In this document: positions 1 to 42,470 of the stretch, piece by piece | How positions within the stretch are numbered: position 1 is the stretch's first letter | Layout: every line of letters begins with the position of its first letter | Source of the DNA: Oceanospirillum maris DSM 6286 | GTDB lineage: Bacteria > Pseudomonadota > Gammaproteobacteria > Pseudomonadales > Halomonadaceae | DNA length: 42,470 nucleotides | Assembly: GCF_000422865.1 (NCBI RefSeq) | Contig: NZ_AUGW01000028.1 | Span: 1 to 42,470 of the forward strand | Reading direction: 5' to 3' | Position numbers and translations under genes: made by a program | Notes under the pieces: model-generated | Told to the model about the DNA's origin: nothing | The model's input: the letters and a program-made list of their open reading frames with translations, nothing else | The model's database searches: none

Positions 1-123
1 ACCAAAATGGTCTGACTTGCTGAAAGAACGAACGATAATCGGATACGCTCGATTACAAAGACTGAATCAATAAAGACGCAATACAGAATTAAGATCTCGA
101 TTGGCATCGATCTACAACTTTTT
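1..123 (+). other. 23S-5S rRNA internal spacer
   Basis: This AT-rich stretch leads directly into a 5S rRNA and carries no plausible gene. It reads as the transcribed spacer between 23S and 5S of an rRNA operon entering from the left. The first three bases may be the very end of 23S, but I cannot place that boundary. Small self-complementary stretches near 93-112 could take part in pre-rRNA processing. Confidence 0.7.
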
Positions 124-241
124 TGCTTGACGACAATAGCGTGTAGGAACCACCTGACTCCTTTCCGAACTCAGAAGTGAAACTGCTCAGCGCCGATGGT
201 AGTGTGGGGTCTCCCCATGTGAGAGTAGGACATCGTCAAGC
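124..241 (+). rRNA. rrf: 5S ribosomal RNA
   Basis: The roughly 118-nt sequence matches the gammaproteobacterial 5S pattern. The ends pair (TGCTTGACGA with the CATCGTCAAGC end), and the conserved inner blocks CCGAACTCAGAAGTGAAAC, GCGCCGATGGTAGTGTGGGG and GAGAGTAGG are all present in order. It is the last gene of an rRNA operon read on the plus strand and is followed within 10 nt by a strong terminator. The exact ends are uncertain by one or two bases. No tRNA follows the 5S. Confidence 0.97.
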
Positions 242-250
242 GCTTATTCT

Positions 251-282
251 AAAAGCCCGTCTCTTCGAGACGGGCTTTTTTT
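251..282 (+). terminator. Rho-independent terminator of the rRNA operon
   Basis: AAAAGCCCGTCTC and GAGACGGGCTTTT form a near-perfect GC-rich hairpin around a TTC loop, followed by a run of T. Its position right after 5S makes it the operon terminator. Confidence 0.93.
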
Positions 283-312
283 ATGCCTGGGATTATTTGA
301 AGGGATAGTAAG

Positions 313-348
313 ATAAAAACCTGATACCAGTTCAATACTAGAATCAGG
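313..348 (-). terminator. Probable terminator of the tetR gene
   Basis: On the minus strand CCTGAT and ATCAGG pair across a partly structured loop, and five T follow. It lies about 35 nt past the stop of the TetR-family gene. The stem is short, so the call is moderate. Confidence 0.5.
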
Positions 349-383
349 CTATAGCATAGGAAGATAGAAAGGGAAGGCTTATG

Positions 384-1040
384 TTATCGGTTTTTAACAA
401 GGCACCCATTTTCTAATAATTTGCACTGATGTTCAGCTAAAGTCATCCAGAACTCTTTGTCAGGCTTAATCCCCATCGTTACTTCTAAATTTGGTGCCAT
501 TAAGAAAGGCTGATTCATTAAGCTTAAAAGGCTGATATGCAGCATTTTAGGGTCTAACTCTGGATTCAAGACGCCATTCTCCTGCATCTTTCTCAACATA
601 GCCTCCATCGGGCGGCACTTTTCTCGAAAGCGCTGCTGGATAAAATCATCCTCCAACGGGCCATCTTCAAAGAGTAGACACTTTAGAATCACAATAATAA
701 AGCCTGGGTACTCCGACATTAGAGAGTAATATTGCTGGAAAAAATCTGAGAAGCTCTCAGGAGGGTTTTCAACACCCTTTATGACTAGCTGATGAAGGGG
801 TTCAAATGTTTCAATAAACATTGCCTGAAATAACCCTTCTTTATTACCAAAGTAATAGTGAATCATCGCCATTGTCGACTGAGCTCGTGATGCAATCTCA
901 CGGGTGGTTACTTGTTGATAATTTTTTTCAATAAAGCATGAGCGGGCCGCTGAAATTAGGTTTTCACGCACATTACGTGCACTCTTACTGGTCGGTCGTC
1001 CACGTTTCTTAGGTTTTACGGGCTTGAATTCTGCATTCAT
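384..1040 (-). CDS. TetR/AcrR-family transcriptional regulator
   Basis: The 218-aa protein has a basic N-terminal arm (PKKRGRPTS) and then a TetR-type helix-turn-helix. The segment from about residue 28 to 72 includes TTREIASRA and the typical MIHYYFGNKEGLFQAMF recognition and stabilising helices. The C-terminal ligand and dimer domain is not diagnostic, so the inducer and target genes are unknown. The gene stands alone between an rRNA operon and gltD. Two perfect inverted repeats lie upstream (1052-1071 and 1133-1161), the arrangement expected for autoregulation. No efflux or metabolic gene sits divergently next to it, so its regulon must be elsewhere or limited to itself. Family assignment is firm; function is open. 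Confidence 0.9.
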   Translation of the reverse strand: MNAEFKPVKPKKRGRPTSKSARNVRENLISAARSCFIEKNYQQVTTREIASRAQSTMAMIHYYFGNKEGLFQAMFIETFEPLHQLVIKGVENPPESFSDFFQQYYSLMSEYPGFIIVILKCLLFEDGPLEDDFIQQRFREKCRPMEAMLRKMQENGVLNPELDPKMLHISLLSLMNQPFLMAPNLEVTMGIKPDKEFWMTLAEHQCKLLENGCLVKNR

Positions 1041-1051
1041 GAGTAAGTATC

Positions 1052-1071
1052 TTTTAATCAGTTGATTAAAA
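1052..1071. promoter_or_regulatory. Inverted repeat, candidate TetR operator 1
   Basis: TTTTAATCA-GT-TGATTAAAA is a perfect 9-bp inverted repeat with a 2-bp centre, 11 bp upstream of the TetR-family start codon. Its size and place suit a repressor operator within the leader. AT-rich palindromes also arise by chance, so binding is inferred. Confidence 0.5.
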
Positions 1072-1132
1072 ACTAGAGTAGAGTATTTGGACTAAAATGC
1101 AAAGGGGGTAAAATCCGTTATTATCGAACAAT

Positions 1133-1161
1133 TTGATTGATTTAATCGACCAATCAATCAA
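1133..1161. promoter_or_regulatory. Inverted repeat, candidate TetR operator 2
   Basis: TTGATTGATT-N9-AATCAATCAA is a perfect 10-bp inverted repeat about 93-121 bp upstream of the TetR start codon, in the region where its promoter should lie. Both this repeat and the nearer palindrome contain TGATT half-sites, consistent with one protein binding both. Confidence 0.5.
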
Positions 1162-1218
1162 GGGGTTAATTATAGGCATTATTGTTGGTATGGAATAATG
1201 AGATATAGAAAGAAAGCA

Positions 1219-1268
1219 TAAAAAAACCGCACCCAAAGCAGTTAGTCAAACTGTTCGAGTACGGTTTT
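1219..1268 (-). terminator. Terminator downstream of gltD
   Basis: On the minus strand AAAACCGTAC pairs with GTGCGGTTTT (one G-U) around an inner CAGTT/AACTG hairpin, followed by T residues. It is about 40 bp past the gltD stop and closes the gltBD operon. Confidence 0.75.
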
Positions 1269-1308
1269 CAAATGAAGTTCCTAAAACGGCCTTCATTATT
1301 GATTAAGG

Positions 1309-2742
<1,434 letters not shown>

Positions 2743-2812
2743 TCATTCAAAGCCTAAATTCACAAAATCTGCGTTGTTGAAACCTTGGTGCACTGAATCG
2801 TTAGAACCCTGA

Positions 2813-5800
2813 TTACTCAGGGCGCTGGCGAGTGCTATCGAGTAGGCTACCTAGGCTAGCTGCTTTAGGTTTAACCAGCCAGATATGACGGTAGTAGTCA
2901 GAGAAGTTCGTTAACATCTCTTGACCCCACTTACTGCCGGTTTCTTCAACAAACTCAGCGATTACGCTGCGCAGATGGTTACGGTAGGCTTCCATCGGTT
3001 CGGAGTTGATACGGTGAATGTCGACCAACTCATGGTTATATTTATCAACAAAGGTTCGATCCATATCAAGAACATAGGCAAAACCACCGGTCATACCTGC
3101 ACCGAAGTTATAGCCTGTCTCGCCTAAAACCGTAACCAGACCGCCTGTCATGTATTCACAGCAATGGTCGCCCGCGCCTTCAATAACCGCATGAGCACCT
3201 GAGTTACGTACGGCAAAGCGTTCACCAGCCTGACCCGCTGCAAAAAGCTTGCCGCCGGTTGCGCCATAGAGGCAGGTGTTGCCGATAATTGAGGTCTTGT
3301 TTGATTCGAATGGGCTGCCTTTTGGTGGCGTTAGAATAATCTTGCCACCGTTCATGCCTTTACCAACGTAATCGTTGGCATCGCCTTCGATATAAAGGTT
3401 TAAGCCTTTTGCATTCCACACACCGAAACTTTGACCTGCTACACCAGACAGTTTCAAGGTAAGAGGGTGGCTCGCTAGACCTTTATCACCCCAGCGTTTG
3501 GCAATTTCACCGGATAGGCGGGCACCGATTGAGCGGTCACAGTTAGTGACTTTAAAGGAGAACTCACCGCCTTTACCGCTTTCTATGCAGCTCAGGGTTT
3601 CAGAAACCATACGCTCAGCCAAAGAGCCTTTATCAAACGGTTCATTACGGGCAACTTGACATGTTTGCGGCGCACCTTCAGGTACAAAATCGTTGTGTAA
3701 CAAATTGCTAAGATTCAGATTTTGAATCTTAGCCGGTGCCTCTTCATCGCTGATAGCGGTCAGTAAGTCGGTGCGACCAATGAGATCTTCGAATTTACGA
3801 ATGCCCATTTCTGCCATGATTTCACGTACTTCTTCAGCCACAAATCGGAAGTAGTTTTTAACCATTTCGACGGTACCGATGAAATATTCTTCACGCAACT
3901 GTTCGTTCTGAGTGGCAACACCGGTGGCACAGTTATTCAGGTGGCAAATACGCAGGTACTTACAACCCAGTGCGACCATTGGGATGGTGCCGAAGCCAAA
4001 GCTTTCTGCGCCAAGAATAGCGCCCTTGATCACATCCAAACCTGTTTTTAGGCCGCCATCAGTCTGAAGGCGAACTTTATCGCGCAGATTGTTGATTCGT
4101 AGCGCCTGATGAACCTCAGGTAAGCCCAATTCCCACGGAGACCCCGCGTGTTTGATTGACGTTAATGGGCTGGCCGCTGTGCCTCCATCGTAACCTGATA
4201 CCGTGATGAGATCCGCATAGGCTTTGGCTACGCCTGTGGCGATAGTGCCAATACCCGGCTCAGATACCAGTTTTACCGAGATCAAGGCGTCAGGGTTAAC
4301 TTGCTTCAAATCGAAGATTAGCTGGGCTAAATCTTCAATAGAATAGATATCATGGTGTGGCGGCGGAGAGATCAGAGTGACACCCGGTACGGAGTGACGC
4401 AGGCGTGCAATAAGAGCATTGACCTTACCACCTGGTAGCTGACCACCTTCACCGGGTTTAGCCCCTTGAGCGACTTTAATCTGCAAGACTTCCGCATTTA
4501 CCAGATAGTGTGGTGTCACACCAAATCGGCCAGATGCGATCTGTTTGATCTTAGAGTTCTTCAGGGTGCCAAAGCGAACGGCATCTTCACCGCCTTCACC
4601 GGAGTTTGAGCGACCACCCAGTTCATTCATTGCCTGAGCTAGCGCTTCATGAGCTTCCGGTGATAAGGCGCCTAGAGACATAGCCGCAGAGTCAAAGCGA
4701 CGTAAAATTGACTCTGCAGGTTCAACTTGGCTTAAGTCGATAGGATTTGAAATTTTGTTGATGCTTAACAGGTCACGTATGGTTGCTGCTGGACGTTCAT
4801 TCACCAGTTTGGAAAAACGTTTAAAAGCATCATAGCTGCCGGTTTGAACCGCTTCCTGTACCGCCTTCACCACATCTGGGTTGTAGGCATGATATTCACC
4901 GCCGTGAACATACTTTAGCAAACCGCCTTGACCAATTTTCTTACGTGGGTTCCATGCAAGAGTTGATAGCATCTCTTGTTGCATCTGGAAGTGAGCAAAG
5001 CCCGCGCCCTGAATACGTGATGCTACGCCCTTAAAGCAAAGGTCGCAGACTTCATCGGATAGGCCAACGGCTTCAAAGAGCTGCGCACCACGATAAGATG
5101 CAATCGTTGAAATGCCCATTTTGGATAGAATCTTAAGCAGGCCCTTTTGAATGCCGCGACGGTAGTTCTCACGGATATCAACAGGATCGCCTTGTAATTC
5201 GCCGGTACGCTGTAGATCTGCCATTACGTTGTAGCTTAGGTATGGATAAACAGCAGTTGCACCAAAGCCAAACAGAACAGCCATCTGGTGAGAGTCGCGA
5301 GCCAGACCGGTTTCAACGATTAAGTTAGAGTTACAACGTAAGCCTTTAGATCCCAAGTGCTGGTGTACGGCACCTGTTGCCATCAACGAATCGATTGGCA
5401 GCTTGCCTTTTTCGATCTCACGGTCAGATAGCACCAAAATCACTTTACCAGAACGAACCGCTTCTTCAGCTTGCTCACAAATAGTGATGATGGCTTGCTT
5501 TAAGCCGGTGTCTTCAGGGTTGTACTGCAAGCTAAGGAAGTGAGATGGAAAGCCTTTCTCATCCAAGTGTTGCAGGGTTTTGAATTTGCGTGGAGACAGA
5601 ACGGGTGTTGTTAATACAATACGGTTAGCGTGATCAATGCTGTCTTCAAAAACATTTAGCTCGGTGCCTAGACAGGTTTCCAAGGACATGACGATCGCTT
5701 CACGAAGAGGGTCGATAGGCGGGTTGGTTACCTGAGCAAACTTCTGGCGGAAGTAATCGGTTGTTAAGCGGTTTTTACGGGATAATACGGCCATAGGGGT

Positions 5801-7270
5801 ATCATCACCCATGGAGCCAACCGCTTCTTGTCCTTGTTCTGCAAGAGGGCGTAGCACTTGATCGCGTTCTTCAAAGCTAACCTGATACATCTTCATGTGA
5901 GCTTGAAGGCTTTCTTGAGACATCGGCTCAAAGTTAGGGCCTTGAATCTCACCTAAGGTTGATTCTAAGAAGGTTGCTTTCTCACGCATCCACTGTTTGT
6001 AAGGATGGGCTGATTTTAGACGATTATCGATATCATCACGGTGCATTACTTCGCCGGTTTGGGTATCAACAACCAACATATGGCCCGGTGCAACACGGCC
6101 TTTGGCGACAACATCTTCTGGCTGGTAGTCATAAACACCAATTTCAGATGCCAGAGTGATGTAACCGTTTTTGGTGATAACCCAGCGAGCAGGACGTAAA
6201 CCATTACGGTCAAGCATACATACCGCATGGCGACCATCGGTAAGTACAAGACCGGCTGGGCCATCCCAAGGTTCCATGTGCATGGAACTGTACTCGTAGA
6301 ATGCGCGTAAATCTGCATCCATGGTGTCGTTGTTCTGCCATGCGGGCGGAATCATCAGACGAACAGCTTTGAATAGATCCATGCCGCCTGTGAGCAATAC
6401 TTCTAACATGTTATCCATACTGGATGAGTCCGAACCTGTGGTGTTAACCACTTGGTCGATCTCATCAAGATTTAGGGTTTCACTGTTGAAGTTGCTTTTA
6501 CGAGCATTAGCCCAGCTACGGTTGGCTTCAATCGTGTTGATTTCACCATTGTGAGCAAGGTAGCGGAACGGCTGAGCCAGAGGCCATTTCGGAGCGGTAT
6601 TGGTAGAAAAGCGCTGGTGGAAAACACAAATAGCGGTTTCTAAGCGTTCATCGTCTAAGTCCTTGTAGAACTTAGGCAGATCGGCTGGCATAACCAAGCC
6701 TTTATAGGAAATTACTTGCGAGGAAAGACTGGCAACATAGAATTCGCTGTCATCTTTCAGAGCCATTTCAGCTTTACGGCGTGCGATAAATAACTTAACA
6801 GCCAGTTGCTGGGGGTTGAGTCCCGGAGCATCAATAAAAACTTGTTCAAACTGCGGAAGGCAATCTAAGGCCATTGGGCCGCAGACCGAGGTATCAATAG
6901 GAACTTGACGCCACCCAATGACGCTGAGGCCTTGAGCCTTGATTTCGTTATTCAGAGCGATGCGGGCATTGTCAGCCTTCGCTTCGTTCTGAGATAGAAA
7001 GACCATACCCACGCCAAAGTGTTCAGAAAGATCAGCTGAAAACTGCTCTTTTGCAATGGTACGTAAGAAGGCATCGGGTTTTTTCAGCAGCAAACCACAG
7101 CCATCACCTGTTTTACCATCAGCCGCGATACCACCACGGTGAGTCATACAGGTTAGTGCTTCGATCGCTGTCTGCAATAAGTCATGGCTTGCGTCGCCAT
7201 TCATGTGCGCGATTAAGCCAAAACCACAGTTATCCCTAAATTCATCAGGATGATACAGACCAGTTCTCAT
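2813..7270 (-). CDS. gltB: Glutamate synthase (NADPH) large subunit
   Basis: The 1485-aa protein makes two glutamates from glutamine and 2-oxoglutarate, the main nitrogen-assimilation route with glutamine synthetase. It starts with a short propeptide before the glutaminase nucleophile Cys15 ([10 protein letters not shown]), so N-terminal processing is expected. The class II amidotransferase domain covers about residues 15-410 ([26 protein letters not shown]). It is followed by a central domain, an FMN-binding synthase barrel (about 800-1170; [24 protein letters not shown]) and the 3Fe-4S cysteines in [19 protein letters not shown]. The C-terminal glycine-rich GXGXG helix domain (about 1220-1430) completes it. 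Full length, first gene of gltBD, with a sigma-70-type promoter upstream. Confidence 0.98.
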
Positions 7271-7395
7271 AAAGCTAACTCTCGCTAGTACAAAAAATCG
7301 TTGTTGTCCGCCTCTGAAACTTCTAGTTTTGTCTTTTAATTTATTGAGTAAGCATCTTCCGTTAGACAGGGTTTCTTAGAGGCAAAGGGATAGGG

Positions 7396-7424
7396 ATTCT
7401 ACACAGCTAAAGGGATAATCTCAA
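7396..7424 (-). promoter_or_regulatory. Sigma-70-type promoter for gltBD
   Basis: On the minus strand TTGAGA (7419-7424) and TAGAAT (7396-7401) are separated by exactly 17 bp, each one mismatch from consensus. Transcription would begin near 7389, giving an untranslated leader of about 120 nt before the gltB ATG. The 7271-7579 gap otherwise holds only the terminator of the preceding gene at 7499-7551. Confidence 0.65.
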
Positions 7425-7498
7425 ATATAAGACAGGTTTAGGGGTGAGATATGGTGCTGAATTGCGGTGAAAAGGCGGGGAATATGCGTCTAAAGTCT

Positions 7499-7551
7499 AA
7501 AATAAAAGACCGCTTTAGGCACCTTTGAAAGTACATTTAAAGCGATCTTTT
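7499..7551 (-). terminator. Terminator of the pil-aro-damX transcript
   Basis: On the minus strand AAAAGATCGCTTTA pairs with TAAAGCGGTCTTTT (one G-U) over a 20-nt loop, followed by a T-rich run. It begins about 30 bp after the damX-like stop. Confidence 0.8.
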
Positions 7552-7579
7552 GTTCTGCTGATTTACGTTTAAAGCGACC

Positions 7580-9328
7580 TTACTTTTTCCGAATATCGGA
7601 TTGAACGCTTGCCATGCTTCTAGCCCATGGTTTGCGGTCTTTAAGCGGTTTGGCTAGCGCTGGAATACTTGCAATAGCGGCGTCTCGATTATCAAATTTG
7701 CCATAGATAACCACAAACCAAGGCTTGTTCTGATAAATGGTTTCAAAGTAATGCACATCTTTTTTACTACTTAATCCATCAATAAAACGAATGGCATTGG
7801 CTTCAATATGACTGCCGAGTAGTTGAAGGGTATATAAATTGCTTTTTAGGGCGAGAAGTTCATTTTCTTGCTTGTAGGGGCTGCTAGGTTTTGCAGGCGC
7901 TGTTTTTTCTTTTGCTATCGGTGTTTCTTTAACCGGAGGTTTCTCTTTGACAGCAGGCTTCTCAGTAGGTTTTTCAGGTGTTGAGGCGGCAGCGGTTTCT
8001 TTTGTAGGTTCCGCTTTAGGTGTCGTGGTTTTTTCCGCTGATTCGGGCTTATCTGGGGCTTGCGTCGTTTCAGGCACTGCAACCGTTTTAGCTGGAGCTG
8101 TATCCATGCCAAGAAGTGCTGCATCAGCGTCACGTTTGCTCTGATCATCGCTAACAGGTTCGTCGTCTGGATAGACCGGCTTGATGATGGTGATCGCCTG
8201 TTCTTCTTCTGATTCCGCTATCTTAGCTGCGGCCTCTTCTGCCTCGGCCAGTGTTTCTTCTGTTGGGCGAGATAGGCGATTGAGATCCGTCAGTGGCGTG
8301 TTCTCTGCAATCTCAGGCTCTGATTGCATACTCATTAGTTCATCTTGGTAAAGATAAGCCGCACCGAGTAACGCTGCGACAATGGATAACGCAGCAACAT
8401 GCCAGAGAGGAATCGAAGCCCGTTTAGCTTTTGCAGGCTTATCCGCCGCATTAGCTGCCGCTTTTCTCTGTGCTCTTGGTGATGGTTTTTTATCGGCTTT
8501 AGGCTGAGCTGATGCCTTAGGCGAAATGCTGGCGACTTTCTTTAAACCCGCAGGATCGCTTAGAGCAAGATTCGCCATGGCGTTGATTTGCCCCGGTACA
8601 CCACCGCCAGCACGAATAATATCCGCTTTTTGGTGCTCACTAATTTGATCCAGTAATCCCGCTGCACTTAAGCGGTATTCAAGATAAGACCATGACTCTT
8701 CCGTTGTTAGCGGTTGAAGGGCGAGATGGTGGCCAATAGCATTAAAGCGCTCTTTAAGGCGAGAGCCTTGCAGTACCTCTATGAGGGAGGTTTCGCCGAG
8801 CAATAAAATATGGGGACGCTTTTGATCATCGTCATCGGATAGAAGGATGACCATTAACTCAAGGGTTTCAGGGCTTAGTAAGTGAGCGTCATCAACAATG
8901 ATTAGGCTGCTATTGCCTTCACGATGCAGTTGGCCGAAGTGCTGCTTGAGGCGTAATAAATATTGGTTCAGATCGCTATTGCTATCAAGGCCCAAGTCTA
9001 AGCTTTGGTTGAGCGCCTGCATAAAGGGTTGGGGCTGAATGACCTGTTCGGTGTTGAGTTCACTGATCTGAACCCCTGCATCCATGCCCTCAAGCACCTT
9101 ACGCTTGATAAGACTCTTACCTGAACCTTGTGGGCCAGTGATTGTGAGCAAAAGGCTACTATAACGGCTCAAGTGACCAATGAGTTCAATAACCTGAGCG
9201 TGTTGCTGAGAGGGAAAAAACAGAGACTCCTCTACCACACCATCGGTGACTGAAGGGGTGATATTTGTAAAGGAGAAATTATCCCCAGGCATACCGGAAT
9301 CCTTATCGTTTCTGTTTTTTCCAAACAT
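7580..9328 (-). CDS. damX: DamX-like AAA ATPase with C-terminal SPOR domain
   Basis: The 582-aa protein has an N-terminal AAA/ExeA-type ATPase. Walker A is TGPQGSGKS (64-72) and Walker B LIIVDDAH (142-149). A basic stretch precedes a single transmembrane segment (about 307-327, WHVAALSIVAALLGAAYLY). A long Lys/Pro/Thr/Glu-rich periplasmic linker (about 350-485) leads to a SPOR domain (about 490-575, LYTLQLLGSHIEANAIRFI). SPOR domains bind denuded peptidoglycan at the septum, so the protein probably acts in cell division. Position beside aroB matches damX order in enterics and the SPOR gene next to aroB in Pseudomonas. Enteric DamX lacks an intact ATPase motif, so the Pseudomonas-type form is the closer match. 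It is 121 bp downstream of aroB, probably last in the pil-aro transcript. Confidence 0.85.
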   Translation of the reverse strand: MFGKNRNDKDSGMPGDNFSFTNITPSVTDGVVEESLFFPSQQHAQVIELIGHLSRYSSLLLTITGPQGSGKSLIKRKVLEGMDAGVQISELNTEQVIQPQPFMQALNQSLDLGLDSNSDLNQYLLRLKQHFGQLHREGNSSLIIVDDAHLLSPETLELMVILLSDDDDQKRPHILLLGETSLIEVLQGSRLKERFNAIGHHLALQPLTTEESWSYLEYRLSAAGLLDQISEHQKADIIRAGGGVPGQINAMANLALSDPAGLKKVASISPKASAQPKADKKPSPRAQRKAAANAADKPAKAKRASIPLWHVAALSIVAALLGAAYLYQDELMSMQSEPEIAENTPLTDLNRLSRPTEETLAEAEEAAAKIAESEEEQAITIIKPVYPDDEPVSDDQSKRDADAALLGMDTAPAKTVAVPETTQAPDKPESAEKTTTPKAEPTKETAAASTPEKPTEKPAVKEKPPVKETPIAKEKTAPAKPSSPYKQENELLALKSNLYTLQLLGSHIEANAIRFIDGLSSKKDVHYFETIYQNKPWFVVIYGKFDNRDAAIASIPALAKPLKDRKPWARSMASVQSDIRKK

Positions 9329-9449
9329 AGGTTTTTAATCCCACTTTTCTCATTCAAAGGTTCGACTAAAAGGTATCAAATAGAATTGCTTAGCTAACCC
9401 TGAACCCTTGATAATAGGCGGTTATAAATGGGACTGGAAGCCTAAAATA

Positions 9450-10544
9450 TTAAAAAATACCAAGTTTTTTTCCTGCTGTTAGGGTTTGTTGCAAATTTTC
9501 CTTGGAAAATGAGCTTGTAACACAGGCTGACCCTAAAGAATTGAGTAATACAAGGCGCAAATTACCATCAAGCACTTTTTTATCCACTAGCATGTGGCTA
9601 ATAAAAGTTTTAGCGGACATATTCTCAGGAGGAACAACGGGAAGATCAAAGGCCTGTAAAAGCTGCTTTGTGCGCTGATTGTCTTCGGCGCTAATCCAGC
9701 CTTCTCTATAAGATAAATCGGTGGCCATCAATAAGCCTGTAGCGACAGCTTCACCGTGAAGCCAGTTACCATAGCCTTGCTCTGTTTCAATGGCGTGACC
9801 AAAGGTATGACCAAGATTTAGTGTGGCTCTAATGCCACCTTCTAGCTCATCTTGAGCGACCACATCGGCTTTATTTTGGCATGAACGATAAATGGCTTCC
9901 TTGAGTGCGCTGGCTTCTTTTTGTTTTAAAGGCGTGACATTACTTTCTAGCCAGCTGAAAAACTCAGGGTCACGGATTAAACCGTATTTGATAACTTCTG
10001 CAATACCTGCAGCTAGCTCACGGTCTGGTAGGGTTTGTAGTGTATCGGTATCCGCTAAAACCAATTGTGGCTGCCAGAACGCGCCAATCATATTTTTACC
10101 CAGAGGGTGATTGACGCCTGTTTTTCCGCCGACAGAGGAATCAACTTGGGATAATAGCGTGGTGGGAACTTGAATAAAATTAACACCTCGCTGATAACTG
10201 GCCGCCGCAAACCCTGTCATATCACCAATAACACCGCCACCTAGAGCGATAAGCGTACAAGTGCGGTTAAAACGTTGCTCTAAAAGGGCATCAAAAATGG
10301 TATTAACGTGATCAAGAGTTTTATAAGCCTCGCCATCGGGAAGGATGACCTCGGCGACTTGAAAATCATCGGCAAGGGTGTTTTTTAATGCCTCTAAATA
10401 AAGCGGGGCGACCGTTGTATTACTAACGATCATCACCTGATGACCATGAATATGAGGTGCGATAATATCTAATTTTTGAATTAGCTGGCTACCAATATGG
10501 ATGGGATAGCTGCGGTTGCCTAGGTCAACATTCAAGGTTTTCAT
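9450..10544 (-). CDS. aroB: 3-dehydroquinate synthase
   Basis: The 364-aa protein catalyses the second shikimate step, DAHP to 3-dehydroquinate, using NAD and a divalent metal. Signature segments are the NAD-binding [19 protein letters not shown], then [20 protein letters not shown], and the metal-ligand region with Glu/His ([31 protein letters not shown]). Length is normal. It follows aroK by only 10 bp, so the two shikimate genes are co-transcribed and may be translationally coupled. The start [15 protein letters not shown] fits the family. Confidence 0.97.
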
Positions 10545-10554
10545 GATTTAACAC

Positions 10555-11091
10555 TCACAAATCTTTTAGCTTTTTAATGATTAGGCGGACAACACTCTTA
10601 GGCGATTGCCTGTCGGTTTTGATGATGATATCCGCCGCTTCACGATACAGAGGGTCACGTATTGAGAACAGGTTGGTTAAGACCGCTTTAGGGTTATCAT
10701 TTTGCAGTAAAGGGCGGTTTTTATCTTTTGCCGTTCGCTGCAACTGCTGTTCTATCGTGGTATGCAAGTAAATAACAGTACTGGCTTGGCTAATGGTTAG
10801 TCGGTTTTTAGCGCGCATAATGGCGCCGCCGCCCGTTGCTAATACCATAGGGCCTTGCTCTTGTAGAAGCTCTATAATGGTGTGTGTTTCACGTCGACGA
10901 AAGCCTTCTTCACCCTCAACATCAAATATCCACGGGATGTTGGCACCGCTGCGATCTTCAATCTCTCGGTCGGAGTCGAAAAATGGCAGGCCAAGCTCTG
11001 CCGCAAGCAGTCGGCCAATGGTGCTTTTACCGGCGCCCATTGGGCCGACCAATACAATGTTATGGTTATAATGGTTATGGTTATAGTGCAT
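10555..11091 (-). CDS. aroK: Shikimate kinase
   Basis: The 178-aa cytoplasmic P-loop kinase phosphorylates shikimate at O3. Walker A is GPMGAGKST (16-24). The substrate-binding DSDREIE and the RRRE and ATGGGA segments are present, along with a lid arginine region (KDKNRPLL). The N-terminus is odd: residues 2-11 are HYNHN repeated twice, encoded by a 15-bp tandem repeat just before the usual start region ([11 protein letters not shown]). The extension could be real, or translation might begin further in, but no good internal start codon lies before the P-loop. It lies 25 bp after pilQ and 10 bp before aroB, the conserved pilQ-aroK-aroB order. Confidence 0.96.
11059..11088 (-). repeat. Two tandem 15-bp units at the start of aroK
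   Basis: Units 11059-11073 and 11074-11088 match at 14 of 15 positions and encode His-Tyr-Asn-His-Asn twice right after the initiator methionine. The repeat is in frame and lies outside the kinase fold. Confidence 0.9.
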
Positions 11092-11116
11092 CGCGTTATG
11101 TGCTGAATGAATCGAG

Positions 11117-12901
11117 TCAGTTCAGGCTGATGTTATTCTCGATCAGCCTGGGCGTAATAAAGATCAGTAATTCTACTTTTTCCTGTGACTTTTCGGAACG
11201 ACGGAATAGAGCCCCTAAAAGTGGTATATCCCCAAGCACAGGTACCTTAAAATTCTGATCAAAGGTTTCAGAGGTGTAAATGCCACCTAAAACAATGGTT
11301 TCTCCATTGTTGACTAAAACCTGAGTTTCGATGGCGTTGGTATCAATAGCCGGTGCGCCATCATACTCTTGATTGCCCAAGGCATCCTGTGTAATTTTGA
11401 GATCCATGATGATGTGTTCATCTGGAGTGATCTGTGGCGTTACTTCAAGCGCTAAAAGAGCATCTTTAAACGCAATTTTTGTTCCGCCAGATGATGACTC
11501 CTCTCGATATGGAATCTGCTTACCTGATTTTATCAGGGCTTTGCGTTTATTAGCCGTAATTACTTTCGGTTGAGAGATAATCTCTCCTTTTCCTTCACTG
11601 GCTAAGGCCGCTAACTCTAGATCAACTAAAATACTGGCGTCAGCATAGCCAAGTGCAAAGGTACCTGTACCAGGATTTATATTGGTATAGGCTCCAGAGC
11701 CTGCTGTCAAATCTACGGCTAAACCGTTGCTTCCAATTGCAGCCGTACCGGCGCTAAGAGACGCATTGCTACTACCTGTCCAGCGAACCCCAAGCTCACG
11801 GCTTAAATTGCTTCTTGCAATCACAATACGGGCTTCAATGAGTACCTGCTGCATAGGAATATCGAGCTTATCGATCAATGCCTTTATGGCCTGTAAGGAG
11901 CTTGGCACATCTTGCAATAAAAGCGTATTGGTTCGCTCATCAACGAGGGCACGGCCTCGCTTAGACAGTAAGCTGTGATGGCCTTCTCTACCATTAATGA
12001 TGGCGGCAATATCATGGGCTTTGGCGTATTTAACTTGAATAAATACGGAGTTAAGGCTGGCAAGGTCACGGCGTTCCTGCTCAGCCATAAGCATTTTTCG
12101 TTCACGCTCTGCTAGCTCATCGACTGGAGCCACCATTAAAACACTATCCAGCTGGCGGCTTGCAAGTCCTTTGCTTTCTATCACCAGATGTAAGGCTTGA
12201 TCCCAAGGTACATGCTTTAATCGTAGTGTTATCGTACCTGTAACGCTGTCACTTGCCACAAGGTTGAGTCCAGCGGTGTCTGCAATAATTTGGAGCACGG
12301 TACGAGTATCAATATTTTGAAAATTCAGGGAGAGTTTTTTACCCGTATAAGGATAGGGTGATGAAGAAGGAGTAGACGACGGAGACAGCGATAGAGGTGG
12401 AAGAGGCGGAGAGTCTACTCCTTGTGGTGTTTGAGTCGCCAGTGATGGGCTTGCTGCGATAATAATATTTACGGTTGAGCCTGTTACGTGAGTTTGAAAA
12501 GAAACTGGATTTTTCAGCGTGATAACCAAACGGGTGCGGTTTCCAGCTTGCACTCCGATAATACCTTGTATTTGAGGGTGATTGTACGGGACTCTATTTT
12601 TAGGCAAATGACTTTTTGTATTAAACAGGTCAACGATGATGCGTGCGGGATGACCTGTTTGATAGCTCTGAACGTTTGATGCTGGATGGCTTAATTGAAG
12701 AGTGATTTTTGTTTGATGGTCTTCCGTGCTCTGTATTTCTACGTGTTCTAAGCTAGATTGACCCTCAGAAGCGGTCTGAGCCAGAGTCTGGGAAGAGAAA
12801 GATAGCACCGTGAGGATAGCTGCGAAAAAAAGGCTAAAGATCGGCGACTGCTGATAGAGGGGCGCAGGGTAGCCCTGTGTATTATTTATCTGTGATTTCA
12901 T
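11117..12901 (-). CDS. pilQ: Type IV pilus secretin PilQ
   Basis: The 594-aa protein forms the outer-membrane pore through which the type IV pilus passes. It has an N-terminal signal peptide (hydrophobic [15 protein letters not shown], likely cleavage after ALA-like TLA near residue 42) and one AMIN peptidoglycan-binding domain (about 50-150). A Ser/Pro-rich linker (about 155-187) leads to the secretin/TonB short N-terminal domain ([22 protein letters not shown]) and an N1/NolW-type domain ([18 protein letters not shown]). The C-terminal secretin barrel ends with [16 protein letters not shown]. It is shorter than the P. aeruginosa protein, with only one AMIN domain visible. Its start overlaps pilP by 20 bp, showing coupling. 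Confidence 0.96.
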
Positions 12902-13577
12902 CCTTGATCACCATTAATTTAAGCTGTTTTGGGCGCTTAATCCAAACGCCTTGTTCATCCTGAACGCTCTCTTCGATAAAGACTGTATCGCTTTGTATCT
13001 TCGTTACTCTACCAAAGTTCTGCCCTAGATATTGGCCTACAATGACTGTCTTGATATCACCTTGCCCGCTGTCAATGAGCGCGGTAGGGGACGCTTCGTC
13101 AAAATACTGTAGCGTGCCCACTAATATCAGTGTTTCTAACGGTTGATTTTCTAGTGATGTTTTTTCACGGCTATTATCAGATTGCTTGTGTTGTCTAGGA
13201 TGTTTGTTCGATGCAGGTTTTTCGTGGGATATTGATGGCTTGGTCGGCTCTGGATGTTTGGCGATGGAGGGAGGTGCTAATACCTCCGGGTCAAAGCTGA
13301 AGGGGTCTCGCAGATGCTTGCTTGTATAGGTTTGCCTATCTTGACGCAGCCTTTCCGGTAGCGATTCTATTTGGCCTGATGGGCGAAGACGTATGTCGGC
13401 CAGTCTTTTTTCTAGCGATGCGTTTGGCGTATCGCTTTTCCCGATACCCCCATTATTTATATCGCTACTGCTTATATCATGATTATCACTGTTACAGCCG
13501 CTCAACAACAAGAGGAGGCTGATAGATGCATAATAAGCTATCGTGGATGTTATCACGGAGAGTTGTTGTCTAATCAT
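12882..13577 (-). CDS. pilP: Type IV pilus lipoprotein PilP
   Basis: The 231-aa protein begins with a lipoprotein signal (hydrophobic ISLLLLLSGC, lipidated Cys28) and then a disordered, polar region. The conserved beta-domain (about 145-225) shows LILVGTLQYFDEASPTALID and the YLGQNFGRVTKI segment. PilP anchors the inner-membrane PilM-N-O assembly to PilQ. It overlaps pilQ at its 3' end and follows pilO by 2 bp. It is somewhat longer than common PilP, because of the Ser/Lys/His-rich linker at about residues 100-140. Confidence 0.94.
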   Translation of the reverse strand: MIRQQLSVITSTIAYYASISLLLLLSGCNSDNHDISSSDINNGGIGKSDTPNASLEKRLADIRLRPSGQIESLPERLRQDRQTYTSKHLRDPFSFDPEVLAPPSIAKHPEPTKPSISHEKPASNKHPRQHKQSDNSREKTSLENQPLETLILVGTLQYFDEASPTALIDSGQGDIKTVIVGQYLGQNFGRVTKIQSDTVFIEESVQDEQGVWIKRPKQLKLMVIKDEITDK

Positions 13578-13579
13578 TA

Positions 13580-14317
13580 TTATTGGCCCTCGGGTTTGTG
13601 GTTTGGATCTGTTTCGAGGGAAGGGCCGTTGAGATGCCGATGGTACGTGGTTGCTTCAACAATCAGTCTTAGTTGCTGATCACTGGGTTCTAGGGTGAAG
13701 TCGCCCAGGGTAACGATGCGCTCAAATTGATTGAGGGCAGCAAGGAAGAGCCCTAGGTTATGATAGTGACCGCTAATGGTTAATGTGAAAGGCTGGGTGC
13801 TATATTTTTCCAGTGTTTGTTCAGGTTTAAGCTTTAGGCTATGGAGTAGCACATGATGCTGTTGGGCTTTTTCTCCGATGTGCTCGATAAGCTCTGGAAT
13901 GGATTTATTGACGGGAAGCTGAGGGGTAAGTCTAGAGATTTCCTGCTGAAGAGTGAGTAGTTGCTGTCGATAAGCCGGTAGGTTCGCCCCTTGAAAGGCT
14001 TTTTTCTCATAGACCTGGATTAGGTCTGGCTCTTGCTGCTGGATTGAATTAAGGCTTGTTAGCTCTGGCTGTAGGTAGAAAAAATAACCGCTAATTAAGG
14101 TGATGAGTAATGTGAAACCATAGATAGCAACTCTACCTAGTGGTGGCCAAGAGCCAGCATCTTTTATATCTATTTCGCTCAGGTCTATTTTTCTTAGCTT
14201 TATTTCACTTAGACTTATTTTCCCTAAGTCTATTTTGCTTGAACTTGCCTGTAAGCGCATTGATAGCCGCGATAGCCCTTTTGATGGCTTTGTCGGGTTG
14301 GTAGACGATTTATTCAT
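13580..14317 (-). CDS. pilO: Type IV pilus alignment protein PilO
   Basis: The 245-aa inner-membrane protein has a cytoplasmic tail, one membrane segment (about 62-84, GRVAIYGFTLLITLISGYFFYL), a periplasmic coiled coil (about 85-135) and a ferredoxin-like domain. It pairs with PilN. The tail contains the family-like KIDLSEIDIKDAGSWP segment just before the membrane. This is preceded by extra copies, giving five consecutive pentapeptides of form [SGR]-[KE]-I-x-[LI] at residues 27-51. It overlaps pilN by 4 bp (ATGA type). The tail expansion is the unusual feature; the rest looks intact. Confidence 0.94.
   Translation of the reverse strand: MNKSSTNPTKPSKGLSRLSMRLQASSSKIDLGKISLSEIKLRKIDLSEIDIKDAGSWPPLGRVAIYGFTLLITLISGYFFYLQPELTSLNSIQQQEPDLIQVYEKKAFQGANLPAYRQQLLTLQQEISRLTPQLPVNKSIPELIEHIGEKAQQHHVLLHSLKLKPEQTLEKYSTQPFTLTISGHYHNLGLFLAALNQFERIVTLGDFTLEPSDQQLRLIVEATTYHRHLNGPSLETDPNHKPEGQ
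14165..14239 (-). repeat. Five tandem 15-bp repeats inside pilO
   Basis: Five consecutive 15-bp units encode SKIDL, GKISL, SEIKL, RKIDL and SEIDI. Units are degenerate but keep AAATA or GAAATA at the same place and the same reading frame. This is an in-frame array in the cytoplasmic tail of PilO. Confidence 0.85.
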
Positions 14318-14877
14318 AGCGCCCCCTGCTCTTTTTGAGATGAAGCTATTTGCTGAAGCTGAAGAATAAAATGATTAAAGTTTTGATGGCTTGGGCTGGC
14401 GCTGACATCGGTTAATGTTGGATCGTGCAAGCCTTCTATATGAGCGAGTTTGCGCATCAGTTCTGATATCTGCTGGTTGCTTTGAGCTTCTCCTTCAACA
14501 AATAGTACTCGGCCTTGTTGTTGTATTTTTTTTAGGTAGATACTAGAGGGTATTATCTGAGGAATCTTATTGAAAATCTGTACGATATAACCTCGGTCAG
14601 CCTGTAGGGTATCAAGGGTGTTGATCCAGTCGAGTAACTGCTCTCGCTTTTTTTGCAATGCACGAACATCTTGGATTTCACCATCGAGCTGAGCTATATG
14701 GTTTTTAATGAGAGTATTGCGAGCGCTTTGTAGGCTTTGTTGATGGTGAATAAACTGCCCTGAAATAATCAGCAGTATGATGCCTGTGAGCACCGACAAG
14801 AGAACCCGCTGCAGAAACTCTTTTTGGCATTGTTGGCGATGTTCCTCTCGCCAAGGGAGCAAGTTAATCCGTGGCAT
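14314..14877 (-). CDS. pilN: Type IV pilus assembly protein PilN
   Basis: The 187-aa protein has the typical short cytoplasmic N-terminus (MPRINLLPWREEHR), whose INLLPWR motif docks into PilM. One membrane helix follows (about 25-45), then a periplasmic coiled coil (about 46-90) and a small alpha/beta domain. It forms heterodimers with PilO. The start overlaps the 3' end of pilM by 14 bp and the stop overlaps pilO by 4 bp, so the three are tightly coupled. Confidence 0.96.
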   Translation of the reverse strand: MPRINLLPWREEHRQQCQKEFLQRVLLSVLTGIILLIISGQFIHHQQSLQSARNTLIKNHIAQLDGEIQDVRALQKKREQLLDWINTLDTLQADRGYIVQIFNKIPQIIPSSIYLKKIQQQGRVLFVEGEAQSNQQISELMRKLAHIEGLHDPTLTDVSASPSHQNFNHFILQLQQIASSQKEQGAL

Positions 14878-15973
14878 TGTTGAACCCTCTCATGGCTAAG
14901 CCAAAGGCAGTCATCAGAGCTGGAGCGTCATGGTCTAGTGCGGCTCTATTGATTCGATCATTAATTGACGCGATAACAAAAGGGTTGGCCACTGAGGTTG
15001 GGGTTTTTAGGTGCGTTTGTAATGTTGATGCGAGCCCCTCCGTTGATGAGCTGCCCCCTGTTAGTAGTATATAGTCGATGTGGCGATGGCGGGGTGATGA
15101 GTAAAGACGGTAGGCTGTTGATGAATAAAATAGCTGCAGTGCACGATTAATTTGCTGCTGCGCTGTCTGTTGAAATGGTTGAAGGACCTCCCGTGGCAAC
15201 CCTCCTTTTTTCTTTGCGGTTTCAGCGGCAGCATAGGAAATATTAAAGTGCTGCATTATTCCGTCGGTGAGCTGTTTTCCGCCAAAGATTTGATCCCTAG
15301 AGTAGATCGTCTCATCTCTGTGTAACACGCTTAAGTTTGTCAGGGCTGCGCCGATATCGACCACTGCGATTAAAGGGTCTGCTGCCTCAAGGTTTAAATG
15401 AGGACGAAGTAATGATACGGCTCTCTCAATGGCGTAGTTCTCCACGTCGATTATCTTCGGTGATAGCCCTCCATGCTCCAAGGCGCTCTGTAAATGCTCA
15501 ACGGTTTCAAGCCGACAGGCAACGAGTAAAACGTCTTGTTTTTTGGGATTATCCGCTACAGGTTTGACGGGCTCTGTTGAAGGGCTTATAACCTCAAAGT
15601 CGATGGCGACTTCATTGATGGGAATGGTTATAAATTGGTCGGCTTCGACGATGATCTGAGCTTCCATCTCTGAAGGTGAGAGACTGGCGTTCATTTGGAT
15701 TTTTCGAGTAATAACGGATGCCCCAGAGACAGCCGTAATAGTATTGCGAGTACTCGGTTGTATATGTTCAATCATAAGGCGAATGGTTTCGCCGACCTGC
15801 ACAGGGTCTTGAACTTTGCGTTCAACAACCGCTTGATCAGGCAGGGAGGCAATAGCATAGGTCTCAATTTGAACCCGGCTATTAAAATAACTGAGCTCTA
15901 ATAATTTGACCGATGAGCTGCTGATATCCAACCCAAGCATATGAGTTTTTCTGCTGCGAAAGAGGCTAAACAA
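14864..15973 (-). CDS. pilM: Type IV pilus actin-like protein PilM
   Basis: The 369-aa cytoplasmic protein belongs to the actin/FtsA ATPase superfamily. Visible motifs are the first phosphate loop (LGLDISSSSVKLLEL), the second (VVDIGAALTNLSVL) and the adenosine motif (LLTGGSSSTEGL). It binds the N-terminal tail of PilN on the inner face of the membrane. It is first in pilMNOPQ and is transcribed divergently from mrcA, the conserved order in Pseudomonas-like bacteria. Confidence 0.97.
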   Translation of the reverse strand: MFSLFRSRKTHMLGLDISSSSVKLLELSYFNSRVQIETYAIASLPDQAVVERKVQDPVQVGETIRLMIEHIQPSTRNTITAVSGASVITRKIQMNASLSPSEMEAQIIVEADQFITIPINEVAIDFEVISPSTEPVKPVADNPKKQDVLLVACRLETVEHLQSALEHGGLSPKIIDVENYAIERAVSLLRPHLNLEAADPLIAVVDIGAALTNLSVLHRDETIYSRDQIFGGKQLTDGIMQHFNISYAAAETAKKKGGLPREVLQPFQQTAQQQINRALQLFYSSTAYRLYSSPRHRHIDYILLTGGSSSTEGLASTLQTHLKTPTSVANPFVIASINDRINRAALDHDAPALMTAFGLAMRGFNNATD

Positions 15974-16175
15974 AGGCGCAATCCTTGTGACTTTTGTTTC
16001 GTATCACTGCATGTGGTTTTAGGTGTTGTGACCTTTATTATCCTGCCGGTACAGATCTCTGGTTCGTGGTCAGGTAAAGGCCCTTATGCTGTGCCCTATT
16101 AATGGGCGTATAAAAATAGAGTAGTGCTATCGATGACTGTCGCATAGATAAATCTTTCCAAATCAAGCTATGCCA

Positions 16176-16206
16176 TTGGAATATCGAGACTCACCCTGCC
16201 TATAAT
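16176..16206 (+). promoter_or_regulatory. Probable mrcA promoter
   Basis: A perfect -10 hexamer TATAAT (16201-16206) has TTGGAA (16176-16181) upstream with a rather long 19-bp spacer. Transcription would start near 16213, about 110 nt before the preferred mrcA ATG. The perfect -10 is the main support. Confidence 0.5.
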
Positions 16207-16263
16207 GACAGCTTTGCTGTAAAAAGTGCAGCTTGGTGGACGAGTGTCGCTCACCTAGTCAGT

Positions 16264-16305
16264 GTAGTCTGATTGATGATAGTAAGCGTAGTTTGATTGA
16301 TGATA
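16264..16305 (+). repeat. 24-bp-period direct repeat before mrcA
   Basis: GTAGTCTGATTGATGATA (16264-16281) recurs as GTAGTTTGATTGATGATA (16288-16305), 17 of 18 identical. It lies in the mrcA leader. If translated from the TTG at 16233 it would give SLIDD twice. Confidence 0.85.
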
Positions 16306-16322
16306 AGGGAAATGGCTTCTCC

Positions 16323-18839
16323 ATGGGTGCAATAAAAGGTTTTTTTAAGTGGTTTATCTACTTGCTTGTTGGTGGTGTCGCATTTGGCGTGGCCGTTTCA
16401 TATAGTGTTGTACTTTATTTAGGACCTCAACTTCCTGATATTGAGCAGCTAAGAAATATTCAGCTACAAACGCCTTTACGCATTTATACTCGCGATGAAA
16501 AACTGGTGGCTGAGTTTGGTGAAAAGCGCCGAACTGCGGTGAGCTATGAACAGATACCTCCGTATTTTATTCAGGCTATTTTGGCAGCAGAAGATACGAA
16601 TTTTTATAATCACTCAGGTATTGATATCAAAGGCTTAGCGCGGGCGTTTGTACAGTTGGCTCAGTCGGGAAGTATTCAGTCTGGCGGCAGTACCATCACC
16701 ATGCAGGTTGCCCGTAACTACCTTTTAACGCTTGATCAAACATTCACGCGAAAGTTTAAAGAGATTATTCTCTCTTTGCAGATGGAGAAAATTCTCAATA
16801 AAGAAGAGATTATGGAGCTGTACGTCAATAAAATTTATCTGGGTAATCGAGCCTACGGTATTGATGCAGCAGCAGAAGTTTATTATGGCAAAGAGTTGAA
16901 AGAGCTTAGTCTTGCTCAGCTCGCGATGATCGCTGGTCTTCCTAAGGCTCCTTCTCGGTATAACCCTATTATTAACCCCCGTCGTGCCCTGTTACGTCGA
17001 AACTGGATTGTGCATCGCATGTTTAGTTTGGGCATGATTGACGAACAAACCTACCAGATTGCTGTACGCGAACCGATTACTGCACGTTACCACGGCTTAA
17101 AACCAGAGGTTGATTCTCCTTATGTGGCGGAAATGGTGCGGGCAGAAGTTGCTGATAAACTTGGCGAAGACCTTTACACCGCAGGGTATCGTGTTTATAC
17201 GACACTGGACTCAAAGGCTCAATTAGCTGCTAACGATGCCCTTGTCAAAGGTCTACTTGCTTACGATAAGCGCCACGGCTGGAGAGGCTCTGTACAACGG
17301 GATATTCCTGCAATGCTTGAGAGTGATGATCCAGAAAATCTATCGCTAGAAGGTGAGCTGGATCTTGGTATTGATGCGGAGCTTGATGAAACAGGCGCAC
17401 CGATCATTAGTGAGGATACTAGTAACTGGCAAAAAGTGCTGCGTTCCACGCCAACCTATGGTGACCTGAAGCCTGTTGTTGTTTCAACGGCAGAAGAACG
17501 TTTTCTTCAAGTCGTCACTGAAGATGGCTCTTATATTGAAGTGTCGTGGGATAACGTTACTTGGGCTAAACCCTATCATAATATTTATTGGAAAGGCCCA
17601 AGCTTGAAAGCAACATCAGACATTTTGAAGCGAGGGGATTTAGTTTATATCGAACCGCTTGGTGATGGCTGGCAGCTTTCTCAGGTACCGAATATTCAGG
17701 GCGCATTTGTTTCGCTATCCCCTGAGGATGGTCGTGTATTGGCGCTCATCGGAGGCTTTAACTTCTATCAGAATAAGTTCAACCGAGCTTATCAAGGTGC
17801 CCGCCAGGCTGGATCTATTTTCAAGCCTTTGGTTTACACCGCGGCTCTAGAAAGTGGTTTTACTGCGGCAAGTATCATCAATGATGCGCCGGTGGTTTTT
17901 AACGATAAAGGCTTAGAGTCAACATGGCGGCCGAGTAACTCAAGCGGTAAGTTTTACGGCCCAACCCGCCTGCGACATGCGCTTTATAAGTCTCGAAACT
18001 TAGTTTCAATTCGGATTTTGCGCTCCATTGGTATTTCTAATGCTATTCGCTTTGCAGAAAAATTTGGACTGGATGCCAATAAACTACCCCGAGACCTTTC
18101 GTTGGCGCTAGGGAGTGCGGCGCTATCGCCTTATCAAATGGCGATGGTCTATGCCGTGATCGCTAACGGCGGCCATAAGGTGAGCCCTTATTTTATTGAT
18201 CGCATAGAAAATAGTGACGGTGAGGTACTCTTCCAAGCAGAACCTCTAAGGGTTTGCCGTGATTGCAATGCAACAGATGAGCGCGTACAGGTAGAGGGTC
18301 GTACTTACCGTGTTGCACCGCGTATTGCCGATGAGCGCAGTATTTATATCATGCAGACCATGCTTAAAGATGTTATCAAACAAGGTACAGGGCGTAAGGC
18401 AAAATCCTTAGGACGCTCAGATATTGCGGGTAAAACTGGCACAACCAACGAACAGAAAGATGCTTGGTTCTCAGGCTTTAATCAGGATGTGGTTGCTGCA
18501 ACATGGGTTGGCTTCGATCAGCCTCGTACCATTGGTGAGTACGGCAGTAAGGCTGCACTACCTATCTGGGTTGATTTTATGGATGAATTTCTAGCCGGTA
18601 AGCCTGAGAGCAGTATGCCTCAGCCACCAGGGCTGGTAACGGTAAGGATTGATCCAGAGACGGGTAAACGCGCAAGGCCAGGCCAGACCGATGCATTATT
18701 TGAAGTGTTTCGTGTCGAGAATGTACCGCAAGAAGAGTTTGTTGCACCAACGGCCAGCCCTTCCGATCAGTCTGAAAGTGATTCAGGGCTTCCGGTTTCA
18801 CCCTCTGACGACGCTATAGCCCCAGAGGCTTTGTTCTAA
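16323..18839 (+). CDS. mrcA: Penicillin-binding protein 1A
   Basis: The 838-aa bifunctional peptidoglycan synthase has a short cytoplasmic tail and one membrane anchor (about 8-33). The GT51 glycosyltransferase follows, with the catalytic Glu in AAEDTNFYNHSG (Glu90) and the GGSTITMQVARN motif. An OB-like insert (about 290-450) and a penicillin-binding transpeptidase complete it. The transpeptidase shows the SxxK box in AGSIFKPLVY, an S-x-N box in KSRN and KTGT in AGKTGTTNEQKDAWFSG. I chose ATG 16323 (MGAIKGFFKW) because PBP1A proteins start a few residues before the membrane helix and an AAGGGA lies 12 nt upstream. An in-frame TTG at 16233 would add 30 repeat-derived residues unlike the family. 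It is divergent from pilM and followed by a strong terminator. Confidence 0.95.
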   Translation: MGAIKGFFKWFIYLLVGGVAFGVAVSYSVVLYLGPQLPDIEQLRNIQLQTPLRIYTRDEKLVAEFGEKRRTAVSYEQIPPYFIQAILAAEDTNFYNHSGIDIKGLARAFVQLAQSGSIQSGGSTITMQVARNYLLTLDQTFTRKFKEIILSLQMEKILNKEEIMELYVNKIYLGNRAYGIDAAAEVYYGKELKELSLAQLAMIAGLPKAPSRYNPIINPRRALLRRNWIVHRMFSLGMIDEQTYQIAVREPITARYHGLKPEVDSPYVAEMVRAEVADKLGEDLYTAGYRVYTTLDSKAQLAANDALVKGLLAYDKRHGWRGSVQRDIPAMLESDDPENLSLEGELDLGIDAELDETGAPIISEDTSNWQKVLRSTPTYGDLKPVVVSTAEERFLQVVTEDGSYIEVSWDNVTWAKPYHNIYWKGPSLKATSDILKRGDLVYIEPLGDGWQLSQVPNIQGAFVSLSPEDGRVLALIGGFNFYQNKFNRAYQGARQAGSIFKPLVYTAALESGFTAASIINDAPVVFNDKGLESTWRPSNSSGKFYGPTRLRHALYKSRNLVSIRILRSIGISNAIRFAEKFGLDANKLPRDLSLALGSAALSPYQMAMVYAVIANGGHKVSPYFIDRIENSDGEVLFQAEPLRVCRDCNATDERVQVEGRTYRVAPRIADERSIYIMQTMLKDVIKQGTGRKAKSLGRSDIAGKTGTTNEQKDAWFSGFNQDVVAATWVGFDQPRTIGEYGSKAALPIWVDFMDEFLAGKPESSMPQPPGLVTVRIDPETGKRARPGQTDALFEVFRVENVPQEEFVAPTASPSDQSESDSGLPVSPSDDAIAPEALF

Positions 18840-18852
18840 TAAGCCATTAACG

Positions 18853-18885
18853 AAAAACGGCACCCTTGTGAGGTGCCGTTTTTTT
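18853..18885 (+). terminator. Terminator of mrcA
   Basis: AAAAACGGCACC and GGTGCCGTTTTT form a perfect 12-bp hairpin with a 7-nt loop and a T run. The A run on the other side means it could also act for minus-strand transcripts. Confidence 0.93.
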
Positions 18886-18922
18886 GTGCCGGAACAAATG
18901 TCGATAGGACATTTTCAAGCTT

Positions 18923-18949
18923 AAAAGCATCTGAATATCAGGTGCTTTA
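18923..18949 (-). terminator. Probable terminator of the malic enzyme gene
   Basis: AAAGCATCTG and CAGGTGCTTT (one G-U) pair around a 5-nt loop, with four T at the 3' side on the minus strand. It lies 15 bp past the malic enzyme stop. Confidence 0.6.
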
Positions 18950-18963
18950 TTTTATAAGCTGTC

Positions 18964-20208
18964 TTACAGAGGGTAGTGCTCTGGGTATGGCAGGCGAGCA
19001 ACACCAGAATCTACCGCAGCTTTAGCAACCGCAGCAGATACCGCGCCTAATAGACGTGAATCAGTTGGCTTCGGAATGATATAGTCTGTGCCGAACTCAA
19101 GTTTGATGCCGTCATAGGCGTCGATAACTTCCTGAGTAACAGGCTCTTTCGCTAGGTCTTTGATCGCATGAGCTGCGGCAATTTTCATCTCTTCGTTAAT
19201 ACGGCTGGCGCGAACATCTAATGCACCACGGAAGATGAATGGGAAGCCCAGTACATTGTTTACTTGGTTTGGATAGTCTGAGCGACCTGTTGCCATGATT
19301 AGATCGTCACGAGTGGCGTTTGCCAAGGCTGGATCGATTTCAGGATCAGGGTTAGAACAAGCAAATACGATTGGCTTAGGTGCCATTTTCGCTAGTTGAT
19401 CTGCTGCCAGTAGATTCGGGCCAGATAGGCCAACAAATACGTCGGCACCATCGATGGCATCATCTAGGGTACGCTTGTCAGTATCGTTAGCGAACATCGC
19501 TTTGTATTGGTTAAGATCATCACGACCTGTATGAATGACGCCTTTACGGTCAACCATATAGATATTTTCGATCTTAGCACCACAGCTAATCAGAAGCTTC
19601 ATACAGGCAACGGCTGCTGCACCGGCGCCAAGACATACAATTTTAGCTTCTTCAATTTTCTTACCTTGAATTTCCAAGGCATTCAGCATGCCGGCTGCCG
19701 TTACGATAGCCGTACCGTGCTGGTCATCATGGAAGACAGGAATGTCGCACTGTTCGATTAGTGCACGCTCAATCTCAAAGCACTCAGGTGCTTTGATGTC
19801 TTCCAGGTTAATACCGCCCCAAGTATCGGCAATGCGAGCAACGGTATCAATGAAAGCCTGTGGGCTCTCTGCATTAATTTCGATATCGACAGAATTAATA
19901 TCTGCGAAACGCTTAAATAGAAGGCTTTTACCTTCCATTACAGGCTTGCTGGCTAGAGGACCTAAGTTACCTAGACCCAGAATCGCGGTGCCATCAGAGA
20001 TAACCGCTACTAGATTGCCTTTACCCGTGTAGCGGTAGGCATTCTCAGGATCTTTTGCGATTTCACGCACAGGCTCAGCAACGCCTGGGCTGTAGGCCAA
20101 AGATAGGTCGCGCGCGGTTTCCGCTGGCTTGGTGATTTCTACACTTAATTTGCCCGGAATTGGATTGGCATGGTAGTCCAGCGCAGCTTTTTTCATTTCA
20201 TCTGACAT
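18964..20208 (-). CDS. maeB: Malic enzyme, short form (oxaloacetate-decarboxylating)
   Basis: The 414-aa cytoplasmic enzyme oxidatively decarboxylates malate to pyruvate and CO2. Landmarks are the N-terminal SLAYSPGVAEP, the metal and substrate residues in NLEDIKAPECFEIE and PVFHDDQHGTAIV, the nucleotide-binding loop CLGAGAAAVACMKLL, and VFACSNPDPEI and GRSDYPNQVNNVLGFP. It ends after the catalytic domains. The C-terminal phosphotransacetylase-like extension of the long MaeB form is absent, as in the Pseudomonas-type protein. Whether it uses NADP or NAD cannot be read safely. The gene is single, between mrcA and rpmE, in the order known from Pseudomonas. Confidence 0.93.
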   Translation of the reverse strand: MSDEMKKAALDYHANPIPGKLSVEITKPAETARDLSLAYSPGVAEPVREIAKDPENAYRYTGKGNLVAVISDGTAILGLGNLGPLASKPVMEGKSLLFKRFADINSVDIEINAESPQAFIDTVARIADTWGGINLEDIKAPECFEIERALIEQCDIPVFHDDQHGTAIVTAAGMLNALEIQGKKIEEAKIVCLGAGAAAVACMKLLISCGAKIENIYMVDRKGVIHTGRDDLNQYKAMFANDTDKRTLDDAIDGADVFVGLSGPNLLAADQLAKMAPKPIVFACSNPDPEIDPALANATRDDLIMATGRSDYPNQVNNVLGFPFIFRGALDVRASRINEEMKIAAAHAIKDLAKEPVTQEVIDAYDGIKLEFGTDYIIPKPTDSRLLGAVSAAVAKAAVDSGVARLPYPEHYPL

Positions 20209-20397
20209 TTTTTTAGTTCCGGTTGTTTAGGGTTTAGCACTTTAGAGGATATAGAAAAAAAACCAGCCGAACAAGATGGGCATTAAACAAAAGTCAAAGA
20301 ACTTTTTTTACAAAAAAGCGGCTTTTTTATGAGTAAAAACACTATCTAAATCAGCATGTTGTAATTTGACTACTGTTGTTTTTCGGCGAGATGTAAG

Positions 20398-20460
20398 TGC
20401 TTGAATTTAGATGTTGAGTGCTTAACGCTAGAGGCTGAGTGCTTGAGCCTAGGAATTGGA
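20398..20460. repeat. Three degenerate tandem 21-bp repeats
   Basis: Units 20398-20418, 20419-20439 and 20440-20460 each begin TGCTT and share TAG near position 11. Units 1 and 2 match at 15 of 21 positions, and the third is more diverged. They lie in the 20209-20531 gap between the malic enzyme and rpmE genes. That gap otherwise holds an AT-rich stretch, a weak A6G-CGG-CT6-type hairpin near 20313-20329 and the rpmE terminator. Confidence 0.6.
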
Positions 20461-20486
20461 TGATTCGTTGTAGGATTAAAAGACAT

Positions 20487-20515
20487 AAAAAAAAGCAGCC
20501 CGAAGGCTGCTTTTT
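20487..20515 (-). terminator. Terminator of rpmE
   Basis: AAAAAGCAGCC-CGAA-GGCTGCTTTTT is a perfect 11-bp hairpin with a tetraloop. The A run gives a U tract on the minus strand, 16 bp past the rpmE stop. Confidence 0.92.
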
Positions 20516-20531
20516 ACCGAAAAAGAAAGAC

Positions 20532-20747
20532 TTATGCTTTCTTGATACGGCTTGAGAAACGCTGCTTGAAGCGATCTACACGACCACCAGTAGAAGCTTG
20601 TTTCTGCTTACCGGTGTAAAACGGGTGACACTGAGAACAAACATCCAAGTGCAGCGGCTTATTCAGCGTTGAACGCAGTTGGAAAGTGTGGCCACAGCTG
20701 CAAGTTGCAGAGATGTCGTTGTACTCTGGGTGAATACCTTGTTTCAT
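20532..20747 (-). CDS. rpmE: 50S ribosomal protein L31
   Basis: The 71-aa protein of the large ribosomal subunit begins [12 protein letters not shown] and has the four zinc-binding cysteines of the C+ (zinc-dependent) form (C16 and C18 in CSCG, C37 and C40 in CSQC). It continues with HPFYTGKQK and ends with the basic [13 protein letters not shown]. It is transcribed alone and divergent from priA. In many bacteria a zinc-free paralogue replaces this form under zinc starvation; none is seen in this window. Confidence 0.98.
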
Positions 20748-20931
20748 TTTAAATAAACCTCAATAAGTTTGAACCGCCACTTGGTCTTGCCAAGCACCGT
20801 TCAAGGTTTGTATAGAAAACCGGTTATCTTAGCAGGCGTTTCATAATAACAGATGCGAACATCTAATAGGATGAGCCTTATAAGAAGGTGAGGCATAATA
20901 GCAGAGTTTTTCTTTGAGGCAAGAGGTAAGC

Positions 20932-23175
20932 ATGACCTCGTTATTTGATGATGAGCTGCCGGTTATCCGTGTGGCGTTACCTGTGCCGTTAACACGCTGT
21001 TTTGATTATATTTTACCCCCGAACTTACAGCATGAGTATCTACCTCTTGGTGCTCGCGTTCGCGTGCCTTATCGTAATAAAACGATGATTGGTGTGGTGA
21101 TGGCACGGCAGGTAACTCCCGATATTCCGATAGAAAAGCTGAAACCGCTGATTGAATTGATCGATGATGCATCACTTCTGGACGATCATCAGCGTGCTTT
21201 AGCCCAGTGGTTGGCGCGTTATTGTCACGGTCCTATTGGCGATGTTATTAGCTTGATGCTACCTACGTTACTACGCCAAGGTGCAGCGGCCCATATCCAA
21301 GAGGAGACTTACTGGCAGGCAACGCAGAGTGGTCGGGTGCTTGCGCCGGATAAAATGAGTCGGGCGCCTAGGCAGGCGGAGCTACTGCGAGCATTACAAA
21401 AACATCAGCAGCCTGTTGCCGCCACTATGCTGCGTTCTCTTGGTTTTACCTCGGCGCAGATGGCTGCTCTGGAAGATAAGGGGCTGGCAGAGCGCTATAA
21501 ACAGTCCCGTCATCTTGAACCCCATGATGATGGTAAGCCAGTGCTGGCCGAAATACCGCTGCAGTTGAATAATGAGCAGGCGGAGGCTGTTAATGCGGTG
21601 TTAGATAAATTAACGCAGCCAGAGGTTTTTCTACTTGAAGGAATTACCGGTAGCGGCAAAACAGAAGTGTATCTTCAGATTATTGAGGCCGCACTAAAGC
21701 AAAATCGACAAGTGCTGGTTTTAGTACCTGAGATTGGTTTAGCTCCTCAAACGGTGAATCGATTTAAAAAGCGCTTTGCGGTGCCTGTAATGACCTTGCA
21801 CTCTGGTCTCAGTGAAAAAGAACGTTTGGATGCTTGGTTGCTCGCTCGAGATGGTCGAGCGGGTGTTTTAATCGGTACGCGTTCAGCATCAATGACCCCT
21901 TTTAAGGATTTAGGGTTGATTGTGGTTGATGAGGAGCATGATGCTTCCTACAAGCAAGGTGATGGTATTCGTTATTCTGCCCGTGATCTGGCTATTGTGC
22001 GCGGTAAGATGCTGGGCTGCCCCGTTGTTCTTGGTTCTGCAACGCCCTCACTTGAAACCCTGCACAATGCCATGGAAAAGCGCTACCACTGGTTAACGCT
22101 TAAACAGCGAGCAGGTGCTAAGGTACAGCTGCCAGATATTTATCTGCATGATATCCATAATAAAAAATTAACCAATGGGATTGATGGGCGTTTATTGCAA
22201 GTGATGCGCACGCACTTGGAGCAGGGTGGACAGGTGCTTGCTTTTATTAACCGCCGAGGCTTTGCTCCCGCATTGATGTGCCATGACTGTGGCTGGGTTT
22301 CTGATTGTACATTTTGCGATGCACGTATGACCCTTCACCGTGAGCCGCCAAGACTACATTGCCATCACTGCAATACGGTGAGTGGGATTCCTCTTCAATG
22401 CCCTAAATGCTTTGCAACAGAGTTGAAACCGGTGGGATCTGGCACGGAGCGCATGGAAGAAACCCTTGAGCAGGCCTTTAAAGATTGGCCGGTGTTTCGG
22501 GTTGATCGTGACACGGTTAGCAAAAAAGGCATGATGGAAAAACTGCTGGAGAAAGTGCAAAAAGAGGAACCCTGTGTCTTAGTGGGGACTCAGATGTTAG
22601 CAAAAGGGCATCATTTTCCTGCGGTTTCCTTGGTGGTTGTGTTGGATGCTGACGGTGGTTTTTATAGCTCAGACTTCCGCGGCCTTGAGCGTATGGGGCA
22701 ATTATTAACTCAGGTGGCTGGGCGGGCTGGGCGGGAGCAACGCAAGGGTAAAGTTGTGGTGCAAACCCATCGGCCAGAAGACCCGCTGTTAAAGCTGCTT
22801 GCTCGACATGATTACAGCGAGTTTTCACGTTGTTTGTTGGAGGAACGTCGGGAAACGCTTCTCCCTCCTTACTCTTTTATGGCGATTATCCGAGCGGAGG
22901 CCAATCAAAGTGATTTGGTTTCAAGCTTTCTGGCTGATGTGGTGCAGGCCGCTGAGCCGGTGATCACCCAAATTGAAGGACTGGAGGTTATCGGGCCGCT
23001 ACCCTCCCCAATGGAGCGTCGCTTTGGTCGCTATCATATGCAAATTTGGCTGCTGTGTAGTAAAAGAGCACCGCTGCATCAGGGGATCGCCTGTTTGTTG
23101 GATCTTATTAATCGTCATCCTATGCAGCGTAAAGTACGCTGGTCTTTGGATGTTGATCCACAGGAATTGATTTGA
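20932..23175 (+). CDS. priA: Primosomal protein N' (replication restart helicase PriA)
   Basis: The 747-aa 3'-5' DNA helicase reloads the replisome at collapsed forks. Order of parts: N-terminal 3' DNA-binding domain (VALPVPLTRCFDYILP), Walker A GITGSGKTEVYLQ, DEEH box (IVVDEEHDASYKQGDG), and helicase motif GSATPSLET. Paired zinc-binding cysteines follow (CHDCGWVSDCTFCDARM and CHHCNTVSGIPLQCPKC), then motifs V-VI (GTQMLAKGHHFP, QVAGRAGRE). ATG 20932 is preferred: it has AGAGG five bases upstream, while a TTG at 20914 would use that site as coding. It is full length. It is divergent from rpmE and followed by argS after 223 bp. Confidence 0.96.
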   Translation: MTSLFDDELPVIRVALPVPLTRCFDYILPPNLQHEYLPLGARVRVPYRNKTMIGVVMARQVTPDIPIEKLKPLIELIDDASLLDDHQRALAQWLARYCHGPIGDVISLMLPTLLRQGAAAHIQEETYWQATQSGRVLAPDKMSRAPRQAELLRALQKHQQPVAATMLRSLGFTSAQMAALEDKGLAERYKQSRHLEPHDDGKPVLAEIPLQLNNEQAEAVNAVLDKLTQPEVFLLEGITGSGKTEVYLQIIEAALKQNRQVLVLVPEIGLAPQTVNRFKKRFAVPVMTLHSGLSEKERLDAWLLARDGRAGVLIGTRSASMTPFKDLGLIVVDEEHDASYKQGDGIRYSARDLAIVRGKMLGCPVVLGSATPSLETLHNAMEKRYHWLTLKQRAGAKVQLPDIYLHDIHNKKLTNGIDGRLLQVMRTHLEQGGQVLAFINRRGFAPALMCHDCGWVSDCTFCDARMTLHREPPRLHCHHCNTVSGIPLQCPKCFATELKPVGSGTERMEETLEQAFKDWPVFRVDRDTVSKKGMMEKLLEKVQKEEPCVLVGTQMLAKGHHFPAVSLVVVLDADGGFYSSDFRGLERMGQLLTQVAGRAGREQRKGKVVVQTHRPEDPLLKLLARHDYSEFSRCLLEERRETLLPPYSFMAIIRAEANQSDLVSSFLADVVQAAEPVITQIEGLEVIGPLPSPMERRFGRYHMQIWLLCSKRAPLHQGIACLLDLINRHPMQRKVRWSLDVDPQELI

Positions 23176-23290
23176 TCACAGGTTAACCTTTATAAACCTT
23201 AATCCATCTTTTACCTGATATTATGGAAAAGCATAGTTTTGTGGTTAACAGATGCATGAATAAAGATGATAATAGTGGGTTATTACTTTA

Positions 23291-23329
23291 TCGCGAGTAA
23301 GTAACAAGTAACGGTCGCGAGTGAATAAC
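23291..23329 (+). repeat. 24-bp-period direct repeat between priA and argS
   Basis: TCGCGAGTAAGTAAC (23291-23305) recurs as TCGCGAGTGAATAAC (23315-23329), 13 of 15 identical, spaced 24 bp apart. It lies in the argS upstream region. No confident promoter or terminator was seen in this 223-bp gap. Confidence 0.6.
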
Positions 23330-23398
23330 GCCCAGTAGGCTGAATGTTCTTGAAAATAGTCAGCCTGTCAATTTCTTGGTTAGCAGATCCGGATTGAA

Positions 23399-25189
23399 AT
23401 GAAAGAACATATTGCTGAATTAATTAGTGCCGCTATCGACTCTCTGAAACAGCAGGACATTCTGCCTGCTGACCTATCGCCACGTATCATGGTGGAAAAC
23501 GCCAAAGATAAAGCCCACGGTGATTTTGCGACAAATATCGCATTAATGCTGGCTAAGCCAGCGGGTTGTGCTCCCCGTGAGCTGGCGCAAAAGCTGGTTG
23601 ATGCACTACCTCAAAGCAGCAGTGTGACTCAGGTTGATATTGCAGGCCCAGGTTTTATTAACTTCTTTGCTAGCGCTGCGACGATCACTGCGGTTGTGGC
23701 CGATGTGCTGAGCCAAAAAGACGCTTTCGGTTTAAGTAAAGTCGGTGGTCATCAAAAAATACAGGTTGAGTTTGTTTCTGCAAACCCAACAGGGCCGCTG
23801 CATGTTGGGCATGGTCGAGGTGCGGCCTATGGCGCTACGGTATCTGATTTCTTGGCTGCGGCAGGCTTTGATGTTTACCGAGAGTACTATGTTAATGACG
23901 CTGGCCGTCAGATGGATATTTTGGCGACAAGTGTCTGGCTGCGGTACTTAGAGTTAGAGAGCTTAGAGTTAGAGAGCGAGGGGCAGAACGGCATCGCGTT
24001 TGATTTCCCAAGCAACGGCTATAAAGGCGGCTATATTCTCGATATCGCTAAGAAAGCACAGGATCAGTTTGGCGATCGCTTGGTTCGTTCTGCAGCGGAT
24101 GTGTTTTCAGGCGTAGCTGCGGATGAGCCACAAGGTGGCGATAAAGAAGCGCATATTGATGGCCTTATCGCACAAGCCAAAGCACTTTTGGGTGCAGAAA
24201 CCTATGATGTTATGTTTGATATTGCCTTGGAGGATATCCGTGGTGATATTGAAAACGACCTAGGTGAGTTTGGTGTTGCGTATCAAAACTGGTTCTCTGA
24301 GCGCTCGTTAACCCGCGGGGGTGATGTTGAAACAGCCCTGAAGAAATTAACCGATGCCGGGCATATCTATGAAGAGGGTGGTGCCCAATGGTTCCGTTCC
24401 ACCGCCTTTGGTGATGACAAAGACCGTTGTGTGGTACGTGATAACGGCATGACCACCTACTTCGCCTCTGACATTGCTTATATGCATAATAAATTTGAGC
24501 GTGGCTTTGACAAGTTGTTGTATGTATTTGGTGCAGATCACCATGGTTATCTGCCACGTCTAAAAGCTGTTTGTCAGGCGCTAGATTATCCGTTAGAAAA
24601 ATTGGATTTCCGCCTGGTACAATTTGCTATTTTATACCGTGGCTCTGAGCGTGTTCAGATGTCGACCCGCTCCGGTTCTTTTGTGACACTGCGCGAACTG
24701 CGTGAAGAAGTTGGTAACGATGCGGCTCGTTTCTTCTATGTGAGCCGTAAGTCTGATCAACATATGGATTTTGACTTGGATCTGGCTAAATCGCAGTCTA
24801 AAGATAATCCTGTTTATTACATTCAGTATGCTCATGCTCGTGTTTGCAGCGTTATGCGTAAATTGGCAGAGCATGAATGGGACTTTGATCAAGAGGCAGG
24901 TCTTGCTGCATTAGAACTGTTGGATAGTGATTACGAGAAGAACTTGATGGTAGCGTTGGCTCGTTATCCTGAAGTACTGGAAAATTGTGCGCTGCACTAT
25001 GAGCCCCACGTTATGGCTCAGTTTATGAAAGAGCTCGCATCAGATTTCCACACTTGGTACAACGCCCTTAAAGTATTGGAAAATGATGCTCAAATCCGTA
25101 ATGCCCGATTAGCACTAAGCGAAGCTGTGCGCCAAGTGTTAGCAAATGGTTTGGGGCTGCTGGGTGTGAGCGCACCGGAGGAGATGTAA
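23399..25189 (+). CDS. argS: Arginyl-tRNA synthetase
   Basis: The 596-aa class I synthetase charges tRNA-Arg. The N-terminal Add1 tRNA-elbow domain covers about residues 1-110. The HIGH signature lies in SANPTGPLHVGHGRG (HVGH 135-138). The KMSKS loop is in the ArgS-type altered form around RVQMSTRSG, and the alpha-helical anticodon-binding domain with YIQYAHARVCSV closes the protein. It carries an in-frame duplication, LELES twice at residues 184-193, inside the catalytic domain. Length and other motifs are normal, so the enzyme should be active. The downstream SPOR gene starts 5 bp after the stop, so they share a transcript. Confidence 0.97.
   Translation: MKEHIAELISAAIDSLKQQDILPADLSPRIMVENAKDKAHGDFATNIALMLAKPAGCAPRELAQKLVDALPQSSSVTQVDIAGPGFINFFASAATITAVVADVLSQKDAFGLSKVGGHQKIQVEFVSANPTGPLHVGHGRGAAYGATVSDFLAAAGFDVYREYYVNDAGRQMDILATSVWLRYLELESLELESEGQNGIAFDFPSNGYKGGYILDIAKKAQDQFGDRLVRSAADVFSGVAADEPQGGDKEAHIDGLIAQAKALLGAETYDVMFDIALEDIRGDIENDLGEFGVAYQNWFSERSLTRGGDVETALKKLTDAGHIYEEGGAQWFRSTAFGDDKDRCVVRDNGMTTYFASDIAYMHNKFERGFDKLLYVFGADHHGYLPRLKAVCQALDYPLEKLDFRLVQFAILYRGSERVQMSTRSGSFVTLRELREEVGNDAARFFYVSRKSDQHMDFDLDLAKSQSKDNPVYYIQYAHARVCSVMRKLAEHEWDFDQEAGLAALELLDSDYEKNLMVALARYPEVLENCALHYEPHVMAQFMKELASDFHTWYNALKVLENDAQIRNARLALSEAVRQVLANGLGLLGVSAPEEM
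23948..23977 (+). repeat. Exact 15-bp tandem duplication inside argS
   Basis: TTAGAGTTAGAGAGC occurs twice in direct succession (23948-23962, 23963-23977), encoding Leu-Glu-Leu-Glu-Ser twice. The match is exact, suggesting a recent slippage duplication. Confidence 0.95.
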
Positions 25190-25194
25190 GTATT

Positions 25195-25794
25195 ATGAGC
25201 AGGGATTTCGCCAAAAAAACATCGGCTAACAAGCGGGGCGGAGCTTCACCGCGACAGGAAGATGCACCGGTAACTCAGCGTCGAGAGTTGCCGCCATGGA
25301 GCTGGCTGATTTTTGGTGTGGTTTTGGGTTTTGGTCTTGCTAAATGGCAAGGCTCTGGCTCTGAACCTCCTGCTCTTCCCCGTATGGCTGCGGTACCTGC
25401 TGAACCTGCAGCCGTAGTGCCACCTGATGATAGCGTTGCACCACAGGATGAAGAGCGTAAGCGTTTTGATTTTTATAATCTTCTGCCTCAGCAAGAGGTG
25501 ACAACAGCACCTGTTGAAGAATATCAGTCAACGCCCCGTGATACGGAGAATGAAAACTTACCTGAATATATTCTTCAGGTCGGTTCGTTCCGTGCGAAAG
25601 CAGATGCTGAGCGACTTGTCGCTAAGTTAAAAACACAAGGGCATGCACCAATGATTGCCAGCACCGAAACGGCAAGTGGTACTTGGCATCGTGTGCGCAT
25701 TGGCCCGTTCAAGGATAGACGTAAGTTGAATATGGCTCAGGATGCGATGGCTAGAGATAATATCCAGTCTTTGTTGATTCGTTTACCTCAGTAA
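25195..25794 (+). CDS. ftsN: SPOR-domain cell division protein, FtsN-like
   Basis: The 199-aa bitopic membrane protein has a basic cytoplasmic N-terminus (about 1-38) and one membrane helix (about 39-53, SWLIFGVVLGFGLAKW). A Pro/Glu-rich periplasmic linker contains the short RFDFYNLLPQ motif, close to the essential region of FtsN-type proteins. A C-terminal SPOR domain (about 118-198, YILQVGSFRAKADAERLVAKL) follows. It probably binds septal glycan and helps activate septal wall synthesis. It is shorter than enteric FtsN, and identity rests on position (argS-ftsN-hslV) and domain order. Other SPOR proteins share this plan, so the symbol is likely rather than certain. Confidence 0.82.
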   Translation: MSRDFAKKTSANKRGGASPRQEDAPVTQRRELPPWSWLIFGVVLGFGLAKWQGSGSEPPALPRMAAVPAEPAAVVPPDDSVAPQDEERKRFDFYNLLPQQEVTTAPVEEYQSTPRDTENENLPEYILQVGSFRAKADAERLVAKLKTQGHAPMIASTETASGTWHRVRIGPFKDRRKLNMAQDAMARDNIQSLLIRLPQ

Positions 25795-25820
25795 TCAGTT
25801 CTTGATGCACTGATTATTTT

Positions 25821-25861
25821 AAGCCGTTAAATCTCTTATTTTAGGGATTTAACGGCTTTTT
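25821..25861 (+). terminator. Terminator after ftsN-like gene
   Basis: AAGCCGTTAAATC and GATTTAACGGCTT form a perfect 13-bp stem with a 12-nt loop, followed by T. It separates argS-ftsN from hslVU. Confidence 0.9.
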
Positions 25862-25895
25862 GCCGACTATTCTCTCTTTTTTCCTGTCGTTAACG

Positions 25896-25926
25896 CTTGA
25901 AATTCCCTTAGGTTGCCTCCACCTAT
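25896..25926 (+). promoter_or_regulatory. Heat-shock (sigma-32) type promoter candidate for hslVU
   Basis: CTTGAAA (25896-25902) matches the sigma-32 -35 element exactly. After 16 bp, CCACCTAT (25919-25926) partly resembles the CCCCATNT -10. It lies about 80 bp before hslV, a classic heat-shock operon. The -10 match is only partial. Confidence 0.5.
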
Positions 25927-26006
25927 TTTTGTTCTAGAGGGTGGATTACCTTTTTAATTTTAAGCTTGCAAGGTATAAGCCTTTTTAACCCAATTTGGAG
26001 TAGCAG

Positions 26007-26531
26007 ATGACAACGATTGTAGCTGTGCGTCGTGATAACCAGGTCGTACTCGGTGGAGACGGCCAAGTTTCCCTAGGCAATACCGTAATGAAAGGTAATG
26101 CTCGCAAAGTACGCCGTCTGTATCGTAATCAGGTTTTGGCAGGATTTGCCGGTGGCACAGCAGATGCGTTCACTTTGTTCGAGCGCTTTGAATCTCAGCT
26201 AGAAAAACATCAAGGTCAATTGGTGCGAGCCGCTGTCGAAATGGCGAAAGATTGGCGTACTGACCGAGCGTTACGTCGCCTAGAGGCGATGCTGATTGTG
26301 GCAGATACCACTGCAACATTAATTATTTCAGGCACTGGCGATGTCGTAGAGCCAGAGCATGGTGTTGTCGCGATTGGCTCTGGTGGTAACTATGCACTGG
26401 CCGCCGGTCGTGCATTGCATGAAAATACAGCATTAACCGCGCAAGAGATTGTAGAGAAAAGTCTTGCGATGGCCGGTGATATTTGTGTCTTTACCAATCA
26501 CTCGCCAACCATTGAAGAGCTGTCTTGGTAG
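26007..26531 (+). CDS. hslV: ATP-dependent protease proteolytic subunit HslV
   Basis: The 174-aa N-terminal-threonine peptidase forms the double-ring core of the HslUV (ClpQY) protease, related to the proteasome beta subunit. After removal of Met1, Thr2 of MTTIVAVRR is the nucleophile. [24 protein letters not shown] and [14 protein letters not shown] are family hallmarks. It is one of the strongest-conserved genes here. HslU follows after 95 bp. A sigma-32-like element upstream agrees with heat-shock control. Confidence 0.98.
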
Positions 26532-26626
26532 TGATTCACCTGCATCCTATGTTGCAAGTCTCTTGGGGGTAGCCAGTGTTATCGGCACCAAGATTTAAAA
26601 AAACTACGTATTAAAGGGAAGATATT

Positions 26627-27949
26627 ATGTCTCAGATGACGCCCCGTGAAATTGTTTCAGAGCTGGATCGCTTTATTGTTGGTCAATCCGATGCGAAACG
26701 TGCCGTTGCTATTGCGCTGCGTAATCGCTGGCGCCGTATGCAGCTTGACCCAGAGCTGCGCCAAGAAGTCACCCCCAAAAATATTCTGATGATTGGCCCT
26801 ACGGGTGTAGGTAAAACCGAGATTGCTCGCCGTTTGGCTAAACTGGCTAATGCACCTTTTATTAAGGTTGAAGCCACCAAGTTTACTGAAGTGGGTTATG
26901 TCGGCCGTGATGTTGAAACCATTATCCGTGACTTAACGGATATGGCGATGAAAATGCTGCGTGAGCAAGCCATGAAGAAGGTGCGTTCGGGAGCAGAAGA
27001 GGCCGCAGAAGAACGTATTCTTGATGCGCTATTGCCACCTGCACGGGCGGGCTTTAATGAGGAGCCTGCCCCTGATAGTTCTACACGCCAAGTATTCCGC
27101 AAAAAGCTGCGCGAAGGTGAACTCGACGATAAAGAGATCGAAATTGATGTGACTGCGCCTCAAGTAGGCGTTGAGATTATGGCTCCTCCAGGTATGGAAG
27201 AGATGACCAATCAGCTACAGAGTATGTTCTCGAATTTGTCGAATGAACGCACCAAGAAACGTAAGCTGAAAGTGAAAGATGCTCTGCGTCAGGCGACGGA
27301 TGAAGAAGCCGCGAAGCTTGTAAATGAAGATGAGTTGAAATCACAGGTTGTGGATACGGTTGAACAAAACGGTATCGTCTTTATTGATGAGATTGATAAA
27401 GTCGCCAAGCGCGGAGAGTCGGGCGGTGCTGATGTTTCCCGTGAAGGTGTGCAGCGTGACCTGCTACCCTTAATTGAAGGCAGTACTGTTTCGACCAAGC
27501 ATGGCATGGTGAAAACGGATCATATTTTATTTATTGCCTCTGGTGCATTCCATCTGAGCAAACCTTCAGATTTGATTCCTGAGCTGCAAGGCCGTTTACC
27601 GATTCGTGTTGAATTAAGCGCATTAACGCCCGATGACTTTAAACGTATCTTGACCGAGCCTAGCGCAGCATTAACGGTTCAATATGTTGAGTTGATGAAG
27701 ACCGAAGGCTTAAGCATCGAATTTACCGAAGATGGTATCAGTCGGATTGCTGAAATCGCTTATCAAGTTAACGAAGGCACAGAAAACATCGGTGCCCGTC
27801 GTTTGCATACCGTGATGGAGCGTTTGCTTGAAAGCATCTCCTTTGATGCGGCGGAAATTAAAGATACTGTTGTGATCAACAGCGCCTATGTCAGCAAGCA
27901 GCTGGATGATCTGGCAACGGATGAAGATTTAAGTCGCTTTATTCTTTAG
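26627..27949 (+). CDS. hslU: ATP-dependent protease ATPase subunit HslU
   Basis: The 440-aa AAA+ unfoldase feeds substrates to HslV. It shows the start [17 protein letters not shown], Walker [10 protein letters not shown] and the pore loop region [16 protein letters not shown] helical I-domain (about 110-240) follows, then Walker [15 protein letters not shown], sensor regions, [19 protein letters not shown], and the C-terminal LSRFIL tail that docks in HslV. Full length. Ends at a strong terminator. Confidence 0.98.
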
Positions 27950-27972
27950 AGTAAGTATTAATTGCTATCCAG

Positions 27973-28000
27973 AAGGCCGGTTTATACAACCGGCCTTTTT
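27973..28000 (+). terminator. Terminator of hslVU
   Basis: AAGGCCGGTT and AACCGGCCTT form a perfect 10-bp hairpin with a 5-nt loop followed by T residues, 24 bp past the hslU stop. Confidence 0.94.
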
Positions 28001-28054
28001 ATTGCCTAATTAGGCAGAGTCGCTTTTATGGCCCGTTAGGCCTGAGAGGTTAAT

Positions 28055-28450
28055 ATGAGTTCTGAGAAAAACACCCTCGTTCCCAGCAAAATAAACTATC
28101 GCAAAACGGCAAACCTGCTTGAACTGCATTATAGCGATGGCACTTTGCTAGAGCTTGAAGCTGAGTTGTTACGGGTCTATTCGCCGTCGGCTGATGTGCG
28201 CGGCCACGGTGAAGGTAATGAAGTTCTGCAAACAGGCAAGAAACGAGTGACTTTACTGGATATCAAGCCTGCGGGAAGCTATGCGATAAAGCTTTGCTTT
28301 GATGACGGCCATGATACCGGTTTGTATGCTTGGGAATACCTTTATGAGCTGGGTATTCACAAAGAGGCATTTTGGAAAGATTACCTGCGCCGTATTGAAG
28401 AAGCTGGCGCGAGCCGAGAGCCGTCACTGATCTCAATCAAGCAATTGTAA
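28055..28450 (+). CDS. DUF971 (gamma-butyrobetaine hydroxylase N-terminal-like) protein
   Basis: The 131-aa protein is a stand-alone copy of the small domain found at the N-terminus of gamma-butyrobetaine hydroxylases. Recognisable parts are LLELHYSDGTLLELEAELLRVYSPSADVRGHG, the central VTLLDIKPAGSYAIKLCFDDGHDTGLYAWEYLYELG and a short helical tail. Such proteins commonly sit beside hslU in Pseudomonas-like genomes. No hydroxylase domain is attached, and the biochemical role is not known; an iron-sulfur or metal link has been suggested for the family but no cluster motif is evident here. Confidence 0.85.
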   Translation: MSSEKNTLVPSKINYRKTANLLELHYSDGTLLELEAELLRVYSPSADVRGHGEGNEVLQTGKKRVTLLDIKPAGSYAIKLCFDDGHDTGLYAWEYLYELGIHKEAFWKDYLRRIEEAGASREPSLISIKQL

Positions 28451-28455
28451 GCACT

Positions 28456-28485
28456 GATTGTTATAGGGCTGATTGTTACAGGGCT
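28456..28485 (+). repeat. 15-bp tandem repeat before ubiE
   Basis: GATTGTTATAGGGCT (28456-28470) is followed directly by GATTGTTACAGGGCT (28471-28485), 14 of 15 identical. It lies between the DUF971 gene and ubiE. Confidence 0.9.
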
Positions 28486-28564
28486 GAGCATAAGCTCGTC
28501 AGACAAAGACAAATCGCGCCGTCCGGTTTACAATGTCGCCAATTTTGAAAGCAAAGGTTTCGTC

Positions 28565-29326
28565 ATGTCAGAGACAGAAAAGGAAGGTCAAAACACCCAT
28601 TTTGGTTATAAACAGGTGGGCGTTGAAGAAAAAGAAGGCAAAGTTGCTGAAGTTTTTCATTCAGTTGCTGCAAAATACGACCTGATGAATGACCTGATGT
28701 CGATGGGGATTCATCGACTGTGGAAGCGTATGACCATTGAAATGAGTGGTGTACGCCAAGGGAATAAGGTTTTAGATATAGCCGGTGGTACTGGTGATCT
28801 GACGCTCAAGTTTTCCCGCCTCGTCGGTAAAAGCGGTTGCGTGGTACTGGCGGATATTAATGATTCCATGCTGAAAGTGGGTCGGGATAAGTTGCTCGAT
28901 AAAGGTTGCAGCGGTAATGTTGAGTTTGTTCAGGCTAATGCCGAAACATTGCCCTTCCCTGATAATACGTTTGACTGTATTACGATCGCCTTTGGTCTGC
29001 GCAACGTGACGGATAAAGATAAAGCGCTGCGGTCGATGACTCGGATTCTTAAGCCGGGTGGTCGATTATTAGTGCTAGAGTTTTCTACACCAACCAATCC
29101 TGTGATGAGTAAAATCTACGATACGTATTCGTTTACGGCTCTGCCGTTTATGGGGCAACTGGTTATTAATGATTCTGAAAGCTACCGCTATCTAGCCGAG
29201 TCAATTCGTATGCATCCTGACCAAGAAACGCTGAAGGGGATGATGGAAGATGCGGGGCTTTCCCGTGTTGAATATCACAATATGACCAGCGGCATAGTGG
29301 CTTTACACCGTGGCGTAAAGCTTTAA
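28565..29326 (+). CDS. ubiE: Ubiquinone/menaquinone C-methyltransferase UbiE
   Basis: The 253-aa SAM-dependent enzyme C-methylates the demethyl quinone ring in ubiquinone (and menaquinone, where present) synthesis. It shows THFGYKQV near the N-terminus, the [19 protein letters not shown] signature, SAM motif [16 protein letters not shown], the [20 protein letters not shown] segment and the C-terminal [13 protein letters not shown]. Normal length. First of the ubiE-ubiJ-ubiB group; ubiJ starts within a few bases of its stop. Confidence 0.98.
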
Positions 29327-29330
29327 GGTG

Positions 29331-30086
29331 ATGGTGAAGCCGTTAAACAGCCTGTTGGTTCATGGCTTATTAGAAAGTGCTGAACAGCTGGTTAATCCGC
29401 TTATCAAGCGAGATGCTTCAGCGGTGTTTCAACTGGGGCGCCTCTCTGGACGGGTCGTTCGTCTGCGCTGCACTCAGCCAGAAATAGCCGTGTTGATTTG
29501 GCCTTCTGGTGAAGGTTTGCACATTGAGCGCGATACCTCGGTTGATTCTGATGCAAACGAAGAGCCGCCTCAGATTGTTGATGCCGAGATCGAAGGAAGC
29601 CTAGAGCACTTCATGCGATTCATGCTCGCCTCTGAACAGCGCGAAGCTATGCTTTTTGAAGGCGTGTTAACGCTACGCGGAGATACAGGGCTTGTGCGTA
29701 AGTTTCAGCAGGTTATTGCCAGCCTTGATCTTGATATCGCCTCGATCAGTGAAAAGTGCATAGGCATTGTGCCCACGGCCATTATCGGTGAGCATCTGGC
29801 TGGATTAATACGCTGGAAACGTTCTTTGGTTTATACCGGAGCCCTTGATCTGCAGGAGTATTTGCAAGAGGAGATGGCGCTATTGCCAACCAAGGCTGAA
29901 CAGCAAAGTGTTGCTGATGGCATATTAAATACGAGGCGTCGTATTGATCGCCTTGATGCTCGTGTGCAGCGGCTACAGCAGCAGGTTTTATCATTGATGG
30001 TTACTGGAACTATTGCTGGAAATGCGTCTATTGCATCACACACCGCTACAAGCTCTGAATCAACGTCCTCTTCAGAATCTTATTGA
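29331..30086 (+). CDS. ubiJ: Ubiquinone biosynthesis accessory factor UbiJ (SCP2 domain)
   Basis: The 251-aa protein has an N-terminal SCP2-type lipid-binding fold (about 1-125; [47 protein letters not shown]). A helical C-terminal region with a coiled coil (about 190-225, [18 protein letters not shown]) and a Ser/Thr-rich tail follow. UbiJ serves with UbiK in the soluble complex that handles ubiquinone intermediates. Sequence conservation is low, so position between ubiE and ubiB is the main support. The start may be GTG 29328, ATG 29331 or GTG 29334. It overlaps the region before ubiB. Confidence 0.9.
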
Positions 30087-30100
30087 TAATCGGAGTCACT

Positions 30101-31732
30101 GTGTCCCGTCTGCTTCGTCTGTTAAAAATTATATTTGTCTTCAGTCGTTACCGGTTAGACAGCCTGATTCCTGAGGATCGTCTACCTTGGTTTGCCGTGC
30201 TTCTGCTGCGTTTAAATCCTATGCGATTATTGCCGATCGGTAAAAAAAGCCGAGGCGAGCGTCTGCGTTTAGCGCTGGAAGAGTTGGGCCCTATTTTTGT
30301 GAAGTTTGGCCAGATGCTCTCAACGCGACGGGATCTGTTACCGGACGATGTTGCTGACGAATTGAAGAAGCTTCAGGATCAGGTGCCTCCTTTTCCCAGT
30401 GTTGTCGCGGTTAATGAGATCGAGTCTTCCCTTGGTTTATCCGTAGAAGAGCTGTTTAAATGCTTTGAACGTGAGCCCATGGCCTCAGCATCGATGGCTC
30501 AGGTACATGCTGCTCAATTGAACACGGGGGAGCAGGTTGTTGTTAAAGTGATTCGTCCCGGTATTCGTAAAATACTCGGGAAAGATGTCAAGTTGCTTTA
30601 TACCCTAGCCCACAGCTTGAATTATTGGGTGCCGGAAGCACGACGTTTACATCCTGTTGCGATCGTCTCGGATTATGAGTCCACGTTATTTGATGAGCTG
30701 GATCTACAAAAAGAAGCGGCGAATACCTCACAGTTGCGGCGCAACTTTGAAGGCTCTCCAGCGCTTTATGTGCCCCAGGTGTATTGGGAGCTTACCCGTC
30801 GCAATGTCATGGTGCAGGAGCGTATCTATGGTATTCCCGTCGCGGAAGTTGATGCGCTGATCGCAAATGGCACGGATATGAAAAAGCTTGCGGAACGCGG
30901 TGTTGAGGTGTTTTTTACTCAGGTTTTCCGTGATAACTTTTTCCATGCGGATATGCACCCTGGCAATATCTTTATTTCAGATAAAACCCCCCATGATCCG
31001 CAATATATCGGTATTGATTGCGGTATCGTGGGTAGTCTGTCGGAGGAAGATCAGCATTATCTTGCGCGTAATCTTCTCGCCTTCTTTCACCAAGATTATT
31101 ACGAAGTGGCTCGCCTACATATTGAATCTGGATGGGTTGGTGAAGGCACTCGGGTGAATGAGTTTGCCACGGCTATTCGTGCTGTCTGTGAACCGATTTT
31201 TGAAAAGCCTTTAAAAGAGATCTCCTTTGGGCAAGTGCTGCTTGGCCTATTTCAGACCGCACGTCGTTTCAACATGGAAGTGCAACCTCAGCTGGTGCTG
31301 TTACAGAAGACGCTGTTAAATATTGAGGGGCTTGGGCGACAGCTATATCCCGATCTTGATTTATGGAGCACGGCTAAGCCTTATCTGGAAAACTGGATGA
31401 AGCAGCGCATGGGGCCGAAGGGGATATGGAAGAATATCCGCACCCAGTTCCCTGATTGGATGGAGCAGATGCCAGAAGTGCCAAACATGGTATATGGCGC
31501 TTTGGATCAGATTCGGAAAACAGAAGAGCGGCAGCTGCGCCAAGAAGCGCTACTGCAAGAGCTGGTGACGTCATCGGAAACCCGCAGTAAACGGAAATCA
31601 TCGTCATTAGGCTGGTTGCTACTTGCCTCAGGTGTTTTTGTTGCCTCGGACGGCCTGCCTTGGTTGCTACAATTGCCGCTAGAAGCTCAGGCTTTAATGG
31701 CCTTAGGTGTGTTTTTTCTGATTCGTCGCTAA
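30101..31732 (+). CDS. ubiB: Ubiquinone biosynthesis kinase-like protein UbiB
   Basis: The 543-aa protein of the ABC1/ADCK family has an atypical kinase fold with ATPase activity that supports ubiquinone synthesis at the membrane. Seen are the KxGQ motif ([16 protein letters not shown]), the alanine-rich loop [37 protein letters not shown] and [10 protein letters not shown]-terminal hydrophobic helices (about 495-540) anchor it. GTG 30101 ([11 protein letters not shown]) is favoured: GGAG lies six bases upstream, whereas the TTG at 30083 overlaps ubiJ. Its stop codon sits inside a long perfect hairpin. Confidence 0.96.
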
Positions 31733-31744
31733 CGAATCAGAAAA
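31714..31744 (+). other. Perfect 13-bp hairpin across the ubiB stop codon
   Basis: TTTTCTGATTCGT-CGCTA-ACGAATCAGAAAA is a perfect inverted repeat that includes the last ubiB codons and the TAA (31730-31732). No U tract follows on either strand, so it is not a standard terminator; it might protect or define an mRNA end. Confidence 0.75.
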
Positions 31745-31910
31745 GTATACCGCTTGCTTTAAGCATGGTACGCCATGAAAAATTCTATTATGCTTGGCTG
31801 ATCCTTAAGCTTGTTGCTCAGAATCGTACCGTTACTCTGAACTTGGCTTATTAGTAAGTCTTTATAAATCAATTGGTTAGAAAGAAAAATAGTAGATAGG
31901 GCTGATGATT

Positions 31911-32240
31911 ATGAGTGATGTACTACAACAACTCGGTGATATTTTAGCTGAACGCCGTAATGCGGACCCTGACACTTCTTATGTGGCTCAGCTTCACGAT
32001 AAAGGCTTGAACAAGATTTTAGAGAAAGTTGGTGAAGAAGCGACGGAAACAATTATTGCGGCGAAGGATGCTGAGCGCTCTGGTGATGTGAGTGATGTAG
32101 TTTATGAAACTGCAGATCTTTGGTTCCACAGCTTGGTTGCATTATCGCATCTGGGCCAACCTCCTCAGGCTGTTTTAGATGAGCTGGCTCGCCGCTTTGG
32201 CATGCCAGGTATCGAAGAAAAAGCATCTCGTCAGAAGTGA
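31911..32240 (+). CDS. hisE: Phosphoribosyl-ATP pyrophosphatase
   Basis: The 109-aa MazG-like enzyme hydrolyses phosphoribosyl-ATP to phosphoribosyl-AMP, the second step of histidine synthesis. The metal-binding pattern is clear in [19 protein letters not shown] and [19 protein letters not shown] 31911 is chosen because AGGG lies nine bases upstream; an in-frame ATG at 31905 is only three bases from it. The partner hisI, next to hisE in Pseudomonas at this locus, is absent, and hisE is directly followed by tatA. Confidence 0.96.
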
Positions 32241-32291
32241 TCGTCAGTGTCTAACGACATGATGTTGATTTAATAAACTGGAGTAAAGATT

Positions 32292-32543
32292 ATGTTGGGT
32301 GGTATCAGTATTTGGCAGTTATTGATCGTTCTGGGCATTATTATCCTGATTTTCGGAACCAAAAAATTGCGTAACGTTGGTAGTGATTTAGGTGGAGCTG
32401 TAAAAGGCTTTAAAGAAGCGGTTAGCAACCCTGACCAAGATGCGGAAAAGAAAGATGATCAAGTCGTTATCGCGAAAAATGCAAGCGACGAATCTGATCA
32501 CGTTATCGACAGTACCGTTGAAAAATCTGAACAGAAAAAGTAA
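32292..32543 (+). CDS. tatA: Sec-independent translocase subunit TatA
   Basis: The 83-aa protein has the hallmark N-terminal membrane helix ([17 protein letters not shown]), the [14 protein letters not shown] hinge, an amphipathic helix ([11 protein letters not shown]) and a charged, disordered tail. Many copies assemble to form the passage for folded proteins. It starts 51 bp after hisE and is followed by tatB after 17 bp. Confidence 0.97.
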
Positions 32544-32560
32544 CTGGGTGAGCCCCGAAT

Positions 32561-32992
32561 ATGTTTGATATTGGTTTTTTTGAACTTATCGTTATCGGTA
32601 TTCTGGCACTATTGGTGTTGGGTCCCGAGCGTCTGCCAAAAGCAGCCCGTACTGCGGGTATGTGGATTGGCCGTATCAAGCAAGGGGTTAGCTCGATTCA
32701 GCAAGAGGTGAATCAGCAACTCCATATAGAAGAGATGCAGCGTCAGCTTGAAGATAATCGCCGTAAACTTGAAGAAACGCTACGCCAACAAGAACAAAGT
32801 ATTACAGAAAGTTCGGGGCCTAAGGCATCGAGCATCCCTGAAAGTAAGAATACAGATAATAAGGATACAGCGGCTGATAGTGAACCAGTGGATAAACCTG
32901 AGGTAATAAAGGTTCGTCCGGAAGATGAAGGGCCTTTTGGTACTTCTGCACCGGATATGGTTACGTCTTCCGATCAGAAAGGTAAGTTATGA
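32561..32992 (+). CDS. tatB: Sec-independent translocase subunit TatB
   Basis: The 143-aa protein is TatA-like at its N-terminus but has the TatB-specific acidic Glu in the helix (MFDIGFFELIVIGILALLVLGPERLP). A long amphipathic and coiled region (about 25-85, rich in Gln/Glu/Arg) and a disordered tail follow. It forms the twin-arginine signal receptor with TatC. The stop overlaps the tatC start by 4 bp (ATGA). Confidence 0.96.
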   Translation: MFDIGFFELIVIGILALLVLGPERLPKAARTAGMWIGRIKQGVSSIQQEVNQQLHIEEMQRQLEDNRRKLEETLRQQEQSITESSGPKASSIPESKNTDNKDTAADSEPVDKPEVIKVRPEDEGPFGTSAPDMVTSSDQKGKL

Positions 32993-33789
32993 GTCAGACC
33001 GAACCTGCGCAACTACCACCGGTTATTCCTGAAGAAGGCAAGCATGCCCCGCTTATTGAGCACCTTATTGAGTTAAGAGGCAAATTACTACGATCAGTCG
33101 TGGTGATTTTATTGGCTTTTTTGGCGTTGTACCCGTTCTCAAATGACCTGTATTTGATTGTTTCTCAGCCATTACGTGAATTATTACCTCCAGGTACGCA
33201 GATGATTGCAACGGAAGTTGCATCGCCTTTTTTAGCACCCTTTAAACTCACGCTAGTTACAGCGCTGTTTGCGGCAATTCCTTACGTGTTATATCAGGTG
33301 TGGAGCTTTATTGCTCCTGGACTATATAAACATGAGAAGAAGATAGCATTACCGCTGTTAGCATCCAGTATTATCTTGTTTTACTCTGGTGCAGTGTTTG
33401 CTTATTACGTCGTTTTCCCGCTAATTTTCGCATTTTTTACGTCAGCTGGACCTACCGATATTGCAGTAATGACCGATATTAACTCCTATCTGAATTTTGT
33501 ACTGAAGCTATTTTTTGCCTTTGGGGTTGCCTTTGAAATTCCTGTCGCAACTTTTATTCTGGTTTGGACCGGTATTACAACCGTGGAGACTCTTTCACAG
33601 AAGCGCCCCTATGTGGTTATCTTTTGTTTTGTCATTGGTATGTTGTTGACTCCGCCGGATGTTATCTCTCAAACCCTGCTCGCACTGCCTATGTGGCTGC
33701 TGTTTGAACTTGGTATTTTAATGTCTCGCTTAGTCAAAAGGTCGGCAGAAAAAAATATTAATGAAGTACCTGAAGAAGAGTCGCAGTAA
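32989..33789 (+). CDS. tatC: Sec-independent translocase subunit TatC
   Basis: The 266-aa protein has six membrane segments and binds twin-arginine signal peptides. Family signatures are the N-terminal PLIEHLIELRGKLLRSVV, the PFLAPFKLTL periplasmic segment, YQVWSFIAPGLYKHEKK, and FGVAFEIPVATFILVW with the conserved Glu. The third loop reads KRPYVVIFCFVIGMLLTPPDVISQTLLALPMW. It is last of hisE-tatABC. A hairpin covering its stop codon probably terminates the operon. Confidence 0.97.
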   Translation: MSQTEPAQLPPVIPEEGKHAPLIEHLIELRGKLLRSVVVILLAFLALYPFSNDLYLIVSQPLRELLPPGTQMIATEVASPFLAPFKLTLVTALFAAIPYVLYQVWSFIAPGLYKHEKKIALPLLASSIILFYSGAVFAYYVVFPLIFAFFTSAGPTDIAVMTDINSYLNFVLKLFFAFGVAFEIPVATFILVWTGITTVETLSQKRPYVVIFCFVIGMLLTPPDVISQTLLALPMWLLFELGILMSRLVKRSAEKNINEVPEEESQ

Positions 33790-33802
33790 GCGGCTCTTTT
33801 TT
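33776..33802 (+). terminator. Terminator overlapping the tatC stop codon
   Basis: AAGAGTCGC and GCGGCTCTT (one G-U) pair over AGTAA, which includes the stop, followed by six T. It isolates tatABC from the downstream accessory operon. Confidence 0.78.
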
Positions 33803-33929
33803 ATCTTCCTGCTCTTTGCCTACGCCTTCTTTTTACCTCCTTTTTTGTTCCTTGTTCACTCCGGTTGGATAATTTCCATGTAAGTGTTTTTTCTTTTTCG
33901 TGTAAGACATCTCTTATAGACTCTCTCCG

Positions 33930-33943
33930 TTGTTGTAGATCAA
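33930..33943 (+). promoter_or_regulatory. FNR/ANR-like box upstream of the di-iron protein operon
   Basis: TTGTT-GTAG-ATCAA matches the FNR/ANR consensus TTGAT-N4-ATCAA at nine of ten fixed positions. Two -10 candidates follow. TTAAAT (33966-33971) would put the box at -41.5. A perfect TATAAT (33981-33986) would put it near -57. The site suggests low-oxygen control of the genes that follow. Confidence 0.55.
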
Positions 33944-34063
33944 ATTAATTTATCTCAATCTAGTTTTAAATAGATGCCTATATAATTGTGATTTGTGAAT
34001 CTACTGTTTTGCTGACATTTGATCGTCAGCCCTCTCCATTTTGATATAAGGATCTTTTTGGTC

Positions 34064-34837
34064 ATGGTTGATCAGAGCAAAATCCTCTATGAGGACGATG
34101 AGCATCAAGTCGTTTGGTTTGGGTGGGAAGATCTTGAACACGAGTCTTTGGTTCAGTCTAATCAGCTTTTGATTATCAATGCTGATAATGCTTATTTGTT
34201 GGACCCAGGTGGCGCTTTTATTTTTTCTGATGTGGCTACAGAGGTGAGTAAGTATGTGCCTCTAAGCCAGATTCGCTATATTCTCGCAACCCATCAAGAC
34301 CCTGATGTTTTATCCTCAATTACTCTTTGGTTGAAAGCGACCAATGCACGTCTTCTCGTTTCACGTTTGTGGATTCGCTTCGTTTCTCATTTCGGTTTTA
34401 GCGATAACTCACGCTTAGTTGCGATTGAAGACAACGGTAAGCAGATTCGCTTAGGTGAAGATGAATATATCAAGTTGTTGCCAGCTCACTTTTTGCATAG
34501 TGAAGGTAATTTCTGTTTTTATGATACTCGCTCTAAAACGCTTTTCTCCGGTGATATTGGCGCTGCTGTTTTCCCAGGGGGAGAACGATATCTTGAAGTA
34601 GAGGATTGGACGTCTCATTTGACCTATATGGAAGGCTTTCATAAGCGATATATGGGTAATAACGTAGCGACTCGACGATGGGTTGCCAGCGTTCGAGGTC
34701 TAGATATTGAACGCATTGTGCCCCAGCATGGTGCCATTATTCCTAAGCAGTTTGTTCCAGTATTTTTTGATTGGTTAGAAGAGCTGAAGTGTGGCACTGA
34801 CCTACTGGATCAGATTTATGATAATGCGCTGTCCTAA
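34064..34837 (+). CDS. MBL-fold di-iron (ODP/flavodiiron-like) protein, copy 1
   Basis: The 257-aa soluble protein has the metallo-beta-lactamase fold without signal peptide. A full set of di-iron-type ligands is visible. They are His77-x-Asp79-x-Asp81 (ATHQDPDV), His142 (PAHFLHSEGNF), Asp164 (FSGDIGAA) and His222 (VPQHGA). This pattern, with acid in place of the second His of hydrolytic HxHxDH enzymes, is that of flavodiiron proteins and the oxygen-binding di-iron protein (ODP) family, which has been linked to chemotactic oxygen sensing. There is no flavodoxin domain, so NO or O2 reductase activity as in full flavodiiron proteins is unlikely. ATG 34064 is chosen by alignment with copy 2; AAGGA lies about 11 nt upstream. 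First gene of a three-gene operon. Confidence 0.82.
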   Translation: MVDQSKILYEDDEHQVVWFGWEDLEHESLVQSNQLLIINADNAYLLDPGGAFIFSDVATEVSKYVPLSQIRYILATHQDPDVLSSITLWLKATNARLLVSRLWIRFVSHFGFSDNSRLVAIEDNGKQIRLGEDEYIKLLPAHFLHSEGNFCFYDTRSKTLFSGDIGAAVFPGGERYLEVEDWTSHLTYMEGFHKRYMGNNVATRRWVASVRGLDIERIVPQHGAIIPKQFVPVFFDWLEELKCGTDLLDQIYDNALS

Positions 34838-34882
34838 TGGATTTAGGGCAAAGAACGTAAAACAATAAGAATGAGGTGGGCG

Positions 34883-35677
34883 ATGCCTGAGCAAATTACC
34901 CGAGTTGATGAAAGTAAGGTCCTGTTCGAGGATGATGAGCATCAGGTGGTTTGGTTTGGATGGGAGGAACAGGAAGGTGCTGATTCTTTCGTGCAAACCA
35001 ATCAATGCTTAGTGGTAAATAACGACAAAGGTTATTTCTTTGATCCTGGCGGTACTTATGTTTTCCATCATGTATTGGAAAACATTATGCGAGTAATCAA
35101 TCCGCGCCAGATTCGTTATCTTTTTGCGACGCATCAAGACCCTGATGTTTGTTCTTCTATTCCCTATTGGATGAAAACGACGGATGCGGATTTACTCATT
35201 TCGCGTCTTTGGTTACACTTTGTTTCACACTTTGGGATGGAAGATGTTGAGCGTGTGGTTGCCGTACCCGACGGCGGCGGACGTATCAGTCTCGATACTG
35301 GAGACTACATCTCGATGGTTCCCGCTCACTTTCTGCATAGTGAAGGCAACTTCAGCATCTACGATAGCCGCTCCAAAATTCTCTTTTCTGGTGACATAGG
35401 TGCCGCAATATTTCCACCCGGAAAGAGAACAATGTTTGTGGAAGATTTTGATGAACACCTCCCTTTTATGGAAGGTTTCCACAAACGTTATATGCACAGT
35501 AATGCTGTGTGTGCTCGTTGGGTTGAGCAAATAAGAGCAATGGATATTAAAATGATTGTTCCTCAGCATGGTGCCATCTTCCCTGAAGATCAGATCGAAA
35601 ATTTCTTAAATTGGTTTAGTGAGCTGCGCTGTGGTGGTGATTATATTGAGCAGATCTACAGGGATGAACGCTTTTAA
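34883..35677 (+). CDS. MBL-fold di-iron (ODP/flavodiiron-like) protein, copy 2
   Basis: The 264-aa paralogue of the upstream protein is about half identical by eye and has identical ligand spacing. The ligands are His84-x-Asp86-x-Asp88 (ATHQDPDV), His149 (PAHFLHSEGNF), Asp171 (FSGDIGAA) and His229 (VPQHGA). The shared blocks EDDEHQVVWFGWE, SRLW, FVSHFG and MEGFHKRYM are also unchanged. Both copies look intact, arguing for maintained function, perhaps as a heterodimer or with different oxygen affinities. ATG 34883 is chosen because AGGTGG immediately upstream forms its ribosome site; the ATG at 34871 lies within that site's flank. It starts 45 bp after copy 1 and ends 30 bp before the HD-GYP-type gene. 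No partner domain such as rubredoxin or flavodoxin is fused. Confidence 0.83.
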   Translation: MPEQITRVDESKVLFEDDEHQVVWFGWEEQEGADSFVQTNQCLVVNNDKGYFFDPGGTYVFHHVLENIMRVINPRQIRYLFATHQDPDVCSSIPYWMKTTDADLLISRLWLHFVSHFGMEDVERVVAVPDGGGRISLDTGDYISMVPAHFLHSEGNFSIYDSRSKILFSGDIGAAIFPPGKRTMFVEDFDEHLPFMEGFHKRYMHSNAVCARWVEQIRAMDIKMIVPQHGAIFPEDQIENFLNWFSELRCGGDYIEQIYRDERF

Positions 35678-35707
35678 GAGCTACTAGGCTCAGCAGGATG
35701 TATGCCT

Positions 35708-36895
35708 ATGATCATGAAGGATTTTGAGCTCAGCTCTATTTCATCAGACGAACTTGTGATTAATAAGCCAGTCCCATGGCCGGTTTATGATGAGTTTGGA
35801 AAATTGCTGATGGCTAAAGGTTCAGTGATTAGAACTGAGCGTCAACGCGATATTTTGATGCGCGTTGGGCTTTATGCCCGTGAAATCAGTAACGAAGATG
35901 AAAAAGATGAAAGGCTTAAGCCCGTTAGTTTTAACCGGCAAGTTAACCCTTTTGCAGAATTTGAAGATATTTGCTTAAGGCTTTCTGAGCTGTTTCAGTA
36001 CATTGAGAAAAAAGAGAATCCACCAGAAGATGCGGTTTTTAAGCGGACAATGGGGATTGTTACTTATTTGCAAGGTCTGGTCGCTCATGATGCAGATGCC
36101 ATGATTGGCGCTGTTCATTTAATCGACAGTTTCCCCTACCATATCTTGCACCCTGTCCAGTGCGCTATTTTGAGTGAGGTCATAGCACTGCGATTTGAGA
36201 TTGACCAAGAAAAGCGTTTGTCGATGCTAGCGGCAACACTAACCAGTAACATCTCGATGAATGCCTATCAGGTTAAGCTGCATCAGCAGCGCAAGCCTTT
36301 GACGGAGCAGCAAAGAGAAGTCATTGAGAAGCACCCTGATGTGAGTGCTTCTATGCTAGAAACATCAGGAATTAATGATAGCTATTGGCTTAAGCTCGTT
36401 CGTTGCCACCATGAACGGCCTGATGGTAGTGGGTATCCAAAAGGTTTGAAAGCCGATGCACTCCCTATTGAGGCAAAAATAATTGCTTTGTCGGATGTGT
36501 ACTGTGCCATGGTGACACCGCGGCCATATCGTGAGTCTGTTACTTACAAAGAGACTCTTCGGGAGTTATTTGTGCAGCGTGGGCGAAGTGTTGATGAGCG
36601 GCTAACGACAATTTTCGTTCATGAGCTAGGGCTTTATCCGCCTGGTGTTTATGTGAAGCTGCAAAATGGTGAGCTAGCGGTTGTTGTTGGGCGTACTCAT
36701 AGCCCAAAAGAGCCATTAGTTGCCAGTGTTCGAAAGGCTGACGGTGATATCTTTTTAAACCCTCGTCGTCGAAATACAGGGATTAGGGAGTTTACAATTA
36801 GAGCGACCTGCTTGCAGAAGGAACAAGTCGCGGTGAACCCTGCAGCTCTATGGGGTATACAGGCGCTGCAGGTGCCGAAAAAACGAATGATGTGA
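35708..36895 (+). CDS. HD-GYP-type protein with degenerate HD motif
   Basis: The 395-aa cytoplasmic protein has an N-terminal beta-rich module (about 15-60, PVPWPVYDEFGKLLMAKGSV) of a type often placed before c-di-GMP domains. A helical region and an HD-GYP domain (about 135-310) follow. The GYP part is well kept: His209 (KHPDVS), HHE at 234-236, DGSGYP at 239-244 and Asp264 (LSDVYCAM). The name-giving HD pair, normally in LLHDIGK, reads LTSNIS, i.e. Thr179-Ser180. Metal binding should be impaired, so this may be a c-di-GMP receptor or regulatory protein rather than an active phosphodiesterase. A C-terminal beta domain (about 310-370) is of unknown role. ATG 35708 is 9 nt from AGGA; ATG 35702 is also possible. 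The gene ends exactly where elbB ends on the other strand. Confidence 0.82.
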   Translation: MIMKDFELSSISSDELVINKPVPWPVYDEFGKLLMAKGSVIRTERQRDILMRVGLYAREISNEDEKDERLKPVSFNRQVNPFAEFEDICLRLSELFQYIEKKENPPEDAVFKRTMGIVTYLQGLVAHDADAMIGAVHLIDSFPYHILHPVQCAILSEVIALRFEIDQEKRLSMLAATLTSNISMNAYQVKLHQQRKPLTEQQREVIEKHPDVSASMLETSGINDSYWLKLVRCHHERPDGSGYPKGLKADALPIEAKIIALSDVYCAMVTPRPYRESVTYKETLRELFVQRGRSVDERLTTIFVHELGLYPPGVYVKLQNGELAVVVGRTHSPKEPLVASVRKADGDIFLNPRRRNTGIREFTIRATCLQKEQVAVNPAALWGIQALQVPKKRMM

Positions 36896-36913
36896 TCAGC
36901 ACATGCTGATCAC
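36892..36913. terminator. Hairpin shared by two convergent stop codons
   Basis: GTGATCAGC-ACAT-GCTGATCAC is a perfect 9-bp hairpin. It contains the TGA of the HD-GYP-type gene (36893-36895) and, on the other strand, the TGA of elbB (36896-36898). Only a short T stretch follows on plus, so termination may be weak. Confidence 0.55.
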
Positions 36914-37552
36914 TTTATTCACTAGTTTTGATATGCCCTGTTCTGCTTCTGCGATCCGTTTCGCTTCCATGTAGGCTGGGGTAGTGACGACTTTATGGTT
37001 GTGATCAACAACGATGTCATCAACATTGCAGCCTATATGAATACCTCCCATGCTATCAATTTCTCCCGCAGGCCCTGCTTGGTGGCCGATCGTACAGCTA
37101 ATACCGTTGCCTAATATTTTTGGTAGTAACGTTGGCGCTATACAGATCATGCCGATTGGTTTTTCTTGCTGATGGAAGCTGCGTATTAGAGCGGCAAATG
37201 GCTCGTATATCTCGCAATTGCCTCCTTCTAAAGCAAAACTGGACAAGTTTTTTGCAACGCCAAAGCCACCAGGAACAATTACGGCATCAAAGTTATCCGC
37301 ATTAGCTTCAGAAAGAGGATGTACGTCACCTCGATTGATACGGCTTGCCTCGGTAAGTACGTTTCTTTTTTCATCGACAGCATCACCTGTCCGATGATTA
37401 ATGACATGATGCTGTTCAATATCTGGAGCGAAGCAAACGACGTTTGCATTATTGTTATCCAGATGAAGCAGCGTCAAGGTTGCTTCAAAAATTTCGGTGC
37501 CATCAAACACACCACAACCTGCGAGAATAACCGCGATATTTTTTTTGCTCAT
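36896..37552 (-). CDS. elbB: ElbB, DJ-1/PfpI-family glyoxalase-like protein
   Basis: The 218-aa protein belongs to the DJ-1/PfpI superfamily and to the ElbB branch, described as a glyoxalase linked to isoprenoid production. It shows the N-terminal VILAGCGVFDGTEIFEA, the central VIVPGGFGVAKNLSSFA, the nucleophile elbow GMICIAPTLLP (Cys137) with an acidic Glu near residue 20, and TPAYMEA near the end. Length fits ElbB. It is convergent with the HD-GYP-type gene without any spacer and possibly co-transcribed with the upstream hydroxylase gene, 93 bp away. The physiological substrate is unsettled. Confidence 0.93.
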   Translation of the reverse strand: MSKKNIAVILAGCGVFDGTEIFEATLTLLHLDNNNANVVCFAPDIEQHHVINHRTGDAVDEKRNVLTEASRINRGDVHPLSEANADNFDAVIVPGGFGVAKNLSSFALEGGNCEIYEPFAALIRSFHQQEKPIGMICIAPTLLPKILGNGISCTIGHQAGPAGEIDSMGGIHIGCNVDDIVVDHNHKVVTTPAYMEAKRIAEAEQGISKLVNKVISMC

Positions 37553-37610
37553 AGCTTACTCCTGATTGATTTTAGGAAGTCCTTGTTGAATTTATAAAGA
37601 CTAGTCGTGA

Positions 37611-37625
37611 TTGAATGTGATTCAA
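37611..37625. promoter_or_regulatory. Palindrome TTGAAT-GTG-ATTCAA before elbB
   Basis: This perfect 6-bp inverted repeat with a 3-bp centre lies in the 93-bp gap between the hydroxylase gene and elbB, 59 bp upstream of the elbB start. It could be a binding site or a small hairpin; nothing further identifies it. Confidence 0.35.
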
Positions 37626-37645
37626 CTTCTTTTTTGATGGACTTG

Positions 37646-38443
37646 TTAGGATTTTATTTTTTGCTTTAATGCGGCGCCTAGTAACCAAATAAAATTATTA
37701 GTGGGCAAATCATCTGATTTAGGTTGACCTATCAACATTTTTTGATAGCCGTCTGCTGGCTGAGCGACATAGCTTGAGAAGACTTTATCCCAAATGCTTA
37801 AGTTAAATCCAAAGTTACTGTGCATTTCCTTTGCTTTAGTAGAATGGTGCACTCGGTGCATGTCTGGAGTTACAGCCAGTATGCGTAGCATGCGGTCAAG
37901 GGGTTTAGGTAGGGCTATGTTGGCATGGTTGAATAACGCCATACCATTAAGTAGTATTTCAAATATGATCACGGCCATAGCTGGTGCCCCAAGGAGAATA
38001 ATCGCGATATTTTTGACCAGTATCGACAAGAAAATTTCGATAGGATGGAATCTTAACGCTGTGGATAGGTCATAATCTTTATCGTAATGATGGATGCGAT
38101 GTAGGCGCCACAGGATAGGAATTTGATGAAAAATTCGGTGTTGCCAATAGATTAAACAATCTAAAATAATGACAGAAAAAATGATGGTCAGTGGTGATGG
38201 CAAGCTGATGTTGTTAAATAAACCTAAGCCTTGTTCTTGAGACCAATTTGCGATGGTAACAGGCAGTATCAAAGCAAAAATAAAGCGCATAATTAAGCTA
38301 TCTAGTATCACTAAACCAAAGTTTGTTATCCAACGTTTAGCAACAGACTGATTTGGCTTCCTCCGTGGGAATAACCACTGGCCAAGGCCAAGCATGATAA
38401 TTAGCCCGATAAAAATGGCTAGCCGAATAGTGGATTCTTCCAT
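37646..38443 (-). CDS. Sterol desaturase / fatty acid hydroxylase family protein
   Basis: The 265-aa membrane protein has about four hydrophobic segments (about 5-22, 42-64, 86-101, 146-166). The eight-histidine pattern of the non-haem di-iron hydroxylase family is present: QHRIFH (102,106), RLHRIHH (115,118,119), FNH (173) and MHRVHH (196,199,200) with His208. Such enzymes use O2 to hydroxylate or desaturate lipids, carotenoids or alkylglycerols; the substrate here cannot be told. It is upstream of elbB on the same strand and divergent from hemB. Confidence 0.9.
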   Translation of the reverse strand: MEESTIRLAIFIGLIIMLGLGQWLFPRRKPNQSVAKRWITNFGLVILDSLIMRFIFALILPVTIANWSQEQGLGLFNNISLPSPLTIIFSVIILDCLIYWQHRIFHQIPILWRLHRIHHYDKDYDLSTALRFHPIEIFLSILVKNIAIILLGAPAMAVIIFEILLNGMALFNHANIALPKPLDRMLRILAVTPDMHRVHHSTKAKEMHSNFGFNLSIWDKVFSSYVAQPADGYQKMLIGQPKSDDLPTNNFIWLLGAALKQKIKS

Positions 38444-39752
<1,309 letters not shown>

Positions 39753-39794
39753 TTGAAGGCGGGGGAGGCCAGTGAAAACTACGGAGAGTATTAC

Positions 39795-42008
39795 ATGGAT
39801 CAAACTAATCAAACAGACCTACCCTCGGCAGAGGATCTTTACACTCAAGATGGTGGCATAGGACGGCCAATTTTGAGGATTAACCGGTCAGACAGTGGCA
39901 CCCGTGGCAAAACAGCGGAAGAGAGTGATAATGCTATTAGTCTTGACAGCCCTGAGCTGTATATCAATCGTGAATTGAGCCATCTGCAATTTAATATTCG
40001 TGTTCTAGAGCAGGCGTTGGATGTATCCCACCCTCTTTTGAACCGGTTGATGTTCCTACTGATTTTCAGTAGTAATTTGGATGAGTTTTTTGAAATTCGA
40101 GTTGCAGGTTTAAAAAGGCAAGTTGCGTTTAGTCGTGAAAAAAGCGATGCCGATGGTATGATGCCTCAAGAGGTGATTCGCCAAGTTAATGATATTTGCC
40201 ATGAGCAGATTGAGCGTCAGTACCGCATCTTAAATGATGAGCTGATTCCTGCGATGGAAAAAGAAGGTATTCGCTTTTTACGTCGCCAGAGCTGGACTAA
40301 GAAGCAAGCTGAGTGGGTTAAAGATTTCTTCCGTGATCAAATACAGCCCGTGATTAGTCCTATTGGACTTGATCCTTCGCACCCATTCCCGCGTTTAGTG
40401 AATAAAAGCCTTAACTTTATCGTATCGCTCGAAGGTAAGGATGCTTTTGGACGTGAAGGCGGATTAGCTATTATTCCAGCGCCGCGCTCGTTGCCCCGCT
40501 TGATTCGTGTGCCGGATGATATTAGTGATGAGGGCGATAACTTTGTTTTCCTGTCTTCAATGATTCATGCTCATGCGGAAGCCTTGTTCCCTGGTATGAA
40601 AGTTAAAGGTTGCTTCCAATTCCGCTTAACACGAAATGCTGACCTCATTGTTGATCCTGAAGAGGTCAGTGACTTAGCCAGTGCTCTGCGTGGCGAGTTG
40701 TTGTCGCGACGTTATGGTGACGCGGTTCGTTTGGAGGTTGTTGATAACTGCCCTCAAGACTTGATTGATGTACTGCTGAAGCAGTTTGGTTTAAGTGACC
40801 AAGAGCTTTATAAAGTTAATGGCCCTGTGAATCTAACACGTCTAATGGCTGTTATGGGTGAGCTAGACCGCCCCAATCTTATGTACCCTCTTTTTACTCC
40901 TGGCACAGCAAAACCGTTGCGTCGAGGTAATAGTATTATCGAGGCGATGCAGCAGAATGATATTTTGCTACAGCATCCGTTTGAGTCATTCACTCCTATC
41001 ATTGATTTATTGCGCGAAGCAGCGCGAGATCCTGATGTTTTAGCGATTAAGCAAACGCTTTATCGTACCGGTGCAGACTCTCAAATAGTTGATGCCTTGG
41101 TCGATGCTGCGCGTAATAATAAAGAAGTAACGGTCGTTATTGAACTGCGGGCTCGATTTGATGAGGCGGATAACTTGCAATTGGCTAGTCGTTTGCAAGA
41201 GGCTGGTGCCGTCGTTATTTATGGCGTTGTTGCTTATAAAACCCATGCTAAAATGATGCACATTGTTCGCCGCGAAGGTAATAAAATTCGCCATTATGCG
41301 CACTTAGGTACAGGTAACTATCACGCGAAAACGGCCAAGCTCTATACTGACTATAGCCTGCTTACAAGCGATCCTTCTCTTTGTGATGATGTTCATAAAG
41401 TCTTTTTGCAGCTTTCAGGCATGGGTAAAACCCTCAATATGAAGAAGTTGCTGCATGCTCCGTTTACTCTGCAGAAAACTCTGGTAGAGAAGATTGAGCG
41501 CGAAGCAGTGCTTGCTGAAAAAGGCAAAGGTGGTCGATTAATCTTTAAATGCAACTCGCTAACTGATCCTAAAATGATTAAAGCACTCTATAAGGCGTCT
41601 CAGGCTGGCGTGCAGTGTGACTTGATTATTCGTGGTATGTGTTGCTTGCGTCCTGGTGTTGAAGGTGTATCAGAAAATATCAAGGTTCGTTCAATTGTTG
41701 GTCGCTTCTTGGAACATACTCGAGTTTACTATTTCGAAAATGGTGGCGAGGAAGAGGTTTACTGTGCAAGTGCAGACCTTATGGAACGCAATCTTTATAA
41801 ACGGGTTGAGACATGCTTTCCCATTACCGCGAAGAAACTTGCTCAGCGAGTGATTAACGACCTAGAAACCTACCTTCTAGATAACTGCCAAAGCTGGACC
41901 TTAAAAACAGATGGCTTATACCTATCATCTGCCGCAAATAGAGCCGAGGGAGCAGAAGAAATTAGTGCTCAAGAGACGCTGATTGATGCTTACACGCAGA
42001 GAAGTTGA
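39795..42008 (+). CDS. ppk: Polyphosphate kinase 1
   Basis: The 737-aa enzyme polymerises the gamma phosphate of ATP into polyphosphate. It has the N-terminal helical domain (YINRELSHLQFNIRVLEQA), the head domain (SSNLDEFFEIRVAGLKRQ) and two phospholipase-D-like catalytic domains. The phospho-accepting His is in YKTHAKMMHIVRR (codon at 41244-41246), followed by HYAHLGTGNYHAKTAKLYTDYSL, and the second His is in FLEHTRVYYF. The C-terminal CASADLMERNLYKRVE also fits. ATG 39795 is used because GGAG stands eight bases upstream; an earlier TTG at 39753 abuts hemB. Co-transcribed with hemB and followed by a terminator. Confidence 0.97.
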   Translation: MDQTNQTDLPSAEDLYTQDGGIGRPILRINRSDSGTRGKTAEESDNAISLDSPELYINRELSHLQFNIRVLEQALDVSHPLLNRLMFLLIFSSNLDEFFEIRVAGLKRQVAFSREKSDADGMMPQEVIRQVNDICHEQIERQYRILNDELIPAMEKEGIRFLRRQSWTKKQAEWVKDFFRDQIQPVISPIGLDPSHPFPRLVNKSLNFIVSLEGKDAFGREGGLAIIPAPRSLPRLIRVPDDISDEGDNFVFLSSMIHAHAEALFPGMKVKGCFQFRLTRNADLIVDPEEVSDLASALRGELLSRRYGDAVRLEVVDNCPQDLIDVLLKQFGLSDQELYKVNGPVNLTRLMAVMGELDRPNLMYPLFTPGTAKPLRRGNSIIEAMQQNDILLQHPFESFTPIIDLLREAARDPDVLAIKQTLYRTGADSQIVDALVDAARNNKEVTVVIELRARFDEADNLQLASRLQEAGAVVIYGVVAYKTHAKMMHIVRREGNKIRHYAHLGTGNYHAKTAKLYTDYSLLTSDPSLCDDVHKVFLQLSGMGKTLNMKKLLHAPFTLQKTLVEKIEREAVLAEKGKGGRLIFKCNSLTDPKMIKALYKASQAGVQCDLIIRGMCCLRPGVEGVSENIKVRSIVGRFLEHTRVYYFENGGEEEVYCASADLMERNLYKRVETCFPITAKKLAQRVINDLETYLLDNCQSWTLKTDGLYLSSAANRAEGAEEISAQETLIDAYTQRS

Positions 42009-42032
42009 TTAGCTATTTAGCACTGTAGATAT

Positions 42033-42080
42033 AAAGCCCGATTCTTGGAGGTTTATTTAAGAATCGGGTTTTTTGTTTTT
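42033..42080 (+). terminator. Terminator of hemB-ppk
   Basis: CCCGATTCTT (42037-42046) pairs perfectly with AAGAATCGGG (42059-42068), extended by A-T pairs, and is followed by a T-rich tail. Confidence 0.92.
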
Positions 42081-42094
42081 ATCGAAATAAAGCC

Positions 42095-42122
42095 TTGCAC
42101 TCTCTTAGTTTGTGGGTATAAT
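42095..42122 (+). promoter_or_regulatory. rRNA operon promoter P1
   Basis: TTGCAC (42095-42100) and a perfect TATAAT (42117-42122) are separated by 16 bp. It lies 139 bp upstream of a second similar promoter, the tandem arrangement typical of rRNA operons. Confidence 0.7.
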
Positions 42123-42233
42123 TAGCCCTCGTTGTCACAGAGCAAGTCTCTCGGCAACGGTTAACACTTTGTTTTCTATCACTTTTCTCCATAGGCAACG
42201 TTGAAAAGAGTTTTGAAAGTTTTGATTTAAGTG

Positions 42234-42261
42234 TTGACACCGAGGATTGCCTCTGTATAAT
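42234..42261 (+). promoter_or_regulatory. rRNA operon promoter P2
   Basis: Both hexamers are perfect: TTGACA (42234-42239) and TATAAT (42256-42261) with a 16-bp spacer. An A/T-tract-rich segment just upstream (42201-42232) resembles an UP element, and a GC-rich discriminator (ACGCAGCC) follows, as expected for stringent and growth-rate control. Confidence 0.9.
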
Positions 42262-42267
42262 ACGCAG

Positions 42268-42470
42268 CCTCAGTTAAGCAAGTCGATTCGCTTCGAGCGC
42301 TTCTTGTCTAACAGCTCTTTAAAAATTCAGTCAGATAATTCGTGTGGGCGCTTGCCGAGACGATCTTGGAAAAGTCACAAGATCATCAAGGTAAGCTTTC
42401 AAATCTCGAATCAATTCATTGATGTATTGTTTGTTCGCAAACAATACTGTGTATTGCGTTTAAGTTGTTA
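42268..42470 (+). other. Pre-16S rRNA leader with boxA
   Basis: The region downstream of P2 contains GCTCTTTAAAAA (42314-42325), a boxA antitermination element, then CAGATAATTCGTGTGGGCGCTTG, split here as AGATAATTCG and TGTGGGCGCTTG, as in gammaproteobacterial rRNA leaders. Paired GATCTTG/CAAGATC follows around 42363-42386. The 16S gene itself lies beyond the window. Confidence 0.88.
42424..42447 (+). other. UUCG-loop hairpin in the rRNA leader
   Basis: GTATTGTTTG-TTCG-CAAACAATAC is a perfect 10-bp hairpin with a UUCG tetraloop near the window end. It is probably a structural or processing element of the precursor. Confidence 0.8.

Follow-up and report, generated by a model that had tools for sequence, protein, structure and literature searches.

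Whether two oxygen-binding di-iron proteins (ODPs) and a protein of HD-GYP type, encoded side by side, form a single signaling unit is the question raised by a three-gene locus of Oceanospirillum maris DSM 6286. The locus lies in a 42,470-nt stretch of contig NZ_AUGW01000028.1, referred to here as the window. The genes encode ODP1, ODP2 and an HD-GYP-type protein lacking the HD dyad (xN-GYP). The predicted role of the unit is probably that of a working O2- or iron-responsive part of c-di-GMP signaling. The reading favored below, tentatively and at somewhat short of even confidence, is that of an accessory, genus-level operon connecting O2/Fe sensing with c-di-GMP signaling, with the ODPs acting by contact on the xN-GYP protein.

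Layout and conservation of the locus

The three genes are co-directional, with intergenic gaps of 45 and 24 nt (Table 1), and are flanked by genes that we take, from reading of the sequence, to be tatC and elbB. The unit is real and conserved. It stands intact between these two neighbors in all six Oceanospirillum genomes examined, and gene order is shared by the five named ones (L004–L008). A search of the genus with the GYP protein was positive in 6/6 genomes; since five of these matches score as L004–L008, the total is six genomes. The most likely start of ODP1 is the ATG at 34064 and not the TTG at 34019. For xN-GYP, an alternative start at 35708 is possible, this ATG being common to all six species.

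Table 1. Features of the ODP1-ODP2-xN-GYP locus, in window coordinates
Feature	Position	Strand	Basis
Palindrome TAAGACATCTCTTA upstream of the FNR box	33903..33916		Species comparison
FNR/ANR-type box, TTGTT-GTAG-ATCAA	33930..33943	+	TTGTTnnnnATCAA in 6/6 species
-10-like hexamer, TTAAAT	33966..33971	+	Center 32 bp from box center, which would put the box at -41.5
ODP1, oxygen-binding di-iron protein family, 257 aa	34064..34837	+	Pfam profile, solved-structure matches, alignment, tree
ODP2, 264 aa, sister paralogue of ODP1 in the oxygen-binding di-iron protein family	34883..35677	+	Pfam profile, alignment, tree
xN-GYP protein, HD-GYP-type domain with S-N in place of the HD dyad, GYP motif and remaining histidines retained	35702..36895	+	Pfam, alignment

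Two paralogous ODPs with full di-iron ligand sets

ODP1 and ODP2 match the Pfam ODP profile (PF19583) with E values of 2.5e-74 and 3.5e-77 and scores of 249.8 and 259.1 bits, the curated cut-off being 27.2 bits. ODP1 also matches the solved oxygen-binding di-iron proteins 6qrq (9.2e-81, 49% identity over 249 positions) and 6qnm (1.1e-72, 46% over 246). The ligands of the window genes sit in THQDPDV, AHFLH, SGD and PQHG, and both ODP genes of all six species carry THQDPDV, AHFLH and PQHG plus [ST]GD. Residues H77, D79, D81, H145, D164, Q221 and H222 are invariant in 81/81 aligned ODPs, while H142 is present in 80 of them. The profile matches, the solved relatives and the invariant ligands bear out the assignment, made in a preliminary description of this DNA, of two adjacent MBL-fold genes with di-iron-type ligands; by sequence, the pair are members of the ODP family with a full predicted di-iron site. 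Their ligand pattern is H-x-D-x-D, H, D, and Q-H in motif 5, and motif 2 is without a third histidine. The Gln-for-His swap stated for the T. maritima ODP (PMC7785958) is present in the window ODPs as well.

A quick, midpoint-rooted tree of 81 ODPs, which carries a long-branch warning and in which two long ODP frames were trimmed to their last 270 residues, places ODP1 and ODP2 in sister clades (support 99 and 97) within a joint clade (99) on a long stem. Each of the two clades includes all six Oceanospirillum species, so that both copies are older than the spread of the sampled species. Across species, dN is 0.04–0.16; of 15 comparisons, 13 have saturated dS, and the other two give values of 1.9 and 3.6.

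Gene neighborhoods of ODPs and xN-GYP relatives

The pairing of ODPs with an HD-GYP gene, proposed in the preliminary description, holds in all six Oceanospirillum genomes and in none of the loci sampled outside the genus. A class sample of 369 genomes, searched at E 1e-15 for both proteins, yielded 73 with an ODP and 152 with an xN-GYP relative, a count in which general HD-GYP domains are included; an order sample of 293 genomes yielded 63 with an ODP (E 1e-20) and 33 with an xN-GYP relative (E 1e-30). ODP and GYP positions in these samples were compared by eye. Neither an xN-GYP relative (tblastn) nor a GYP motif was found at any of 79 other ODP loci (58 regions from 103 class places in genomes other than that of O. 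maris, 20 from 63 order places and the third ODP of the O. maris genome), with flanks of up to about 4 kb. The GYP motif was likewise absent from 28 further ODP loci of a phylum sample, with flanks of up to 1.5 kb and some genomes shared with the earlier samples; a motif search of this kind could miss a diverged GYP gene. Among 11 genomes of other genera in the same family, none has an ODP at E 1e-20. The preliminary description had named homologues standing alone, without an HD-GYP partner, as evidence against its proposal, and outside the genus these were found: each protein type occurs without the other, and neither predicts a partner.

The neighbors that do recur were counted for 69 ODP genes, called with a simple ORF caller in 67 of the 79 loci in which tblastn places an ODP. 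Two precede GGDEF-EAL genes (L130, L134), and a GGDEF motif lies on the ODP strand in three of the 28 further loci (L274, L276, L282). With GGDEF neighbors and no GYP neighbors, gene coupling between ODPs and c-di-GMP recurs, and coupling to GYP is seen only in Oceanospirillum. Four of the 69 adjoin genes of a different family, from which a single member was scanned and proved to be a Roadblock protein. For xN-GYP relatives, 20 loci were available, one of which gave no called GYP gene; in the remaining 19, no recurring same-strand partner was seen by eye, and four of them share a convergent gene of one kind.

One recurring ODP neighbor bears on a different reading of the pair, namely that it serves as a chemotaxis aerosensor acting in trans on a receptor encoded elsewhere, with xN-GYP merely co-transcribed. 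Directly upstream of 18 of the 69 ODP genes lies a gene of one family (about 171–259 aa, mostly 200–225 aa), whose single scanned member has a weak MCPsignal match (E 0.025, below the cut-off). These 18 include the genome's own third ODP (C1:186110-186823) and lie on the same side of a support-93 branch as the genus pair, a placement subject to the long-branch warning. Yet the presence of that third ODP means that the genome already has a receptor-linked copy, whereas the window ORFs include no chemoreceptor-like gene adjoining the ODP pair and the xN-GYP gene is attached to it in 6/6 species. A chemotaxis-aerosensor role of this kind for the window pair is, on balance, rather unlikely.

Predicted control by FNR

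The three-gene unit is probably switched on at low oxygen, a prediction drawn from its upstream region. The consensus FNR box is TTGAT-N4-ATCAA, and in class II geometry its center lies at -41.5. The window box departs from this consensus by one mismatch (TTGTT), and in all six species TTGTT-N4-ATCAA is kept, 124 to 236 nt ahead of the start codon, while much of the flank has diverged; the comparison of species supports the FNR/ANR-like box noted ahead of the first gene, and with it FNR-type control. A -10-like hexamer matching 4 or 5 of the 6 positions of TATAAT lies 32.0 bp from the box, center to center, in 6/6 species, the scan having covered distances of 25 to 42 bp on the downstream side of the box center; this spacing would put the box at the class II position. 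Equal-scoring hexamers also lie at other distances: 31 bp for the window, both 31 and 43 bp for L006, and 35 bp for L008. A perfect TATAAT (33981-33986) is found in the window only, 47 bp from the box center and outside the scan, where the other species do not align; its use would place the FNR box off the class II position.

The pattern TTGNTN4ATCAA occurs 147 times in the genome and its reverse 22 times, palindromes being counted on both strands. Given the 147 matches, a single box proves little, and the argument rests on how the box and its spacing are conserved among the species. Three Crp-family genes were found in the genome; the one at C3:~53906 encodes a regulator of FNR type, whose cysteine cluster lies in CFHPSKETKCVTCSLSSLC, with a further Cys in GIDCETYP. 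We infer from the upstream sequence that FNR acts on the operon. Further upstream, the stretch TGTAAGAnAT around the left half of the palindrome at 33903 is conserved in 6/6 species. Genome-wide, this palindrome shows no enrichment (11 per strand versus 14 for a control), and no regulon is therefore claimed for it.

Control of FNR type would also suit detoxification. Instead of sensing, the ODPs could, once induced by FNR, scavenge O2, NO or peroxide, or they could handle iron, next to an xN-GYP protein with an unrelated job; weak matches to flavodiiron-type proteins fit a detoxifying role. In flavodiiron proteins, motif 2 is H-x-E-x-D-H. The alignment of ODP1 and ODP2 has HQDPDV instead, a Pfam scan of the two proteins detects neither a flavodoxin nor a rubredoxin domain, and the operon is without a third redox gene. 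On these three points plain scavenging was rejected as the best reading, and it appears distinctly unlikely.

A GYP domain without its HD dyad

The xN-GYP protein matches Pfam HD_5 at 9.7e-24 and has no receiver domain by Pfam. S182-N183 occupies the site where five relatives have H-D. HHERPDGSGYP is intact, retaining the HHExxDGxGYP motif, and H150, H211, H236, H237 and D265 are kept, the four histidines aligning with the remaining histidine ligands of the family; an altered HD-GYP protein as the close-set third gene is thereby confirmed. The HD dyad is missing in 6/6 Oceanospirillum species. In an alignment of 69 of 74 GYP rows (the window protein included, five duplicates left out, two rows partial), the second dyad position is N in 59, D in nine and a gap in one, and the dyad is intact in five. 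The prevalence of xN (59/69) indicates that HD loss is a trait of a wide family and not decay in the O. maris genome. H211, H236, H237, E238, G244 and Y245 are invariant in all 69 rows; H150 is present in 42 and D265 in 47. A structure prediction of xN-GYP from six close sequences was poor (mean pLDDT 45.3) and unusable.

The catalytic residues of the protein seem to be lost. For PmGH, an enzyme of solved structure, activity is reported to be essentially abolished by an alanine at either H221 or D222, and the c-di-GMP complex was observed with iron bound on the GYP side only (PMC4159591). The P. aeruginosa YN-GYP protein PA2572 is described as having no detectable c-di-GMP degradation (PMC3411652). 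By analogy with these proteins, we infer that xN-GYP does not hydrolyze c-di-GMP, and it may bind it; binding without hydrolysis is proposed because the HD dyad is gone while H150, H211, H236, H237, D265 and the GYP loop are kept. The protein is probably a non-hydrolyzing c-di-GMP receptor or adaptor. An active phosphodiesterase that uses other ligands and is switched by the ODPs is compatible with the five retained residues and with the intact dyad of 5/69 rows, but it is improbable and was rejected as the best reading, given the absence of the dyad from 6/6 species and the essentially inactive PmGH mutants (PMC4159591).

Proposed mechanism

In the favored reading, the contact-based link between the ODPs and xN-GYP, low O2 would cause FNR to activate a class II promoter, and both ODP paralogues would be made together with the xN-GYP protein. 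ODP1 and ODP2, as copies of one ancestor that both have a full di-iron site, would assemble into homo- or heterodimers. Either the binding of O2 at the di-iron site or the loss of Fe(II) would alter the conformation of these dimers, which would contact xN-GYP in the way that chemotaxis ODPs engage their receptors. The xN-GYP protein would in turn bind c-di-GMP or another effector without hydrolysis, serving motility or adhesion as a receptor or adaptor that is gated by the sensor. A more specific version, in which an ODP heterodimer gates a dead GYP c-di-GMP receptor by contact, O2/Fe(II) sets the response at an unchanged c-di-GMP level, and FNR limits the action to near the anoxic boundary, is speculative and has only a modest chance of being correct.

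If true, the scheme would show how a di-iron O2 sensor that stands alone is redirected from chemoreceptors to a c-di-GMP protein without enzymatic activity. The widespread HD-GYP relatives that lack the HD dyad, and for whose genes no recurring partner is seen elsewhere, would also gain a defined input. The preliminary description had oxygen itself being "passed" to the HD-GYP protein. As worded, this finds no support; the published ODP is described as contacting its cognate receptors directly (PMC6978683).

Relation to known systems

Inactive GYP proteins and ODPs in signaling operons have already been described; each part of the trio is known, but the combination of two ODPs with a GYP-domain protein looks new. 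Among the titles and abstract openings of the literature matches listed, no ODP-ODP-GYP trio is described; the operon may be listed in the 2019 work of Muok et al., the primary paper on the ODP-chemoreceptor pair of Treponema denticola. Hemerythrin-domain HD-GYP sensors are fused and not separate proteins. Bacterial hemerythrin-domain O2/redox sensors, HD-GYP proteins among them (PMC9388753), join di-iron O2 sensing to HD-GYP output, as is proposed for the window. Their di-iron fold differs from that of ODPs.

The T. denticola ODP, which is described as coupled to a cytoplasmic chemoreceptor (PMC7666581), shares the Pfam family and ligand motifs of the window proteins. The window differs in its two tandem paralogues, its GYP-domain partner and its predicted FNR-type promoter. 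ODPs are also described as sharing operons with various signal-transduction genes, or as fusions to domains of signal transduction (PMC7319448). The recruitment of an ODP to signaling outside chemotaxis is common to these cases and the window, whereas the available part of that account names no HD-GYP partner and the window partner is without the HD dyad. In the GYP domains of both PA2572 and the window protein, x-N takes the place of HD. A receiver domain is part of PA2572 (PMC3411652), whereas the proposed input of the window protein is a separate ODP pair.

Gain of the operon

In four other genera of the family, tatC and elbB are adjacent in 8/8 loci, with 45–158 nt between match ends. These loci derive from 10 elbB places found in relatives, of which nine were fetched; one of the nine, from a relative in the same taxonomic order but not the family, showed no tatC and was left uncounted. 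With tatC and elbB side by side in all eight sister loci, the trio was cleanly inserted on the genus branch or earlier, in agreement with its earlier description as an accessory insert between these two genes. The states before and after insertion are clear within one family, so that the gain can be assigned to a branch and put to the test.

Related genes in the Oceanospirillum maris genome

The protein of the operon that carries an HD-GYP-type domain with S-N in place of the HD dyad (GYP protein) has a paralogue elsewhere in the genome, with which it shares 40% identity and in which the dyad is likewise replaced by x-N. The paralogue is followed by a cytochrome c' gene and flanked on the divergent side by a predicted cNMP-binding-like gene, as judged by reading of the sequence. 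This trio recurs in four of four further Oceanospirillum loci (L250-L253), a count that omits the sixth genome, where the paralogue is broken across two contigs. The solved HD-domain/sensory-box chains of PDB entries 9rbz and 9rc0 match the GYP protein of the window (2.2e-12 and 6.1e-12, respectively) and read SQVGK at the place of the expected HDxGK, and apparently represent a GYP-type protein devoid of the HD dyad.

The genome also encodes a third oxygen-binding di-iron protein (ODP); the gene immediately ahead of it (202 aa) gives a weak match to MCP-signalling, and the vicinity also holds a full MCP gene and another gene in which both GGDEF and EAL motifs occur.

ODP neighbours in other genera

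From the neighbours at L130, L134, L274, L276 and L282, c-di-GMP turnover is predicted to be coupled to ODP in other genera.

Locations of ODP and GYP homologues and of the gene downstream of elbB (G000, O. maris genome; C, contig; L, fetched locus with internal coordinates)
Feature	Location	Strand	Scope of assignment
GYP-protein paralogue	G000:C8:150257-151432 (L127:3764-4957)	minus	
Third ODP	G000:C1:186110-186823 (L128:4108-4839)	minus	
ODP adjoining GGDEF-EAL gene	L130:3989-6938; L134:1265-4146		neighbour domains scanned
ODP adjoining GGDEF motif	L274; L276; L282		motif only
ODP adjoining gene of one blastp family including a Roadblock/LC7 protein	L164:3597-4756; L180; L187; L146		one member scanned
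ODP, then TPR Ser/Thr protein kinase gene with CHASE2-like stretch	L162:1467-3842; L182		one locus of the pair scanned
ODP, then CheR gene	L139:3155-3985; L140		one locus of the pair scanned
Gene downstream of elbB	window 37646-38443		

Flanking elements

The FNR box is preceded, at a distance of 13 nt, by a conserved palindromic element (window 33903-33916), which is not enriched across the O. maris genome and is a possible second operator. The gene downstream of elbB is present in all five Oceanospirillum loci and, like the ODP/GYP unit, is missing from relatives (0 of 9 loci); its product is presumably a protein of the fatty-acid hydroxylase or sterol-desaturase type, which it resembles on reading.
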